Assembly: GCA_009991595.1 (NCBI GenBank)
Contig: JAACVK010000024.1
Span: 1 to 64,000, forward strand
DNA from: a bacterium
GTDB taxonomy: Bacteria; Bdellovibrionota; UBA2428
Direction of reading: 5' to 3'
Length of the DNA stretch: 64,000 nt
The notes under the pieces were generated by a model that saw only the letters and a program-made list of their open reading frames with translations, searched no databases and was not told the origin of the DNA. This document shows, one piece after another, positions 1 through 64,000 of this stretch; within the stretch, counting starts at the first letter, position 1, and each line of letters begins with the position of its first letter. The translations under genes were made by a program, and so were the position numbers.

Positions 1-26
1 AACCGATTCCTTAACTAAATCTTCTT

Positions 27-149
27 TTAACGTTAAGAACTCGTTAGTTTCCGATCGTTTCGAAGTGTTTATTTGTGGCCTGGATCGAGGGTTATTGGTT
101 AGTGAACCAAATCTTAACCAAAGTTTCACACTATCTTAATGTTAAGAAC
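27..149. promoter_or_regulatory. Repeated TTAAYGTTAAGAAC motif upstream of the first lipoprotein gene
   Basis: Two near-identical 14-mers, TTAACGTTAAGAAC at 27-40 and TTAATGTTAAGAAC at 136-149 (13 of 14 bases equal), lie in the leader of the CHAP-like lipoprotein gene; the second copy ends 15 bases before its ATG. The core TTAACGTTAA is itself palindromic. This fits a regulator site, but no known box is matched with certainty. The rest of positions 1-164 shows no gene. Confidence 0.3.
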
Positions 150-164
150 ACTATTCTTATATAC

Positions 165-752
165 ATGAGGCGATTAACAATTTTATTAGCAATGATACTA
201 GTCCTCACAGGATGTGAAGTTCTAGATACTCAAACTTCAGGTGGGGGCTCAACTAGGAGTGCATCTAAAGGTCACCGCGCTGCTGGTAACACCAAGGTAG
301 GCGGAAGGTCTACCGGGGGCTCAAAAGGCTTCAGCGGCTTTGCAGGTTTATTCTCTGGTGGTGGAGGTTCTAGTAGCATTGGCCGAACAGCCACTTCAAT
401 GGTCGGTCATCAAGACTATGGTTCGGCACCAGTGGGGCTTAAGTGCGCAGCACAGGTTTCAACCATTCTTAAGAGATCTGGGGTAAAAATCGCTGGAAGT
501 GCTGGTGTAACCACCGTGATCTCTCAATTAAAGCGCATCGGTTGGAAGGCCTGTGTTGGAGGCAAGCGTCCAGGAGACGTTGTCTACTCTAACAGTGCCT
601 ACGGTAATGGTAGTAGATCCCACATTGGTGTGGTTGGAGCACGCGGCGAGATTGTTCACAATTCTGGAAGAACTCTAGTTACAAGTAATACCGCAAGGCA
701 ACCTTACAATGTTCGTTGGTATAGCATCGTTAAATGTTTGAGGGCTCCTTGA
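165..752 (+). CDS. Lipoprotein with CHAP/NlpC-P60-like cysteine-histidine hydrolase domain
   Basis: Predicted 195-residue exported lipoprotein. The ATG at 165 is preferred over an in-frame ATG at 75 because it places a typical signal peptide (MRRLTILLAMILVLTGC, lipobox LTGC with Cys17) at the N-terminus. Residues about 25-75 are a Gly/Ser-rich linker. The C-terminal ~110 residues hold Cys94 in GLKCAAQVS, His153 in SRSHIGVVG and Asn166 in VHNSG, the order and spacing expected of the Cys-His-polar triad of CHAP or NlpC/P60 peptidoglycan amidases/endopeptidases. The likely role is cutting peptide bonds in peptidoglycan from the outer-membrane inner face. It sits 1 base before the next gene, so the two are probably co-transcribed. 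The family assignment rests on motifs only; the substrate is not known. Confidence 0.68.
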   Translation: MRRLTILLAMILVLTGCEVLDTQTSGGGSTRSASKGHRAAGNTKVGGRSTGGSKGFSGFAGLFSGGGGSSSIGRTATSMVGHQDYGSAPVGLKCAAQVSTILKRSGVKIAGSAGVTTVISQLKRIGWKACVGGKRPGDVVYSNSAYGNGSRSHIGVVGARGEIVHNSGRTLVTSNTARQPYNVRWYSIVKCLRAP

Positions 753-753
753 T

Positions 754-1515
754 ATGAAAAGGTTTAATATGAAAAAGAATATTTTATTATCTGTAATTTG
801 TCTGGTCTTTTTAAGCGGAGCTTCAGTTCATGCTGAAGGTGGTCCCATTAAAAGGTTTTTCTCAAAGTTTAAGAAGCACAAAGCTGAGAAAAATGTAGAA
901 GAAGAGTATGAAGAAAGCCGCGAAGCTCTTGCAAGTCCAAGTGTTGAAGGCGTTGAATATAAGATTGTAAAAATCACTTATGACAAAATCACAGGAGACG
1001 CCAACATAGTCGTAGTGAAGATGAAGGCCGACAAGGGGCAGGACACCATTTTTCAAGATGTCGCTCTTTGGCCTTTGTATGATGATGACATTGAGTTCGC
1101 CAACGTGCCTAAGAGCGTTCGTGCTCAGCTTCTCGAGGAATGGGTTAGAGCTATTACCCGTGACGACAAAGACTACAGAAGAGCCTTTTTTAAGGATCTG
1201 GAGCGTAGAGTTTCTCGTAAACAGGCGACTCCAGCAGAGGGGTATATTTTTGGTCTCTATCTGTCGGATAAATTTTCAGACGAAAGTTACTTGAGCGACA
1301 AGGAGAGGGCAGCTTTAGAGGTTGCTGAGAGGCTTGCTTTAGGAGGGAGTGCCTCGATGGCGGCAGACGTAGGGTCTGCTTTTGAAGATATAACGGATGA
1401 CGTGAGGGTTGATCCCAAGGCTGAATCACTTCCTTTCGAGCAAGGCCAAGAGCTAGAGCTTGGGCCCGGCAAGACGTTGAAGATTGTGCCATTGAATACA
1501 GACATTCCTTTGTAA
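754..1515 (+). CDS. Secreted charged protein of unknown function
   Basis: Up to 253 residues. Two starts are possible: ATG 754, one base after the preceding stop, or ATG 769, which has AAAAGG 6 bases upstream and gives the cleaner signal peptide (MKKNILLSVICLVFLSGASVHA, cleavage after VHA). The mature part begins with a Lys-rich stretch and an acidic/charged helix, followed by about 180 residues with no motif I recognise. It follows the CHAP-like lipoprotein in the same operon, so it may be a periplasmic partner of that hydrolase; this is inference from position only. Its 3' end runs into a strong hairpin shared with the convergent transporter gene. Confidence 0.6.
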   Translation: MKRFNMKKNILLSVICLVFLSGASVHAEGGPIKRFFSKFKKHKAEKNVEEEYEESREALASPSVEGVEYKIVKITYDKITGDANIVVVKMKADKGQDTIFQDVALWPLYDDDIEFANVPKSVRAQLLEEWVRAITRDDKDYRRAFFKDLERRVSRKQATPAEGYIFGLYLSDKFSDESYLSDKERAALEVAERLALGGSASMAADVGSAFEDITDDVRVDPKAESLPFEQGQELELGPGKTLKIVPLNTDIPL

Positions 1516-1529
1516 TTTAACCTTGATAT

Positions 1530-1565
1530 AGGTGTTTTCAATTCTTTATAAGAATGAAAACACCT
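1530..1565. terminator. Bidirectional hairpin terminator between convergent genes
   Basis: AGGTGTTTTCAATTCTT and AAGAATGAAAACACCT form a 16-17 bp stem with one unpaired base and a TAT loop. The hairpin lies 15 bases after the stop of the secreted-protein gene and overlaps the last codons of the convergent transporter gene (stop at 1538). It can serve both strands. Confidence 0.75.
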
Positions 1566-2401
1566 GTAAGCATTGTTGCTACGGCTAGTAAAAAGTAGCC
1601 ACTCGGAAATAATCTTTCTTTAAAGTGCTCGTAGGCACTGGCAATTAGTGGAGCGCATAGGGTGAGGGCCGCTATCGTGGGTGCATCGGCCTTAGCGATT
1701 CCCGCTAGATAAAAATAAAGAGCAAGAAAAGTTCCCAACAAGGTGCCAACTAAGGCGCCAAGCAGTGCTGGGCGAGGTGTGTCTTTTAGGCGCCTCCAAA
1801 AACCCGTTTTATAATTGATGACTGTCATTACAGGGATTGCAATTCCGATTCGATAGAAGTTTGCCGTAAAGGCATCGATGCTTGGATCCAGCGAGAAGGC
1901 TTGTTTTGTGAAAACCACGCCCAAGGCATCCAAGCTCATTCCGGCCAAAGCCAAGAGCAGAGTTTTCCAGGTAACATCGCTTCGACGTTTCTTCTCAGAG
2001 GATAAAATAACGATGCATAAGATCATCAATGCTATTCCAAGATATTGCTTTGGGTTAAGTGTTCTAGAAAAAAAGACAAACGAAAAAAGGGCGATGATTG
2101 CAGGTTGAAAGCTGCCGATGATCATTGTTCTGGCTGGCCCCATTCTTGAGAAGGATGCAAAGATAAGAAGATCACCAAGGGCAAAACCCACGATTCCCGA
2201 AATACAAAGCCAACCGACGGCCTCTAGCGAAGAGGCAAAGCCCGATGAAAGAAGACAAACTATGGCGAAGAGAGCAAAAGAGACCCAAGATTTAATCAGG
2301 TTCAATCTACGTATGGGCATGGCACGACCGGCTTTTGCAAAAAACTGAGTGGCAACGCTCCATAGTAGAGCGCTAATCACGGGGTAGGCAAATGGGTGCA
2401 T
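1538..2401 (-). CDS. DMT-superfamily (EamA-type) membrane transporter
   Basis: 287 residues, almost entirely hydrophobic, with about ten membrane-spanning segments and an internal two-fold arrangement (residues ~1-140 and ~150-287), as in EamA drug/metabolite transporters. N-terminal sequence ALLWSVATQFFAKAG and the short loops with basic residues match the family. It would export or exchange a small metabolite in the inner membrane; the substrate cannot be read from sequence. It starts only 4 bases after the rnr stop and is the last gene of the korA-korB-rnr operon. Its last codons form one arm of the terminator hairpin. Confidence 0.8.
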   Translation of the reverse strand: MHPFAYPVISALLWSVATQFFAKAGRAMPIRRLNLIKSWVSFALFAIVCLLSSGFASSLEAVGWLCISGIVGFALGDLLIFASFSRMGPARTMIIGSFQPAIIALFSFVFFSRTLNPKQYLGIALMILCIVILSSEKKRRSDVTWKTLLLALAGMSLDALGVVFTKQAFSLDPSIDAFTANFYRIGIAIPVMTVINYKTGFWRRLKDTPRPALLGALVGTLLGTFLALYFYLAGIAKADAPTIAALTLCAPLIASAYEHFKERLFPSGYFLLAVATMLTGVFILIKN

Positions 2402-2405
2402 ATGG

Positions 2406-4565
2406 CTATTCTTCTACGACAAGGTCAAAGTCGATCTTAGCGTTCATTGGGTCGACAGCGATGACTTTTACCACAACACGATCGCCGAGTTGAAGTCTTT
2501 GGCCTGAATGCGACTTAAAGCACATCGTGCCTGCATCGTAATTTAGACGCATGCGTTTGTGGAGCAGATCCCCTTTGATGAGCCCATCGACAAAGTGATC
2601 TTCAATTTGACAAAAGATTCCTTTTTCAATCACTCCCGTAACGACAGCCTTAAAGTCTTCGCCTAGGTGTTTTTCCATATAGCGACACTTCTTGATGTCG
2701 ATGAGCTTTCGCTCCATATCCATCGCCATGCGCTCGTGTTCGCTGCAATGACGTGCTGTAGATTCCATTTCAGCGTCTGGTGGAGCCAACGGCTCTTCGA
2801 TGTTCAGATGCTCTTTGATGAGTCTATGAACGATCAAGTCGGGATAGCGTCTAATTGGAGAGGTAAAGTGCGTATAGTGAGGATTGGCCAAGGCAAAGTG
2901 CCCAAGGGGCGCATTGCTATAGCGGGCCTGTTGCATGCTTCTTAATACCATATTCTGCACGGCCATGGCCTTGGGGTCTTCTTCTTCAAGAAGAGGGCGA
3001 ATGCCTTCAAGAAAATGTGAAAAGTCTTTAGCGGTCTCTAAACTGCCTTCAAAAGGAAGACCAATCAAAGTGATGAAGGCAATGAGATCTTTCACTCGGT
3101 TCTCATCCGGTTGTTCGTGGATTCGATACATTCCTTCGCGCAATTTATGCTCTTCTAAATATCTAGAGGTGCATTCGTTGGCCGCTAGCATAAGCTCTTC
3201 AATCAGGCGGTGAGCCTCTAGGCGCATGCGAGGTTGGATGTCTCTAACTTCGCCATTTTTTTCTAAGAAAACTCGTGCTTCAGGGATGTCCATGTCGATA
3301 GCGCCGCGCTGGGTTTTGGCCTTGCGAAGGATTTTATACACATCGACCAACGCACTTAAGTGGCGTTCGAGAGGCTTGAGTTCTTCTAAAGCAAAAGCTT
3401 CTTGATCGATAAAACTTTGCATGAGTTCATAGGTCATTCGTTTGTGACTTTGAATAAGGCCTTCAAAGAATTTATAACTTTCAATTTTACCGTTGGCAGT
3501 GACTACAAATTCGCAAACCAGAGCCGCTCGTGGAGTGTTGGGGTTCAAAGAACACACGCCGTTGCTTAGGTTTTCGGGCAACATAGGAACGACAAAATCG
3601 GGGAAGTATACACTGGTTGATCTTTCAAAGGCTTCTTGATCGAGAGCGGTTCCCGGTTTCACAAAGAAGCTAACGTCTGCGATTGCAACCCAGATCTTGT
3701 GCTTGCCGTTGTCCATTTTCTCGGCATAAACAGCGTCATCAAAATCTCTGGCATCTTCGCCATCGATGGTCACAAAGGGAAGTCGTTGTAAGTCGTAGGT
3801 TTCTTTTGGAAGTCTTTTGAGCCAGTCATTCTCTGCTGCTTCAGCGGACTTGATGGCCGCCTGCGAGAACTCTCTCGGCCAACCACCCTCCACCAAAATA
3901 CGGAGGGTGTCTGAGCTTGCACTATCAATCTGTTGCACTTCCTCTAGGATGCGCACTTTACCTTTGCTCTTAGAGGGGTATTCCTCAATTCGAGCTAGAG
4001 CATGAGAGCCATTGCCTAAGGAAAACTTGTCTAGGTCTTCTAGAGAAACACTGAAGACATGTCTCCGGTCTCTGCCATCGGTGGGGACGAAAAGCGCGCC
4101 GCCTTTAAAGAGACGGATGCTTCCAAGCATGTCGCTTTGCCCGCGCTTTTCAATAGAGACAACTTTACCTCGGTATTTGTCTTCTCCTCGATAATGTTCT
4201 GAAATTTGTATAACAACGCGGTCTCTGTTGAGACAGTCGCGTAGCTCCTCTTCTGCGATGTAAACATTGGGGAGCTTGGGGTCGTCTGGAATAAAAAAGC
4301 CAAAGCCTTTTGGGTGAAGCTCTAGCTTCCCGACCATTTTAAGGCCAATCATTTTAGTGCTGCTCTGATCGCCTTTAGCTTGGCCTTGTGAATCTTCTCT
4401 CTGGCTTCGTCCACGTGAAGCACCGGCCTGGGCTGCTTTATTAGAGGCTGAGCGGCGCTTTTTTTTCTTTGAGCGCCCCTCGTCTATGCCTTTTTGAGAC
4501 TCGGCTTTTGCGTGTTCCGATCTTCGCTGTTTATTCCGAGCCCCATTCTTATTGCGTCGGGGCAT
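2406..4565 (-). CDS. rnr: Ribonuclease R
   Basis: 719-residue processive 3'-5' exoribonuclease of the RNB family, acting on structured RNA, mRNA decay intermediates and rRNA. Residues 1-70 are a very basic Lys/Arg/Ser/Gln-rich extension. Cold-shock/OB domains follow (~75-230), then the RNB catalytic domain beginning around 255 with the metal-binding motif DGEDARDFDDAV at 268-279, and a C-terminal S1 domain (~630-715, containing VVTGVIEKGIFCQIEDHF). Length and order are typical of RNase R rather than RNase II. Its ATG shares one base with the korB stop (TAATG), implying translational coupling. The basic N-terminal tail is longer than in many homologues and may bind RNA or ribosomes (inference). 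Confidence 0.95.
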   Translation of the reverse strand: MPRRNKNGARNKQRRSEHAKAESQKGIDEGRSKKKKRRSASNKAAQAGASRGRSQREDSQGQAKGDQSSTKMIGLKMVGKLELHPKGFGFFIPDDPKLPNVYIAEEELRDCLNRDRVVIQISEHYRGEDKYRGKVVSIEKRGQSDMLGSIRLFKGGALFVPTDGRDRRHVFSVSLEDLDKFSLGNGSHALARIEEYPSKSKGKVRILEEVQQIDSASSDTLRILVEGGWPREFSQAAIKSAEAAENDWLKRLPKETYDLQRLPFVTIDGEDARDFDDAVYAEKMDNGKHKIWVAIADVSFFVKPGTALDQEAFERSTSVYFPDFVVPMLPENLSNGVCSLNPNTPRAALVCEFVVTANGKIESYKFFEGLIQSHKRMTYELMQSFIDQEAFALEELKPLERHLSALVDVYKILRKAKTQRGAIDMDIPEARVFLEKNGEVRDIQPRMRLEAHRLIEELMLAANECTSRYLEEHKLREGMYRIHEQPDENRVKDLIAFITLIGLPFEGSLETAKDFSHFLEGIRPLLEEEDPKAMAVQNMVLRSMQQARYSNAPLGHFALANPHYTHFTSPIRRYPDLIVHRLIKEHLNIEEPLAPPDAEMESTARHCSEHERMAMDMERKLIDIKKCRYMEKHLGEDFKAVVTGVIEKGIFCQIEDHFVDGLIKGDLLHKRMRLNYDAGTMCFKSHSGQRLQLGDRVVVKVIAVDPMNAKIDFDLVVEE

Positions 4566-5614
4566 TAACGTAACCGTCTTTGAAGTTTCTCAAAATCCTC
4601 TTTGCTGATTCGACATTCATCTTCGGTTTGGTAGGCTAAAGGTTTGTCGACCATTTTTAAACGCTCTCTGAAAGAAACGTTTGCTTTTGGATTCGCATAA
4701 AGCAAACCGGTTAGGATTTGTCCTTTTGCTTTTGATTCATTAATCATGTTCAAGGCTTCTGTAGCGTTGGTTGGGTCATGATCTTGAGAAACTTTTTTAA
4801 GGGAGATAACTGAACCGTCTGGCAATTCAACCTGTCGCTCTTCACCGTGTTTGAGGTCCACTTCTGGCGTTTCAAAGTAAGGGTGAAATCCAATCTCGTG
4901 AATAGCGATGTCGTTCTTTTTAACGTTCAAGAAAGATTTGGTGGAGCCTTCGTGGTTGTTGAAGGTCACACATGGGCTAATCACGTCGAGCATGGCCGTT
5001 CCACGGTGGGCAATTCCACCTTGAATCATGGGGACCATTTGGTTCATGTCACCCGAGAAGGATCGACCGACATAGTTACAGCCCAGCAAAATCGCCATCG
5101 AACAAAGGTCGATGTCTGGATAGTCGTTGGTTTCACCTTTTTTAAGAACTGAACCTGGATCGGCTGTTGCGGAGAATTGTCCTTTGGTTAATCCATAAAC
5201 ACCGTTGTTTTCTACGATGTAGGTGCAGTCCACGTTTCTTCTGATCATATGAACAAACTGGCCCATACCGATAGAGGCTGTGTCGCCATCTCCGGATACT
5301 CCAATGGCTTCAAGGGTTCTGTTCGCTAGAATAGCTCCTGTAGTCACGCTGGGCATACGTCCGTGAACAGAGTTGAAACCATGAGCTTTGCTCATGAAAT
5401 AGGCTGGAGTTTTAGAAGAGCAACCAATGCCTGATAGCTTAATAACGTTATGGGGTTTAATTCCCATTTCGTAGAAAGCAGAAATGATGTGTCGAGTGAT
5501 GGAGTCATGTCCACAACCAGCGCAAAGTGTGCTGGGTAGACCACCATAAGCTTCTTTGGTGAGGCCTATGTGATTGGTTTTTTCTTCAGTTTGCGGTGTT
5601 TTAGTGTCGCTCAT
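4565..5614 (-). CDS. korB: 2-oxoacid:ferredoxin oxidoreductase, beta subunit
   Basis: 349-residue thiamine-diphosphate-binding subunit of a 2-oxoacid (probably 2-oxoglutarate) : ferredoxin oxidoreductase, which decarboxylates a 2-oxoacid to acyl-CoA and reduces ferredoxin. The TPP motif starts at GDGD 108-111 and ends in NNGVYGLTKGQ. Cys31 and Cys34 (LCAGCG), Cys65 (GIGCSS) and Cys215 (SPCVTF) correspond to the four ligands of the [4Fe-4S] cluster known in this family. It lies 21 bases downstream of korA and overlaps the rnr start by one base. No dedicated ferredoxin gene is adjacent. Substrate choice between 2-oxoglutarate and another 2-oxoacid is inferred from overall resemblance. Confidence 0.92.
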   Translation of the reverse strand: MSDTKTPQTEEKTNHIGLTKEAYGGLPSTLCAGCGHDSITRHIISAFYEMGIKPHNVIKLSGIGCSSKTPAYFMSKAHGFNSVHGRMPSVTTGAILANRTLEAIGVSGDGDTASIGMGQFVHMIRRNVDCTYIVENNGVYGLTKGQFSATADPGSVLKKGETNDYPDIDLCSMAILLGCNYVGRSFSGDMNQMVPMIQGGIAHRGTAMLDVISPCVTFNNHEGSTKSFLNVKKNDIAIHEIGFHPYFETPEVDLKHGEERQVELPDGSVISLKKVSQDHDPTNATEALNMINESKAKGQILTGLLYANPKANVSFRERLKMVDKPLAYQTEDECRISKEDFEKLQRRLR

Positions 5615-5635
5615 AGTCTAGTCGTTCCTTCTTCG

Positions 5636-7444
5636 TTAAAGGGCTTTTTCTTTGCCTGTAACTTCATTGCATACAGTTCGAGCATCTAGAGGGGTTCCGT
5701 CGTAATGGCGGATTGATTTTAACTTATCAATCAAGCGCCCTTCCTTGAGGTGCAGGTTTAAAAGATTAAACATTTGCCCATCACGGTTTTGGTCAATCAC
5801 ATAAACGCGTTCATGGTCTTCAATGAACTGTTTGACTTCTGCTGTGAAAGGCACAGCGCGGATTCTCATGTAATCAGGTTTTACGCCTTCAGCGGAAAGT
5901 TGGTCGAGAGCTTCTGCCATACATAGATCGCTTGTTCCGTAGGCAATGAGGCCTACTTTGTTGCCTTTACCAATTGTGATTGGCTTAGGAACCATGCCTC
6001 GAGCCGTATTCCACTTTTTGTGCAAACGATCTAGGTTGTGAGTCCAGTCTTCTGATTTCTCAGAGTAAGTTGCGTATTCTGTGTGACCAGTTCCGCGAGT
6101 AAAGTAGGCCGCACGTGGGTGGTCGGTGCCGGGAAGGGTTCGGTAAGGAACGCCATCTCCATCGACATCTTTGTAGCGACCCCAGTCCTTCATTTTTTCA
6201 AGACCTTCTTTGTCGAGGACTTTTCCACGTTTGAAAGAATCAGTTGGGTAGTTCAAAGTTTTACAGTTCCAAATGTTCATTCCAATATCCAAGTCCAAAA
6301 GAACCATGATTAAGGTTTGAAGCTCTTCGGCTAAATCGAAGCTGATTCGAGCAAAGTCGAAGCACTCATCAGGCGTGCCTGGGATCAAGGTTACATGCCG
6401 GGTATCACCGTGTGAAAGTGATACAGTAGAAAGTAAATCGCCTTGATTGGTTCTAGTTGGCAATCCTGTTGATGGACCCATTCTTTGAACGTTCATAAGA
6501 ACAGAAGGAATTTCTGCAAAGTAAGCCAATCCAACAAATTCACTCATGAGTGAAATGCCCGGGCCAGAAGTCGCGGTCATAGCTCGTGCTCCAGACCAAC
6601 CCGCCCCTAGAACCATACCCATGGAGGCAAGTTCATCTTCAGCTTGAACGTGCGCAAAGTTTGCAACACCGTTCTCGTCTCTGCGGAATTTCTCCCAATA
6701 ACCAATGAGGCTTTCACAAAGTGAAGAAGAAGGAGTGATTGGATACCAAGCAAGCACAGTGCAGCCGCCCATAAGTGAGCCAAGTGCGGCAAGACTGTTT
6801 CCATCGGTCAGGAAAAGATCTTCGTTTTGGCCTGACATCTTAGTTAATTTGTAAGGATCAGATTTCTTTAAGTTCTCTTCTGCGTATTGCCAGCCTACAT
6901 TAAAGGCATCAATGTTGGCTTCGATTGCTTTAGGTTTAGAGCCAAATGTGTCTTTGATAACGCTTTCAACAACTTCGCGGTCAATTTCTAATAATTGAGC
7001 AAGAACCCCAACGTATAAAACGTTCACGAGTAGTTTTCGAAGTTTTACTTGAGGAACTTTGTCACGAGACAAACTTGTGAAAGGAACTGGGTAATAAGTC
7101 ACGTCTGTTCGAGTGGGGGTAAAGCCTTTAGGAAGAATGTCCGTGTTGTAAACAACAACGCCGCCTTTTTCGACAGACTTAATGTCTTCGATCAGCGTGT
7201 CTGCGTTCATGCAAACAACCCAATCGAGTTCTTTCTTTCGAGCACGGTAGCCGTTTTTGTTGGCTCGAATGGTATACCAAGTTGGTAAACCTTGAATGTT
7301 AGAAGGGAAAATGTTTTTTGGTCCTACCGGTATTCCCATTCTAAAGATGGCCTTCGTGATGATGTTGTTGGCGCTTTGACTGCCAGTTCCATTCACTGTG
7401 GCAAATTGTAGAGACATGTCATTGATGATTTCGGATCCACTCAT
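5636..7444 (-). CDS. korA: 2-oxoacid:ferredoxin oxidoreductase, fused gamma-alpha subunit
   Basis: 602 residues combining a gamma domain (~10-195, starting VNGTGSQSANNIITKA) with the alpha/pyrimidine-binding domain (from ~210, containing YPITPSS at 234-240 and later TATSGPGISLMSEF). This gamma-alpha fusion is the usual KorA layout in many aerobic bacteria. With KorB it forms the enzyme that links 2-oxoacid oxidation to low-potential ferredoxin. It is the first gene of a four-gene minus-strand operon and is transcribed divergently from the small membrane gene at 7577; the intervening ~130 bases must hold its promoter. Confidence 0.92.
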   Translation of the reverse strand: MSGSEIINDMSLQFATVNGTGSQSANNIITKAIFRMGIPVGPKNIFPSNIQGLPTWYTIRANKNGYRARKKELDWVVCMNADTLIEDIKSVEKGGVVVYNTDILPKGFTPTRTDVTYYPVPFTSLSRDKVPQVKLRKLLVNVLYVGVLAQLLEIDREVVESVIKDTFGSKPKAIEANIDAFNVGWQYAEENLKKSDPYKLTKMSGQNEDLFLTDGNSLAALGSLMGGCTVLAWYPITPSSSLCESLIGYWEKFRRDENGVANFAHVQAEDELASMGMVLGAGWSGARAMTATSGPGISLMSEFVGLAYFAEIPSVLMNVQRMGPSTGLPTRTNQGDLLSTVSLSHGDTRHVTLIPGTPDECFDFARISFDLAEELQTLIMVLLDLDIGMNIWNCKTLNYPTDSFKRGKVLDKEGLEKMKDWGRYKDVDGDGVPYRTLPGTDHPRAAYFTRGTGHTEYATYSEKSEDWTHNLDRLHKKWNTARGMVPKPITIGKGNKVGLIAYGTSDLCMAEALDQLSAEGVKPDYMRIRAVPFTAEVKQFIEDHERVYVIDQNRDGQMFNLLNLHLKEGRLIDKLKSIRHYDGTPLDARTVCNEVTGKEKAL

Positions 7445-7576
7445 GATTTAATAATCCAACTCCTTGAATTCCATTGTTGTATGGCAACTATATTAGCACA
7501 AGTTTTTCGCCGCTTCTTTTATTTGACGAGGGATCCACTCTTGCTAACGCGTCAGATCAAGAATAGGATAACGGGC

Positions 7577-7816
7577 ATGAGTTCATCACCTAGTTTTTCA
7601 CCGAAATTAGCCATCCTTTTCGTGTTTTTTGCCCTTCTCTTTTTTGTGGCAAAGCTCTCGAAAGCTCCGGCCGAGCCGAGAATGCCGGGGGTTGTAGCGG
7701 CTCCTGCTATCGTTTTGCCTCGAAGCACTAAGCCAATGCCAGAAATGCAAGAAATTCCTCAAAGTGAAGTGCTCGCTCCCGCGGAGGAAGAGCCTAGCGA
7801 GGAGAGCTGGGATTGA
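7577..7816 (+). CDS. Small single-pass membrane protein of unknown function
   Basis: 79 residues if the ATG at 7577 is used; it has AGGA 8 bases upstream, whereas an upstream in-frame ATG at 7481 adds a stretch that overlaps the divergent promoter region. One hydrophobic segment (~10-26, LAILFVFFALLFFVAKL) is followed by a Pro/Glu-rich tail ending EEPSEESWD. Its TGA stop overlaps the TTG start of surE, so it probably leads the surE operon. No family recognised. Confidence 0.5.
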   Translation: MSSSPSFSPKLAILFVFFALLFFVAKLSKAPAEPRMPGVVAAPAIVLPRSTKPMPEMQEIPQSEVLAPAEEEPSEESWD

Positions 7817-8667
7817 AAAAGCGACCAAACATACTTGTTTCCAATGACGATGGCATTCGATCTGAAGGCATCCAAGCCTTGGCCACAGCCTTAAGCTCCT
7901 TTGCAAAAGTAACGGTTGTTGCTCCCGAGCGAGAACAATCCACTATGGGGCATGCATTAACTCTCCATAAGCCCGTGCGCTTAATGAAAATAAAAAAATC
8001 GCCCAATATCGAACAATGGGCTGTTAGCGGAACCCCTGCCGATTGTGTTTTTATGGGGATTCGGCACATTATGAAGAAGAAGCCAGATTTAATTGTTTCT
8101 GGAATTAATCGTGGTGCAAATTTGGGGAATGATTTTTTCTATTCGGGAACCGTGGCCGCAGCTCGTGAAGCGGCTTTGTTAAATATCCCCTCTATTGCCA
8201 CTTCTTTGATGCTTGAGCACAGTCCGCTCATCCCTTCTAGTGATCACTATGACGATGCGGCGCGATATATGAGTCATATAGCCAAACAGGTGTTGGAACG
8301 CGGCTTGCCCGAAGGATGCTTGCTTAATGTAAACTATCCTAATCTGCCTCTTTCTAAAGTAAAAGGGGCTCGAGTGGGTAGGCAGGGCTTTCGTTATTAT
8401 GAAAACGACGCAGCTCAAAGAGTGGACCCAAGAGGCAGAGATTATTACTGGCTTGGGGGGAAGTATGCTGGCTTTAAGAATATTGAAGGCTCAGATTGTG
8501 TCTTGGTCGACCAAGGCTACATATCTCTCACTCCTTGTCGTTTGGATGTCACAGATTATGAGACGATGGAGCAGGTTTCTCAATGGGCTCTTTTTCCAGG
8601 GAAAACTGCGAAAAGCAGCGCAAAGAAAGCTCGAGCTAAGGGGCCAAAGCTTCGCAAGAAAAAGTAG
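7813..8667 (+). CDS. surE: 5'/3'-nucleotidase SurE
   Basis: 284-residue SurE-family phosphatase that removes phosphate from nucleoside monophosphates, a stationary-phase/survival enzyme in known bacteria. The N-terminus reads NILVSNDDGIRSEGI, with the metal-binding Asp pair at 12-13, and SGINRGANLGND supplies the conserved Asn-rich loop. The start is a TTG overlapping the previous stop. The last ~20 residues are a Lys/Arg/Ala-rich tail beyond the usual ~250-residue length. The following M23 lipoprotein gene recalls the surE-(pcm)-nlpD order of other proteobacteria, here without pcm or rpoS. Confidence 0.93.
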   Translation: MKKRPNILVSNDDGIRSEGIQALATALSSFAKVTVVAPEREQSTMGHALTLHKPVRLMKIKKSPNIEQWAVSGTPADCVFMGIRHIMKKKPDLIVSGINRGANLGNDFFYSGTVAAAREAALLNIPSIATSLMLEHSPLIPSSDHYDDAARYMSHIAKQVLERGLPEGCLLNVNYPNLPLSKVKGARVGRQGFRYYENDAAQRVDPRGRDYYWLGGKYAGFKNIEGSDCVLVDQGYISLTPCRLDVTDYETMEQVSQWALFPGKTAKSSAKKARAKGPKLRKKK

Positions 8668-8671
8668 AGCT

Positions 8672-9190
8672 TTGCTCGGTTTTAGTCGAACAATTTACGT
8701 CGTTTCCTTAGTTGTTTGTTCTTTGCTACTTGCCACCTGTAGTAGCTCCAGAAAGAGAGGCGCTTCAGCAGGGCGGGATCGCTATTCGAAGTATCAGCCT
8801 GACGGACGGATCGCCTTTGCATGGCCACTCAATAGGATAAAAATCACCTCTTATTACGGCTGGCGAAGAGGGGGGCGTCTCCACGATGGGCTCGATCTAA
8901 AAGAGCAAAAAGGGGCAAATATTTATGCCAGCGAAGCCGGAAGAGTGATTCATCGGGGCTGGATTCGAGGTTACGGCTACACGGTTATGATTGATCACGG
9001 GGGTGGGTGGTCTTCCCTTTATGCCCATCTTTCGGCCTATGCCGTAAGTGCGGGGCAAATTGTTAAACAGCGTCAAGTCATAGGCAAGGTGGGGCGTTCG
9101 GGCAGGGCCTCGGGGTCTCATTTGCATTTCGAAATAAGAAAGAACTCTGATCCCTTAGATCCTTTGCCTCTGATGCCCAAGAATCGTTAA
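8672..9190 (+). CDS. M23/LytM-family peptidase lipoprotein (NlpD-like)
   Basis: Assigned start TTG 8672, 4 bases after the surE stop; longer frames reaching back into surE lack a signal peptide. The 172-residue product has a lipoprotein signal with lipobox LATC (Cys23). The LytM domain covers ~50-165 with the complete zinc site: His71 and Asp75 (LHDGLDL), His119 (YAHLS) and His150/His152 (SHLHFE). It should therefore be an active DD-endopeptidase, unlike the many NlpD/EnvC activators that lack these residues. It has no LysM domain. Position after surE resembles nlpD. The start codon is the uncertain part. Confidence 0.82.
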   Translation: MLGFSRTIYVVSLVVCSLLLATCSSSRKRGASAGRDRYSKYQPDGRIAFAWPLNRIKITSYYGWRRGGRLHDGLDLKEQKGANIYASEAGRVIHRGWIRGYGYTVMIDHGGGWSSLYAHLSAYAVSAGQIVKQRQVIGKVGRSGRASGSHLHFEIRKNSDPLDPLPLMPKNR

Positions 9191-9249
9191 ATAACTCTCT
9201 GCGCGATACGCTCCATTTTGTTGCAAAAGCTTCGAAGGAAGGCGATGAT

Positions 9250-9801
9250 GTGGGCATGAATACTGAGTTTATTGAGGCTAAAGAGAAAATTAGAGAAGTC
9301 GTAGATTTCCCGCGTCCGGGCATTCGATATAAAGACATCACCCCAATTTTACGGGATGGTCGTTTGTTTTCTCGTTTAGTCGATCGCTTGGTGAAACAGT
9401 TTTACGAGAGACGCGTGGATTACATTGTTTCTCCAGAATCTCGTGGTTTTATTCTCGGCTCAGCCATGGCCTTAAAATTGGGCGCAGGTTTTGTTCCCGT
9501 AAGAAGGAAATCTAAGCTCCCCTTCAAAACTGTAAAAATTGATTACAATTCTGGTTACGTAGACTCTTCTCGTGGTGATAACACTCTTTATATGCACGAA
9601 GATGCTTTTGTGTCTGGAAGTCGAATCTTGATCGTAGACGACATTCTCTCTACCGGAGAAACCATTAATGCTTGCCGTGTTCTTTCAGAAACCATCGGCG
9701 GTAATGTTGTTGGAGCGGCCGTCATGGTCGACTTGAACTCTAAAATGGATCGCTCTAAAACTTTGAATGGTTTGAGCGTTACTAGTTGCATAAACTTTTA
9801 G
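9250..9801 (+). CDS. apt: Adenine phosphoribosyltransferase
   Basis: 183 residues; salvages adenine with PRPP to AMP in the cytoplasm. FPRPGIRYKDITPIL near residue 20 and the PRPP-binding loop ILIVDDILSTGETI (~127-140) are diagnostic. The GTG at 9250 is preferred because AGGAAGG sits 7 bases upstream; an ATG two codons later (9256) is the alternative. The C-terminal end (LNGLSVTSCINF) is typical in length. It follows the M23 lipoprotein gene and precedes murJ on the same strand. Confidence 0.93.
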   Translation: MGMNTEFIEAKEKIREVVDFPRPGIRYKDITPILRDGRLFSRLVDRLVKQFYERRVDYIVSPESRGFILGSAMALKLGAGFVPVRRKSKLPFKTVKIDYNSGYVDSSRGDNTLYMHEDAFVSGSRILIVDDILSTGETINACRVLSETIGGNVVGAAVMVDLNSKMDRSKTLNGLSVTSCINF

Positions 9802-9822
9802 ACCCTTAAGGCGGCTTTTTTA

Positions 9823-11415
9823 GTGAGCATAGCAAAACGAGCTGGTCGCATGAGCCTCGCAGTGGGGATCAGTCGAATTCTCGGTTTAGTTCGTGAGCAA
9901 GTTTTCGCTTTTTTGTTTGGTGCGGGCTTTTATTCCGATGCCTTTTTGTTAGCCTTCAGAATTCCAAACCTTTTTCGTGATCTTTTTGCAGAGGGGGCTT
10001 TTAGCACAGCCTTTATTTCAGTCTTTGCGAAACAAGCTGAAAAAGAAAAACAAAAGACTCTGGCTCGAGATATTTCTTTGGTTCTTTCTATTTGCGTGCT
10101 TACGCTTAGCTTGGTTTTGTATTTTACAGCTCCAGCCGTTGTAGAATTACTTGCTTCTGAGTTTAAGAGTTCTGAAGGCAAGTTTGAGCTCACAGTTGGT
10201 TTAACCCGCTTTTTGCTGCCCTTTTTGTTTTTTGCCTCCTTGGCTGCTTTGTGTATGGGGATTCTCAACACAATGGGCTCTTACTTTATTCCTGCGATGG
10301 GGGCGGCTGCGTTTAATGTCGCTAGTGTAGTGATTGGCGGAGGCCTAGGTTTCTATTTCCTAAAAAGCAATGACACTTCCTCAATTTGGGGTTTTGCCGT
10401 TGGGTCTATCGTAGGGGGCTTTCTTCAGTGGGCCGTGCAATGGGGAAGAATGCGCGAGTATGGGTTTACACCTGCTCTTGGTTTGTTGAATTTGTTCAGG
10501 CCCAAAAGATGGAAGCTTGCTTTTGAAAACCCAGCAGTAAAGAGAGTTTTTATTATTATGGGCCCTTCGGTCATTGCCGTGGCTGCCATGCAGATCAACG
10601 TCATGGTCAACACTTTTTTTGCCGCCGGCTTGGAAGAAGGCAGCGTGAGTTGGCTGGTTTATGCCTACCGATTGGTTCACTTCCCTATGGGGATTTTTGG
10701 GGTGGCCATTTCAATGGCTTCTTTGCCGGAGTTGTCTCGTTTAGTGAGTCAGCCCTTGCAGTTTGGGAATACCCTCAAGCGAGCTCTTCGCATGGCGACG
10801 ATTCTTACGATCGGTTCAACGGCTGGATTGATTTTTCTTGGCGAGCCGATCGTGGCTCTTATTTTCGAGCGAGGGCGCTTTATTGTAGAAGACACCATTC
10901 AAACCAATGATGCTTTGACTTTTTATTCGATTGGATTGATTGCTTTTGCTCTCAATAAAATTCTATTGATGGCATTCTATGCAATGGAAAATATTTGGAT
11001 TCCCTCCATGATTTCGGCCTTTAGCATTGTGACCAATCTTGTGTTTGCCTATTACTTTTCCACCACTATGGGACACGAGGGCTTGGCATTGAGCGTGTCG
11101 CTAAGTTCAATTTTGAATGTCTTCATGTTGCTCGGCTTTTTACTTCGTAAAAAAATCAATGTCTTTGATTTGAGATGGTTAAAAATTATCCTCGCTTCAA
11201 TGGTGGCCATAATTCCTATGTGGCTGGCCGTGCAGTTAGATTTGGTGGGAATCGTTCTTCGACACCGCTTTGATGGTGTCTTTGTCTTTGCGCCTCTACT
11301 TTTACTTTTGATTGCCGTCTTGGGGGCGGCTTACGTGTCAACTGTCGCTCTCTTTACCCAAGAAGGCCGAGATTTTGCTAAACGAATTGCCTCCAGATTC
11401 GGATTTAAACGCTAA
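9823..11415 (+). CDS. murJ: Lipid II flippase MurJ (MviN)
   Basis: 530-residue polytopic inner-membrane protein of the MOP/MviN family, about 14 membrane segments, moving lipid II across the membrane for peptidoglycan synthesis. The N-terminus (GRMSLAVGISRILGLVREQ) and the following FRIPNLFRDLFAEGAFSTAF segment are characteristic. The start is GTG 9823, 21 bases after the apt stop. It is the last gene of the surE-M23-apt-murJ run. Confidence 0.93.
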   Translation: MSIAKRAGRMSLAVGISRILGLVREQVFAFLFGAGFYSDAFLLAFRIPNLFRDLFAEGAFSTAFISVFAKQAEKEKQKTLARDISLVLSICVLTLSLVLYFTAPAVVELLASEFKSSEGKFELTVGLTRFLLPFLFFASLAALCMGILNTMGSYFIPAMGAAAFNVASVVIGGGLGFYFLKSNDTSSIWGFAVGSIVGGFLQWAVQWGRMREYGFTPALGLLNLFRPKRWKLAFENPAVKRVFIIMGPSVIAVAAMQINVMVNTFFAAGLEEGSVSWLVYAYRLVHFPMGIFGVAISMASLPELSRLVSQPLQFGNTLKRALRMATILTIGSTAGLIFLGEPIVALIFERGRFIVEDTIQTNDALTFYSIGLIAFALNKILLMAFYAMENIWIPSMISAFSIVTNLVFAYYFSTTMGHEGLALSVSLSSILNVFMLLGFLLRKKINVFDLRWLKIILASMVAIIPMWLAVQLDLVGIVLRHRFDGVFVFAPLLLLLIAVLGAAYVSTVALFTQEGRDFAKRIASRFGFKR

Positions 11416-11442
11416 AATGCCTCATTCTTTGGATGGGGAAAC

Positions 11443-11520
11443 ATGACCAAAAGCAGGTTTGTTTATTGGAGTATAGGCTTACTTAAGTCTAAGCTTTTGC
11501 CTGGGAAATCTGAGATCTAG
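11443..11520 (+). CDS. Possible 25-codon leader ORF before ccoI
   Basis: An ATG at 11443, preceded by GGATGGGGAAAC, opens a 25-residue frame (basic and hydrophobic residues, Cys-free) ending in TAG at 11518-11520, one base before the ATG of ccoI. ccoI itself has no clear Shine-Dalgarno sequence, so translational coupling from this frame is possible. No family is recognisable at this length and the frame may be chance. Confidence 0.25.
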   Translation: MTKSRFVYWSIGLLKSKLLPGKSEI

Positions 11521-11521
11521 T

Positions 11522-13867
11522 ATGTTGCTTGTGAGTGAAAAATCTAAAGATCAAAGTGTAGGCGTAAGTGATTGTTTTCATTGCCACCTGCCCTTGAGCC
11601 CAGGCTCTATAAAAAAGTTTAAGGACAAGAGATTTTGCTGCAACGGATGTTTGAGCGTTTATAAGATTCTACAATCTTCGGGTCTTGGCCAGTTTTACCA
11701 GCTTGCCCAGAAAGAGGGGCCGGGGAAACGTCTTCAGGACTACAACCCATCTTTGAAATTTGTTCATTTCGACGAAGACGATAAGCTCGAAAAGACCTTT
11801 TATCTGGAAGGGGTTCACTGCCTGGCTTGTCTTTGGTTGATAGAAAGCAGTCAAGAGCGGGTTCCCGGAATTGAGAGTGTGCGCTTGAATATGTCGACCT
11901 CTCAGGTCACCGTCAAGCTCGCCCCGACTGGACGATTTTCAGAGATTGCAAGCTACTTTAATCAGCTGGGTTATTTTCCTCATTTACTGGAGAGCGCTCG
12001 AGATGGAGCGGATTTGTTCAAACTAGAAAATTATCAGATGCTCAAGCGCATTGGAGTGGCTGGTTTCTGCGCTGGCAACATTATGCTTTTGGCTATTTCT
12101 ATCTACGGAGGAGCGGATGGACGTTTCTTTGAGATTTTTTCTTGGCTGTCGGCGGCGCTCTATATTCCTGCGGTCCTTTATTCGGCCTGGCCTTTCTATC
12201 AAAATGCCTACCGAAAATTTTTGCAAAGAAAAGTCGCCTTAGACATCCCTGTGGCCATTTTACTAATAGTTGGTTCCTTTGTTAGTTATGTAAATGTTTT
12301 TCGTGCTTCGGAACACTTCTATTTTGATTCATTATCCGTTTTTATTTTTCTTTTGCTGTCAGCAAGGTTTTTTCTCAGACGTGTTCAGCAAACACACTCC
12401 AGCACTCAAGGAGTTCAGTCTCTCTTCGATTCTAGTGAGTGTTTGAGATTAGCCGCGGGAGATTTTATTAGGGTGAGCGTGCGGGATCTTCAAGTCGGTG
12501 ACACCGTCCGCCTAATGCCCGGAGAAACAGTTCCTCTCGACCTTCTTTTGGACACGGAAAAGGTTTACGCTAACACGGCGCTCATTACGGGTGAACACCT
12601 ACCAAGATGCTTTAGAAAAGGAGACACGCTTTTTGCAGGTTTCATCGTGCTTTCCGGCAATGTGGATGGAAAAGTAATTCGAGAGCTTAAGAAAACTCAG
12701 TTGGGTGCCATTTTAAAGTCGATAGAGAACTCTTGGTCTAAAGGTGGCGAGGAGGTTCAGTTCGCCGATAAGTTGGCTACCTATTTGTTACTTTTCGCTT
12801 TTGCATTGAGCGCTGGTCTTGTTTTCTATTTTACAAAACAAGGAGATTGGTCCTTGGGCATGGAGCGCGCTATGGCTGTTCTAATTGTGACCTGCCCTTG
12901 TGCTTTGGGGCTTGGCACACCTTTGGCCTTCATTAACGGTTTGAAAAATCTTTTTAAAAAACAAATTGTTGTTAAAAACGGAGATGTCCTCGGAAGAATC
13001 GCAGCTGTCAAGAACGTTTATTTCGATAAGACCGGAACCATTACAAAGGGAGATTATTCGGTGGTAAAGGAAAGCGCCCAATTGGATGCTTCAATCGCCT
13101 CGAAAATATTCGCTATTGAAAAGAACTCTATTCACCCTGTGGCACTCGGATTGTGTCGCTATGTTTCAGAGAACTTTGTTCTTGATGAGAGCCTTCAGGC
13201 CCAAAATGTGACAGAAGAGCTGGGCGCTGGCATTAAGGGTGACGTCAACGGTCATCAATGGAAGATAATAAAAAGCCAAGTTGTCGACTTTGATGTAGAT
13301 GTTTTTTGTGACGAACAAATTGTTGTGAGCTTCGCTCTCGATGATTCTTTGAAGGAAGAAACGCTAAAGACCATTGAATGGTTTCGAGAACAAAACATAA
13401 ACGTTTTTATGCTAACCGGGGACCATGTTCGCAATGCTCAGAAAATCGCCGATATGTTTGAGCTTCGACCTGAGAATGTTTTCGCTGATCAGTTGCCCGC
13501 CTCCAAGGCCGAAAAGATAAAGCTGACCCAAGATTCTATGATGGTGGGAGATGGTTATAACGACGTGATTGCGTTTGAAAGTGCAGCCGTTGGGGTAGCA
13601 CTAGGAAAGAAAGTCGACTTACAGTTGAAAAATGCGGACGTCTTCGTGCCGAGCGGGCGTTTAGAAGACTTGGTGGCTCTTTTTAAAGAGGCTAGAGCGA
13701 CTAAGCGCCGATTGAGGCGTAGTTTTGCTTTTTCAGCTTTTTATAATCTACTTGGAATTGCTGGTAGTGTTTTGGGTTATATTTCACCATTGGGCGCAGC
13801 AATCTTAATGCCAATTAGTTCTTTAACAGTTTTGATCTCATCAGTATGGAAGGGTAAAAATATTTAA
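11522..13867 (+). CDS. ccoI: Copper-translocating P1B-type ATPase of cbb3 oxidase assembly
   Basis: 781 residues. An N-terminal metal-binding region has Cys18/Cys21 (CFHC) and CCNGC at 39-43, followed by a heavy-metal-associated domain with GVHCLACLWLIE (Cys100/Cys103), the signature of CcoI/FixI ATPases. The channel motif CPC is at 458-460, the phosphorylation site DKTGT starts at Asp502, and the HP and GDGYND motifs follow. It exports copper for maturation of the cbb3 binuclear centre in the periplasm/membrane. It leads the locus; its TAA shares one base with the ccoS ATG. Confidence 0.93.
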   Translation: MLLVSEKSKDQSVGVSDCFHCHLPLSPGSIKKFKDKRFCCNGCLSVYKILQSSGLGQFYQLAQKEGPGKRLQDYNPSLKFVHFDEDDKLEKTFYLEGVHCLACLWLIESSQERVPGIESVRLNMSTSQVTVKLAPTGRFSEIASYFNQLGYFPHLLESARDGADLFKLENYQMLKRIGVAGFCAGNIMLLAISIYGGADGRFFEIFSWLSAALYIPAVLYSAWPFYQNAYRKFLQRKVALDIPVAILLIVGSFVSYVNVFRASEHFYFDSLSVFIFLLLSARFFLRRVQQTHSSTQGVQSLFDSSECLRLAAGDFIRVSVRDLQVGDTVRLMPGETVPLDLLLDTEKVYANTALITGEHLPRCFRKGDTLFAGFIVLSGNVDGKVIRELKKTQLGAILKSIENSWSKGGEEVQFADKLATYLLLFAFALSAGLVFYFTKQGDWSLGMERAMAVLIVTCPCALGLGTPLAFINGLKNLFKKQIVVKNGDVLGRIAAVKNVYFDKTGTITKGDYSVVKESAQLDASIASKIFAIEKNSIHPVALGLCRYVSENFVLDESLQAQNVTEELGAGIKGDVNGHQWKIIKSQVVDFDVDVFCDEQIVVSFALDDSLKEETLKTIEWFREQNINVFMLTGDHVRNAQKIADMFELRPENVFADQLPASKAEKIKLTQDSMMVGDGYNDVIAFESAAVGVALGKKVDLQLKNADVFVPSGRLEDLVALFKEARATKRRLRRSFAFSAFYNLLGIAGSVLGYISPLGAAILMPISSLTVLISSVWKGKNI

Positions 13868-14073
13868 TGGAAATTCTTTATCTTTTGATTCCCCTTTCAA
13901 TCTTACTGGGAAGCGTTTTTTTAGCGGCCTTTATTTTGGCCTCTAAAACGCAGCAATTTGAAGACATGGAAACACCGGCAATGCGAATGTTGCTGGACGA
14001 CGATGAAGACACTGAAAAGAAAATTGAAAAGGAACAAGAAGATGATGAAAATAGAGAAGGCAATCAACCGTGA
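13867..14073 (+). CDS. ccoS: cbb3 oxidase maturation protein CcoS
   Basis: 68 residues: one N-terminal membrane segment starting MEILYLLIPLSILLG, then a short acidic tail (DDDEDTEKKIEKEQEDDE). CcoS proteins have this form and are needed for cofactor insertion in CcoN. Overlaps ccoI by one base and ccoNO by four (GTGA), so the three are translationally coupled. Confidence 0.88.
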   Translation: MEILYLLIPLSILLGSVFLAAFILASKTQQFEDMETPAMRMLLDDDEDTEKKIEKEQEDDENREGNQP

Positions 14074-16190
14074 ATAAATCAACTATTGGAGAAATGGAAA
14101 GCTTTGCGTATGATGATGGCATCACTCGTAAGTTTGTCTGGGCCACTCTCGTTTGGGGTGTGGTTGCCATGCTACTCGGAGTGATCATTGCTTTTCAGCT
14201 AGCTAGTTGGAAGGTTAACTTGGGCTTACCTTGGACCACTTTCGGACGACTTCGCCCGCTTCATACAAACGCCGCTATATTTGCCTTTGTTGGCAACGGC
14301 ATGTTTGCTGGAATTTACTACTCTTTGCAGCGACTTACTAAAGCGAGGATGTTCAACGACACGCTTTCTAAGATTCACTTTTGGGGCTGGCAGTTGATCA
14401 TTGTTGCGGCAGCAATCACCTTACCCTTAGGCATGACGGCCGGAAAGGAATACGCCGAGCTTGAGTGGCCAATCGATATTGCCATTGCCGTGGTTTGGGT
14501 AGTTTTTGCTGTAAACTTTTTTGGAACCCTTGTTAGGCGCCGTGAAAAACACATCTATGTTGCCATTTGGTTCTATATTTCCACCCTGATTACAGTTGCA
14601 GTTTTGCACATCGTTAATTCAATATCCATTCCAGTGAGCCTCATGAAGAGTTACTCTGTTTATGCTGGAGTTCAGGATGCACTTGTCCAATGGTGGTATG
14701 GACACAATGCTGTCGCATTCTTTTTAACGACACCTATTCTGGGTCTCATGTATTACTTTGTGCCAAAGGCCATTAACCGTCCAGTTTACAGCTATCGACT
14801 ATCGATTATTCACTTTTGGTCGCTGGTTTTTATCTATATATGGGCCGGCCCTCACCATTTGCTTTACACAGCTCTGCCTGAGTGGGCTCAAACCGTTGGA
14901 ATGGTTTTTTCTGTTTCTCTTTGGGCACCAAGTTGGGGTGGAATGATCAATGGCTTGCTCACGCTTCGAGGTGCTTGGGATAGAGTTAGAAGAGAGCCCG
15001 TTTTAAAGTTCCTTGCTACGGCGATTACTTTTTATGGAATGTCTACTTTTGAGGGTCCTCTGCTTTCCATTAAGAGCGTGAATGCGATGGCACACTATAC
15101 AGATTGGATTGTTGGTCACGTTCATTCAGGAACGATTGGTTGGAACTACATGCTTTCAGCTGGGATGCTCTATTACATGGTTCCAAAGTTATGGAAAACC
15201 GATATTTATAGTGTGAAGTTAGGGAATCTTCAATATTGGACGGCAACGATTGGCTTGATCCTTTACATAATCTCAATGTGGGTTGCGGGTATTACTCAAG
15301 GCTCTATGTGGAGAGCCATCGATCAAGAAACTGGAATGTTAGTTTATCCAAACTTTATTGAAACCGTGGTTCGAATTGTTCCAATGTATTGGGTTAGAGC
15401 CATCGGTGGCACGCTTGTTTTGCTTAGCTTTATCATCATGTTCTATAACATGGTTAAGACAATGCAGAAGAATACCTCTCCGCTTGTTGATGAGGCTCAC
15501 AAAGCAGTTTCCTTCAGGGCAAAGAAACCAGAGAAGGAGAAGGGCCATAGATTGCTAGAGGGAATGCCAATGGTTTTCTCTGTTCTAGCTTTGCTTGCTA
15601 TTTTGGTTGGTTCAATCATTGAAATTCTACCGGCCTTGATGAGCAGCAGCTATGTTAAAAAAGATGAAAACATTAAACCTTATTCCGCTCTCGAACTTGC
15701 AGGTCGAGACATTTACATTCGCGAGGGTTGCTATGTTTGCCACTCTCAGATGATTCGGCCTATGGCCGATGAGGCGTTGCGATATGGGAAGCCAAGTGAA
15801 GCGGCAGAATCTATTTATGATCACCCTTTTCAATGGGGATCGAGAAGGATTGGTCCAGATCTAGCGCGAGTTGCAGGTAAATACCGCGACATTTGGCACT
15901 TCCGACATATGATGGACCCGCGTTCTACGAGTCCGGGATCGATCATGCCGGCCTATCCATGGCTGTTTAAAGAAAAGACAGACTTTGGGGTGCTCAAGAA
16001 AAAACTTTCTGTGATGAATGCTTTGGGAGTTCCCTATACGGATGAAGAAATTGAAAATGCGCCCAATGCGGCGATCGAGCAGGCAAAAGCGATTACGCAG
16101 GTATTACAGGAATCGGGAGTCAGTGAAAGCGTGCATAATAAGCAGATTGTCGCTCTGATTGCATACTTGCAGCGCCTGGGAAATTATTAA
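14070..16190 (+). CDS. ccoNO: cbb3 cytochrome c oxidase, fused subunits I and II (CcoN-CcoO)
   Basis: 706 residues starting at GTG 14070. Residues ~1-470 are the 12-helix CcoN core of a proton-pumping cbb3 oxidase, with heme/CuB His residues such as RPLHTNAAIFAF, WYGHNAVAFF, GPHHLLY and DWIVGHVHSG. After a linker (~475-490) comes one membrane helix (~493-520) and the CcoO cytochrome domain with the single heme site CYVCH beginning at Cys554 and Met-containing loop GSIMPAYPW. A CcoN-CcoO fusion replaces the two separate genes of most proteobacteria. It reduces O2 at high affinity, taking electrons through CcoP. Confidence 0.95.
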   Translation: MNKSTIGEMESFAYDDGITRKFVWATLVWGVVAMLLGVIIAFQLASWKVNLGLPWTTFGRLRPLHTNAAIFAFVGNGMFAGIYYSLQRLTKARMFNDTLSKIHFWGWQLIIVAAAITLPLGMTAGKEYAELEWPIDIAIAVVWVVFAVNFFGTLVRRREKHIYVAIWFYISTLITVAVLHIVNSISIPVSLMKSYSVYAGVQDALVQWWYGHNAVAFFLTTPILGLMYYFVPKAINRPVYSYRLSIIHFWSLVFIYIWAGPHHLLYTALPEWAQTVGMVFSVSLWAPSWGGMINGLLTLRGAWDRVRREPVLKFLATAITFYGMSTFEGPLLSIKSVNAMAHYTDWIVGHVHSGTIGWNYMLSAGMLYYMVPKLWKTDIYSVKLGNLQYWTATIGLILYIISMWVAGITQGSMWRAIDQETGMLVYPNFIETVVRIVPMYWVRAIGGTLVLLSFIIMFYNMVKTMQKNTSPLVDEAHKAVSFRAKKPEKEKGHRLLEGMPMVFSVLALLAILVGSIIEILPALMSSSYVKKDENIKPYSALELAGRDIYIREGCYVCHSQMIRPMADEALRYGKPSEAAESIYDHPFQWGSRRIGPDLARVAGKYRDIWHFRHMMDPRSTSPGSIMPAYPWLFKEKTDFGVLKKKLSVMNALGVPYTDEEIENAPNAAIEQAKAITQVLQESGVSESVHNKQIVALIAYLQRLGNY

Positions 16191-16200
16191 GGAGTTTAAG

Positions 16201-16383
16201 TTGAAAAAAGAAGTTTTAAGTCAATTTTCAATGCCTTGGCTAACTAGTTTAGCCTGCGTTTTGTTTGTCGTAGTTTTTGTAGGAATGTTACTGTGGACTT
16301 TTCGCAAAGGGTCCACCAAGCTTTATGAGGAGTGTGGTCATATTCCATTAGAGGACGGGGCTGAGAAAAGGGGGAATAGTTAA
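16201..16383 (+). CDS. ccoQ: CcoQ-like small cbb3 oxidase subunit
   Basis: 60 residues from TTG 16201, which has GGAG 6 bases upstream (16191-16194). A longer frame from 16159 would overlap the end of ccoNO and spoil the topology. One membrane segment (~13-34) is followed by a short polar tail. Position between ccoNO and ccoP and size match CcoQ/FixQ; the sequence itself is poorly conserved in this family. Confidence 0.75.
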   Translation: MKKEVLSQFSMPWLTSLACVLFVVVFVGMLLWTFRKGSTKLYEECGHIPLEDGAEKRGNS

Positions 16384-16384
16384 G

Positions 16385-16999
16385 ATGAGTCATGATGATA
16401 AGAATAAAGAAAATGAGCTCGAGTTGGATCACGAGTATGATGGAATCAAGGAGTTAGATAATCCTCTTCCGCGATGGTGGTTGATTTCTTTTTACGGCGC
16501 CATAATCTTCGGTATTTGTTATTTCTTTTATTACGTGGTTGGCGGGGCTCCTACCTTGCGTGATGAATATAACAAAGAGCAAGAAGTGCATCATGCCGTT
16601 AGAGCAGAGTATCTGGCAAAATTAGGCGCTTTTGATGTTGAGCATTTTGAGAAAATTTACACAAATGAAAGTGTGATTCAATATGGCGAGTCCTTGTATG
16701 TTGCTAACTGTATGAGTTGTCATGCAGATGGTGGTAAGGGGGATATTGGCCCAAATTTGACAGATAGATTTTGGTTATTTTCCTTTGGGAACCCTGAAAC
16801 GGTTTATCCTTTTATTCTTTCTGGAAACCCCAACGGAGGAATGCCTTCTTGGTCCGACAAAATTGAGAAAGAGGATATCTATGCAATCTTGGCATACGTT
16901 CTCAATCAACAAGGCAAGACTTATGAGAATGCCAAACAAGAGGAAGGCAATGAGTTTCCACCTTGGAAGCCTGGAATGAGAACTGAGGATTATTTCTAA
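16385..16999 (+). CDS. ccoP: cbb3 oxidase subunit III, single-heme CcoP
   Basis: 204 residues. An acidic N-terminus and DNPLPRWWLISFYGAI lead into a membrane helix (~36-56), the typical CcoP anchor, followed by a spacer and one cytochrome c domain with CMSCH at 109-113 and a Met-ligand candidate in GGMPSW. Most CcoP proteins are about 300 residues and carry two CxxCH sites; only one is present here and the protein is correspondingly short. It begins one base after the ccoQ stop. Electron entry into the oxidase is the expected role. Confidence 0.9.
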   Translation: MSHDDKNKENELELDHEYDGIKELDNPLPRWWLISFYGAIIFGICYFFYYVVGGAPTLRDEYNKEQEVHHAVRAEYLAKLGAFDVEHFEKIYTNESVIQYGESLYVANCMSCHADGGKGDIGPNLTDRFWLFSFGNPETVYPFILSGNPNGGMPSWSDKIEKEDIYAILAYVLNQQGKTYENAKQEEGNEFPPWKPGMRTEDYF

Positions 17000-17003
17000 T
17001 TCT

Positions 17004-18407
17004 ATGGATCGCCTATATTCCGATGGAGACTCACGGCTTCAAACTACAGATGCGCATGGCAATCGGGTTTATGTGCATCCCGAAGACCTTGATGGTAGGT
17101 GGAAGCGTCGGCGTTTGGTTGTCTATTGGATATTGATTGGGCTTTACATGCTCATTCCCTGGTTACATTACGATGGTAAGCAGTTGATTCTGATTAACTT
17201 ACCGGGAAGAGAGTTTACTTTCTTCGGAAATACCTTTTGGGGTCACGATGTTCCCAATCTGATATTTGTTTTGTTGGGATTTGTTTTTCTCATAGCCATG
17301 ATTACTAGTATTTGGGGCCGTGTTTGGTGTGGTTGGGCTTGTCCACAAACAGTTTTTCTCGATAGTATATTTAGAAAGGTGGAGGCTTTTGTAGAGGGTA
17401 AGAGTCGGCAAAGACAGGCTCTCGCGGCGGCTCCGTGGACGTTGGGAAAAATTACTAAGAAGAGTATTAAATGGATTTTGTTCACTGTGATTTCTCTTCA
17501 CATTGTTCATTCGTTTCTTGGGTATTTTGTTGGGGCTCGAGAGTTGTTCTGGATTACGACTCGAAACCCATCAGAGAATTGGACGCTCTTTGTTGCAATG
17601 CTCACCTTGACCGGGATTGTGCTTTTTGATTTTGGTTGGTTTAGAGAGCAGTTTTGCATCATCATGTGCCCCTATGGTCGCTTTCAATCCATTATTATGG
17701 ATGGTGACTCTCTTGCAGTTGCTTATGACGAAAAAAGAGGAGAGCCAAGAAAGTCCATTGGGCTTCCGAAAGAAGAGCAGGGGGACTGTGTTAATTGCCA
17801 TCAATGTGTGAAAGTTTGTCCAACGGGGATCGATATTCGGCGCGGCTTGCAGATGGAATGCATTGCTTGCACTGCCTGTATTGATGCTTGCGACAACATC
17901 ATGGAGAAACTACACAAACCACCGGGGCTCATCCGATACACTTCTGAAAACGCTCTTGCCGGAAAAAAGGCCCCCAAAGTTAGGCCTAGAACTGTGATAT
18001 ATGTTCTTCTATTGCTCGTTGTTATGGGGCTTGCCTATTCAAGTGTGAGCCATATGGGCGACATCAAAACAATTATTCTTAGAGGCAGTCAGGATTTGTA
18101 TAAGATTAAGTCCGATGGCCTTATTTTGAATCATTATAAGGTAGAGTTTTCCTACACTGGAAAACAAGAAAAATCTGTTTATATGTATGTCGATTTACGG
18201 GACGAGAATCAAGTTAAACTGGTGACCCCACTCACTCCCTACCATGTTAAAACGGGGCGAAAGCGAAGCACTAATATTTTTCTACAATTTGACCCTAAAA
18301 TTCTTGACCAGGGTTCTTACACAACCACAGTTCATTTTACTGAAAACCCAGATCATAAAGACCCTTTTTATAGTAAAGAGTTAACACTTGTCGGACCTTT
18401 TAACTAA
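17004..18407 (+). CDS. ccoG: CcoG/RdxA/FixG-type iron-sulfur membrane protein
   Basis: 467 residues. N-terminal membrane region with CGWACPQTVFLD and FCIIMCPYGRFQ, then two ferredoxin-type [4Fe-4S] motifs, CVNCHQCVKVCP and CIACTACIDACD, then a final membrane helix and a ~100-residue periplasmic Ig-like tail. CcoG proteins act in cbb3 assembly, probably as Cu(II) reductases. It starts 5 bases after the ccoP stop. Confidence 0.93.
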   Translation: MDRLYSDGDSRLQTTDAHGNRVYVHPEDLDGRWKRRRLVVYWILIGLYMLIPWLHYDGKQLILINLPGREFTFFGNTFWGHDVPNLIFVLLGFVFLIAMITSIWGRVWCGWACPQTVFLDSIFRKVEAFVEGKSRQRQALAAAPWTLGKITKKSIKWILFTVISLHIVHSFLGYFVGARELFWITTRNPSENWTLFVAMLTLTGIVLFDFGWFREQFCIIMCPYGRFQSIIMDGDSLAVAYDEKRGEPRKSIGLPKEEQGDCVNCHQCVKVCPTGIDIRRGLQMECIACTACIDACDNIMEKLHKPPGLIRYTSENALAGKKAPKVRPRTVIYVLLLLVVMGLAYSSVSHMGDIKTIILRGSQDLYKIKSDGLILNHYKVEFSYTGKQEKSVYMYVDLRDENQVKLVTPLTPYHVKTGRKRSTNIFLQFDPKILDQGSYTTTVHFTENPDHKDPFYSKELTLVGPFN

Positions 18408-19083
18408 CTTATCTTCTTACTCTACTTGGATGATTCCGGTGGTGTTTCTGCTTTTCGGTCTGACGAGCAGTCTTCATTGTGTGGGAATGTGTGGCCCCTT
18501 GAGTATGTTGGCATCCAACGGTGAAGGCAGCAGCTGGAAGTATCAATTGGGAAGGTTGCTTGGGTATTTGACCATTGGAACGGCTCTGTCATTTGTAGGG
18601 CAAGCCGCTTTGAATGTGCTACTGCGATATGTTGGAATTGGGTTCTGGTATTTTCTTCTGGTGCTTGTAGTTGTCTCTCTATTTGTTTTGTTTTCGTCTA
18701 AACTAAACTTTAAAGCCCCTAAGTGGATTGAACGCCTTTCTCTGGGGGTCACGAAAGTAGCAATGAGCCAAAAAAACTCGTCGCTTAAGGCATTTCTTAT
18801 GGGAGTCTCTTCTGTTTTCCTTCCTTGTGGTGTTCTTTATCTTGCGGTTATTTCTCTTGTTGCGCTAAGCACACCTCTATTGACAGCTGTAGGTATTTTG
18901 TTCTTTTGGATGGGCACTGTGCCACTCTTACATTTTGGTTTGCCTTTGTTAAGGAGAACCCTCGATCGTTTTTCAGTCAAGCTTTCACAGGTTAATGCGG
19001 TGGTTGTCATCTTGATGTGTGTGGCCGTCTTATTCAACCGTTATCCTAATATAGTCCAAGACATTCTAAAGCACTGTCACTAG
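18388..19083 (+). CDS. TauE/SafE (DsbD-like) membrane protein linked to cbb3 oxidase
   Basis: 231 residues with about six membrane segments. The motifs SSLHCVGMCGPLSML (~29-43) and SVFLPCGVLYLA carry the paired cysteines of the family often annotated as sulfite exporter TauE/SafE or DsbD_2, which regularly sits next to ccoG/ccoI. Role in metal or thiol supply to the oxidase is inferred from neighbourhood. The TTG start at 18388 overlaps ccoG by 20 bases; an ATG at 18430 is an alternative that would shorten the first helix. A CcoH gene, expected in the classical ccoGHIS set, is not recognised. Confidence 0.82.
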   Translation: MSDLLTNLSSYSTWMIPVVFLLFGLTSSLHCVGMCGPLSMLASNGEGSSWKYQLGRLLGYLTIGTALSFVGQAALNVLLRYVGIGFWYFLLVLVVVSLFVLFSSKLNFKAPKWIERLSLGVTKVAMSQKNSSLKAFLMGVSSVFLPCGVLYLAVISLVALSTPLLTAVGILFFWMGTVPLLHFGLPLLRRTLDRFSVKLSQVNAVVVILMCVAVLFNRYPNIVQDILKHCH

Positions 19084-19188
19084 TTTAGACAGTCCATGTC
19101 GATCGTGGGTATTTTTAAGTTTTAATCCCTCTAAGGCTTTGTTTTTTTTAAGCCAAATCTTGGCACAAGCTATGCTTCTAATGGGTGG

Positions 19189-19752
19189 ATGAAATGCTTG
19201 TCGAAATTAAAAATTAATCCGGTCTTTGTTCTTTTGCTTCTTGGTGCATGCTTTTTAGCCTTTGCTTCTATTGTGAATCTTGAAGCTGGGCCCGCTAAGT
19301 TTGCTTCTAAGACCAAAAATAGAGAGGTTAACATTGACCCTCTTTTGAAGGAGCAAGTTTTTGCTGACGCTACCGAGCTATTAGGCATGGTTCGAGCGGC
19401 TAAAATTGAAACTCTTCTAGAAATTCGAAATGAATTGAAAATTAAAAACGACCCTCAAAGAGCTGAGCGAGCTTTGTCTAAGGCAGGTTGTCCTACTCTT
19501 GATGCATTAGGTGATCTAGGTTTTCCGTTGTCTTACCTTTTGCTATCCTTGGAAAAGGACGCAGTTGGCTTTACAGCAAATGGCGTGAAGAATTTGTCTC
19601 AGAGAATGTTGAGTAAGAAATCTGAGTTAGAAGATGTTTCGATTCAAGATCTTTATCGTGAGTGGAAATCGACTTTACCTAGGGAGCTTCGAATGAGTAA
19701 CAACGAATCCATGGACTTTAAAAGTCTTCTTCGAAACCCCTGGGTCGATTAG
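19189..19752 (+). CDS. Membrane-anchored periplasmic protein of unknown function
   Basis: 187 residues from ATG 19189. One N-terminal hydrophobic segment (~10-28, VFVLLLLGACFLAFASIV) acts as a signal anchor or signal peptide; the rest is a mainly helical soluble domain ending RNPWVD. No motif recognised. It lies 105 bases after the cbb3 locus on the same strand and its stop is 4 bases from that of the convergent hydrolase gene. Confidence 0.6.
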   Translation: MKCLSKLKINPVFVLLLLGACFLAFASIVNLEAGPAKFASKTKNREVNIDPLLKEQVFADATELLGMVRAAKIETLLEIRNELKIKNDPQRAERALSKAGCPTLDALGDLGFPLSYLLLSLEKDAVGFTANGVKNLSQRMLSKKSELEDVSIQDLYREWKSTLPRELRMSNNESMDFKSLLRNPWVD

Positions 19753-19756
19753 TCTA

Positions 19757-20965
19757 TTACTTTAGAAATCGTTCGGCTTGATCCCGCAATAAGATCATTG
19801 CGGGATGAATTGCGTCCACATGACCTAGGCCTTTGGGGAGCTCTATAAATTCTATGTGTTCGGCTCCGTTGTCATTAAATCTGATGTAAGTTTTTTCTGT
19901 AATTTTATATGGGATAATTTCATCATCACGAGCTGCCATAAAAATCGTGGGCACCTTTGGCACCCAGTCTTTAGTTAAGTTTTGATCTGATACGGCTTTA
20001 AAGATGGGGTGAGATTCATCGTTGACGGTGTCCAAGAAGTCCTCCGTATAAAAATCGTAACGAACTTTAGCTGCCTCTGCTGTAAATTCTAAAAGCGACA
20101 TTTCTTTTTTTAAAACTTTTTCTAAAATAGGGTGAAAAGGTTCTGCGACTGTTTCATAGAGATCGATGTCGCTATATCGGGGGTCTTGACTCAGTGAAAT
20201 GATCATAAACGCGATGAAACCGTATAGCTGGGGGTGAGCGTCCTCCAAAAGCTTGTCCTCAGAAAAGCCGCTGAAGTTATAAGGGCCCGCCATGGGAAAA
20301 CTTGCAACGAGCCTTGAACCGATGTCTAAATTCTCAAGTTGCATTTTTCTTTGCAATGCGAGGGTTACAAATCCTCCTTGGGAGTATCCGCCAAGAATGA
20401 GTCTCTCAGCTTGAGGAAGTTCTATCTCTTCACTCCATTCCTTGAGCGCTAGAAGCGCGTCCCAACTTGTTTGAGCCTGTTGCTTAGCATTTAGGTAGGA
20501 TTGAAGTTCAGTGCCATTGACTCCTAGTCCAAGGTAATCTGGGAGCAGGACAAGGTGACCTTCACGAGCAAGGAAGACCCTGGCCCCTAAGGCTTCTGGG
20601 TCGTAGGCAAGTGTGCTCGGAGAGGTTTCACTTTCAAAACGGGCGCCATGGGAATAGTGAAACCAGGAGCGTGGCTTCTTTCGTTCTGAGAAGATGTCAG
20701 AGCGAATAACGACCAGGGCGGACGCTTCTACGGGTTTACCCTTGGGGCTAGTGGTCTTGTATATGAGTTGGAAGCTCTTAATGTGATAGTCTCCGGTGTG
20801 CTTAGGGGCGTTAGGGTCGAGTGTTTTCAGTGCGAACTCCACTGATTTTCGGCTCATCATAAAGCGCCCTTTTAGCTCTTTGTGGCTCACTAAAACGCCA
20901 GCCGAGACCTGATTGGCCAGAAAGAAAAAGAGGCTAACGAAGAGGCAGATTCTCCTTATAGGCAT
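19757..20965 (-). CDS. Secreted alpha/beta hydrolase (secretory lipase/esterase-like)
   Basis: 402 residues with a Sec signal peptide ending VSA (~22). The fold is an alpha/beta hydrolase: nucleophile elbow GGYSQGG near 193-199, acid candidate in AARDDEIIPY and catalytic His in GLGHVDAIHP near the C-terminus. The early segment ASALVVIRSD plus WFHYSHGA resembles secretory lipase/peptidase-like enzymes. It would hydrolyse an ester (or peptide) substrate outside the cytoplasm; the substrate is not known. Confidence 0.75.
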   Translation of the reverse strand: MPIRRICLFVSLFFFLANQVSAGVLVSHKELKGRFMMSRKSVEFALKTLDPNAPKHTGDYHIKSFQLIYKTTSPKGKPVEASALVVIRSDIFSERKKPRSWFHYSHGARFESETSPSTLAYDPEALGARVFLAREGHLVLLPDYLGLGVNGTELQSYLNAKQQAQTSWDALLALKEWSEEIELPQAERLILGGYSQGGFVTLALQRKMQLENLDIGSRLVASFPMAGPYNFSGFSEDKLLEDAHPQLYGFIAFMIISLSQDPRYSDIDLYETVAEPFHPILEKVLKKEMSLLEFTAEAAKVRYDFYTEDFLDTVNDESHPIFKAVSDQNLTKDWVPKVPTIFMAARDDEIIPYKITEKTYIRFNDNGAEHIEFIELPKGLGHVDAIHPAMILLRDQAERFLK

Positions 20966-21033
20966 ATGATTTCTCTAGCCCCCTAGACGCATCGTGTCAA
21001 TATATTAGACCACAAGGAAATCGGTTACTTATT

Positions 21034-22329
21034 ATGTTGACGCAGCGCATTAAAGCCTGTATAAACTGGGCCGTGCAAAAGGTATGTATGCGGACAGCTG
21101 CGATAGTGGCAATTGCTTCAATGTTTCCCGGGGCTTTTGCTCAAGTGCAATCGACTGTGATTCAGCAGCCAAATACTGAAACCCAAATCGTAGAGGTTCA
21201 GGCGGTAGACGTTCCCAGCATCGGAGCCCAAAGCAACAGTCTTCAGAGTGTCGAAGCTCAGAGCATTGCAGTTCATCAGACAGAGGCCGACGCCGACATT
21301 CGAACAGGGCTGCACGGGCGCTACTCTCAGAGTCGAGACTTTTGGAAAACAGTCGATCAATTGAAGGAGAAACAAGATTATCACGTTCTAGTTAGTGAGT
21401 ATTTTGATTCAAAACGAAAGCAGGCTCAAGAAGCCTGGTTCGGTCTTGATTTAGATTTAGAAACAGAAAGCCCAGCCACTTTAGCGGGTTTATCAAAAAG
21501 AACTCGTTTTACAATGGGCATCGAGTCGATTGCTGGTGGACGTATCCGCAATCGAATCTCTCCTACAATTAACGCCTATGACATTTATCATGCGCACTTT
21601 GATTTAGTCTTAAAGAATGGAACCTGGGTTGAGGGAAGTCGTCTTAACCGAACATACTACGAGAGTGGTTTTGGCTATGCTTTTGGGACTCGTGCTGGTT
21701 TTGGTAAACAACGGTTGTTGGGAGGAGAGGTTTCTTCTTATCTGCTCGATAGCCAGGAAAAAGAATTTAGCATTCAAGAGATTTCTCTTATTGGTGGAGC
21801 CAGCTACGCTTGGTGGTTAAACTCTAACCTTCGCTCCGCAACCAGTGGGAGACTTGATCCATCTTTCTTTCATAGCACTGACATCGGAGATGAATTTGGT
21901 TCACGAGTAGAAGGTGGATCGGTTGTTACTCGTTGGAGGTTGGAGAATGAAACCATGTTTCACTTTTCCCCGAGACCTAAGGGTGGTTTTGCAATGGGAG
22001 CCTCGTTCATTAGTGGGCCGCAGCCATTGCCTTTTGATGGAGTTTTGCCCCGAGTTTGGGATCCTGTGCATAAAGAGTTGATCAAATTTAAATTAACCCC
22101 CGGAAATTTTGGCGCAGGCCCCATTGTTGAATGGGTGAGCGCTTCTCGTAACTATGGCATTCGCGGAGTTGGTGGCTACTACGGTGGCTATTTTGGTGGT
22201 GGCGCTGAACTAAAATTAGGTGTTTTTTATCTTCAAGCCGGGAGTTTTGGCATTGAACTCAGTGAGCGATATCGCAGTTTTGAGAACAGAGTTCTTTTTG
22301 CTCAAGGAGGATTATCCTTTGATTGGTAA
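21034..22329 (+). CDS. Exported protein, probable outer-membrane beta-barrel
   Basis: 431 residues. A long positively charged N-region leads to a signal peptide with likely cleavage after AFA near residue 36. Next is a low-complexity stretch of repeated Gln/Val/Glu/Ser units (VQAVDVPSIGAQ, QSVEAQSIAV). The C-terminal ~280 residues alternate polar and aromatic residues with Gly-rich turns (GVGGYYGGYFGGGAELKLG) and end in an aromatic residue (LSFDW), as outer-membrane barrels do. No family recognised. The next gene starts inside its last codons. Confidence 0.62.
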   Translation: MLTQRIKACINWAVQKVCMRTAAIVAIASMFPGAFAQVQSTVIQQPNTETQIVEVQAVDVPSIGAQSNSLQSVEAQSIAVHQTEADADIRTGLHGRYSQSRDFWKTVDQLKEKQDYHVLVSEYFDSKRKQAQEAWFGLDLDLETESPATLAGLSKRTRFTMGIESIAGGRIRNRISPTINAYDIYHAHFDLVLKNGTWVEGSRLNRTYYESGFGYAFGTRAGFGKQRLLGGEVSSYLLDSQEKEFSIQEISLIGGASYAWWLNSNLRSATSGRLDPSFFHSTDIGDEFGSRVEGGSVVTRWRLENETMFHFSPRPKGGFAMGASFISGPQPLPFDGVLPRVWDPVHKELIKFKLTPGNFGAGPIVEWVSASRNYGIRGVGGYYGGYFGGGAELKLGVFYLQAGSFGIELSERYRSFENRVLFAQGGLSFDW

Positions 22330-23194
22330 GCTAAATAAAAACTTCATTGTTTTCATTCTTTTGACAGGATTCCTAATTCAGTGCTCGAAGAAAAAGGAAG
22401 AAGCAACTGAATCGTCCTATGAAGAACGAGTGATTTTGGCTATTGATGCTCGAGAATTTGAAAAGGCTGTTAATGTGATTGAGAAAGAAATGCCTGTAGA
22501 GCTTTCAACGACTCCAAAATTTCAAACATTGCGTGCCAATGCAAGCTTAGGAATGGGGGGGCTTGATTTGATTGACGTCGTGAATAGAGCCAGGGGTCCG
22601 GTTCAAGATTTTAATCAAGAGCTCAATACAATGTATGGTGATTGTCCGCGAGGAGCGCTTAGCGCAGACGAGAATATTGAGACTAGATGTTGGCTGGTGC
22701 GACTAATGAAAGTGTTACCAAAGCCTGAGAATAAGAGGCTTCAGATAGCGGAAGATATTTATGAAGAACAGATTCAGAGAAAGATTAGGATTAGTGTCAA
22801 CAATCAGATTTTGATGGGAGTTCTAAAGACTTCCGAAGTTTTTAAACGCTTCGGAGATATTCTACAGTTTTATTTGAGCACAGGAGATGAGATTAGCCCT
22901 GTGCAAGCCCAAGAAATTTTTGACGAGATTCTCGTGATTACCGATCTCTATAAGCCTTGGTTCGACTCCATTGAAGTATTGCCTGAACAGATCCATCAAA
23001 AACTAACAGGATCATCGGAGGCTAATCTTTTAAGTCTTCACTCTGATAAACTAGATTTTGTTGAAAACACAGGCATTCCGTTTCTCGAGGCCAAGCTTGA
23101 TGAATCTAATCAAGGATTAACGGCTAAGTTAACTCGTGCTTTTCTAGTGCAGGAAATCGATTCTATGCTGAGAGACTTTTTTAAAGTTCAGTAA
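22319..23194 (+). CDS. Putative lipoprotein of unknown function
   Basis: 291 residues if translation begins at TTG 22319, which has a perfect AAGGAGG 8 bases upstream (22304-22310) lying inside the preceding gene; the open frame itself extends further back. The N-terminus KLNKNFIVFILLTGFLIQCSKKK looks like a lipoprotein signal, although Gln before the Cys is unusual for a lipobox. The remainder is helical and acidic, without a recognised motif. The 11-base overlap with the barrel-like gene implies coupling, so the two may work together at the outer membrane. Confidence 0.62.
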   Translation: MIGKLNKNFIVFILLTGFLIQCSKKKEEATESSYEERVILAIDAREFEKAVNVIEKEMPVELSTTPKFQTLRANASLGMGGLDLIDVVNRARGPVQDFNQELNTMYGDCPRGALSADENIETRCWLVRLMKVLPKPENKRLQIAEDIYEEQIQRKIRISVNNQILMGVLKTSEVFKRFGDILQFYLSTGDEISPVQAQEIFDEILVITDLYKPWFDSIEVLPEQIHQKLTGSSEANLLSLHSDKLDFVENTGIPFLEAKLDESNQGLTAKLTRAFLVQEIDSMLRDFFKVQ

Positions 23195-23197
23195 TGA

Positions 23198-24385
23198 TCA
23201 AAAGGCAGGGATGAGCAGTTCCACTTCACAGGTTTTTTGAGAAGGAGCTTCTTTCATTTCTTCGCTTAGCTTAGATTTAGCTATGATAGTTTTTACTAAT
23301 GTAAATAATCCGGTAGCTCCGGTAAGGTAGAATGCCATGTCTGCATGGGGCACGTCGAGTAGCTTCAAAATAGTTAAGACGCCCGTTGTGAGAGTGGCAA
23401 CACTCAAAAATGATAGCTGGCCAAAGTAACTGACATCTTTTTCTCGCTCTCCTCGTTGAAGCTTGAGATTTTGAGCCGTGGTGACGGCAAAGTCCCAAAC
23501 TCCTTGAGACCCCGTTGCCAAGGCGGAGGTGGCCAAGACGTCTGTTAGATGACAACTGTCTTCGGCTCCAATGGCTATCATTCCTCCACAAAGCAAGTAA
23601 ACAAAGACCACTTCCATGGCATACCATTTTCCAAAGCGTTCAGACCATTTGGCAAAGTTTTCTACACCTTCTTGGCCCTTTGCCCCTATATTTAGTCCGA
23701 AACGCTGAAGAAACTTTGAAAGACGGCCTCCGACCTTCTTGCCTGCACCACTGGTTGAGTCCATCCATTTGTAGATGTATTGAGACCAATATTGAACATT
23801 GCCTGACAGGAATCCCGCAAGAGCTCCTGTGCCAATTGCAATCTCCCAAGGTAAACCTTCGGACAGCTTTAAGCTCACAGCAGCCGCGGTTCCTATGGCA
23901 AAAGTGCGAATCAAGGTGAAGGACCATCGGTAGTTGTTTAATAGTGCGCTTTGCACTTTCTTATAAGCCTTGCGTAAAGAGTGCTTGGGAACACGGTCGT
24001 ATTGCACCGAAACTGGCAGGGTGCTTTCGAGCTGCTCGATAAAGTCGAGAAGATGATCCTCCGACTCGAATCTGGCTCGAAGCGTTTCATCAATGTTTAG
24101 TTTGAGAATCACTTCTTGATTGCCAAATTCTTTTTTAATCTGCTCCAAGCGTTCGACAAGTTGAGGGGTGATTTGGGCAATGTCTTCCTTGTTCTCAGAT
24201 TCAAACGAATCGAGCATGAGCTTTTGGTTGTTGTGGCTGGTGTTGAGGGTGAACAGTTTGGGTAAGGCAAGGCTCGGCAGGGCGACAAGCGTTAAAATAA
24301 GAATGAGTCTTCTCAAGTCGAAGACGCCGAAAAATACCATGCTCATGTCAACGCTGAAAGCTAAGGGAATCTTCGCATTGTGCAT
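23198..24385 (-). CDS. Polytopic membrane protein of unknown function
   Basis: 395 residues. An N-terminal hydrophobic segment (~27-42) is followed by a ~110-residue soluble part with acidic helices, then four or more membrane segments from ~155 on (for example TFAIGTAAAVSL, AIGTGALAGFLSG, VVFVYLLCGGMIAIGA, ATLTTGVLTILKLLDV). The true start may be the Met at residue 14 or 16. No family recognised. Its stop is 3 bases from the stop of the convergent lipoprotein gene. Confidence 0.6.
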   Translation of the reverse strand: MHNAKIPLAFSVDMSMVFFGVFDLRRLILILTLVALPSLALPKLFTLNTSHNNQKLMLDSFESENKEDIAQITPQLVERLEQIKKEFGNQEVILKLNIDETLRARFESEDHLLDFIEQLESTLPVSVQYDRVPKHSLRKAYKKVQSALLNNYRWSFTLIRTFAIGTAAAVSLKLSEGLPWEIAIGTGALAGFLSGNVQYWSQYIYKWMDSTSGAGKKVGGRLSKFLQRFGLNIGAKGQEGVENFAKWSERFGKWYAMEVVFVYLLCGGMIAIGAEDSCHLTDVLATSALATGSQGVWDFAVTTAQNLKLQRGEREKDVSYFGQLSFLSVATLTTGVLTILKLLDVPHADMAFYLTGATGLFTLVKTIIAKSKLSEEMKEAPSQKTCEVELLIPAF

Positions 24386-24589
24386 ACTTAAAGCTTCTTA
24401 ATAAGAAAAAATAAGCAAAAACAGAGGTTTATATTTAGGCTTTTGCAAAGATGTGCCGGGAGGGATAAGAAGACAGGCAGGCTCTCTTGTGGAGCGTAAG
24501 CTTGGTTGGTAATTTGTCTAAATCTCACAGGAAATTAATGGATTTTTCTTAGCGAAAGAGCCGATAATTCCAATGGAAAGCAAAAAGGA

Positions 24590-25228
24590 ATGACAAACTC
24601 AGAACCTATTTTAGAGCACGATGAGGGGCAGAGTGATGATGAATACGTGCGCTCAAATATTAAAAAAGGGCTTTTTGTCCTGCTTCTCTTGTTTGTTTCT
24701 CTAGTCGTTGTCGGATTCTATTTTAATGAACGCCTAGAAGAGCTTTCTCATTGGTTTTTAAAGAACACAAACATTTGGGGCATTGTTACCTTTGTCTTTT
24801 TTAATGATTTCATTATTTCGCCTATTCCTCCAGACGTAATACTGGTTCTAGCGACAAAGGGAGCAAGCTATTCGAGCAATTTAGAGATGAGCTTGGCTTT
24901 TGGTGTTGCCTCAACCCTCGGGGGTTGCGTCGGGTGGGCCATTGGCCGCTATGTTTTAAAGCCCACTTGGTTTGGTGAATCATTTAAGGGGTTCATTTAT
25001 AATAATCATCGTCGTATTAATAAGTATGGGAAACTGATGGTTGCTCTTGGGGCTCTAACGCCATTGCCTTATTCGATGACCTGTTGGGCCGCTGGCTTTT
25101 TGAAAATGGATTTTAAGGACTTTGTGTTTGTTGCTTCCTTAAGAATCATAAGATTTTTGCTCTACTTTAAAATCATCATGGCCAGCGAGCAGTTAAGCAC
25201 ATGGCTCAGTACTCTTTTCGGCGCCTAG
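24590..25228 (+). CDS. VTT/DedA-type membrane protein (YqaA-like)
   Basis: 212 residues. After an acidic N-terminus there is a first membrane helix (~29-46), then a VTT-like core: FNDFIISPIPPDVILV, glycine-rich GVASTLGGCVGWAIGR and the later ALTPLPYSMTCWAAG re-entrant motif. DedA/VTT proteins move lipids or lipid carriers across membranes. A Shine-Dalgarno AAAAAGGA lies just before the ATG. Its final Ala codon and TAG stop are inside the left inverted repeat of the adjacent RAYT element. Confidence 0.78.
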   Translation: MTNSEPILEHDEGQSDDEYVRSNIKKGLFVLLLLFVSLVVVGFYFNERLEELSHWFLKNTNIWGIVTFVFFNDFIISPIPPDVILVLATKGASYSSNLEMSLAFGVASTLGGCVGWAIGRYVLKPTWFGESFKGFIYNNHRRINKYGKLMVALGALTPLPYSMTCWAAGFLKMDFKDFVFVASLRIIRFLLYFKIIMASEQLSTWLSTLFGA

Positions 25229-25262
25229 CGACTTTTTCCATACCCCCCGCTACCTTTTTCCA
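25221..25262 (+). repeat. Left inverted repeat of RAYT element 1
   Basis: 42-base arm starting GCGCCTAGCGACTTTTTCCA and ending CTACCTTTTTCCA, exactly complementary to 25907-25948. It contains the TAG stop (25226-25228) of the VTT gene and, on the minus strand, the TAG stop (25250-25252) of the transposase gene. Confidence 0.9.
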
Positions 25263-25876
25263 TCGCGGGGGCGACTTGGCGGCAAAAACTTGTATCGCCT
25301 CAACCCTAAACGGGTTCTATTCAGCTCTTGCTGTGACATTAGATTATTTGCTCTTTGTTCGTCTTCAACGAGGGCAACCTCTCCTGAGTCTTGAAAAAGT
25401 GGGTGAGAATAGATTGGTGGAAAGTTGTCAATTCTACCTTGAATACCAGAGAAGGAGCTGTAGGGATAGTCCTGCGCCTTTGCGCATATGCCTGCTCTGA
25501 TTGGGTTCTGATGGATGTAATCGTAAACTTGATAATAATGTCTAGCATTAGAAATAATGGACCATTTGTATCTTCCCGAAAAACGAAACCTCTGCAAACT
25601 GGTTTCTCTCTTTATCCATGCACTTAACTCAGATTGAAAATAACCTGCAATTTCATCGATGTTCTCGTCCGGCGTGCTAGCCAGCAAGTGATAATGATTG
25701 CTCATTAAAACAAAACTATGAACTCTTAGATGATTAGCCCAACTTAAAATTCTAAGAATGTCACAGCATTGCGACCAGATTCGATTAGCCTCTACTGGAT
25801 AAAACTGCTGGTCCAGACTTCGATTATAGATATGGTATGGAAGAACGGAAGATCGAATCAAAGGTTTTCGTGGCAT
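25250..25876 (-). CDS. REP-associated tyrosine transposase (Y1/HUH family), copy 1
   Basis: 208 residues from ATG 25876. This start aligns with that of the second RAYT in the window (both begin with a short basic stretch then LPYH); an earlier Met at 25900 and a longer frame from 25987 run into the inverted repeat and tyrS. The HUH metal/DNA motif is His61-Tyr-His63 in MSNHYHLL. The candidate catalytic Tyr is in VYDYIHQNP (Tyr118 or Tyr120). No helper or cargo gene is present. The C-terminus ends in a basic tail (RPRDGKR) encoded by the left inverted repeat. Such single-domain enzymes process REP palindromes as single-stranded DNA. Confidence 0.88.
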   Translation of the reverse strand: MPRKPLIRSSVLPYHIYNRSLDQQFYPVEANRIWSQCCDILRILSWANHLRVHSFVLMSNHYHLLASTPDENIDEIAGYFQSELSAWIKRETSLQRFRFSGRYKWSIISNARHYYQVYDYIHQNPIRAGICAKAQDYPYSSFSGIQGRIDNFPPIYSHPLFQDSGEVALVEDEQRANNLMSQQELNRTRLGLRRYKFLPPSRPRDGKR

Positions 25877-25906
25877 GTGATAGGCCAAAGCAATTTCCAT
25901 GCCTAG

Positions 25907-25948
25907 TGGAAAAAGGTAGCGGGGGGTATGGAAAAAGTCGCTAGGCGC
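25907..25948 (-). repeat. Right inverted repeat of RAYT element 1
   Basis: 42-base arm, perfect reverse complement of 25221-25262. Its outer end contains the tyrS stop codon (25941-25943). Just inside it, TTTCCA and TGGAAA around TGCCTAG form a further small hairpin (25895-25913). Confidence 0.9.
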
Positions 25949-27149
25949 TGGGGCGGAAAAGGACTTTAAGGTATTTGCGTTTGCCAACTTTCACGGTGAC
26001 TTCGGATTTGCCTTCAATCACATAGGTGGTGTCTTTGATCTTTTCACCATCAATAGAAACCCCACCTTGAGCAATAAGTCTTCGTGCTTCCGAGAGAGAG
26101 GCTGCTAAATCATTTTCAGCCATTAGCTTGGTCAGCGGAGTTTGTGCTCCCGTTACAATCTTCTCGGGAATTTCCGAAGGGAGACCTTTTTTAGAAAAGA
26201 TCGCTTCAAACTCTTTAGCGACTTCCTGCGCGGCTTCTTCGCTGTAGAATCGCTCAACTAATTCTTGAGCCAAGCGAACTTTCGCTTCCTTGGGGTGCAT
26301 CTGCTTAACGGCATCGAGATTTTCGGTGGTGAGTAGTTCATAGTAGCGAATCATTAAGTCATCGCTGATGCTCATGATCTTGCCAAAAATTTCTTTAGGT
26401 TCTTCGGTGATTCCGATGGAATTGCCTAAGGATTTGCTCATTTTTTGGACGCCGTCTGTGCCTTCTAATATTGGCAAGAGGACAACCACTTGAGGTTCCT
26501 GCCCGGCATTCTTTTGATATTCGCGTCCTAAGAGAACGTTAAACTTTTGATCTGTGCCACCAAGCTCTACGTCTGCTCGTAACTGAACTGAGTCGAAGGC
26601 TTGCACAATAGGGTATAGAAATTCATGCAACGAAATAGGGTGTCCACCCTTATAGCGTTTTGAAAAATCATCTCGCTCAAGCATTCTAGCCACGGTCATT
26701 TGTGAGGCCAGTCGAATCACATCGGTTATCTTTAAAGTATCATTCCACTGAGAATTAAAAACTATTTGCGTTTTAGACGGATGAAGAATCTTGAGGACCT
26801 GATCGGAGTAGGTTTTTGCGTTTACCTTTACTTCTTCACGTGTAAGGTTTTGTCGGGTTTCACTGCGACCTGTGGGGTCACCAATCTGGGCTGTGAAGTC
26901 GCCAATCAAAAATAGAACTTGATGTCCTAGTTCTTGAAACACTCGAAGTTTTTCTAATACGACCGTATGGCCTAAGTGAAGGTCAGGACGGGAAGGATCT
27001 ACTCCCAGTTTAATTCTCAAAGGACGGTTTTTTGAGATAGAGGTCTCAAGTTTTTTCACCAATTCCGCTTCGGGAACAATTTCGTCCACACCACGTTTGA
27101 TCTGTTCTAATTGTTTGGCGACTTGATCTTCAATGAGTTTTGATGACAT
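25941..27149 (-). CDS. tyrS: Tyrosine--tRNA ligase
   Basis: 402-residue class I aminoacyl-tRNA synthetase charging tRNA-Tyr. The nucleotide-binding HIGH motif appears as HLGH at 58-61 and the KMSKS motif at 236-240. An S4 RNA-binding domain closes the protein (from ~335: [20 protein letters not shown]). The motif pattern and the spacing fit the TyrZ-like branch of bacterial TyrRS. The last Ala codon and stop are part of the RAYT right inverted repeat, although the protein ends at a normal position. First gene upstream is ymdB, 24 bases away on the same strand. Confidence 0.95.
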
Positions 27150-27173
27150 CTTTTTTTTACTCTAGTCTTAAAA

Positions 27174-27968
27174 TTAGACTGCGTTTTTTGAGGCTTCAAG
27201 CCGTATTCGCTCAATTTTGAGTGCTTTCCCTGTCTTTTCGTCAATATCTACTAAAACGCCACACAACCAAGGATCTCCGCTGGCTGGCTCAAAGCGTTTT
27301 CCGCGTTTAAGGACAAATTTCTCAATAACGGGCTCTTTCTTGACTCCAATGACAGAGTCGTAAGGGCCGGTCATTCCTAAATCACATATAAAAGCTGTTC
27401 CGCCTGGGAAGATTCTTTCGTCGGCTGTTTGAACATGAGTATGGGTCCCCACAACAAGAGAGGCTCTACCTTCTGTAAACCAACCAAAGGCCACTTTCTC
27501 AGAGGTGGCCTCCGCATGAAAATCTACGATTACAATGTTGGCTTTGTCTTTATACTGCTCATAGAGTTTGTCGAAACGTTGAAACGGGCAATCCAATGGG
27601 TCCATAAAAATTCGCCCCATTAAATTAAATACAGCGACTTTTATTCCGGCCGGAGTGGTGTAGAGCGTATGGCCTTTGCCAGGCAGTTTGTCAGGATAAT
27701 TGTCTGGCCGAAGCAAATACTCTTCTTCTTCGATGATGGCGTAGCCTTCTTTTTTATCGAAACTGTGATTTCCCCCCGTCATGACGTCGACGCCCGCTTG
27801 GCACATTTCAAGGTAGCATCTTTCGTTGAAGCCAAAACCGCCGGCCATATTCTCGCCGTTGGCGCAAACCATGTCGATTGAGTGTTTTTCCTTGAGTATG
27901 GGAAGGTAAGTCTGAACCATCTTTCGTCCAGCTTCACCCATAATGTCACCAATAAAAAGCAGTCGCAT
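27174..27968 (-). CDS. ymdB: YmdB-family metallophosphoesterase
   Basis: 264 residues. Metal-binding motifs in order: GDIMGEAGR (~7-15), CANGENMAGG, GGNHSFDK, VDFHAEATSEK and VGTHTHVQTAD. These define the YmdB/TIGR00282 cyclic-nucleotide phosphodiesterase family. As in many bacteria it lies directly downstream of the RNase Y gene (18-base gap), and a regulatory link with RNase Y is known for the Bacillus pair. Cytoplasmic dimetal enzyme; the natural substrate here is not shown by sequence. Confidence 0.92.
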   Translation of the reverse strand: MRLLFIGDIMGEAGRKMVQTYLPILKEKHSIDMVCANGENMAGGFGFNERCYLEMCQAGVDVMTGGNHSFDKKEGYAIIEEEEYLLRPDNYPDKLPGKGHTLYTTPAGIKVAVFNLMGRIFMDPLDCPFQRFDKLYEQYKDKANIVIVDFHAEATSEKVAFGWFTEGRASLVVGTHTHVQTADERIFPGGTAFICDLGMTGPYDSVIGVKKEPVIEKFVLKRGKRFEPASGDPWLCGVLVDIDEKTGKALKIERIRLEASKNAV

Positions 27969-27986
27969 GATGAGGACTTTTCTAGC

Positions 27987-29576
27987 CTACTTGGCCAGAC
28001 TTGTCGCCCTAGTTTCGCGAATGACAGTGACCTTGATTTGTCCAGGGTAGGTCATGTCTTGCTCAATTTTGGTGGCAATTTCTCGAGACATCATGACAGC
28101 TTGCTCATCTGTGACTCGTGAGTTTTCAACCATGACTCGTAGTTCGCGTCCTGCGGCAACCGCAAAGCTTCGCTCTACTCCGGGGTATTGATTGGCAATT
28201 TCCTCAAGGTCATTGAGGCGTCTTACGTAGTTGTCGAGTTGTTCTCGACGAGCCCCAGGTCGTGCGCCAGAAATCGCATCGGCTGCAATCACTAAGAAGT
28301 CCATCCAAGTTTCTGGTTTGACATCTTCGTGGTGGGCGCGAATAGCTTGAACAACGTCAGGGTGTTCTCCAAACTTTTTACATAAATCGGCGCCAATGAC
28401 AGCGTGAGATCCTTCTGTTTCGTGGGTAAGCGCTTTACCAATATCGTGAAGTAAGCCAGCACGGCGAGCTTTCTTTTGATCAAGACCAAGCTCAGCAGCC
28501 ATCAGACCACATAAGTGTCCTACTTCTATCACATGGTAATATTGGTTTTGCGAATAGCTATAGCGATACAGTAGCTGTCCGATAGTCTTCACTAACTCGG
28601 GGTGCATTCCAACTAGATTCAGTTCCAAGAGGGCTTTTTCTCCGGCGTCACGAATCTGAGAGTTAACTTGTTTGGTGACCTTTTCCACTTGCTCTTCAAT
28701 TCTTGAGGGGTGAACTCGGCCATCGGCAATTAGCTGTTCGAGCACGGTTTTACCTACGTGGCGTCTGACTGGGTCAAAGCAACTGACAATCACTGTTTCT
28801 GGAGTGTCATCAATGATCAAATCACAACCGGTGGCCGCTTCAAGAGCTCGAATGTTTCGTCCTTCTCGTCCAATCAAACGTCCTTTTAGGTCGTCGTTTG
28901 GAAGGGATACAGCAGAGGTTGTTCGCTCTGGAATATAGTCAGAGGCATAGCGAGAAATAGAAACGGAAATAATTTTCTTTGCAATTTTTTCGGCGTCTTC
29001 TTTGGTTTGTTCTTCAATCAACTTGAGCGACTTAGCACAAGCTAGCTTAGCTTCTTCTTCGACGGTTTTAATCAAGGCAGCCTGAGCCTCTTTGGAGGTC
29101 ATCCCAGCAACCTTCTCTAATTGAACCTGAATGTCGGCAAGTTCGCGACGGTAGTGCTCTTCTGTTTTTTGGGCAGATAATGTAATTCGGTCGTATTCTT
29201 CTTTGGCGCGCTCTGCTTGAACTTTAAGTCTCTCGGCATTTTCACGCTCGCCCTTTACTGCATCTCGATCGGTTTTTAGTTCTCGTTCGAGGTCTTTTGC
29301 TTTTTTCTCTGCCCGAGAAGCTTCCTCTAATTTAGATTGATAGCTTTGTTCGGCCTTGCGGCGAGCAGAGTCGGCCATGTCTCGAGCTTTTCGTTCGGCG
29401 TCTTTTTCGGTGTCTTTGGCTTCGCGTTTAGCGTCACGAAGGATGTCTTTGGCTTTCATTTCAGCGTCGGAAGTGACCTGCTTTCGCAGAGCTCTAACTA
29501 CAAGCTGTGCGATGATAAATCCGCCGAAGACGGCTGAAAGTAGTGCGATGATAATGTTGATTAAGATAGGGCTCAT
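27987..29576 (-). CDS. rny: Ribonuclease Y
   Basis: 529-residue membrane-anchored endoribonuclease that starts mRNA decay. N-terminal membrane helix (~5-25), a long charged coiled coil (~30-190), a KH RNA-binding domain (~215-280, around LIGREGRNIRALEAATG) and an HD domain with GLLHDIGKALTHE (~375-390). Length is standard. Overlaps the 5-FTHF cyclo-ligase gene by 4 bases and precedes ymdB. Confidence 0.95.
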   Translation of the reverse strand: MSPILINIIIALLSAVFGGFIIAQLVVRALRKQVTSDAEMKAKDILRDAKREAKDTEKDAERKARDMADSARRKAEQSYQSKLEEASRAEKKAKDLERELKTDRDAVKGERENAERLKVQAERAKEEYDRITLSAQKTEEHYRRELADIQVQLEKVAGMTSKEAQAALIKTVEEEAKLACAKSLKLIEEQTKEDAEKIAKKIISVSISRYASDYIPERTTSAVSLPNDDLKGRLIGREGRNIRALEAATGCDLIIDDTPETVIVSCFDPVRRHVGKTVLEQLIADGRVHPSRIEEQVEKVTKQVNSQIRDAGEKALLELNLVGMHPELVKTIGQLLYRYSYSQNQYYHVIEVGHLCGLMAAELGLDQKKARRAGLLHDIGKALTHETEGSHAVIGADLCKKFGEHPDVVQAIRAHHEDVKPETWMDFLVIAADAISGARPGARREQLDNYVRRLNDLEEIANQYPGVERSFAVAAGRELRVMVENSRVTDEQAVMMSREIATKIEQDMTYPGQIKVTVIRETRATSLAK

Positions 29577-30187
29577 AGTTGCTCCTTGAGATCAAAGTGA
29601 AAATTGTTTTCAGTTAAAATGGATTCGATAATTTGGTCACCTGAATGGAAATAGTCCTCAGGTAGGGTTTCAAATAGATAGTCGGAATGAAGCACTCCGA
29701 TGCTTTTTATTCCGGGGTTGCTTTGTAAGTAGCGGTCGTAAAACCCACCACCTCGCCCAAGCCTTCGGCCTAAAAGGTCTGCAGCCGAGCACGGAACAAA
29801 TAAAAGGGTGGGGACAATTTCAATGCTTCGGGCGGGGGCTTGCCACACTCCGAAGTCGCGGTTGAACTCTAGCTCTTCTGGATTGCAAGCATGAAAGCTT
29901 AGCGCGTCTGAATGGATGCGTGGGAATGCTGTAGAACAAAAATCCGGAGCGCTAGGTAGCTCATCGGGTTCATCCCAATCTTGACGTGGGCAAAAATATC
30001 CAATACTTGGAGTGTCATTGCCAAGTGAGGTTGAGCAGACAATCTCAGAAAGTTTAAACTCTTTCCAGGGTGACCACGTGCCTCTACTCGTGTTGGCCTT
30101 TAGCTGACGCTTCTTTAATTTCTTTCGGAATTCCTTTAAGCTCAAGAACTCTGTTGGCTCCCGAAAGAGAGTGCGCAATTCGTGCAT
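29573..30187 (-). CDS. 5-formyltetrahydrofolate cyclo-ligase family protein
   Basis: 204 residues. The C-terminal motif LLGRRLGRGGGFYDRYL is the ATP/folate-binding signature of 5-FTHF cyclo-ligase (YgfA/Fau), which converts 5-formyl-THF to methenyl-THF. N-terminal basic helix KEFRKKLKKRQL matches the family. The middle is more divergent than usual. The zapA-fau order is the same as in enterobacteria, but only 63 bases separate them, so there is no 6S RNA gene between; that gap holds a 7-bp hairpin (30201-30222). Confidence 0.88.
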   Translation of the reverse strand: MHELRTLFREPTEFLSLKEFRKKLKKRQLKANTSRGTWSPWKEFKLSEIVCSTSLGNDTPSIGYFCPRQDWDEPDELPSAPDFCSTAFPRIHSDALSFHACNPEELEFNRDFGVWQAPARSIEIVPTLLFVPCSAADLLGRRLGRGGGFYDRYLQSNPGIKSIGVLHSDYLFETLPEDYFHSGDQIIESILTENNFHFDLKEQL

Positions 30188-30250
30188 CTCTTTGTTTTTG
30201 CGAAAGTCATATGTAACTTTCGAATAACCTTTCTAATAGGACTAACGGGT

Positions 30251-30592
30251 CTATAGTTTTGCTTTACTCAATTGCGACTCGACCCGGTTTATGAGTGCAT
30301 CTGAGCTTTCGAGAACTTTTCTTCTTAAGGCCTTGAGCTTTTCTTGTTCATCAATGAGCTGCTCAGCAAGATTAAGGGCCACTAAAAGAGTTCTCTGATG
30401 AGGTGTAACATTGTCCGCTGCTTTTTCGCTAATCTCGTCGTAACAAGCCTGGACCATATCCTTGGTTTGCTTCAGAAGAGATGGTGTTGCATCCGTTTTT
30501 AATCGAAGGTGAGCGCCTCCCACGTTAATTTCTAGCACTTTAGGGGTGCCTTTTTGCGGTAGGGTTTCTATAACTGGCTCAACTTCGCTCAT
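30251..30592 (-). CDS. zapA: Cell division protein ZapA
   Basis: 113 residues; ZapA bundles FtsZ filaments at the division ring. The N-terminal VLEINVGGAHLRLKTDA beta-hairpin and the C-terminal coiled coil (~70-110, LVALNLAEQLIDEQEKLKAL) match the ZapA fold. Placement next to the 5-FTHF cyclo-ligase gene supports it. About 20 extra residues precede the core, rich in Glu/Pro. Confidence 0.82.
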   Translation of the reverse strand: MSEVEPVIETLPQKGTPKVLEINVGGAHLRLKTDATPSLLKQTKDMVQACYDEISEKAADNVTPHQRTLLVALNLAEQLIDEQEKLKALRRKVLESSDALINRVESQLSKAKL

Positions 30593-30670
30593 CTTGAATT
30601 TAGATTATCCCACATTTTTGCTGTGCAAAATAGCCTTAGTCTTAGCTTTAGGCGTTAACGCCACGAGTCT

Positions 30671-31750
30671 TTAGCTTTTTAGTCCAACAAGCGCTTTGCT
30701 GAAGGTGTCTCCATCAAAATCGACCATGTGATGGGCTTTTTCGCCCAATCCAAGACGTCGAATAGGGAGTCCGGTTTTACGCGCCACAGCAACAACTGCG
30801 CCGCCTTTGGCTGTCCCGTCGAGTTTTGTGAGCACAAGGCCTGTGACTTGAACGTCCTCGAGGAAGCTTTCCGCCTGCTTGATCATGTTTTGGCCTGTGT
30901 TTGCATCAAGCACCAAAAGAGTTTCGTGGGGAGCTCCCTCAAGAGCCTTGTTCATGACTCTCTTGTTTTTTGTGAGAGCTTCCATAAGTTGTTTGTTGTT
31001 GTGAAGTCTTCCTGCAGAGTCGCATAAGACAAAGTCAATGTTCTTTGCCTTTGCCGATTCAAGTGCATCGAAGAGCACTGCAGAGGAGTCCGCACCTTCA
31101 CTCCCTCTTACGCAGGGAACGTCTAAGCGCTCTGCCCAAGTTTGTAATTGTTCAGAGGCAGCGGCACGAAATGTGTCTCCAGCCGCTAGTAAAACGCTGT
31201 GGCCTTTTTCCTTAAGCTCACGAGCAATTTTTGCAATGCTCGTGGTCTTTCCAACCCCATTGACTCCAACGAACCAAATCACTGTGGGGCCGCTTGTGTT
31301 AATCTTGCTTGGCCAGTTTTCAGAGGGAACCTGTGTGCTTTCTCCGATCCAAGTTTGCAATGTTTCAGCTAGAGCGACTTTCGTTTTCTCTTCGCGCTCC
31401 GATTCGGGAGCTGATAAAATTTCGTTCCAGTTGATGACGTCAATGGCGCTTGTCGTATTGGCAACTCCAAGATCGCTTGCCAGACAAGCCTCTTCAACGG
31501 ATTCTTTGAGACTTTCAATTTCTCCGGCTTTTCCAAAAAATGAAAAGCGGGAACGGCTCTTCTCTAGGGCAGACCACCAAGGGTTTTCTTCCGAAACCTT
31601 TTGATGAATTCCAAGACTTGTTTTTATTCTAGGAGTGCGAACCTTCGCTCTTCGTCTAATATACCAAACAATTGGAACAATTAGCCCAAAGCTCCCAATT
31701 ATGAAGGCGATCATTTCGGTTTGATTCAGGATAATCTCGCTGCCATTCAT
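30671..31750 (-). CDS. ftsY: Signal recognition particle receptor FtsY
   Basis: 359 residues. An N-terminal membrane helix (~13-31) replaces the long acidic A domain of E. coli FtsY. The NG domain follows: P-loop GVNGVGKTT (162-170), DTFRAAASEQL, DSAGRLHNN and TKLDGTAKGG. It receives SRP-ribosome complexes at the inner membrane. First gene of the ftsY-zapA-cyclo-ligase-rny-ymdB-tyrS series on the minus strand. Confidence 0.95.
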   Translation of the reverse strand: MNGSEIILNQTEMIAFIIGSFGLIVPIVWYIRRRAKVRTPRIKTSLGIHQKVSEENPWWSALEKSRSRFSFFGKAGEIESLKESVEEACLASDLGVANTTSAIDVINWNEILSAPESEREEKTKVALAETLQTWIGESTQVPSENWPSKINTSGPTVIWFVGVNGVGKTTSIAKIARELKEKGHSVLLAAGDTFRAAASEQLQTWAERLDVPCVRGSEGADSSAVLFDALESAKAKNIDFVLCDSAGRLHNNKQLMEALTKNKRVMNKALEGAPHETLLVLDANTGQNMIKQAESFLEDVQVTGLVLTKLDGTAKGGAVVAVARKTGLPIRRLGLGEKAHHMVDFDGDTFSKALVGLKS

Positions 31751-31886
31751 AACTCTCTACATAGGCAAAAAATGTGTGGATGACAATGTCTCAAATTAGA
31801 GCGTTGGCGAGCTTTTTTGAACTGGGCGAAATCACATGTAGAAATTTCTAAGTATATAAGCTGTTTAGGATAGTGGGTAATGAAGC

Positions 31887-31927
31887 CTAAGGTTGGAGAG
31901 GAGAATGTTTCTTTCCCCCAACCTTAG
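31887..31927. terminator. Hairpin downstream of the secreted-protein gene at 31941
   Basis: CTAAGGTTGG (31887-31896) pairs perfectly with CCAACCTTAG (31918-31927) around a 21-base loop that can pair further. It lies just after the stop of the minus-strand gene at 31941 and about 140 bases before ftsY. There is no clear T-run on the minus strand, so attenuation or RNA stability is as possible as termination. Confidence 0.5.
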
Positions 31928-31940
31928 ACCGAATATTTAT

Positions 31941-32429
31941 TTAAATGTCTTGCTCAAAAGCACAAACAACATCTCTAAATTCATAGCTTTTGGCTCGGTC
32001 TTCTCCAGGTCCCTGCCAAACCACCATTAGATTGTTTGGTTGTTTCTTTCTGTTCGAGTCTTTAAGGATGCCGAATAGAGTTTTGTGTTCAAGGTGATGA
32101 ACGTAGTTAATGCCTCTGTAATTGATGAATACAGAGCCCTCGTCTGCTTTGAAGATGATAGATCCAAGAGTGGGGTTGGCTACGTTGCCTTCCCATGCAA
32201 AGTCTTCGGCGAATTGTTGAACGCTTTCTCTCACAACTTCATACCCTCGGAGTTTGAACCCAGCTTCGTCGAATATCTCAACAGAGGCAGATCCAAAAAC
32301 ACCCAAAGACCCCCAGGTGGTGACCTCTACAATAACGAATTTTCCAGAAGCTAGTTCACCAGCGCATTGGGTGGCTTGTGCTCCAGCCGTGGCAAAAATA
32401 AACGACGATAATAAAAGTAACTTTCTCAT
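31941..32429 (-). CDS. Secreted protein of unknown function
   Basis: 162 residues with a clear Sec signal peptide (MRKLLLLSSFIFATAGAQA). The mature ~143 residues contain two Cys (QCAGEL near its start and VVCAFE near its end) that could form a disulfide, and alternating beta-type sequence. No family recognised. It has its own leader between it and the SPFH operon. Confidence 0.6.
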   Translation of the reverse strand: MRKLLLLSSFIFATAGAQATQCAGELASGKFVIVEVTTWGSLGVFGSASVEIFDEAGFKLRGYEVVRESVQQFAEDFAWEGNVANPTLGSIIFKADEGSVFINYRGINYVHHLEHKTLFGILKDSNRKKQPNNLMVVWQGPGEDRAKSYEFRDVVCAFEQDI

Positions 32430-32500
32430 AGAATCTCCTTTGCTCGAAGCACGGGCCTAACCCGGAGGTTCCAATAGAGCAAGAATTAAGTGCTGAGTGT

Positions 32501-33412
32501 CTAAACTTCTAAATCCAAATTTTTCAACATTTCGTTCATGTTGGCAAGATTTCCTGATAAAATTACTCGCTTGTCCTTGCCGCCCAGTGTGGTTAAGGCA
32601 TCAATGTATTTTTGTCCCAACTCTAGCTTCACGGCTTCTTCGCCACCGGTGCCATTGATCTTCTCGGCAACCTTAGCAATTGACTCGGCGGTTGCTATGC
32701 CAATTGCTAAGATTTCCTGAGCTCGGCCTTGAGCTTCGTTGATTCTCTTTTGCTTTTCACCTTCTGAGCGGTTGATCATTTCGGTCATCATGCCTTCAGA
32801 TGTGTTGATTAAGGACTGTTTCTCTCCAGTAGCTTTCTGGAGGATGGCTCTTCGGTTTCGCTCAGCAGTTACTTGCTTTTCCATTGACTGTCGAACCGAT
32901 TCGGGGGGAACGAGGTTCTTGATTTCAAAGCGAAGAATTCTTACACCCCATTTGGCAGTGGCCTCATCAAGAACTTGCACAACTTTTGCGCTGATGGTTT
33001 CACGTTCTTCAAAAGTGCGATCCAGCTCAAGGGTTCCGATGATGGCTCTTGTGGTTGTTTGAGCTAATTGCACGGCTGCGTATCGATGGTCAGTGATTCC
33101 GTAACTTGCTTTCACTGAGTCGACCACTTGCATGTAGATCACTCCATCCACTTCCACTTGAATCTCATCCTTCGTGAAGCATTGTTGAGGGGGAACATCC
33201 AAAGTGTGTTCTTTTAGGTCTTGAATGTAGGCAATCTTGTCCGCAAAGGGGATCAGCATGTGAAAACCCGCGCTCAAGGTGGCTTGATATTTTCCGAAAC
33301 GTTCTTGAATGTATTCAGTTTGCGCTGGAATAAGGCGAATCGATTGAATGAGGGCCGTGATCAAGTAAAGAAAAACACCGCCAGCAATGACTGTGAAAAT
33401 AATTTTATCCAT
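32501..33412 (-). CDS. SPFH/band 7 (stomatin-like) membrane protein, second copy
   Basis: 303 residues: one N-terminal membrane segment (~5-25), the band-7 domain (~30-185, with ERFGKYQATLSAGFHMLIPF) and a helical region rich in Glu/Lys/Arg/Ala (NRSEGEKQKRINEAQGRAQE). SPFH proteins oligomerise at membranes and form lipid-raft-like cages, often with NfeD partners and FtsH-type proteases. Its start overlaps the end of the upstream paralogue by 8 bases. The two paralogues share the same domain order and repeated SEGEKQKRINEA motif. Confidence 0.9.
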   Translation of the reverse strand: MDKIIFTVIAGGVFLYLITALIQSIRLIPAQTEYIQERFGKYQATLSAGFHMLIPFADKIAYIQDLKEHTLDVPPQQCFTKDEIQVEVDGVIYMQVVDSVKASYGITDHRYAAVQLAQTTTRAIIGTLELDRTFEERETISAKVVQVLDEATAKWGVRILRFEIKNLVPPESVRQSMEKQVTAERNRRAILQKATGEKQSLINTSEGMMTEMINRSEGEKQKRINEAQGRAQEILAIGIATAESIAKVAEKINGTGGEEAVKLELGQKYIDALTTLGGKDKRVILSGNLANMNEMLKNLDLEV

Positions 33413-34322
33413 TTTTAGAAGCTCCTTTAGTGTTGTTCTTTAACTCTTCTACAAGTCCTTTAAGGGTCGCAAGTTCGGCTGGGAAAATTGAAACATTTCC
33501 GCTCTGAATAACCTGACTGAAGTTTGTGATGTATTGATCGACCAGTTTCATTTTAAGAGCTTCTTTCCCGCCAGGCTTTGCAATCGCATTCCCAACCAGT
33601 TCTAAGCTTTTAGCGGTCGCATCGGCGATAAGCTTTATGGACTCAGCTCGACCGTCGGCCTCGTTGATTCTTTTCTGCTTTTCACCTTCAGAGAGGTTGA
33701 TTGACTTCTGTCGAGCCCCTTCAGAAACATTGATCAACTTCTCTTTTTCAGCTGTTGCTAGGGTGATCTCCGCGCGTTTGTCGCGTTCAGCTTCCATTTG
33801 TTTTTCAAGAGTATCAATGACGTGTCTGGACGGGGCAATGTCTTTAATTTCATAACGAAGCACTTTAACTCCCCAGGGATCAGAAGCTTTGTCGATTTCA
33901 GCGATGATTTTGGAGTTAACCGCTTCTCGCTCTGAAAAAATCTCTCCTAGAGAAATTTTACCGACTTCTGATCGCATTGTAGTTTGTGCTAAGTTGATGC
34001 TCGCGGCTAGGTAGTTGCCAATCCCGTAACTGGCTCGTTTTGCGTCCATGACTTGTAGGTAAAGAAGTCCGTCAACTTCAACTTGAATGTTGTCGCTGGT
34101 GATGACACTTTGCGAGGGGATGTCGATGACCTGCTCTCTGACTTCTTGTCGGTAGGCGACGGAATCAAAAAAGGGAATTAAAAAATAGATTCCGGGCTTT
34201 AAAAGCGCGTTGAATTTTCCTAAGCGCTCTATGACGACATTTTCTCTCTCGGGAACAATGAGGATTGTCTTCATGACAAGGACAATCACGACGAGGGCAA
34301 GTAATGATAAAAAAGTTAACAT
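33405..34322 (-). CDS. SPFH/band 7 (stomatin-like) membrane protein, first copy
   Basis: 305 residues: membrane helix (~4-20), band-7 domain starting ERENVVIERLGKFNALLKPG, then a charged helical tail with SEGEKQKRINEADGRAESIK. It starts one base after the nfeD-like stop and overlaps the second SPFH gene, so the three form one coupled operon. The likely product is a hetero- or homo-oligomeric SPFH cage with the NfeD-like protein as partner (established association for the families; not shown here). Confidence 0.9.
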   Translation of the reverse strand: MLTFLSLLALVVIVLVMKTILIVPERENVVIERLGKFNALLKPGIYFLIPFFDSVAYRQEVREQVIDIPSQSVITSDNIQVEVDGLLYLQVMDAKRASYGIGNYLAASINLAQTTMRSEVGKISLGEIFSEREAVNSKIIAEIDKASDPWGVKVLRYEIKDIAPSRHVIDTLEKQMEAERDKRAEITLATAEKEKLINVSEGARQKSINLSEGEKQKRINEADGRAESIKLIADATAKSLELVGNAIAKPGGKEALKMKLVDQYITNFSQVIQSGNVSIFPAELATLKGLVEELKNNTKGASKNG

Positions 34323-34323
34323 G

Positions 34324-34800
34324 TTATTTTTCTTCCTTTGTTTCTGCGGTTTTAAAAAGTTCTACAATATAAGTGATGTTATCTCGCCCTTGTATGGTTG
34401 CAGTTTCACCCTTTAAAATGGGAGTTCCATCGAGGCTTCGAGCTCTCCAACTTGAATCGCTAAAGCGAATTCGACCTTCTCCTTCAGAGGGAATGTCTTG
34501 AATAACAGAAACCTTGGTGCCAATTAGATACTTGTCTTCATCAACTTCAGTTTTTCGTCGAGCCTGCGGATAAAGCTTCAAAATTAATAGCCTTAAAGTG
34601 AATAGATAGAACAAGGAGGAGCCCATCCAGGTAATGATTTGAGTAAAAATATTTGAGAGTTGTTCGTAGTGGATTCCAATTGCTACCGTGAGAGCACCCA
34701 TGCCAATGAACACTGAAATTAAGCCTGGGGCAAGAAACTCAAGAAAGACAAGAAGGACTCCCATTCCGACCCAAAACTCAAATGTGGACACAAAGTTCAT
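34324..34800 (-). CDS. NfeD-like membrane protein
   Basis: 158 residues. Three or so membrane segments in the first ~85 residues, then a soluble OB-like C-terminal domain (KYLIGTKVSVIQDIPSEGEG, WRARSLDG) typical of NfeD proteins. First gene of the NfeD-SPFH-SPFH operon. NfeD proteins accompany SPFH/stomatin proteins in most genomes. Confidence 0.87.
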   Translation of the reverse strand: MNFVSTFEFWVGMGVLLVFLEFLAPGLISVFIGMGALTVAIGIHYEQLSNIFTQIITWMGSSLFYLFTLRLLILKLYPQARRKTEVDEDKYLIGTKVSVIQDIPSEGEGRIRFSDSSWRARSLDGTPILKGETATIQGRDNITYIVELFKTAETKEEK

Positions 34801-34991
34801 CGCCAGGATGATAGTGCCTAATTCGAGGTCGGAAAAGGCCGTAATTGGAAATCTGCTATCTAGGAAGACTCTAAAGTTCTAAATCGGCCGTAGTCGAACT
34901 AGGGACCCTTGATCTTTACGTCCTAGGTTCTTTGGAAAATGAGAAAGCTATTTTCATTTCCCTTTCGAGGCATTAGGTATTTAGGAGGAAA

Positions 34992-35711
34992 ATGCGAAAG
35001 TTTTTAGTTATCGCTGTAATGGCTTTTCTGTTAGGGATCTTTTTTTGGGCTCCAACAAAATCAGGCGGTTGTTACAGTCGCCATATGAATGAGGCCATTG
35101 AATTGAATCAGGCGCGCTTTGGTCCTTATTCCGACCTAAGTAACGGTCGCTCTATCCTTGTGTCCTCTGCTCTTATTTTTATGGAAAAAAGTTCTCTGTT
35201 TCTTGCAAAGATCTGGTCTAAGTATGATTTTGATCAAAGGGATCGTTCCTTTTCTCGACGAGGTGTTCCTGTAATGTGTAACAATCTAATTGAAATGTCT
35301 TTAACTCCAGAGTTTCAGACCAGTAGGGGACAAGTTTTCGAAGGCACTCATAATAGTTTGGACGCAAAGCAAGTTGCGCGCTCTCTTGAAACAGCGTATT
35401 TGAACGGAGGGTTTCAAGGGTTAAAGAGCGAAGTTTTATCTCAGATTAATCAGCTTCCAGAAAAGCGAACAAATTGTTTACTAAGACATTTTCTCGAATC
35501 CATTGGAAGAGCGAGTGCTTTGGCTCCTTTGCAAATTAAGCTTTCTGAAGACAGAGGACTTTCTTCGCCTCAAGAATTGATCGAAGATTTCATAGAATTT
35601 CATTTGTTAGGCCTTTCGATGGCCAGTTGGATTGATCGATTGGCGCTTCCGATCCAAGAACAGGGTGTTCCGATTCTTTGCCAGGATGTTCCGCATATAC
35701 CCATACCCTAG
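34992..35711 (+). CDS. Exported protein of unknown function
   Basis: 239 residues. A strong Shine-Dalgarno (TTAGGAGGAA) precedes ATG 34992. N-terminal hydrophobic segment (~4-20) is followed by a mainly helical domain with five Cys (GGCYSRH, VMCNNL, TNCLLRH, ILCQDV among them). No family recognised. It is isolated: divergent from the NfeD operon and convergent with the response regulator gene. Confidence 0.62.
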   Translation: MRKFLVIAVMAFLLGIFFWAPTKSGGCYSRHMNEAIELNQARFGPYSDLSNGRSILVSSALIFMEKSSLFLAKIWSKYDFDQRDRSFSRRGVPVMCNNLIEMSLTPEFQTSRGQVFEGTHNSLDAKQVARSLETAYLNGGFQGLKSEVLSQINQLPEKRTNCLLRHFLESIGRASALAPLQIKLSEDRGLSSPQELIEDFIEFHLLGLSMASWIDRLALPIQEQGVPILCQDVPHIPIP

Positions 35712-35737
35712 GCGGTAGAAGACAAAAAATTGCTCTC

Positions 35738-37045
35738 TTATTTCTCGCCACCCAAGACACGGTAGAGTGTGCGCTCGGAAATGCCAAGTAAGCCAGCCGT
35801 TTGTCGACGGTTGCCACCTGTAAGCAACATCGCTTCGCGAATAGCTTTTCGTTCTACAGAGGCTAAATCAGGAAAGTTGATGCCTTCTGGTCCAGATGTG
35901 TGAGAGGAAATATTCTCCGGTAGAACATCCTTATCGAGGAAACCTTCACGTATCTGTTCTGGGGCCGCCATAACAATGGAAGATTCCACAACGTTTTCTA
36001 GTTCTCTAATGTTGCCCGGCCAATCCCAACTCCAAAGCGATTGAAAGGCTTCCTGCGTATAGCGGAGGGGTTCAATGTTGTTCTTTTCGCAGTAACGATC
36101 CAACAAGGAAGGCACGAGCCAAAAAAGGTCTTCTTTTCTCTCTCGTAGTGCGGGGATCGTAATTTCGACAACTCGAAGGCGATAGAGAAGATCTTCCCGG
36201 AATAATTTTTCCGACACTCTAGAGGTTATGTCTTGATTGCTTGCCGATAGGATTCTTACGTCTGAAGAAATAGCTTTGTTGCTTCCTAGTTTAAAATACT
36301 GACGGTCTTGAATGAATTGAAGTAGTTTTGCTTGAAGAGCTGTGGATAGATCGCCAATTTCATCCAGCAGAAGTGTGCCCTTGTCAGCCGCTTGAATTTT
36401 ACCTTCTCGGTTTGCGGTGGCCCCAGTAAAGGCGCCTTTTTCATAGCCGAACAACTCACTTTCAAGTAGGTCCGCAGGAATGGCGGCGCAGTTGAGAGCT
36501 ACAAAGGCTTCGTTTTTTCTGGCTGACCAGTTGTGGAGCTGTTTCGACAAATAGCTCTTCCCTGTTCCCGACTCACCCAAAAACAAGACGTTTGCATCGG
36601 ATTGAGCCGCTCTTCTAAGTCGCTCTAATACCTTGGCATAGCTGGGAGAAATTTGTGTCTTTGCAAACGGTAGTGGGTTTTCGATGCTTCGATTTAAAAG
36701 CTCTTCAATTTTTTCTTTAAGAACTTTAAATTTAATAGGCTTAGGAATCACATCAAAGGCGCCCGACTTCATGGCTTTGACGGTGTCTTCTATCGTTCCA
36801 AAAGCCGTGACAAGGATTCGTTGAACATCAGGTCTGATGATGCGTGCATTTTGAAGAAGTTCAATCCCATTCATACCGCCGGGCATTTTTAGATCAGTTA
36901 TCAGGAGTTGAATCTTTTCGTTGCTGCGTAAAATTTCTAAGCCATCTTTGGCCGATGTAGAAAGAACGCACTCATAACCAGAACGCTGCAGTAGGGCCGC
37001 TAGGCTTTCAATATTTTCGCGTTCATCATCAACGAGCAAGATCAT
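35738..37045 (-). CDS. Sigma-54-dependent response regulator (NtrC family)
   Basis: 435 residues. Receiver domain with phospho-acceptor Asp51 (ITDLKMPGG) and Lys102; AAA+ domain with Walker A GESGTGKS at 157-164 and the sigma-54 contact loop GAFTGA at 204-209; C-terminal Fis-type helix-turn-helix (GGNRRQTAGLLGISERTLYR). It would activate sigma-54 promoters after phosphorylation by the adjacent kinase, whose gene overlaps it by 4 bases (ATGA). Target genes are not evident. Confidence 0.93.
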   Translation of the reverse strand: MILLVDDERENIESLAALLQRSGYECVLSTSAKDGLEILRSNEKIQLLITDLKMPGGMNGIELLQNARIIRPDVQRILVTAFGTIEDTVKAMKSGAFDVIPKPIKFKVLKEKIEELLNRSIENPLPFAKTQISPSYAKVLERLRRAAQSDANVLFLGESGTGKSYLSKQLHNWSARKNEAFVALNCAAIPADLLESELFGYEKGAFTGATANREGKIQAADKGTLLLDEIGDLSTALQAKLLQFIQDRQYFKLGSNKAISSDVRILSASNQDITSRVSEKLFREDLLYRLRVVEITIPALRERKEDLFWLVPSLLDRYCEKNNIEPLRYTQEAFQSLWSWDWPGNIRELENVVESSIVMAAPEQIREGFLDKDVLPENISSHTSGPEGINFPDLASVERKAIREAMLLTGGNRRQTAGLLGISERTLYRVLGGEK

Positions 37046-38718
37046 AGAGTATCCTTATGCAAAGAGGTCTGAGGCGGGTCAAGCTCTTTCGAAATTTCGA
37101 CGCGGGCTCCGAAATCTGCTGAGGCTGAGAGAATCTTGAGCTCAGCGCCGTAGGCTTCGAGCATTTTCTTAGAGGTCGGAAGCCCGAGTCCAGTGCCTCC
37201 CTCTTTGGTTGTTTGAAAAACTTTGAATGGGCGAGCAAGGTAGTCATCGGTAAAACCAGGCCCTGTGTCCTTGATGAGCAGTCGCCAGAGCTTTTGATTT
37301 TTTCTGGCTTCAAAAACAATCTCTCTGCGGGCACTCATGTCCTCCATAGAATCAAGAGCGTTCTTTACGAGGTTGATTAAGACAGCCTTGCTTACGCTGG
37401 AGGGTAAGGGCACTTCAAAGTCGTCTCCTCTAAAGCTCAAAATAACATTCCGAGACTCTAGATCTATGTTGAAAAGGTTTCGAATGTTGTCATAGAGCTC
37501 CTTTGAGCGCATGCAGTGTTGCTCTTCCTCTGGTGGGGCTTCCAAGCTTTTGGGCTTTTCTTCACTCGAGGGTAGGGTGTCGCTGCTCATCTTGGCTTTT
37601 GTGCTTCGAAGGTGACTTTCGGTTAGAGCGTCGAGCCGATCGATTTCTTTTAAGATTGCTTCAATGGCCTTGGCCAGTTCGGGGTTTGCGTCTTCAAGTA
37701 GAAACTCTAGCTTTAAAGACATGCTATTGAGTGGATTTCTAATTTCATGGGCCAGCTGAGCTGCCATTTCGCCCATGGAGGCTAGCTTCTCTCGTTCGAT
37801 GAGTTTGTTCAATAGCTCTTCATTGCGCTTGCTCAAATGATATAAGAGGGTGATGAGCGTTCCTGCGGATTTCTCGGTTTCTTGAGCCTTGGAAACTCTT
37901 TCTTCTACTTGTTCCGAAAAGGTTTGGAAGGATTGAATGTTCTCCCGCACAGCATCGACTAAGTTTTGAATCTCGAGCGGTGGAGATAATAGACCCGTGC
38001 CTCTAGCGCTTGGAGGGGCCCACTTTCCAAAATCCTTTGAGCGAAACCATTCCTCTAAATGTTTTAAAGGAGTGAGCCATTTCCAAAGCAGAAACAAGAG
38101 GGCAAGCGAGGTGAGTAGCCCTAGTGCGAAAGTGCAAATCCAAATAATAAAAGATCGAGAAGTGTTTTGAGAGAGTTCCAGCAGTTGGATGGAGAAATTA
38201 CTTTTTAGTTTGCGATGGGATAAGTCTATCCGGTCCCGTAAACGTTTAAGGTCATAGAGGGCAGAAAGTTCTGTATTAAAGGAGGCTAGTTTCTCTGAAT
38301 ACAATCGAGCTTGCTCTGCCCATTCAATGAGTTCCTTTTCAACGATTGGGCTGAGTTTGCTTTGTCTTTCATTAAGGGACAAATTTCTAGAGGCTGGTCC
38401 CAGTCTTATAAGGGCAAGGCGAGGAGCCCTTTTAGGGCTCTGTTTTTCGGCCAGGGCACTGACGAGCTGAATTTCACGAATTTGAAGATCTAGCTCCAGT
38501 CGAATGTTCTCGAGAAGATTGATGGTGGGCAGAATTTGAGTGTGCATTGAGTTAGAAAGGTTTAAAATTTTATTCTGCGCGACAAGTGAGAAAAACAAGC
38601 TCACCAAAGAAGATAAAATAATAATTATCAGGAACTTAAGTGATCGACCTTTAAGGCTTCCTACCCCAGATCCCTTGCCGTTTAGTCTCGAAAACACACC
38701 ACTTATGTTAAGCGACAA
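37042..38718 (-). CDS. Membrane sensor histidine kinase
   Basis: 558 residues. Two membrane helices (~27-46 and ~190-212) flank a ~140-residue periplasmic helical sensor. A linker/HAMP-like segment and coiled coil lead to the HisKA box with His324 (AAQLAHEIRNPL). The ATPase domain has INLVKNALDSMED, DTGPGFTDD and GGTGLGLPTS. A 30-residue Ser/Pro/Glu-rich insert (KSLEAPPEEE) separates HisKA from the ATPase domain. It pairs with the overlapping NtrC-type regulator. The gene is divergent from the glycine-rich protein gene at 38773. Confidence 0.92.
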   Translation of the reverse strand: MSLNISGVFSRLNGKGSGVGSLKGRSLKFLIIIILSSLVSLFFSLVAQNKILNLSNSMHTQILPTINLLENIRLELDLQIREIQLVSALAEKQSPKRAPRLALIRLGPASRNLSLNERQSKLSPIVEKELIEWAEQARLYSEKLASFNTELSALYDLKRLRDRIDLSHRKLKSNFSIQLLELSQNTSRSFIIWICTFALGLLTSLALLFLLWKWLTPLKHLEEWFRSKDFGKWAPPSARGTGLLSPPLEIQNLVDAVRENIQSFQTFSEQVEERVSKAQETEKSAGTLITLLYHLSKRNEELLNKLIEREKLASMGEMAAQLAHEIRNPLNSMSLKLEFLLEDANPELAKAIEAILKEIDRLDALTESHLRSTKAKMSSDTLPSSEEKPKSLEAPPEEEQHCMRSKELYDNIRNLFNIDLESRNVILSFRGDDFEVPLPSSVSKAVLINLVKNALDSMEDMSARREIVFEARKNQKLWRLLIKDTGPGFTDDYLARPFKVFQTTKEGGTGLGLPTSKKMLEAYGAELKILSASADFGARVEISKELDPPQTSLHKDTL

Positions 38719-38772
38719 TCAAGTTTCCCGCCAGAACTTCCGAATAAAGGTCATGAGGGGAGAATAGCGAGT

Positions 38773-40575
38773 ATGTCATTGCGCTATAGCACTGAAAATA
38801 CACTAAAAAGTGATTTTTCTAGAGGGGGCATTCTTCTTGCCTTTCTTTGTTTAATCTCAAGTTTCTCTTCTGAGGCTGTGAACTTTGGAAATGACTATGA
38901 TGTTGCCGGACTAATTGGCGCGTGTGGTTTCACTCGACAGGTTCCTGCTGGCTATCCTTTTAGCGAGAACAGGGTGAAAGATACCTGGCGTTGGGAGCCT
39001 GGCCGTAATCCTTTGTATGGCCAAGAGTTCAATCCAACTGCGGCCCTAGCTTACACCCAAAGAACTTCTGTGGGTGGCTTTGCTCATGCTAGTTGTGAAG
39101 CACTTCTTTTAGATGGTTTGCTTGCAGAGGGTGGTGCAACCGATAACTCTCTTGCTGCTAGAAGGTGCATGAGTTACCGGACTTCTTTTTATTCGCGTAA
39201 AAGAAACCTTGAGGCAGCAACGGCTTCTTCGAGAAACTCTCGCTTTGGTGGGAGGCTTCCCGAGGTTTGTAAAAATCCGAATGCTCAAAATAAAGCACAC
39301 TTTGCTTGTGCCTTTGCCAAACATGAAAATCAATTTCGCGACTACGATATTCAGTTAGATGCGATGAATGATATCGAAACTCTTTGCACAGGTGTCGGGG
39401 TTCCACCCATTAAGACTCAAGCTCCTCAAGTTGCAAGAAGAACTGCCGGACTTGACCCTTATCATCAAAGTCAAAGTTGTATCCCTTATGGAAGTGGCAA
39501 CATTATTATTAATCAACCACAGCGAAGAACTTTAGAAGTTGTGGGCGATATTGCGGCGAATCTTGGGTCGATTTGGGCTTTGGATAGAGCCAACAGTCGG
39601 CAAAATCAAAACGCGCAAAACGCGATTCATTACAATTACAAGTTAGGTCTTGGAAGCGTTGTTACTTCAGGTGCCAACGGGCAAATGGGTTTTGTCAGTG
39701 GTGGTAGCGGAGCCTACGGTGGATTTGCCGGAGCAGGCTTTGGGGCTGCGGGCGGCTGTGCCGGCTATGCGGGCGGCGGATATGCTGGTGGCGGTGTGAT
39801 TGGTGGAATCGGCGGAGCTGGTGGAGCTTACGGACACGGGGCTTATTCTCCCTGTGGTTATGGTATGGGTGCTTATGGTGCGGGCGGCGGTTATGGCGCT
39901 GGCGGTGGTGCTGGATATGGTTACCCCTATGGTGGCGGTGGCTACGGCTATCCCTATGGTGGAGCATATGGCGGTGGAGCTGGTGGCTATGGCCAAACGG
40001 GCTACCCTTATTTTGGTGGCGGTGGCGGCGGATATGGTGCTGGCGGATCACCTTGGGGTGGAAGCTACGGCGCTGGAAGTCCTTATTTTGGTGGATATGG
40101 TGGAGCCGGAGCTTATGCTCAGGCAATGCTTAGAGACATGAAGAAGATGCAACATTATGCGACTGAACTTTCTCAGCAAGAAAAGCAAGCGCAAGCTTTG
40201 GATAAAGACATGCAACGGCTTTACGAGAGAAGAACAAACATAGATCGCAATTACTACACAACTTACAACCAGTTTGCTCAAACCAGCGCTAACTACGCAG
40301 GCGGTGGAGCTGGTGCTGGCGGTTATGGAGCTGGTGGCTATGGCGCCGGAGGCTACGGTGGTGGCGGCTACAGAGATCCTGCCTATAGTGGTGGCGGTGG
40401 CTATGCTGCTCCTTACTATGGTGGAGCGGGCGCTGGTTCTTGGGGCAATGTTTATGGAGGCGGGCAATACTGCCTAGTTTCTCCTTGTGCTGGCGGAGTT
40501 GGTGGTGGCTACTATCCTCCTTATGGCAGCGGAACTAGCTTCAACTTGAATCTAGGTTATTCGCGAACGAATTAA
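38773..40575 (+). CDS. Exported glycine-rich protein with central coiled coil
   Basis: 600 residues. A signal peptide with a long N-region ends near SSEA (~36). Residues ~40-260 form a globular Cys-containing domain (GACGFTRQ, RRCMSYR, ALLLDG, HFACAFAKHENQ, SQSCIPYG). Residues ~285-455 and ~505-600 are very rich in Gly, Tyr and Ala (units such as GGGYGYPYGG), separated by a coiled-coil segment (~455-500, QEKQAQALDKDMQRL). The protein is a likely surface or extracellular structural element; no named family is recognised. The gene is divergent from the histidine kinase gene, separated by ~55 bases. Confidence 0.75.
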   Translation: MSLRYSTENTLKSDFSRGGILLAFLCLISSFSSEAVNFGNDYDVAGLIGACGFTRQVPAGYPFSENRVKDTWRWEPGRNPLYGQEFNPTAALAYTQRTSVGGFAHASCEALLLDGLLAEGGATDNSLAARRCMSYRTSFYSRKRNLEAATASSRNSRFGGRLPEVCKNPNAQNKAHFACAFAKHENQFRDYDIQLDAMNDIETLCTGVGVPPIKTQAPQVARRTAGLDPYHQSQSCIPYGSGNIIINQPQRRTLEVVGDIAANLGSIWALDRANSRQNQNAQNAIHYNYKLGLGSVVTSGANGQMGFVSGGSGAYGGFAGAGFGAAGGCAGYAGGGYAGGGVIGGIGGAGGAYGHGAYSPCGYGMGAYGAGGGYGAGGGAGYGYPYGGGGYGYPYGGAYGGGAGGYGQTGYPYFGGGGGGYGAGGSPWGGSYGAGSPYFGGYGGAGAYAQAMLRDMKKMQHYATELSQQEKQAQALDKDMQRLYERRTNIDRNYYTTYNQFAQTSANYAGGGAGAGGYGAGGYGAGGYGGGGYRDPAYSGGGGYAAPYYGGAGAGSWGNVYGGGQYCLVSPCAGGVGGGYYPPYGSGTSFNLNLGYSRTN

Positions 40576-40577
40576 CC

Positions 40578-41435
40578 TTAGTTTAGTTGCTCGCGAAGTT
40601 GCTTTAAAAGAAGTTCTTCACTAGAGAAATTACGCTCTTGGGCAGAGTTTAAAGTTAAGCTCAGATTTTCTTTTGTGGAAATTCCACTCAGATTCTCTTT
40701 GTAAGAATATTCAGCTCGATCACCTTCTGAATCGGTTACAAATCCAGTTCCGTTGTTTTCAAAATCATCCACCCAAAGTAGTCGGTCTAAAAAAAACTGA
40801 AACCGTTGGCTGATGGGAAACTGAGCGTTCGAATCTTCGAATGAAGCTTCTAGGTAGGCGCTTCCAACCGCTTCGTTGGCAAAGTCGTCTTCTCGACTGA
40901 AGGTCACTTTGCAGTTCTTCATTTCCACGTCGGGAAGTGATTTGCCTAATTGTTTTTGAATCCATTCGCAGCCGTTGTCGACAAAGCTTCTTCGGAAGAG
41001 GGTTTCTCTTGCGGTGTCTAGGACGAGTGTTTCATCTTTACGGAATTGATTGTAGAAAGTTTCACAACTTTGCCCGTTTGAATTGCGATCGGCCTGGAAA
41101 GTTGGAGAGCCGTATCTTTGGGCTATGCGAATCTGCGTGTCTGAGACGGATTCGATTTGGTGTTGGATTTGTTCGGACAAAAGAGCGCAGCCATTGAATT
41201 TGAAGTTGTTGTAGTTGCGAGTCCTAAAGGTAACCTCTCCTTGCTGGGCCAAGCCATTTGCTTGGAGGCTATCTAGGTATTGCTTGCGAACCTCTGTGTC
41301 GCCCTCTACTGAGTCGGGAACTTGGTCGTCTTTATATTGCCCACAAGACCCCAGAACAAAGCCCACTAGAGCGAAGAGGAAGATTAAGATGATCTTATTG
41401 ACGGAAAATAGAGAGTTTTGCTGAGCTCCAATCAT
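40578..41435 (-). CDS. Lipoprotein of unknown function
   Basis: 285 residues. Lipobox VLGSC places Cys31 at the mature N-terminus; the start could be a few codons later. Mature part has several Cys (NGCALL, QSCETF, NGCEWI, KNCKVT) that may form disulfides, and an Asn/Asp/Glu-rich beta-type sequence. No family recognised. Its stop is 2 bases from that of the convergent glycine-rich gene, suggesting a linked pair, though function is unknown. Confidence 0.65.
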   Translation of the reverse strand: MIGAQQNSLFSVNKIILIFLFALVGFVLGSCGQYKDDQVPDSVEGDTEVRKQYLDSLQANGLAQQGEVTFRTRNYNNFKFNGCALLSEQIQHQIESVSDTQIRIAQRYGSPTFQADRNSNGQSCETFYNQFRKDETLVLDTARETLFRRSFVDNGCEWIQKQLGKSLPDVEMKNCKVTFSREDDFANEAVGSAYLEASFEDSNAQFPISQRFQFFLDRLLWVDDFENNGTGFVTDSEGDRAEYSYKENLSGISTKENLSLTLNSAQERNFSSEELLLKQLREQLN

Positions 41436-41565
41436 GGGGTCAACCTACTCTAAACGCTCAATTTAACCAAAACTTTTGAGCCATATTCCCCATGCGCGGC
41501 GCAGCTTTTGGTGATTTTTGTAAGTGGGGTTGGCTTCATTCTAAATAATGGTTTCGGGTCAAATA

Positions 41566-41582
41566 CTTAACAGAATCTTAAC
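41566..41582. promoter_or_regulatory. Direct repeat CTTAAC-N5-CTTAAC before the secreted-protein gene
   Basis: CTTAACAGAATCTTAAC, two identical hexamers with an 11-base period, 34 bases before ATG 41617. The 11-base period is typical of OmpR/PhoB-family winged-helix regulators, and TTAACA-N5-TTAAC resembles the PhoP-type box known from Bacillus. The same arrangement occurs reversed at 49047-49063. Confidence 0.45.
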
Positions 41583-41616
41583 GCTGCCTTCTTGCTTTTT
41601 GATATATAGTTAAGAC

Positions 41617-42282
41617 ATGACATATTCAAAATTATTCATCGCATTTGTGATTTCTTTGTCTTCTGCATGGGTGATGGCTCAGCCAAAACACGAACAGGAT
41701 TTCACCGAATTCAAAGTTTCAGATAAAGACTCGGAGCCCGATGAAGAATCAGGTGATCTGCGGCCTTTGACGGGTTTAGATAGGATCAACGCTTTTTTAT
41801 ATAATAAGCCCGATCTTTCTCGGGACCGGCTTCATAAATCATTTCCGATATCCCTTGGTCTCCAAGATATAAGGGGTGTTTATCAAGAAGAACTTGGGCG
41901 TGTGAGATCGTCTGGGGGACTCCGCGGTTTTTGGGCGGAAGACGTGTTGCTTAAATCTGGTATCGTAGAAGAAGATATCAAAAAAGCAGGTGGCAACATC
42001 CTGAGTCTGATAGAGTTGCTGAAAGAAAAAGGGTGGACGCTTTCTGAACAACCACAGCCAGGGGCTCTTGTTGTGCATCCAGATGCACCCACGCGCGATC
42101 TACTTAGTTCGACTGCCTTTGTTGGAAAAGATGTTTCTAAGCGTGTTTATTTGGATAACTTTAAAGTTAGGGAGATCGAGGTCGATGCCAATGGTTCTGT
42201 GCAAAAAGCATCTGGTTACGTGCAGGATCGCGACCGGAAATTTTTCAAGATTGCTAAGTATATGATTCCGCCCAAGAAATAG
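41617..42282 (+). CDS. Secreted protein of unknown function
   Basis: 221 residues with signal peptide MTYSKLFIAFVISLSSAWVMA. An acidic segment (~28-45) precedes a mixed domain with GFWAEDVLLKSG, LKEKGWTLSEQPQPGALVV and VQDRDRKFFKIAKYMIPP. The GWT..QPGALVV phrase is reminiscent of CHAP/NlpC-like folds, where a similar loop precedes the His, but no clear catalytic Cys/His pair is present, so I do not assign it. A direct-repeat regulator site lies upstream. Confidence 0.6.
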   Translation: MTYSKLFIAFVISLSSAWVMAQPKHEQDFTEFKVSDKDSEPDEESGDLRPLTGLDRINAFLYNKPDLSRDRLHKSFPISLGLQDIRGVYQEELGRVRSSGGLRGFWAEDVLLKSGIVEEDIKKAGGNILSLIELLKEKGWTLSEQPQPGALVVHPDAPTRDLLSSTAFVGKDVSKRVYLDNFKVREIEVDANGSVQKASGYVQDRDRKFFKIAKYMIPPKK

Positions 42283-42321
42283 CTCCGGAACTGACTTTAG
42301 TTCATATTCTTAAATTTACAC

Positions 42322-42350
42322 TTGACTAAAATGATAATGATTATCATTTT
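42322..42350 (+). promoter_or_regulatory. Fur box overlapping a promoter
   Basis: A perfect 23-base palindrome at 42328-42350 (arms AAAATGATAAT and ATTATCATTTT around a central G) is nearly identical to the classical Fur consensus built of GATAAT hexamers. It is directly preceded by TTGACT (42322-42327), a good -35 element, so the box covers the spacer and -10 region. Iron-bound Fur would block transcription of the downstream gene pair. The ATG lies only 8 bases beyond the palindrome. Confidence 0.85.
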
Positions 42351-42358
42351 CACTTGCC

Positions 42359-43288
42359 ATGTTAGGGAGCCTATTTTTAATTTTTGGATTGTTGTCGTCG
42401 ACTGCTGCTTTTTCTCACTCTCAGATGAGCGAAATCTCACCTGAAAAACTATTGAGTGTTTATTCAGAGATCATCAAGACTTTAGAGGGGCCCTTTGCCT
42501 CGGGAGCAGAAAAGCGAAAGTCTTGGTTTGTATTTGAAGGCGACATGGTTGCCTTTGACGAAAGCAAAATGAACGAAGCTTTGGCTCAAGTTGTGCTTAC
42601 TCTAAAGAATAAACAAGCTCTATTGGAGGACTTCCAAGAAGAGCAGGCTTCCGAGGAGCCTTTGTCAGAAGCCGGTTTCTTTCAAAGGTCTTACTTGAAG
42701 TTCAAATCTTTATTTGGCAAAGCTCCCTTCGCCACAGCGCAGCTGGCTGGAGCGTCGGCTTCCATGATTTACGAACATGGGCCTTTGTTGTTTGCTGTGA
42801 TTGCAGTTAGTCAGGTTTCTTGGGAGTTGCTCGAGTCTGTGGTGAGTGTTGCCGTGGGGGCAGGTGGTGCTCACGTTGCTTGCACAATCTTTAATGCAGC
42901 ACTCTTGGCGACGGCTACTTCGGCAAATAGGACTCTTAAACTGATGCGTTCATTTCCAGAACAGCTCTCTTATCGCCAAAAGATGGGATCTGCGTTTATT
43001 TCTTTGTTGCGAGCATTGAAAGCAGGATTTGCCTTTAACAAAGTTCTTGTTCAGCTAGGCACGGGAGGGCGATTTGTGAGTGCCTCTGGTTTTGAGAAAA
43101 TGTTAGAAGAAAAAGGATTAGAACTTTCCTCTGAGGAAGATTTTTTTGTAGACGAACATTTTGTTGCTCCGGTTTGGGCGCAATTTCACCAGATTCCTAG
43201 AGAGTCTTCCAAGTCTTCCTCCGTTAAAGAAGACTTGGATAACGTTTTTAATGGGGGTTTCAGCTCTCCCTCACGTATGTTGTTCTAG
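42359..43288 (+). CDS. Iron-regulated exported/membrane protein of unknown function
   Basis: 309 residues. Start ATG 42359 gives a signal peptide (MLGSLFLIFGLLSSTAAFS); no Shine-Dalgarno is visible, and the promoter position implies an almost leaderless mRNA. Residues ~25-120 are helical and charged, then a hydrophobic region (~125-185: LFAVIAVSQVSWELLESVV, ACTIFNAALLATA) probably spans the membrane, followed by a charged helical tail with a Ser-rich stretch near the end. No family recognised. The Fur box argues for a role when iron is scarce, for example in iron handling or siderophore/heme-related work, but no motif confirms that. The next gene starts 8 bases on. Confidence 0.62.
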   Translation: MLGSLFLIFGLLSSTAAFSHSQMSEISPEKLLSVYSEIIKTLEGPFASGAEKRKSWFVFEGDMVAFDESKMNEALAQVVLTLKNKQALLEDFQEEQASEEPLSEAGFFQRSYLKFKSLFGKAPFATAQLAGASASMIYEHGPLLFAVIAVSQVSWELLESVVSVAVGAGGAHVACTIFNAALLATATSANRTLKLMRSFPEQLSYRQKMGSAFISLLRALKAGFAFNKVLVQLGTGGRFVSASGFEKMLEEKGLELSSEEDFFVDEHFVAPVWAQFHQIPRESSKSSSVKEDLDNVFNGGFSSPSRMLF

Positions 43289-43296
43289 AAAGTCAC

Positions 43297-43743
43297 ATGC
43301 GAGGACTGAAGCTTTTGCCTAGACTCGTCGATATGATTGCCATGCAGAAGATATTCACTCCAGAAGATAGAGCCTCGTTTGTTGCAGGTGTTTCGGCTCT
43401 TTTCTCAGTTGAGAAAATGTCTGAGTTTTTAAAAGTAAAGAAACTAACAGGAATCGTTCGCTCCGCTCTCAACGAGTATCGTTTGGCGATCGAACCCTTT
43501 GCAAACTTAGAGCTAGAGTCTTTGAGCCCAGTTTGGGTAAAAGAAGTGAGGTCCAAGGTAGGCCTCATCTTTGACTCTTTGATTGTTTCAATGAAGCAAC
43601 TTCAGGATTTGATGATCTTAAAAGACAAAGAGCCGCTCTTTAGCAAGGATAGTTTTGAGGTGTTGAGTGAGCGTTTTATTGGGATTCGTTCTCAAGCTAG
43701 AGGATTGCGTCGGGGCTTTAGTTGCCAAGAGTCTTTAATCTAG
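43297..43743 (+). CDS. Small helical protein, second gene of the Fur-box operon
   Basis: 148 residues, predicted mostly helical and without signal peptide or membrane segment. A Met at residue 13 or 16 could be an alternative start. No family recognised. It is separated from the iron-regulated gene by 8 bases and is presumably under the same Fur box. Its TAG stop overlaps the stop of the convergent PAQR gene (shared CTAG at 43740-43743). Confidence 0.55.
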   Translation: MRGLKLLPRLVDMIAMQKIFTPEDRASFVAGVSALFSVEKMSEFLKVKKLTGIVRSALNEYRLAIEPFANLELESLSPVWVKEVRSKVGLIFDSLIVSMKQLQDLMILKDKEPLFSKDSFEVLSERFIGIRSQARGLRRGFSCQESLI

Positions 43744-44384
43744 CTTCGTGCCATTTCTAAAATGGATTTGATAGCCCAAAAATGTAGAAAAGCTCCCAGG
43801 CTTACTAGTGCGTGAAAAACCTCGTGATATCCAAAAAACTGTGGAATGAGTTTAGGTCTCTTCAATCCGTAGCAGACTGCACCAATCGAGTAAGCCAGGC
43901 CACCTCCGGCAAGTAGGGCGAGTTTAGCTGTTCCAAGTGAGGTGTGAAGTTCGGAAACGTAGGGAAGAACCATGTATCCAGCGAAGAGGTAGATGAGTGC
44001 GCTGACGATCTTGGGTAAGTTTACAAAAAAGAGGGATTGAAGAATTCCAACTAGAGCAACACCCCAAACACTTAGCAAAAGTTTGGTGTTGGAGCTCTCC
44101 GAAAGTGCAAAGATTGAAACGGGGGTAGAGGTGGCTGCAATCAAAAGGTAAATCATGCAATGATCTAATTTTTTCATGATTTTGCGGGGCTTTGGTTCCC
44201 AGTGGATTCGGTGGTATAGAGTGCTAACTCCGAGCATGAGGAGTAGGCCTAGTGTGTAAATAGTTGTGGCGATGTATTCAAGTCGACTATTGCAGGTTGA
44301 TATTAAAAAACCACAGGCGCCTAAAGCAACAAAAAAGCTGGCCTGATGGATGTGTCCTCTTAAGAGGGGTTTTTGTAAATTCAC
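43740..44384 (-). CDS. PAQR / hemolysin III family membrane protein
   Basis: 214 residues starting with GTG 44384. Seven membrane segments. Conserved family motifs: STLYHRIHW after the second helix, KKLDHCMIYLLIAATSTP, and FGYHEVFHALVSLGAFLHF with the metal-binding His residues. Members are zinc-dependent membrane hydrolase-like proteins; the bacterial ones (YqfA/Hly-III) affect membrane lipid state. It converges on the Fur-box operon with overlapping stops. Confidence 0.9.
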   Translation of the reverse strand: MNLQKPLLRGHIHQASFFVALGACGFLISTCNSRLEYIATTIYTLGLLLMLGVSTLYHRIHWEPKPRKIMKKLDHCMIYLLIAATSTPVSIFALSESSNTKLLLSVWGVALVGILQSLFFVNLPKIVSALIYLFAGYMVLPYVSELHTSLGTAKLALLAGGGLAYSIGAVCYGLKRPKLIPQFFGYHEVFHALVSLGAFLHFWAIKSILEMARS

Positions 44385-44510
44385 TCGGCTCAGTATGGGG
44401 CCCTTTGCTCATGTTGACAAATAGATTGTGTGTTCTCAATGCGCAGTGTTTGGCGCGCTTGCTTCTTCGTTCATTTGAAAAATGGGTGTTTAGCTGCAAA
44501 GGTGTAATTT

Positions 44511-45965
44511 ATGGATGTAAGTTTTATAGATGCTTCGATTATCTCTGTGTATTGCGTTGTTTTGATTTTGGTTGCGCTTTGGTGTTCTAGAAAAATCAAG
44601 AATCAAAAACAATACTATGTCGGTGATCAAAGTATTAAACCCTACCACATTGGATTTTCTGTTGCGGCCACCGATGTGGGTGGGGGGTTTTCCATTGGTC
44701 TTGGTGCATTGGGTTTTACCATGGGAATCTCTGGCTCTTGGTTGTTGTTTTCGGGGTTGCTTGGGGCTTTTCTTTCTGCGGTGTTCTTTATTCCTAGGTT
44801 AAAGCTTCTAGAGAAGAAACACTCTTTGATGAGTTTTCCTCAGTTGTTTGAGTCGCGCTATGGAAAAACGGCGGCTGCCTTGGCTGCGTTGATATCTATC
44901 GTTGGCTATGTGGGCTTTACCTCTTCGCAGTTGATTGCTGGATCAAAATTGAGCACTGTGATCGCTCCAGAATTTACTTCGACTCAGATATTGTGCTTTT
45001 TAGCTTTGTTGGTCACTTTTTACACGGCAATGGGTGGTTTTGCAGCTGTGGTCTACACGGATAGCATTCAATGGTTTGTTCTTTTGTTCGGATTAACTTT
45101 TTTCGCATTGCCTATGGCTTTCATGCGGGTGGGGGGGCTTGAGGGCCTACAGGCATCTCTGCCCGAAGGTTTTCTAAACCCTTTCAATATTTCGATCAAA
45201 CAGTTCTGGAATTGGATGGTGGCCATCGTTCCAATTTGGTTTGTTGCGATGACTCTCTATCAACGAGTTTTTGCATGCAAAAATGTTAAAGATGCTCAAA
45301 GAGCTTGGTATATAGCAGGCTTTTTGGAATGGCCTGGAATGGCTTGTGTGGGTGCTTTGTTGGGTTTAATCTCTAAGGCTGCCTTAGAGCAGGGCCTTTT
45401 CACTTCCATTGCTGTGGGGGTGGAGATTGATCCGGAATTAGCCATTCCCTTGCTGTTGAAAAATATTCTACCGATAGGAGTATTGGGTCTGGTATTTGCT
45501 GCCTATTTGTCGGCAGTTTTATCTACTGCGGATAGTTGTCTAATGGCTGCTTCCGGAAATTTATTAAGTGATGTCTTAGAGAAAGTTTTCAAGAAGAGTT
45601 CATGGAGCCAATCACAGTTTTTATATATTTCAAAGCTGTGCACATTGGCTCTTGGTCTCATTTCACTAATTATTGCTGTGAATTTTAAAAGTGCATTGAG
45701 CTTGATGCTTTATTCTTATTCTTTCATGATCTCGGGCTTAACTGTTCCTGCCATAGCTGCTGTGTTAAAAACTCGTTTTTCACAAAAAGCAGCCATCTCC
45801 GCAATGCTTGGGGGAGGAGTGACTACCGTCGTATTGTCTCAGGCCCATTTTTCTCCCTATCTGTTTGGCTTGGATGCTAACACCTATGGATTGATTGTAT
45901 CGTTTATGTTTTTCGTCGTGATCAATCGTTTTAGCGAAAACTCCAAGAGGGATATGATTTTTTAA
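44511..45965 (+). CDS. Sodium:solute symporter family transporter
   Basis: 484 residues, about 13 membrane segments. The region AATDVGGGFSIGLGALGF and later FYTAMGGFAAVVYTDSIQW and VLSTADSCLMAASGNLLSDV are hallmarks of the SSS family (PutP-like). It imports a small solute with Na+ (substrate unknown). A weak Shine-Dalgarno AAAGGTG precedes ATG 44511. Its stop overlaps the stop of the convergent GGDEF gene by 3 bases. Confidence 0.9.
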   Translation: MDVSFIDASIISVYCVVLILVALWCSRKIKNQKQYYVGDQSIKPYHIGFSVAATDVGGGFSIGLGALGFTMGISGSWLLFSGLLGAFLSAVFFIPRLKLLEKKHSLMSFPQLFESRYGKTAAALAALISIVGYVGFTSSQLIAGSKLSTVIAPEFTSTQILCFLALLVTFYTAMGGFAAVVYTDSIQWFVLLFGLTFFALPMAFMRVGGLEGLQASLPEGFLNPFNISIKQFWNWMVAIVPIWFVAMTLYQRVFACKNVKDAQRAWYIAGFLEWPGMACVGALLGLISKAALEQGLFTSIAVGVEIDPELAIPLLLKNILPIGVLGLVFAAYLSAVLSTADSCLMAASGNLLSDVLEKVFKKSSWSQSQFLYISKLCTLALGLISLIIAVNFKSALSLMLYSYSFMISGLTVPAIAAVLKTRFSQKAAISAMLGGGVTTVVLSQAHFSPYLFGLDANTYGLIVSFMFFVVINRFSENSKRDMIF

Positions 45966-47611
45966 GCCACTTTTGATCGAGAAAACTTTCCTTGGAATGA
46001 GTAAGATCGATCCCCACCAGAGTGTTTGGCCTCGTTTAGAGCCTTGGCCGCACATTTTATTGCTTGATCTAAGTTTTCTAGTTCGTTGCTAGCCAAGTTT
46101 GCGATGCCAATGCTAGTGGTTGTACTCATGCTTAGCTTTTCTTTGTCGAGCACTCCAATGTTTAAGTAGGCAACCACTTCTCTGATCTTTTCTGCTTGCT
46201 CCATTGCTTTTTCTAGGTTGGTTTCGGGCATGACAATGAAAAACTGCTTTGCCGAGTATCTGGCTGCAAAGTTTGTGATGGGAAGAATATCATCGATTGT
46301 TTTACCAACGACTTTGATGACTTCACTGCTTTGATCGGTGCCATAGGAGTCGCTAATCTGATCAAAGAAGTCTAGTTCAATCATTAGTATCGAAAGGTCT
46401 CGATTGTTTTGTTTTGCTAGTTCAAAGGCCCGAGGGGCATGATCATCGAAATATTTTCGATTCTTTAATCCGGACAAAAAGTCCTTTGATATTTCGATGT
46501 TTACCTTTTCGATTTCCATTTGCTTAGCGCTCAACTGTAAGGAGAGTCTTCGAAATTGTTTTGATAGCTCGCCAAGTTCGTCGCTCGAATTCACCCCTTC
46601 ATTCGAGAAGAAATTTCCTGCTGAAATCTCTTCAACAAGTCGTCTGAGTTTGCCAAAGGACCCAGACATTTTTCGAATGAACAACATGGAGATTATGATT
46701 GCAAGGCTTGCTAGTATGACTGCAAGGAGCGTGAAGTCGATATACATTTCATCATTTTTACCTAGTGCTTTGTCTTTTGAAACAGACACGATTAAGGCCA
46801 ATCGAGGGCTTAGCTTGTGAAATCCGCCGAGATATTCTGCTCCAGATTCCGACGTATATTCCATGCTTCCTTCTCCAGCAGGTGTTTCTCGAGAGGCTGT
46901 GATGATTGGATGATCTAAGTCGAAGCGTTTACCTTTGAAGCGTGCACGATCAGCAACATACATTCCACTTTGTAAGTCCACAAAGGCTACGTTGCCGCCA
47001 GGAATCTGTGAAAGTCTATCAACAAGCGCCGTTCCCGAAAAGTTAAAGTTTATCAAAAGACTAGGGCTTCGAATAATGTAGCTAATTCCCGGATTAGAAG
47101 GTTCAGAAATCATAAAGCGAAGTTCGCCAACAGGAAAGTTCTTAAGCTCCTCGGTGAATTTTGAAAAATTTTCTTCCTTAGCGTTGGAACGTCCTTCTTT
47201 TGGCCGTTGCCAGTTAAAGAGCAAACGACCTTTAGGGTTGAAAACAGCCACTCGGGATAGGTCGCTTAGGGTTTCAAATTGTGAGCTTAGTAGAACTTTG
47301 CTCTTAGCGGAAAAGCCATGGGATTCCATTTGCTGTGAAGTATTGAGGATGGCGGCTTTATAGGAGTTCAATAGGTCTTTTACACTCTGCCCAACCGAAG
47401 ATCCAAACAAGTTGCGAATATAGTGGACCTGTTTAATTTTATTTTCTTGGAACTTGAAGCCGACATACACTCCGTAAAGCCCGAGTGAAATTATGGTGGA
47501 TAACGAGAAGAGAATCGCAATTTTGATAGCCCAAGTGAATCGAAAGTTTTTTTTCACTGAATCTGGAGAATCCTTCCTCATGTATAGCTCATCGGCTAGA
47601 TTAGACTGCAA
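45962..47611 (-). CDS. Membrane sensor protein with degenerate GGDEF domain
   Basis: 549 residues (ATG 47581 is an alternative start). Two membrane helices (~28-50 and ~285-305) flank a periplasmic ligand-sensing domain, followed by HAMP (~308-360), a coiled coil and a GGDEF fold (~380-540). The catalytic GGDEF is replaced by SAKQF (residues 453-457), and the upstream metal-binding DxD reads ELD. It is therefore probably not a cyclase but a c-di-GMP/GTP-binding or scaffold sensor. The divergent FecR-domain gene starts 56 bases away. Confidence 0.85.
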   Translation of the reverse strand: MQSNLADELYMRKDSPDSVKKNFRFTWAIKIAILFSLSTIISLGLYGVYVGFKFQENKIKQVHYIRNLFGSSVGQSVKDLLNSYKAAILNTSQQMESHGFSAKSKVLLSSQFETLSDLSRVAVFNPKGRLLFNWQRPKEGRSNAKEENFSKFTEELKNFPVGELRFMISEPSNPGISYIIRSPSLLINFNFSGTALVDRLSQIPGGNVAFVDLQSGMYVADRARFKGKRFDLDHPIITASRETPAGEGSMEYTSESGAEYLGGFHKLSPRLALIVSVSKDKALGKNDEMYIDFTLLAVILASLAIIISMLFIRKMSGSFGKLRRLVEEISAGNFFSNEGVNSSDELGELSKQFRRLSLQLSAKQMEIEKVNIEISKDFLSGLKNRKYFDDHAPRAFELAKQNNRDLSILMIELDFFDQISDSYGTDQSSEVIKVVGKTIDDILPITNFAARYSAKQFFIVMPETNLEKAMEQAEKIREVVAYLNIGVLDKEKLSMSTTTSIGIANLASNELENLDQAIKCAAKALNEAKHSGGDRSYSFQGKFSRSKVA

Positions 47612-47667
47612 GCTTAGAACATAACTTTGACTCTTGAGGAAACAGGGAAATCAACCGACTAGTCTTT

Positions 47668-49047
47668 GTGAAATGGATTTTACCAAGCTCAAGTGGGCCT
47701 AGTTTTGGCAGTGAGGACTCTTGGCGTTTACCTTTGCACATTGCCGTCATCGTTTTGACGTTTTCAGCCGTTTTGTTTGCGGTTAACAATTTCCTAAAAA
47801 TACAAGCGATCGAGTCAGGGCCTGTTGTAGGAACGGTTGAGATTCTCGCGGGAGAGGCCGAGAGAAAGAGTCGTTTTTCTTTCGACTTTGAACGCATTCA
47901 AAATGAAGATCTCTTATACGCGGGAGATAGCCTTTATGTAGGAAAGGGCTCTAGAGCAAAGCTGACTTTAGACAACGGGTCGAGCTTCGAGCTGGCTGAA
48001 GGTTCGATGGTAACTCTCAAATTGATAGAGGATTCTCTCTATAAGAATTACGACCTTCGGTTATTCACTGGTGTTCTAAAATACTTAAGAGGGGTTGATG
48101 GTGACGTTAAGTCCTCACGGTTGCTGTTGACCGTATCTGAAGACATTAAAGTTAATTTGTCGAAACACGAGGCCCTTGAGCTTGCTTATAGTGAGCGGGG
48201 TCCCGATGGAGTTTTCGAAGTTAAACAGGCTGATTTTCCTGTAGTTCTTGAGAAGAATTATTTTGATCGGATCGTAAAACATCGAGTTGAAGTTGCGCGC
48301 TTGGGAAGAGAGCAAAAAGAAAACTCTGAGAAAGCTCGCCTCGCCTGGATGGCATCGAGAACTCTTGCGAGTGATGGTTTTTTTGAGCCTATCAATGATT
48401 TTACGGTGGCGTTGCCGCGGCCAAGGACACCACTGGGTGGTCTCTGGTTTAAGAACCGGTGGGGCTTTTTTGGTCAGTTAGGAAATTCAATTGTTACCCA
48501 GCAGATAAGAAACACGAGCGTTCAAAGCGGGGTGGGCGAATCCAGACAAGTGGCTCTTAGGGCTGGTGTTGGTGCATGGTATGGCAACTTCGTTGCGGAA
48601 GGCCATTGGCGTCAACGTTTGATCAATACAACTGATGATAACTTTTCGCCGAGATGGCTTCAGGCCTTTGGAGGTTTGCACTTTCCGCTCGGCAGATTTT
48701 TGTATTCGACGGCACACTTAACTTTGTTAGGTGGGTTTGAAAGATACGATAACCAAGGTGGTTCAAACACGTCGGTTTATCTGTCGGGGTATGGTAGTCC
48801 GGTGGCCGGATTTAGAACGCGCTTTGTGTTTAATGAACGATTTGAAACGGGCGGCGACTTTTATGCAACCCTTTTCGCCAATGGATATAAGAGCTTTGTA
48901 CAGGGGGATGTTCGATACTGGCTTGATCGTCGCTGGTCGATTGGCGCTGGGTATTGGGTGGACATTGCGAAGATTCAGTTAAGAAATAATTCGGTCTTTG
49001 AAGAGCGATCCTACGCTCTCGAATCTTACTTGCGATACGTCTATTAG
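47668..49047 (+). CDS. FecR-domain protein with C-terminal beta-barrel-like region
   Basis: 459 residues. A membrane helix (~25-43) leads to a FecR-type beta domain (~55-150: GTVEILAGEAE, EDLLYAGDSLYVGKGSRAKLTL, GSSFELAEGSMVTL). A charged linker (~170-235) follows and then ~220 residues of alternating beta-strand sequence ending in YLRYVY, as in an outer-membrane barrel (FGQLGNSIVTQQIR, RWLQAFGGLHFPLGRF). It would bridge inner membrane, periplasm and possibly outer membrane; no sigma factor or TonB receptor gene is adjacent, so classical FecR signalling is unlikely. It ends at the direct repeat preceding the giant lipoprotein gene. Confidence 0.75.
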   Translation: MKWILPSSSGPSFGSEDSWRLPLHIAVIVLTFSAVLFAVNNFLKIQAIESGPVVGTVEILAGEAERKSRFSFDFERIQNEDLLYAGDSLYVGKGSRAKLTLDNGSSFELAEGSMVTLKLIEDSLYKNYDLRLFTGVLKYLRGVDGDVKSSRLLLTVSEDIKVNLSKHEALELAYSERGPDGVFEVKQADFPVVLEKNYFDRIVKHRVEVARLGREQKENSEKARLAWMASRTLASDGFFEPINDFTVALPRPRTPLGGLWFKNRWGFFGQLGNSIVTQQIRNTSVQSGVGESRQVALRAGVGAWYGNFVAEGHWRQRLINTTDDNFSPRWLQAFGGLHFPLGRFLYSTAHLTLLGGFERYDNQGGSNTSVYLSGYGSPVAGFRTRFVFNERFETGGDFYATLFANGYKSFVQGDVRYWLDRRWSIGAGYWVDIAKIQLRNNSVFEERSYALESYLRYVY

Positions 49048-49067
49048 TTAAGGTTTTGTTAAGGTTT
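49047..49067. promoter_or_regulatory. Direct repeat GTTAAGGTTT with 11-base period before giant lipoprotein gene
   Basis: GTTAAGGTTT occurs at 49047-49056 and again at 49058-49067. Read on the minus strand, the core is CTTAAC-N5-CTTAAC, the same as the site at 41566. It lies 110 bases before the giant lipoprotein ATG and directly after the FecR gene stop. AT-rich sequence (TTTAATTATATTTTC) follows. Probably an OmpR/PhoB-type regulator site. Confidence 0.45.
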
Positions 49068-49176
49068 AATTATATTTTCAACAAATCAATAAAGTGGTTA
49101 TATCTTAACTCGACCCAGGTTAGTGAATGTCCGATAAATAGGGAGTTAGGCTATTTAACATAAAAAAGGGATGTTC

Positions 49177-52100
49177 ATGGAACGTAATGGGCTTGAAGCT
49201 TCAAAAAAACTAGGGGTGTTGCTTCTTGGTTTAGTTTGGCTTTTGTCTGCCTGCGGAGAGGTTTCTGTCAGTGGTTCTGAGAATCTTGATGGACAACCCG
49301 CAGGGACAGAGGATCCAACTATAATCTTTCTTTCAATCGATCCTTCCACTTTCTCCACCTCAGACACAACTCCCACAATCTCGGGAGCCACCGGTAATAA
49401 TGCAGACGTTGTAATTCTGTATTCAAACTCTAGTTGTTCAATGGAATTAGTTCGTGGCTCCGCAACGGCTTTCGGAACGAGCGGCCTCACAGCCACAGTG
49501 AGTAGCAATTCAGTTACTCAAATTTACGGAAAGGCATTTCGAAGTTTTGGCGATTTCGAGAATCAAGTCGCCTCAGATTGTACTTATCTTGTAACTTACA
49601 CTCACAGTTCTGGTGGGCCGGATGTCCCTGGGATAGTCTTGAACACTCCGGCGACCTCGCCAAGTAATTCAGACGACACGCCTACATTTGATGTTGATCT
49701 AGAGACTGGAGCTACTTTTGAGTCTCAAGTAATCACGACTCTAACTCTTCATTCTGACTCCGCGTGTAGCTCTGGTGCCTTGGCTACCTTGAACAACCCT
49801 ACAGGAACTTCAGTTCAAATAACAGCCAGTGCTCAAGCAGCAGATTCTATCGTTACCTATTATGTCAAAGCGGACAAAGGATTTGGTTTATCCTCTTGTT
49901 CTCTTGCGCACGGAACTGTAGGCAAAAGAATGGTCAGCTATGAATATGACCCGACTCCTCCGAGCTATCCAAACATCGTATTGCAATCACCAGCCTCAAG
50001 CCCAGGTGCGGACGACACTCCAGCCTTCACTGTTACAGTGGATGGTGGCAGTAACTTCACTATTGCCGACTGGTCACGCATTGATCTATACGCTAGTCAG
50101 GATTGTAGCGGATCGAGCATTGCCAACAACGCCTCGCTCACTGGCGCCGACACTTCAGTTATTTTGACTGCCGGGTCTAGCATCGGCGCCTCAGGCACCT
50201 ATGAATTTTCAGTCAAAGCCACTGACGATGTCGGTAACACCATCTGTTCGTATGCCGAAGGCAGCTCAGAAGCTGATCTAGATTTTGAAACTTACGAACT
50301 TGACACTACCCCACCGGCCTTCCCTCAAATTGCTCTAAACTCTCCTGCCACTTCACCCAACACGGATGACACCCCAACCTTTGTTCTAACTCTGGAAGGC
50401 GCTGGCAATTTTGTAAGCACCGACATGATTACGCTTCACGAAACAGCAGATTGCTCGGATGGCGCTGTTGCTACTAAGACAAGTGTTGCGGCCGATTCTA
50501 CAACAATCACCCGTGCAAGTGGCATGAGCGAGGGCACTCTTGTTTTTAGGGTTAAGGTCACCGATTTAGCTGGTAACTCAACCTGTTCGGATGACGATCC
50601 CGACAATGATGGAGAAGCTAATGACTATGCTACCTACGAATATGACAACACTCCTCCCGTATATCCCACAATTGCTTTAAACACTCCTTCCACATCTCCA
50701 GGAAATGACTCCACTCCAGCTTTTGAAGTGGGTCCTGAAACTGGATCCTCCGCGGCCTCTGATACGTTCGAACTCTTTGCCTCAACTAATTGTTCAGGAA
50801 GCGCATTGGATACGGAAACAGGTTCAGCCGTTACGTTGTATTATCCTGAGGTTGGTGGGGGCGATGCTCTTTCCGAAGGCAGCTATACATTTACGGTAAA
50901 GGTCACGGATGTTGCCGGAAATACAGTGTGTTCAGCGGATGATCCTGATGCCGACGGAAACGGTGATGATTATGTAACCTATGTCTACGACAACACTCCT
51001 CCTGATGAGCCAGAGATCATGATTGCCATTCCTGGCACTTCTCCAAGCACAGACTCTACACCGAGCTTCACGGTCAGCCTTGAAGAAGACGGAAATATTT
51101 TAAGCACTGACACGGTTGGCATCCACAGCAACGACACGTGTACGAACTTGGTGAGCGCGTCGGTTTCGGGCGAGGACGATGCAAGCTTAGACATCGAAAT
51201 CACGACGGCTCAAGCGGTTGATACAACCGTGAACTATTATGCTTTGGTGACGGATGCTGCCGGTAACTCTACCTGCTCGGAAACCCACGGAACTTCGGGT
51301 GATGGCACTAGCTACGCTGCGCACGACTACGACAATACGCCTCCGCCAGCACCAGAGATTGCTCGTAAATCCGGGCAAGGCACGCCTTCCAATGACGAGC
51401 AGCCGCAGTTCACAGTAAACCTAGAAGGTGGCGATACTTTTGCTACGCATGGGGTAGTTGAAATTAAAATATTTGATCAAGCAGCTTGTGCGGGTAATGA
51501 AGTCGGAGGCGACGCCTCGCTTTCGAGTAATTATACAAACATAACTCGTGACACGGGCACTTCTGAAGGCACTACAAGCTATAGCGCTCAGACAATAGAT
51601 GATGCTGGGTTGACCACCTGTTCTAGTGAACACTCGACGGATAGCGCCACCGAAGGAGTGGGATACGCTAATCATTTGTATGACAATACATCTCCTACTT
51701 GGACCGATAGCTTGAGTTTAAGTGATACAGTTTACGGTTCTAAAACAGAAACCCCTACTTTTACTTACACCAGCAATGCAAGTGACCCTAACAGTGGGTC
51801 GGGCATTGCAGGGTATGAATACGCTATCGACTTAAAGTCTGGCACTTGCGATAGCGCGACACCTGATGTAGTCGACTGGACGACTGCTCCCGCCAGTGGC
51901 AACGAAATTAGTGGATTGAGCTTAACCTATGGCAACACTTATTGCTTTATGATGCGTGCTGTAGATAACGTTGGCTTCTATTCTAGTGTTGTTAGCGAAG
52001 AGTGGGAGGCAAACTTAGTTGTTACGGTTGCCGCTCGCTATAGTAACGCGACAGATTGGATGGATTATGTGAAGAGTGATTCCGCTCTTAGTGAAACCTT

Positions 52101-55100
52101 TACCTCTACCAATGCTGCTTGTGATGCGACCGAAACAAATAGAGTAGATTGTAGGCATGGCGGTGAATATAGAAAGGTTGAAGTAACTTTTGAAAGTAGC
52201 TGTGCGGGCTTAGGTATGACCGATAATCTAAGTGCCTTTGATTGGACTTGTGATGACGGTGGTGCCAATGTGGTTTTCTACGGTGTTCTTAAAAGTGCTA
52301 AGCGTCTAAAAGACCTGATTGATTTTGCGACACCCGCGTTTTTGGATAATTATGTAACTTTAACGGGTTGTGTGGATTGCTCTCCAAATATCACTTCCAC
52401 GGCTGGAGCTTGGTGGAGCAATACGGTAACAGAGCTTCCTGATAACAGTGGCGGTGCAGGCTCTTTCGAAATCTTAGCAACCTCGGGCACAATTTATACT
52501 TTAGATAGCACAAGAAACACTGCGGGCTACGGAATCAACGCTAGCAAAGTGGCTATAGTGATCGATTCTGATGCCATTCTCGAATGGGACGACAGCAGTG
52601 CTACGAATTCAACCTATTGCGGAACAAGCAAAAGCTGTGTTATCGGAGCTAATTCGACGAATCACTTTTTGTGGATTGAAGGCGCTTTAGACGCCGATGG
52701 CGCAAGCAATCCAGCTCATCGCGGAATGAATTTATACAATAACTATTTTGTTCGAGTGCCCTACTTAGTCATCACCGAAGCTCTGGAAACTGGACTCTAT
52801 ACCTTCCTTTTAAAATACACCACAATAGGCTCAATTAGCGTCAATGGCGATATCGGCGGAATTGATAGGGTCACCCTTAAAGGGGTAGATTTCAATAATT
52901 CTACAGACGTTATAGTGAGCGAGCTTAGCACATTTGATGTTGGTTCAGTTTATAATACGAGCTACGGGCTAAATCTCCCCGCCTCAAACACCTCCATGGT
53001 GTTTGGCAACATCACCTCGACAGACGACACTGGCTATGGTGTAGTTATTATAGCAGAGAACACCAACGTAACTGGCACCATCACTGTTTCAGGCACCTCT
53101 GGGCAGGGTCTTTATGTAACAGGGAACTCATCTACATTAGGAACGATTAATGTTTCAAATATTGCCAAAGTGGGTCAGAGGGCTATCAACTTAAGTGTAA
53201 GCGACAGTAGTTTTGGTCCCATCACAGTCACGGGCGATACTGGCGATACTCTTCTAAGCACCGGTGATAGTCTTTATCTAAGTGGCTCAAATAACACTTT
53301 CGACGATATAACTATATCACAGACTGGGGATGCTTCCGCGGACACCGCCTTTACATTCACAAATGGAGGTGGAAACATCTTTAACGGAGACATCACCGTT
53401 CACAACAACACAGGCAAAGGTCTTCATGTTTGGTCAACCTCGTCTGCTTCGACCTTTAACGGCGCCATAACAGCTTACTCCAATGGAGGCACTGGGGTCA
53501 CCGTCACCACAAGTGGTCACACTTTTAATGAAAGCATTGCTTCTTACTCCAACGGCGCCGGCGGGGTATCTGTTACCTCATCTAACAATATCTTCAATGG
53601 AGATGTATTAGTTTATGATAATTCTGGTACTGCTAGCACTGGTTTCGGCTTGTCTTTAAGTTCTACAGCAGCTAGCAATGAATTTTCGAATGTTCTTTCT
53701 TACGGCAACTATGCTACCGCTGTAAATTTAGGGTCGACTGGCATTGGAAATGCCATCTATGGCCTTTCAGCGTTTAACAACGGCTGTGGTGTGAATGTTT
53801 CGTCTTCCGGCGGAGTGCTCAGTAATTTTACGATTGCCAACAATGGGAAAACAGTTTGTAGTGGTAACAATCATGGCTTGAGAATTGCCGCTAGTCGAAA
53901 TGTTTTTACAAATGGAAGTATAATCGGCAGTGCTAACAACGGGGTTTATATACAGTCGGGCATCGATAACATCTTCAATGCGGTAACTATCTCAAACAAT
54001 GCTAGTCACGGTTTAGTGAAGCGAGCGGGTGCATCACTATTTGCGAATATCTTAGTAGCTAATAACGGTGGTAGAGGAGTTCAGCTTACAGGTGCAGATA
54101 GAACGACATTTTTGAATCTTGCCACTTTTGACAATTCATCTCACGGCATAGGAGAACAATCTAATGCAAGTTATGGAGTAGGTTTACACGGGTTTTTAAA
54201 AATAGGAAAAGCGGGGTCCGTAGATTGTTCTGGTATTGCAGCATCGGACTTCTTAACAACTACTACTTGTACCAGCTCAGGCACTAACGGAAGCACGGAT
54301 TGGAAGGGCATCCCTTATTTGATGAGTGCGAATTTGATTCGAGATACTTCATCTCCTTATACAATTGCTTCGACATTTGTAGGTAAGGTAACAACTGATG
54401 ACACAGTTAACTCCAGTGATAGCAGTGGCACTGCAACCTACGATGTAAGTCTGGATTGGTTTGGCTTTCAGAACGATTTCCGTGCTTGGGGTCGTGACGG
54501 TAGCGCATTCCCCAACAGCGACAATCAAGGACTATGTGTCTCAGGAGATTGCCGCATATGGGATATGAGCCTGCATCGAGATGATTCCGTTATATTAAAC
54601 CTAAGTGGCAACGGAACCACAGAAAACTCATCTTCTTACATAAAAGAAGGAGAGGATATTGCTGCGATCGGTGGTAATGATAACGGAATTTGTGAAAGCG
54701 GAGAGAGCTGTTTAGGTAATGGCAACGGTGTTTGTGAAAGCGGAGAATTATGCACAAACTCTTTTGAGGCAGGAGCCCCTTGTCCATCTGAAGTCGACGG
54801 AGATCAATATATAGACTCAGTCTACTTAGATAAAACATCTGCACATAGCAAATGGAATAATGCTGTGCCTGTCGTAGAAATTGCTGGAGATGGTGATGGT
54901 ATATGCGAGACTTCTGAAGCTTGTGAAGACGACCCGGTAGACAGCGTGTGTGATGATGGCGAACAGTGCGTTCAAAGGTTTTTGAAAAATGCCTTTGAAA
55001 TTACAGGTGACAGCATAGGTGATGACGACGGGCTTTGCGAGGCAGATGAGGCATGCGTTTACACACCTAACGTGGGCGCATACCAAGGCCATGGCCCACT

Positions 55101-55176
55101 GGGCTCTTGCATATATTCTGCAAATGGTGGACTCACGGGAATTACAATCTACGGCTACACCTTCAATGGTCGTTGA
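49177..55176 (+). CDS. Giant lipoprotein with Ig-like repeats, beta-helix and Cys/acidic C-terminal repeats
   Basis: 1999 residues from ATG 49177 (AAAAAGGG 6 bases upstream; an ATG at 49171 is too close to it). Lipobox LSAC gives lipidated Cys26. Residues ~150-840 are six Ig-like repeats of ~113-118 residues, each opening with TPP or a related linker and DDTPTF/DSTPAF and containing a CS pair; a further degenerate unit precedes and a fibronectin-like one (~840-940) follows. Residues ~1170-1710 form a right-handed parallel beta-helix (Asn/Ser/Thr/Gly-rich, e.g. GQGLYVTGNSSTLGTINVSN). The C-terminus (~1830-1970) carries five acidic Cys motifs of the type DGICESGESC, likely Ca2+-binding. This looks like a surface-displayed adhesin or carbohydrate-binding/degrading protein; enzymatic activity is not proven. 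Confidence 0.85.
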   Translation: MERNGLEASKKLGVLLLGLVWLLSACGEVSVSGSENLDGQPAGTEDPTIIFLSIDPSTFSTSDTTPTISGATGNNADVVILYSNSSCSMELVRGSATAFGTSGLTATVSSNSVTQIYGKAFRSFGDFENQVASDCTYLVTYTHSSGGPDVPGIVLNTPATSPSNSDDTPTFDVDLETGATFESQVITTLTLHSDSACSSGALATLNNPTGTSVQITASAQAADSIVTYYVKADKGFGLSSCSLAHGTVGKRMVSYEYDPTPPSYPNIVLQSPASSPGADDTPAFTVTVDGGSNFTIADWSRIDLYASQDCSGSSIANNASLTGADTSVILTAGSSIGASGTYEFSVKATDDVGNTICSYAEGSSEADLDFETYELDTTPPAFPQIALNSPATSPNTDDTPTFVLTLEGAGNFVSTDMITLHETADCSDGAVATKTSVAADSTTITRASGMSEGTLVFRVKVTDLAGNSTCSDDDPDNDGEANDYATYEYDNTPPVYPTIALNTPSTSPGNDSTPAFEVGPETGSSAASDTFELFASTNCSGSALDTETGSAVTLYYPEVGGGDALSEGSYTFTVKVTDVAGNTVCSADDPDADGNGDDYVTYVYDNTPPDEPEIMIAIPGTSPSTDSTPSFTVSLEEDGNILSTDTVGIHSNDTCTNLVSASVSGEDDASLDIEITTAQAVDTTVNYYALVTDAAGNSTCSETHGTSGDGTSYAAHDYDNTPPPAPEIARKSGQGTPSNDEQPQFTVNLEGGDTFATHGVVEIKIFDQAACAGNEVGGDASLSSNYTNITRDTGTSEGTTSYSAQTIDDAGLTTCSSEHSTDSATEGVGYANHLYDNTSPTWTDSLSLSDTVYGSKTETPTFTYTSNASDPNSGSGIAGYEYAIDLKSGTCDSATPDVVDWTTAPASGNEISGLSLTYGNTYCFMMRAVDNVGFYSSVVSEEWEANLVVTVAARYSNATDWMDYVKSDSALSETFTSTNAACDATETNRVDCRHGGEYRKVEVTFESSCAGLGMTDNLSAFDWTCDDGGANVVFYGVLKSAKRLKDLIDFATPAFLDNYVTLTGCVDCSPNITSTAGAWWSNTVTELPDNSGGAGSFEILATSGTIYTLDSTRNTAGYGINASKVAIVIDSDAILEWDDSSATNSTYCGTSKSCVIGANSTNHFLWIEGALDADGASNPAHRGMNLYNNYFVRVPYLVITEALETGLYTFLLKYTTIGSISVNGDIGGIDRVTLKGVDFNNSTDVIVSELSTFDVGSVYNTSYGLNLPASNTSMVFGNITSTDDTGYGVVIIAENTNVTGTITVSGTSGQGLYVTGNSSTLGTINVSNIAKVGQRAINLSVSDSSFGPITVTGDTGDTLLSTGDSLYLSGSNNTFDDITISQTGDASADTAFTFTNGGGNIFNGDITVHNNTGKGLHVWSTSSASTFNGAITAYSNGGTGVTVTTSGHTFNESIASYSNGAGGVSVTSSNNIFNGDVLVYDNSGTASTGFGLSLSSTAASNEFSNVLSYGNYATAVNLGSTGIGNAIYGLSAFNNGCGVNVSSSGGVLSNFTIANNGKTVCSGNNHGLRIAASRNVFTNGSIIGSANNGVYIQSGIDNIFNAVTISNNASHGLVKRAGASLFANILVANNGGRGVQLTGADRTTFLNLATFDNSSHGIGEQSNASYGVGLHGFLKIGKAGSVDCSGIAASDFLTTTTCTSSGTNGSTDWKGIPYLMSANLIRDTSSPYTIASTFVGKVTTDDTVNSSDSSGTATYDVSLDWFGFQNDFRAWGRDGSAFPNSDNQGLCVSGDCRIWDMSLHRDDSVILNLSGNGTTENSSSYIKEGEDIAAIGGNDNGICESGESCLGNGNGVCESGELCTNSFEAGAPCPSEVDGDQYIDSVYLDKTSAHSKWNNAVPVVEIAGDGDGICETSEACEDDPVDSVCDDGEQCVQRFLKNAFEITGDSIGDDDGLCEADEACVYTPNVGAYQGHGPLGSCIYSANGGLTGITIYGYTFNGR
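49625..51690 (+). repeat. Six tandem Ig-like coding repeats of about 340 bp
   Basis: The codons for the D-[DS]-T-P-x-F motif recur at about 49671, 50010, 50364, 50705, 51051 and 51390 (spacing 339-354 bases), the last as DEQPQF. The intervals encode ~115-residue Ig-like domains joined by DNTPP-type linkers. Nucleotide identity between units is modest, so these are old duplications, not a recently expanded array. Confidence 0.8.
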
Positions 55177-55199
55177 GCTGCCTCTAAAAGGCATTCGTA

Positions 55200-55247
55200 C
55201 AGCAACCCTTTCGGAGGGTTTAAGCAGCCATCCCGGGTTTTTCTGCA
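55200..55247 (+). repeat. Left inverted repeat of RAYT element 2
   Basis: 48-base arm beginning CAGCAACCCTTTCGGAGGGT and ending in TTTTTCTGCA. The internal hairpin AACCCT-TTCGG-AGGGTT is of the REP type. Reverse complement of 55919-55966 with 3 mismatches. Confidence 0.85.
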
Positions 55248-55280
55248 GTAGTTTGGCACTAGAATTGCTTCGGCCTGAGT

Positions 55281-55916
55281 ATGGCTTATTCCAAATTAGT
55301 TAGAAGTGCCGAATTGCCTTATCATGTTGTGAATCGCTGCCTAGATAAAGAGTTCTATCCAGTTTCACTCGATAAATGCTGGGAACAACTCATGTTTCTT
55401 TGTCACACGATCACCTGTATTTATGGAGCTCGCATCCACGCTTTTGTTCTTATGAGCAATCACTATCATATGTTGGTAAGCACGCCAGACGCGAATCTAG
55501 ATGATTGCATGCAATATTTTCAAAGAGAGTTTAGCCTTTGGATGAAGGAGCGAACGGCAAAACAAAGGTATCGATTTCAGGGGCGATATCGTTCATGCTT
55601 AATCTACGAAGAAAGACATTTCCTCAACGTCTATCGCTATATTTACCAAAATCCAATGCGGGCGGGAGTTGTGAAAAAAGCTGAAGATTATCCGTTTAGC
55701 AGTCTTCATGGCAGGGTTGGAAAATCCGTTTTAAAGTTCCCTATTTGGCCGTCCGCGCATTTGCTTGGTGGGGCGCTACCGGAGAGCTTAGAAGACGAGG
55801 TAGAGTTCATAAACAATCGAGTAGCCGGAGATGAGGTTGAACGAACGCGAAGAGCTCTCGGCCGTCGCAATTTCAGACCAGCAGCTCGCCTCGCTCCTTC
55901 AACGAAGAAAATTTAA
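55281..55916 (+). CDS. REP-associated tyrosine transposase (Y1/HUH family), copy 2
   Basis: 211 residues from ATG 55281. HUH motif His61-Tyr-His63 (MSNHYHML) and catalytic Tyr in VYRYIYQNP (Tyr118 or Tyr120), the same positions as copy 1, with which it aligns nearly without gaps over the first ~130 residues. The C-terminal third is different from copy 1, and so are the repeats around it, so these are two separate RAYT/REP families rather than one duplicated element. Basic C-terminus (RLAPSTKKI). The enzyme should cut and join its cognate REP hairpins. Confidence 0.88.
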   Translation: MAYSKLVRSAELPYHVVNRCLDKEFYPVSLDKCWEQLMFLCHTITCIYGARIHAFVLMSNHYHMLVSTPDANLDDCMQYFQREFSLWMKERTAKQRYRFQGRYRSCLIYEERHFLNVYRYIYQNPMRAGVVKKAEDYPFSSLHGRVGKSVLKFPIWPSAHLLGGALPESLEDEVEFINNRVAGDEVERTRRALGRRNFRPAARLAPSTKKI

Positions 55917-55918
55917 CA

Positions 55919-55966
55919 TGTAGAAACACCTGGGATGGCTGCTTAAACCCTCCGAAAGGGTTGCTG
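55919..55966 (-). repeat. Right inverted repeat of RAYT element 2
   Basis: 48-base arm containing GGGATGGCTGCTTAAACCCT and CCGAAAGGGTTGCTG; hairpin AACCCT-CCGAA-AGGGTT. It starts 3 bases after the transposase stop. Confidence 0.85.
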
Positions 55967-56007
55967 CTAGCTACCCGAAACTACCCGTGAATTGTTAGGT
56001 GTAATGG

Positions 56008-56042
56008 CCGTCTCCTTTTATGTATGCGCAAAATGGAGACGG
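56008..56042 (+). promoter_or_regulatory. Hairpin whose 3' arm is the Shine-Dalgarno of the next gene
   Basis: CCGTCTCC (56008-56015) pairs perfectly with GGAGACGG (56035-56042). TTTT and AAAA extend the stem inside, with one bulged T, around a ~10-base loop. GGAG in the 3' arm is the ribosome-binding site for ATG 56048 (7 bases downstream), and TTTTT follows directly. The element can act as a rho-independent terminator for the RAYT region and/or as an RBS-sequestering switch. Confidence 0.6.
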
Positions 56043-56047
56043 TTTTT

Positions 56048-56776
56048 ATGAAAAATTTCAGATATCTAATTGCACTATTTATTTTAGCCTTTGCTTTTGT
56101 TTCATGCAGTTCTACCAAGCTAGATCAAGAGAGCGTGAAGCAGGTAAAGAAAGTTGGTGTGGTTGGTATTGAGGTGATTCAAGAGATGTTGGGTGAGTCG
56201 GATGGCCCTTCTATGGGTAATGGCGCTAGGCAAGAGTCAGAACACGTTAAGACTATCTTTGATGGCTTTATAAACTCTATTCATAAGAACAAAAGTTGGA
56301 AGGCCTTGAGCTACAATAAAATCACATCCAACGCTTATTATTTCCAGCAGTATAAAAACGAGATGAAAGGCCTCCGTTCTGTGCCTCCTCCCGGGGCCAA
56401 TCGAGAGGTTTTCTCTGCTCCCAAGTTGATGGATCAGTGGGCGATTAGTCGCATGACTAAGGATCAAAAAAATCTATTGTGTAGAAAACTTGGAGTGGAT
56501 GCCATTGCTTATCTAAGAATTCAATCTGACTTAAAAGCCAAAGCAAGTCTTTTAACTCTAGTGGGCGGCGGAAATGTGGTTCCAGATGCTCGAGTGCAAA
56601 TCGAGCTTTATTCTCTTGCCAAGGGCGAGGTAATTTGGCGAGAAAGTGCTTTAGCTAAAACTTCTAGCGATGGAGCCAAGCATTGGGCAGGGATTTCTAA
56701 GAAAGACGCCATCAACAAACTAGTGGTCGAATCTTCTAAATTGAGTTTTGAGGAGCTTTTTAAGAAACTTAAGTAG
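56048..56776 (+). CDS. Lipoprotein of unknown function
   Basis: 242 residues from ATG 56048, chosen because it begins the signal peptide (KNFRYLIALFILAFAFVSC, lipobox FVSC) and has GGAG 7 bases upstream; an upstream in-frame ATG at 56024 lies within the hairpin loop. The mature protein contains a mixed helix/strand domain with RKLGVDAIAYLRIQSDL and PDARVQIELYSLAKGEVIWRE, a layout like lipoproteins that oligomerise at the outer membrane, but no family is firmly recognised. It lies between the right arm of RAYT element 2 and the solo copy at 56779, both in the same orientation. Confidence 0.65.
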   Translation: MKNFRYLIALFILAFAFVSCSSTKLDQESVKQVKKVGVVGIEVIQEMLGESDGPSMGNGARQESEHVKTIFDGFINSIHKNKSWKALSYNKITSNAYYFQQYKNEMKGLRSVPPPGANREVFSAPKLMDQWAISRMTKDQKNLLCRKLGVDAIAYLRIQSDLKAKASLLTLVGGGNVVPDARVQIELYSLAKGEVIWRESALAKTSSDGAKHWAGISKKDAINKLVVESSKLSFEELFKKLK

Positions 56777-56778
56777 AG

Positions 56779-56826
56779 TGCAGAAACACCCGGGATGGCT
56801 GCATAAAGGTTCCGAAAGGGTTTGTG
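56779..56826 (-). repeat. Solo diverged REP-like copy of the RAYT element 2 arm
   Basis: Begins 2 bases after the lipoprotein stop and shares GCAGAAACACC, GGGATGGCTGC and CCGAAAGGGTT with 55919-55966 (about 8 of 48 positions differ). The original stem AACCCT/AGGGTT is lost, but GCATAAA and TTTGTGC with a CC-GAAA-GG centre form a new hairpin, so structure appears to be kept. Confidence 0.7.
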
Positions 56827-56836
56827 CAAAAGAATT

Positions 56837-56952
56837 GGGGCCTCCCTGCTATGAAAAGGGAGACCCCAGAGTGAGAGAGTTCGGAGGCATCGTGCCTCCT
56901 TACATTAACAACGTCCTTGTTGCTTTTATTGTTTGAGTTGCACGAGCAACTC
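56837..56952. terminator. Cluster of four hairpins between convergent genes
   Basis: In order: GGGG-C-CTCCCT with AGGGAG-A-CCCC (56837-56867, one mismatch); GGAGGCA with TGCCTCC around TCG (56883-56899); AACAA with TTGTT (56907-56921, then CTTTTATT); and GAGTTGC with GCAACTC around ACGA (56935-56952, then TTTACTT). They occupy the space between the lipoprotein gene (+) and the diguanylate cyclase gene (-). The last two are followed by T-rich sequence and may terminate plus-strand transcripts. Confidence 0.6.
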
Positions 56953-56980
56953 TTTACTTAATTGTTGCGAGCGCACCTCC

Positions 56981-57538
56981 TTAGTTGATCTTGCGCCAAG
57001 CGCGGGTTATTTGGTTTCGTCCATTTCGTTTGGCGGCATACAACGCAGCATCAGCTTCAGCAGTCGCATCAAGAAGGGGTTGGTCGCTATCCCATTCTGT
57101 GATTCCAGCACTAAAAGTCACTTCCAATTCAACACCGTTTTCCAATTCGATTTTGTTCGAGGCCAAATCCCGTCTTAGACGGTCAACATCCGTAAATGAG
57201 TTAGTCAAATGGGAGGGGATTAGGAGAACAAATTCTTCCCCGCCCATTCGACAAACTAAGCTGCCCGATGGAACTTTCATCAGTAGGTATTGGGCAACCG
57301 ATTTTAGAACATGGTCACCGGCAAGATGCCCATGTGTATCGTTAATATTCTTAAAGTGGTCTATGTCTATAATGGCTAGGCTTAGCTTCTTTGGGAGCAA
57401 TCCAAACTTTCTTCTTCGTTCTAGTATGTTCAAAAGTGCTTCCCTTCTAAGGCATCCTGTGAGGCCATCTTTTTCAGCAATTTGACGAAGTCTTGATACT
57501 TCGTCCTCTAGTTCTTTAATTTTTTGAGCGTAGTTCAT
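56981..57538 (-). CDS. Diguanylate cyclase (GGEEF), stand-alone
   Basis: 185 residues. A short N-terminal coiled coil (~3-22) is followed directly by a complete GGDEF domain: AEKDGLTGCLRR, IDIDHFKNINDTHGHLAGD and the active-site GGEEF at 99-103. No RxxD inhibitory I-site precedes the active site. The enzyme makes c-di-GMP from two GTP in the cytoplasm. A strong Shine-Dalgarno (AGGAGGG) lies just before the ATG. It contrasts with the degenerate GGDEF protein at 45962-47611. Confidence 0.92.
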   Translation of the reverse strand: MNYAQKIKELEDEVSRLRQIAEKDGLTGCLRREALLNILERRRKFGLLPKKLSLAIIDIDHFKNINDTHGHLAGDHVLKSVAQYLLMKVPSGSLVCRMGGEEFVLLIPSHLTNSFTDVDRLRRDLASNKIELENGVELEVTFSAGITEWDSDQPLLDATAEADAALYAAKRNGRNQITRAWRKIN

Positions 57539-57548
57539 ATTCCCTCCT

Positions 57549-57795
57549 ATAAAAGACGTTCAACCAACGTTCCGCGTTTTAGAGAGTGTGTTGGCGTTCT
57601 ACTGTATACATTTCAAGTGCCGTGCCACATGTGATTACAGGGAGTTAGCTGTTGTATTGAGGTGCTAGGCCCTCAGTTTGGATGAGGCGTCGCGATCCCA
57701 AAGCCCCACTTTGTTAAGATTGTGTGAAGGGAGTCGCTAGGGAAGGCTAGGAGATTAGATAGTTTATACTGAGAGGCAAGGCATTGGCATAAACA
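57549..57795. other. Intergenic stretch without recognised gene
   Basis: Between the divergently oriented diguanylate cyclase start and the terminator at 57796 there is about 250 bp with no convincing reading frame or tRNA/rRNA. It should contain the cyclase promoter. A non-coding RNA is possible but nothing specific supports it. Confidence 0.4.
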
Positions 57796-57827
57796 AAGGC
57801 CCCTACAACGCAAGTTGTAGGGGCCTT
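57796..57827 (-). terminator. Perfect 14-bp terminator hairpin with GCAA tetraloop
   Basis: AAGGCCCCTACAAC (57796-57809) and GTTGTAGGGGCCTT (57814-57827) are fully complementary around a GNRA-type GCAA loop. It lies 48 bases after the stop of the minus-strand Cys-rich gene, with TTGTTTATG after the hairpin on that strand. Confidence 0.85.
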
Positions 57828-57875
57828 AGAGGTTATATGGGTTTGTTCTAGAGTTTGCTGTTTAAAGCGAAGTTC

Positions 57876-58073
57876 TTAGGATTTCTTTTCGCTCTCTTCA
57901 CAAACTTTGCACGCTTTTTCTTTTTTACCGTCGCAATGTTTGCATTTCTTTTTATCTTTGCAATCTACGCATGTTTTGCAGGCGCAATCGCTGCAGGATT
58001 TACTGTGATGACCAGTGTGGGAGCAAGCAAAAACAAAGAGGGATAAGATGGAAAGGCTTAATATGTTTTTCAT
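57876..58073 (-). CDS. Cysteine-rich mini-lipoprotein, probable metal binder
   Basis: 65 residues. Signal peptide with lipobox VFAC (Cys17), then HTGHHSKS and a mature tail packed with Cys in CxxC/CxC spacing (SCSDCACKTCVDC, KCKHC, ACKVC), ten Cys in all counting the lipidated one, interleaved with Lys and Asp. The pattern suggests metal binding (Zn, Cu or Cd) or a thiol buffer at the membrane. It has its own strong terminator. No named family recognised; the overlapping plus-strand frame (57855-58046) is its antisense shadow. Confidence 0.7.
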   Translation of the reverse strand: MKNILSLSILSLFVFACSHTGHHSKSCSDCACKTCVDCKDKKKCKHCDGKKEKACKVCEESEKKS

Positions 58074-58247
58074 GTTCTCAAGTGTAGCAAGATCCTTGGA
58101 ATCAACAAGGCAACTCTATCAGAAAAATTGGCGTTAACTTGTTGTTTCTAGGACGAATTTGACTATTTAGAGTATGCTCCGCGGCATGCGAGCTTTTCTG
58201 CCACTCAAGAGTCGAGAGGCTTTCTAATCAAGTATAGGATGGGTGGT

Positions 58248-58628
58248 ATGAAATATTTGCACACAATGATTCGAGTGAACGACTTAGATGAATCTATAAA
58301 ATTCTATCGTGATGTATTAGGGATGAAGCTTTTGTCTCAAACCGAATATCCTTCAGGCGAGTTTACTCTGGCCTTCTTGGGCTACGGCGACGATAAGCGC
58401 GACCCTTGTATTGAGTTGACCTACAATTGGGGCAAGAGCTCTTACAATCATGGAGATGCTTATGGGCATGTCGCTTTCGGTGTGCAGGACATTTACAAGA
58501 TTTGCGAAGAGGTTAAATCTCGTGGCGGAAAAGTTAGCCGTGAGCCTGGACCCATGAAGCATGGCAAAACAGTGATTGCTTTTATCGAAGACCCTAATGG
58601 TTACAAGATTGAGCTCATCGAGCTATAG
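58248..58628 (+). CDS. gloA: Lactoylglutathione lyase (glyoxalase I)
   Basis: 126 residues from ATG 58248, with GGATGGGTGG just upstream; ATG 58239 adds three residues. The product has the metal/substrate residues of glyoxalase I: His5 (YLHTMIRV), Glu in CIELTYNWG, His in YGHVAFGV and Glu in YKIELIEL, plus DESIKFYRDVLGMKL. It converts the methylglyoxal-glutathione hemithioacetal to lactoylglutathione in the cytoplasm. The rlmD-like gene follows after 8 bases. Confidence 0.93.
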   Translation: MKYLHTMIRVNDLDESIKFYRDVLGMKLLSQTEYPSGEFTLAFLGYGDDKRDPCIELTYNWGKSSYNHGDAYGHVAFGVQDIYKICEEVKSRGGKVSREPGPMKHGKTVIAFIEDPNGYKIELIEL

Positions 58629-58636
58629 GCCTTTTA

Positions 58637-59779
58637 ATGGAGCGTTTCTCAGGGAAAGTTTTTGATCTCAGCCAAGATGGGATGGGGGTTGTAAAATCTC
58701 CAGAAGGGGTTGTGTTTTTCGTGCGAGGAGCTTGGCCTGGTGACGAGGGTGTTTTTGTTGTTACCGAGCGTAAAAAGAAAAACTATGGCTTTGCGCGAAT
58801 CGAAAAGCTTGAGGTGGAATCTCAAGACAGAGTCATGCCTGGTTGTGTTTATCATGGGGAGGGTGCAGGAAAGTGTGGCGGTTGTCCTTGGCAGTTTGTA
58901 AATTATTCAGCGCAAGTGCAATGGAAACAAAAGCTCCTTAATCTCGCTCTAAAAAGAGCGGGGCACGAAAATTTCTTAAGTCGAGTGGAAAGCGTAGTGG
59001 AGTGCTCCACGCCTCTGGGTTACCGAAATCGAGCCTTGATGAAAAGCGATGGCGATGACATTGGGTTTTTGGGCTTCAAGAGTCATGAGCTTGTTCCTAT
59101 TGATGACTGTTTGGTTCTAAATGAAGCCAACAGAGCTACGTTAAAAAAGCTCATTGGCTTCTTGCCTCATGCTGGTTGGAGGCCGCAAACCGGTCGCAAG
59201 TGGCGCAGCATCGAGTTCGATGATCAAATGACCGCTGCGGAAGTTATGCCAGATAAGCCGTTAGAGTTTAGGCAAGTCAATGATGAGCAGAACAACAATA
59301 TGAAAAGATGGCTGTCTCAAGAGTTGGAAGAACTTCCATTAGAGTCTGGAGTTTTAGAATTGTTTTGCGGAAATGGAAATTATACCGAAGTCTTTTCCTT
59401 GAGGGGGTATGAAAAGCTGGTTGGAATTGAATTGAGTCGAAGTTCGATTGAATCTGCTGCGCTAAAGTTTCCGCAATATGATTTTCATGCACTGAATCTT
59501 TTCGAAAGATCTGAGTGGACAGGAGTTCTCCGGAAAGTTTCCGATCTAGATGTTTTGTTTCTAGATCCACCTCGCGAAGGCTTTCCTCAGCTGCCTGATT
59601 TGGTGGCTCAGATGCCAGCCTTGAAAACCATCTATTACGTCTCTTGTAATTATTCGACTTTCTTTCGAGACATTGCTCCTTTGGCCGGCAGCGCCTGGGA
59701 GCTGGAGCGTCTTCAACCTTTTGATATGTTTCCACAAACGCCTCATTTGGAAATTATCGGCAAGTTTAATCTGAAATAG
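58637..59779 (+). CDS. RlmD/RumA-type 23S rRNA (uracil-C5)-methyltransferase
   Basis: 380 residues. N-terminal TRAM domain (~1-60), [4Fe-4S] cysteines Cys70, Cys80, Cys83 (GKCGGCPWQ) and Cys158 (DDCLVLNE), SAM-binding ELFCGNGNYTE (~241-251), LDPPREG at 309-315 and catalytic Cys337 in YVSCNYSTF. All key residues of the TrmA/RumA family are present, although the protein is about 50 residues shorter than typical RlmD, chiefly in the central region. It methylates U in rRNA (the exact position, U1939 or U747 type, cannot be told). Probably co-transcribed with gloA. Confidence 0.88.
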   Translation: MERFSGKVFDLSQDGMGVVKSPEGVVFFVRGAWPGDEGVFVVTERKKKNYGFARIEKLEVESQDRVMPGCVYHGEGAGKCGGCPWQFVNYSAQVQWKQKLLNLALKRAGHENFLSRVESVVECSTPLGYRNRALMKSDGDDIGFLGFKSHELVPIDDCLVLNEANRATLKKLIGFLPHAGWRPQTGRKWRSIEFDDQMTAAEVMPDKPLEFRQVNDEQNNNMKRWLSQELEELPLESGVLELFCGNGNYTEVFSLRGYEKLVGIELSRSSIESAALKFPQYDFHALNLFERSEWTGVLRKVSDLDVLFLDPPREGFPQLPDLVAQMPALKTIYYVSCNYSTFFRDIAPLAGSAWELERLQPFDMFPQTPHLEIIGKFNLK

Positions 59780-59896
59780 CAGCAGCTCTTATGCTTCTAA
59801 GTATTTGAAACTCATTGGATAGTTCTAGCCAACGGGGGTATTCCTTTCTTTTAGGTAGGGCTTACTTATCTCCTTGACCGAGTCTGCTGCCCTGCT

Positions 59897-62053
59897 ATGA
59901 CACAGTGTATCAAGATGAGCATTCAAAATACAAATTCCAGGGCCGCCAAGATCACTTTTGTCTTGGCCTTGTTTCTGTTGGGTTTGCTCGGGCATGCCGA
60001 AAACTTACCCATAAAAGCTAAGATTCATACGGATACGGAAGCTAGGATACTGAACCTGAGAATCCCTGCACCAAGAGGCGCGATCGTTGATAGAAATGGT
60101 CAAATGCTGGCGGTTTCTTCGGTTAAGAAAAACCTCATGTTTCGTTTTTCAAAATACAAGAACACCGAGCTGGCGTGGGAAGATTTTAAAACGCAATTGC
60201 AACTGCTTGGTCCAGATACGGCGAAGGGTTGGGGCCACACTTTAGAGAGTCGATTTTCTTTTACCAAATCGCAAGTTCTCAATCATTTCAAAAACCGACA
60301 TTGGATTCCCTTTGAGCTTGTTAGTGTGCTTTCGGATGAAGAAGTGAAGGCATTAGAGCAAAGATTTTCAGAAATTGAGAAACATTCCTTTGTCATGGAA
60401 GGAGTCTACTCTCGGCTCTATCCAGAGGGGCAGATTGCTGGGCATGTCTTGGGGCGAATCGGTGCAGTCCCGGGCGTTAAGCCAGATAGCGAGATTGCCA
60501 CTTATATTCAGGGCCGTGAAAAATTTCTTGACCCCATGTTTGTTGAGTGGATTGGTCACGAGGGAGTGGAGGCTAAGTTTGAAGACCGCTTAAAGGGCCA
60601 AGATGGTTTGATGGAAATGTATATCGATTCCGATGGGAGCGAAGCTTATAGAAAATTAAGAAAAGCTCCTGTGCAAGGACACAACATCGTCACGACGTTG
60701 AATCTGGAATGGCAAAAGGTGGCTCGAAAAGCCTTGGAGAAAAAAGCCAAGCGCGGCTCCTTTCTTTTGATGGACAATAGAACAGGCGAACTTCTGGTGG
60801 CCGTTTCTACTCCCAGTGTCGATCCAAATTTGTATGTCCCCAGTATTAGCCAAGAAGGTTTCGATAAGTTGCGCAACGACCCCGATAATCCACTTTTGGC
60901 CAGAGCTTGGCAGGGGCAGTATCCACCCGGGTCTACTTTTAAGCCCATTACAACTCTGACAGCTTTTGAAAAGGGAGTGTTTCAGATTCCATGGGGAACT
61001 GGAGAAACTGAACGGAGTCTTGGTGCTTATGCTGAGCAGTGGACGGTTCGTGATTGTCCCATGGATGTTCAGGTCGGCAACAATGTGTTTCCCAATTGGT
61101 TTCGAAAATACCCAGAAGGTCAGCTGAACTTGTATAATGCTCTTGCTCGTAGTTGTAATACTTACTTTGTTCCGTTGGGCGTAGAGGTTGGCTCTACAGC
61201 GCTTGTGTCGATGGCGAAGCGTTTTGGTTTTGCTTCGTTGACTGGCTTGGATGTGAGCGGCGAGGCCCCTGGTGCATTGCCTCAGAGAATAATTAAAGAC
61301 GAAAATGGCAAAGAGGAAAAGGTCTATTTTGGAGACGCTCACGCGGCCAACCTTTCGATTGGGCAAGGCGAATTTTTAGTGACACCTGTTCAGTTGTTGC
61401 GTGCTTTTTCTGCAATAGCAACAGGCGGAAAAGCTCCTGTTCCCAAATTAGTAAAGCAGATTCAAGATCAGAATTTGAACGTGCTCGAAGAGTTTGTGGC
61501 TTCAGGTGAAGATAAGTATTTAGACCCGCAAATTAACCCCGAGCAAATGAAAGTTATTGAACGTGGATTGTATCATGTTGTGCACTCAGAACGTGGAACC
61601 GGTATGTATGCCAAGAGTGATCGGGTCATTGTCGCCGGTAAAACGGGGACAGCCCAATGGAAGCATAGGGATCAATACGCGGTTTGGTTTGCTGGTTTTG
61701 TGTCAGTTCCAAATGAAGTGGGAGGCTATGACACTCCCTATAGCTTTGTCGTTTCGGTCGAAGGGGATCGGGGTCAAGGAATGGGGGGCGCAACCTTTTG
61801 TGCTCCGGCAGTCGGCGAGTTGATTGAATACATTTATAAGGATGTAGAGCTTCCCTTTCAAGCTCGGTTGAGTGATCTTAGTTTGCCTGGAGAGACTCTT
61901 CAGACTCCTCGTTATAATCAGGGAGACTACTATCAGGAATATCCTCAGCCAGAGCAGTTTACTCCCGAAGCTTACCCTTCGGGGGAGCGGCCTCAGCAAA
62001 GAAGAAGGCAGCCCGCACCGTTTGAATTTTTCCGAGGCCTCTTTGGTCGTTAG
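59897..62053 (+). CDS. mrdA: Penicillin-binding protein 2 (transpeptidase)
   Basis: 718 residues (ATG 59915 is an alternative start). Short hydrophobic N-terminal segment (ITFVLALFLLGLLGHA) then PRGAIVDRNGQMLA, the dimerisation domain with GHVLGRIGAV and GHEGVEAKFEDRLKG, and the transpeptidase domain: active Ser346 in PPGSTFKPIT, SCN at 419-421 and KTG at 582-584. It crosslinks peptidoglycan during elongation. The N-terminal helix is short and followed by AEN, as a cleavable signal would be, and the C-terminus carries a ~50-residue Pro/Gln/Tyr/Arg-rich tail (to FFRGLFGR). No rodA gene is adjacent. Confidence 0.92.
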   Translation: MTQCIKMSIQNTNSRAAKITFVLALFLLGLLGHAENLPIKAKIHTDTEARILNLRIPAPRGAIVDRNGQMLAVSSVKKNLMFRFSKYKNTELAWEDFKTQLQLLGPDTAKGWGHTLESRFSFTKSQVLNHFKNRHWIPFELVSVLSDEEVKALEQRFSEIEKHSFVMEGVYSRLYPEGQIAGHVLGRIGAVPGVKPDSEIATYIQGREKFLDPMFVEWIGHEGVEAKFEDRLKGQDGLMEMYIDSDGSEAYRKLRKAPVQGHNIVTTLNLEWQKVARKALEKKAKRGSFLLMDNRTGELLVAVSTPSVDPNLYVPSISQEGFDKLRNDPDNPLLARAWQGQYPPGSTFKPITTLTAFEKGVFQIPWGTGETERSLGAYAEQWTVRDCPMDVQVGNNVFPNWFRKYPEGQLNLYNALARSCNTYFVPLGVEVGSTALVSMAKRFGFASLTGLDVSGEAPGALPQRIIKDENGKEEKVYFGDAHAANLSIGQGEFLVTPVQLLRAFSAIATGGKAPVPKLVKQIQDQNLNVLEEFVASGEDKYLDPQINPEQMKVIERGLYHVVHSERGTGMYAKSDRVIVAGKTGTAQWKHRDQYAVWFAGFVSVPNEVGGYDTPYSFVVSVEGDRGQGMGGATFCAPAVGELIEYIYKDVELPFQARLSDLSLPGETLQTPRYNQGDYYQEYPQPEQFTPEAYPSGERPQQRRRQPAPFEFFRGLFGR

Positions 62054-62071
62054 TCGCCAATACGTTTAATC

Positions 62072-63709
62072 TTAGAATTGATCGAAGAAAAGTTCTTCTT
62101 GAAAGTCCAGAAGGTCGCTTTCCTCAACATCAAAGGCTTCCGTCATTGGAATGAAGCTTTCAAAATCGTTCCTAAGCATTGCGTTCACTTTCGAGACGAA
62201 GGTCGGTGAGCTTGAGACAAAAATCACCTCCCCTTCGTAACGGTAAGATCTCGGGTGAAGGTTTTGCGACCCCACCCAAGCGTAATGGTTATCCACGGCC
62301 ATCACCTTCGAGTGAAGAGTTTCGAGTTTTCCAGGTTTTGTGTAAATGCTTGCACCAACTTCAAAGAGTTTGTTTAGGCTTTTTAGGATTGGGCGAGTCA
62401 CGGTTGGCTCATCAATGCTTTCAGCAGAGTTGGTTGCAATGACTACCTTAACTCCTCGGGCAAGGGATCGTGTGAGGGCTCTCTCCACAACAGGATCAAC
62501 AATGAAGTAAGCGTTTTCTATTAGAACCTGGCGTTCAGCGGCTTCGATTGCCAAAACGATGCTTCTAAGAATGTTTTCTCCCTGGCCTGCAATGTGATTG
62601 ACGACACTCATGTTTCTTTGGCCAGTGGTGCTGAGAGTGTTTGCTTCAAGTGGTGTTCGGTCGGCGTGTAAGGTTCCTGAAATTTGTTCATTCCATAGCT
62701 CAACAAACTGATTTCGTGTTGCTTGGACTGCGGGGCCTTCAAAACTAAGGTCGGTGTCTCTCCAAAAGTGTCCTTCTTTAGGGCCCATGTGGCTGTAGTG
62801 GTTTCCGTGATTGAGGCCGCCGCCAACTAAAGACTCGCCATCGACAATCATGTATTTTCTGTGCTGACCGTCGAATTCACGAGACGAATCGGTGCTGATC
62901 CAGCGAATGACTTCGATTTGAGCTTCTTCTAGTTGCTGTAAAACCATTTTGTAGCCGGGCCGCTTTGCGGTTTGTCCATCGACCATGACCTTCACAGACA
63001 CACCTTGAGAAATCTTTTTAAGCAATTTTTGTTTTAACCATTCTCCGGTTTCATCGTCTTCGATACTCCAGCTCATGATTAAAATTTCCTTTTTCGCGCT
63101 GTCGATGAGCTCTCCACGCTTTGCGAAGCTTGCGGGGCCGTCCACTAGAATCTCGGCTTTGCTTGCTTTGTGGTGGGTGGTGTTGGTTTGCACGGCGTGA
63201 GTTTTCCAAAAGTGATCGGACTGAACGCCTGCTCCTGTGATTCCTAAGCTTTCAATTTCCCCGTTGAGTCTTTGACTAAGTTGTTCCCATGTTTCGTAGT
63301 TGCGCTGATGTTCATCGTAGCCGCGTTGCTGTAACTCAGCTTGAATGGCATTGAGAAGCATGGAGATGACAAATTCCTTTTGCTCGGGCTTTAGGTCCGG
63401 AGGGAGCTTTCCAGCTTTTTCCGCAATGGAAAAAACTTTTCGAATGTTGGGCTCTAGCTTTTCTTCATTTTGGAGAGATTGCGCCACATGGCCCAGCATC
63501 TTTTTAAACTCAGGGTCGCTTAAAGATTTGCCTGGGTCTTTTACAAGGTGGTTCAAGAGATCGACGATGTTTAAAGCTGTCTTGGGTGGCTCAGGAACAA
63601 GCACTGTTTGGGTAGGGGCTACGTTGAGCTCGCAACGGTCTTTGTCTGAGTCAGCAGCATGACTAAGGGTTGTGCAAATGAAGAGCATTGGAATGAGGCG
63701 TTTGATCAT
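62072..63709 (-). CDS. Secreted phospholipase D-like protein (two HKD motifs)
   Basis: 545 residues. Signal peptide (MIKRLIPMLFICTTLSHA), then ~170 residues of helical sequence without known domain, then two PLD half-domains: HKD 1 with His283, Lys285 and Asp290 (QHRKYMIVD) and HKD 2 with His466, Lys468 and Asp473 (LHSKVMAVD), each followed by GG/GSxN-type loops (VGGGLNHGNH, VGSQNLHPRS). This arrangement fits cardiolipin synthase/phospholipase D-like enzymes, here periplasmic or secreted, acting on phospholipids (possibly nucleic acid). Convergent with PBP2. Confidence 0.88.
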   Translation of the reverse strand: MIKRLIPMLFICTTLSHAADSDKDRCELNVAPTQTVLVPEPPKTALNIVDLLNHLVKDPGKSLSDPEFKKMLGHVAQSLQNEEKLEPNIRKVFSIAEKAGKLPPDLKPEQKEFVISMLLNAIQAELQQRGYDEHQRNYETWEQLSQRLNGEIESLGITGAGVQSDHFWKTHAVQTNTTHHKASKAEILVDGPASFAKRGELIDSAKKEILIMSWSIEDDETGEWLKQKLLKKISQGVSVKVMVDGQTAKRPGYKMVLQQLEEAQIEVIRWISTDSSREFDGQHRKYMIVDGESLVGGGLNHGNHYSHMGPKEGHFWRDTDLSFEGPAVQATRNQFVELWNEQISGTLHADRTPLEANTLSTTGQRNMSVVNHIAGQGENILRSIVLAIEAAERQVLIENAYFIVDPVVERALTRSLARGVKVVIATNSAESIDEPTVTRPILKSLNKLFEVGASIYTKPGKLETLHSKVMAVDNHYAWVGSQNLHPRSYRYEGEVIFVSSSPTFVSKVNAMLRNDFESFIPMTEAFDVEESDLLDFQEELFFDQF

Positions 63710-63840
63710 ATTTTTATTCCCATCAGATTCGTCGTCTTGTTGGGTTTAGGGATTAGCCGGAATGGCTCTATAATGCGAGATCTTTTTAGGGGCCCTGTCA
63801 GTCTTTGAGCGTAATCATTGGGAAATTTTGTTTTTTCCCC

Positions 63841-64000
63841 CTAGGGCTTTTTGATTTGTTTTGCTGAAAAACCCATATTGCTAAGATTGGACTTTTGGAA
63901 ATCTTCGCTAAAATTATCAAACTGTAAAAGACATCTTTGGTCCCAGTCCACTTCTTGAATCTCGCCCATGGCTAGAGTTCCTCTGTTGAAACCCACGTGT
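63841..64000 (-). CDS. C-terminal fragment of a gene cut by the window end
   Basis: On the minus strand an open frame of 52 codons runs from the window edge (from codon 63997-63999) to TAG at 63841-63843 without a stop, encoding a plausible soluble end (starting VGFNRGTLAMGEIQEVDWDQ, ending AKQIKKP). It is too short to name. Confidence 0.4.
   Translation of the reverse strand, partial: HVGFNRGTLAMGEIQEVDWDQRCLLQFDNFSEDFQKSNLSNMGFSAKQIKKP

Follow-up and report, generated by a model that had tools for sequence, protein, structure and literature searches.

RAYT transposases evolve fast and are always flanked by inverted REPs, and the REPs around orthologous RAYTs change yet remain inverted (Nunvar et al. 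2010, PMC2817692). TIRtrons, their TIRYT transposases and the associated families of TIR repeats have been described by Di Nocera et al. (2013, PMC3733652), who also report that convergent REPs are found no more than 20 bp away from either ORF and that the termini of GTAG REPs often supply the TAG stop of flanking ORFs. Most TIRYTs form subclass 2.1 of the TnpA_Y1 family and carry a C-terminal HTH (PMC6006769). IS200/IS605 elements are without terminal inverted repeats and use subterminal hairpins (PMC2817692, PMC6006769). A single literature search pairing Bdellovibrio with 'tyrosine transposase' found no paper; as described here, TIR-type RAYT elements are common in Bdellovibrionota.

In the window, the 64,000-nt stretch of DNA analysed here, a gene for a VTT-domain membrane protein (24590..25228, + strand; Pfam VTT_dom, 48 bits) converges on tyrS, encoding tyrosyl-tRNA synthetase (25941..27149, - strand; TIGR00234, 382 bits), and the element sits between the two. 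Using a repeat search, we find a 42-nt inverted repeat whose arms, 25221..25262 and 25907..25948 (both unstranded), are 100% complementary and 644 nt apart; the left TIR arm reads GCGCCTAGCGACTTTTTCCATACCCCCCGCTACCTTTTTCCA and the right TIR arm is its exact reverse complement. By chance, 64 kb of sequence would be expected to contain about 1e-16 exact inverted repeats of 42 nt. In the left arm lie the TAG of the VTT gene (25226-25228, +) and that of the transposase gene (25250-25252, -), for which this arm also encodes the C-terminal GKR; the right arm contains the TAG of tyrS (25941-25943, -). Both neighbours end in Ala-stop (GGC GCC TAG in VTT, AGC GCC TAG in tyrS), with the final GCC TAG inside the arm and a coding overlap of 8 nt on each side. 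The TyrS proteins of relatives have their C-terminus at about the same residue. Most other copies of the arm have an extra outer base (GGCGCC...), which is present on the left of the window element (G25220) and absent on the right, where 25949 is unpaired. A preliminary description of this DNA had already given the perfect pairing of the two arms, the three stop codons inside them, the Ala-stop ending of both flanking proteins and the position between convergent genes, and the coordinates and sequence bear it out on all of these.

The gene between the arms (25250..25876, - strand) encodes a RAYT/TIRYT-type Y1 (HUH) transposase. Its product scores 28 bits against Pfam Y1_Tnp (cut-off 23), its sole NCBIfam match is REP_Tyr_transpos (NF047646; 56.9 bits, under the cut-off of 80), and its sole relative of solved structure is TnpA_REP (PDB 4er8, E=7.5e-9), in agreement with the RAYT-type identity first suggested for it. 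The genome holds five paralogues that are 29-45% identical to it, and in an alignment of all six transposases the HYH motif and the Tyr of Y-x3-NP are invariant. Judging from the paralogues, translation most likely starts at ATG 25876 (MPRKPLIRS), giving 208 aa; the TTG that opens the longest ORF is the less probable start. A Pfam search gave no match to an HTH domain. The element had been called a RAYT with a perfect palindrome; the first part of this holds, but the palindrome exists only between the arms, which makes the element a TIR-flanked TIRtron and not a GTAG-REP element. The GTAG-REP reading was rejected, given that a lone arm is unfolded (not self-palindromic) and that copy C41a has GTTG in place of the GTAG letters within the arm, the partner arm showing the matching change.

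Searching the genome for other occurrences of the 42-mer and of its hairpin, as the preliminary description had proposed, turned up a single arm and four pairs that lack the gene. In these four hairpins (92-95 nt; C15:121693-121782, C15:125176-125268, C40:50404-50494 and C41:11240-11330), arms of 42-43 nt pair near-perfectly around a loop of 6-10 nt, with folding z of about -17 to -19; in the window element, the transposase gene occupies the place of this loop. The lone arm lies at C41:10353-10394 (L021:1854-1895). An arm taken by itself folds no better than shuffled sequences. Because single arms are unfolded and whole copies fold, the palindrome is the pair of arms and not the single arm. 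The left arm of the window element has the same sequence as the left arm of copy C15a and as each of the two arms of C40. Changes in C15b (position 28) and C41a (position 31) are compensatory, being mirrored in both arms, and three further changes are one-sided. Only one copy of this arm family in the genome bears a gene, and copies of the window arm were found in none of 58 relatives. As a separate observation, the lone C41 arm, read in inner orientation, supplies an unrelated reading frame, some 100 codons long, with its final GKR and its TAG; the letters are those found at the end of the transposase gene.

Arms are clear around five of the six transposase genes of the genome and weak around one. 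Four other RAYTs have flanking arms of 28-52 nt whose sequences are quite different from those of the window element, and the sixth, at a contig end, has only a weak arm pair. Arm families A and C, which belong to other RAYTs, have dispersed copies of their own. More than 12 arm copies are dispersed for the RAYT at C35:895, and several elsewhere in the genome for the RAYT at 55281 in the window. This second window RAYT (55200-55966) has 48-nt arms (94%) of a family distinct from that of the 25221-25948 element, and a third arm of its family lies at 56779-56822, just past the stop (TAG) of the next gene. The same contig carries, outside the window, the RAYT at C85:71456 (L025:1876-2593, equal to G000:C85:71375-72092); each of its convergent neighbours has a TAG stop at the outer edge of an arm, and the arm family of this RAYT is unrelated to that of the window element. 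Copies of the family C arm (AAAACGTATCCGTTTACTTTT; L040, L051, L059, L058 and L060) abut gene ends, where the run of A at their start forms the end of a TGA or TAA stop (TGAAAACG, TAAAACG); the window family has different arms and supplies a different stop codon.

We scanned 101 unique RAYT loci, of which 78 are from Bdellovibrionota, for flanking arms with a score of at least 20; the null distribution from mismatched pairs has a 95th percentile of 17 and a maximum of 25. Such arms flank 62 of the 78 Bdellovibrionota loci, and as a positive control the published GGGGTCAG-type arms were recovered in loci from outside this phylum. In raw counts across related loci, restricted to arms of at most 70 nt and to long-ORF stops taken from ORF calls, 43 of 89 outer arm ends are at most 10 nt away from a stop, compared to 0.5% at shifted control positions. 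TAG makes up 24 of these 43 stops versus 45 of the 132 stops at other places in the loci (OR 2.4, p=0.019), and the excess is also seen in a motif-anchored set (OR 3.1, p=0.003). Of 44 elements, twelve are flanked on both sides by convergent stops, and in eight of the twelve both stops are TAG. Sharing stops with both neighbours, which had been regarded as less usual, is therefore recurrent for such elements and in part already published, the supply of TAG by repeat ends having been reported (PMC3733652). The arms of Bdellovibrionota have a recurrent terminus, TAGGTACC/TAGGTACG: many begin with (T)AGGTACC or (T)AGGTACG and, after about 4-6 nt, continue with ACTTTT. The arm of the window element, GGCGCCTAGCGACTTTTT, seems to be a variant of this terminus. 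Several convergent gaps in the window measure between -4 and 26 nt, and short convergent gaps of this kind account for part of the stop proximity, not for the TAG excess. We think it doubtful that the TAGG... terminus with stops at both edges, through which one insertion into convergent genes that overlap or abut would replace both of their stops, is a selected or mechanistic feature as opposed to an accident of compact genomes.

One pair of loci bears directly on the age of the arms. In L110 (Bdellovibrio sp. qaytius) and L132 an element occupies the same gap, between kpsF and a gene for an outer-membrane protein. The two kpsF genes are 90% identical and the outer-membrane proteins 70%, and the RAYTs are far more divergent than these neighbours. 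The arms differ at several positions between the loci, and within each locus the left core equals the right, apart from one left/right mismatch in L132. Arms that match within a locus and have changed between loci imply that near-identity of the arms can persist without movement. In relatives that lack the element, which provide a one-sided empty site, kpsF has the same final residue and a TAA or TAG stop, so the insertion left the length of the protein unaltered. The L132 RAYT (Pseudobdellovibrio sp.) has 163 aa, compared to 216 aa in L110, and may have been truncated while its arms were kept.

How, then, did the window element come to lie between tyrS and the VTT gene? The preliminary description took the perfect arms as a sign of recent movement or conversion, and on the former account the whole 728-nt unit would be a mobile IS that has recently jumped into the junction. 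The identity of the arms to each other and to those of the C40 copy would fit such a jump. So would the outcome of removing 25220-25948 in silico, which leaves two ORFs with a 35-nt overlap of their tails: VTT ends ...LFWGGKGL-stop and tyrS ends ...FRPRKEY-stop, resembling the FRPKKI-stop of relative G001 (other relatives end in FKQS-stop or FAQK-stop). This is compatible with an insertion into overlapping gene tails in which both stops were replaced by the element. Direct comparison with an empty tyrS/VTT site found none: the TyrS proteins of 26 phylum relatives aligned well and VTT adjoins none of them, homologues of VTT are remote, and the nearest relatives belong to other genera, without synteny in the neighbourhood. 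Empty sites for the C41, C15 and C40 copies were likewise not found, the homologues of their neighbour genes being too distant, and the flanks that were read showed no target-site duplication. Against a recent jump stand the single gene-bearing copy, paralogues that are divergent and have different arms, and the near-identical arms of the unmoved orthologous site in L110 and L132. Since arms change in concert at that site, recent movement is not required by perfect arms, which provide no clock for transposition, and we regard a recent jump of the whole unit as unlikely.

The position at gene ends admits two further accounts. The insertion of IS608 takes place 3' of a fixed tetranucleotide, and in a similar way the transposase might target stop codons or their surroundings through a short target such as TTAG, landing exactly at gene ends. 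The enrichment of TAG at arm ends would agree with this, as would L132, where the gene's own end GTTAGGTAG stands directly before the arm end TTAGGTAG. However, the TAG of the window family sits inside the arm, a distance of 2-9 nt separates its other copies from the stop, 19 of the 43 cases above have TAA or TGA as the nearby stop, and short gaps alone would bring insertions near stops; targeting of this kind is improbable in our view. Lower still do we rate the account in which the palindrome is selected as a bidirectional terminator or stabiliser of mRNA 3' ends and the transposase is a passenger. The site between convergent genes, the very stable hairpins of the gene-less copies and the preservation of pairing by paired changes all speak for such a role, and arm-to-arm pairing would be possible in a through-transcript. 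Yet a search for intrinsic terminators found no stem followed by a T-tract (U-tract in RNA) at the arms, the arms are 644 nt apart in the window element, the element matches no Rfam family, and conversion could also give the paired changes. A role as terminator or stabiliser is quite unlikely.

We propose instead, with good confidence, that the locus is a TIRtron in which a single-copy Y1 gene lies between identical arms and is accompanied by scattered gene-less palindromes, the arms being mobilised while the gene-bearing copy remains static, its arms kept alike by correction. Both the action of this protein on the arms and the way in which the palindromes spread are inferred. Most likely, the transposase would recognise and cleave the arms in single-stranded form, and the palindrome would be copied or moved to new sites while the gene-bearing copy stays put. 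Correction from arm to arm, by gene conversion or hairpin-templated repair, would keep the arms identical as their sequence drifts. Insertions would persist where they are harmless, as they would be where convergent genes are separated by very few nucleotides. Close to each of its outer ends the arm carries a TAG in frame, so either neighbour could gain a new stop with the length of its protein almost unchanged. The analysis provides a terminus that recurs among the arms, along with a testable account of how such elements settle between convergent genes.

Compared to known systems, the element shares with IS200/IS605 the Y1/HUH transposase domain and differs in its 42-nt terminal inverted repeats and its single gene-bearing copy. 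Like a REPtron, that is TnpA_REP/RAYT with GTAG REPs (PMC2817692, PMC8266576), it has a gene between inverted repeats with a repeat family of its own for each transposase, repeats at the 3' ends of genes, TAG stops from repeat termini, and arms near the transposase stop. Unlike a REPtron, its arms are not palindromic singly and GTAG is not constant, as the GTTG of C41a illustrates; its transposase, at 56.9 versus 80 bits, falls below the NF047646 cut-off for the RAYT sensu stricto of GTAG REPtrons. REPINs are reportedly gene-less inverted arm pairs that form one long hairpin and are dispersed between genes, much as the gene-less copies here; the latter differ in amounting to only four full pairs, with arms of 42-43 nt versus short REPs and a loop of 6-10 nt. 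The closest match is the TIRtron/TIRYT (PMC3733652), with a RAYT-like Y1 transposase between long TIRs (here the perfect 42-nt arms), several elements per genome that each have different TIRs, TIRs that occur as singles and dimers (here one single arm and four pairs), and TIRs that overlap gene ends. It departs from this type in that the GGGGWSAS of many, though not all, published members is by reading absent from the window arm, and many Bdellovibrionota arms have another terminus, TAGGTACC/G, about 4-6 nt and then ACTTTT. The window element is a TIRtron of well-described anatomy with its own small palindrome family.
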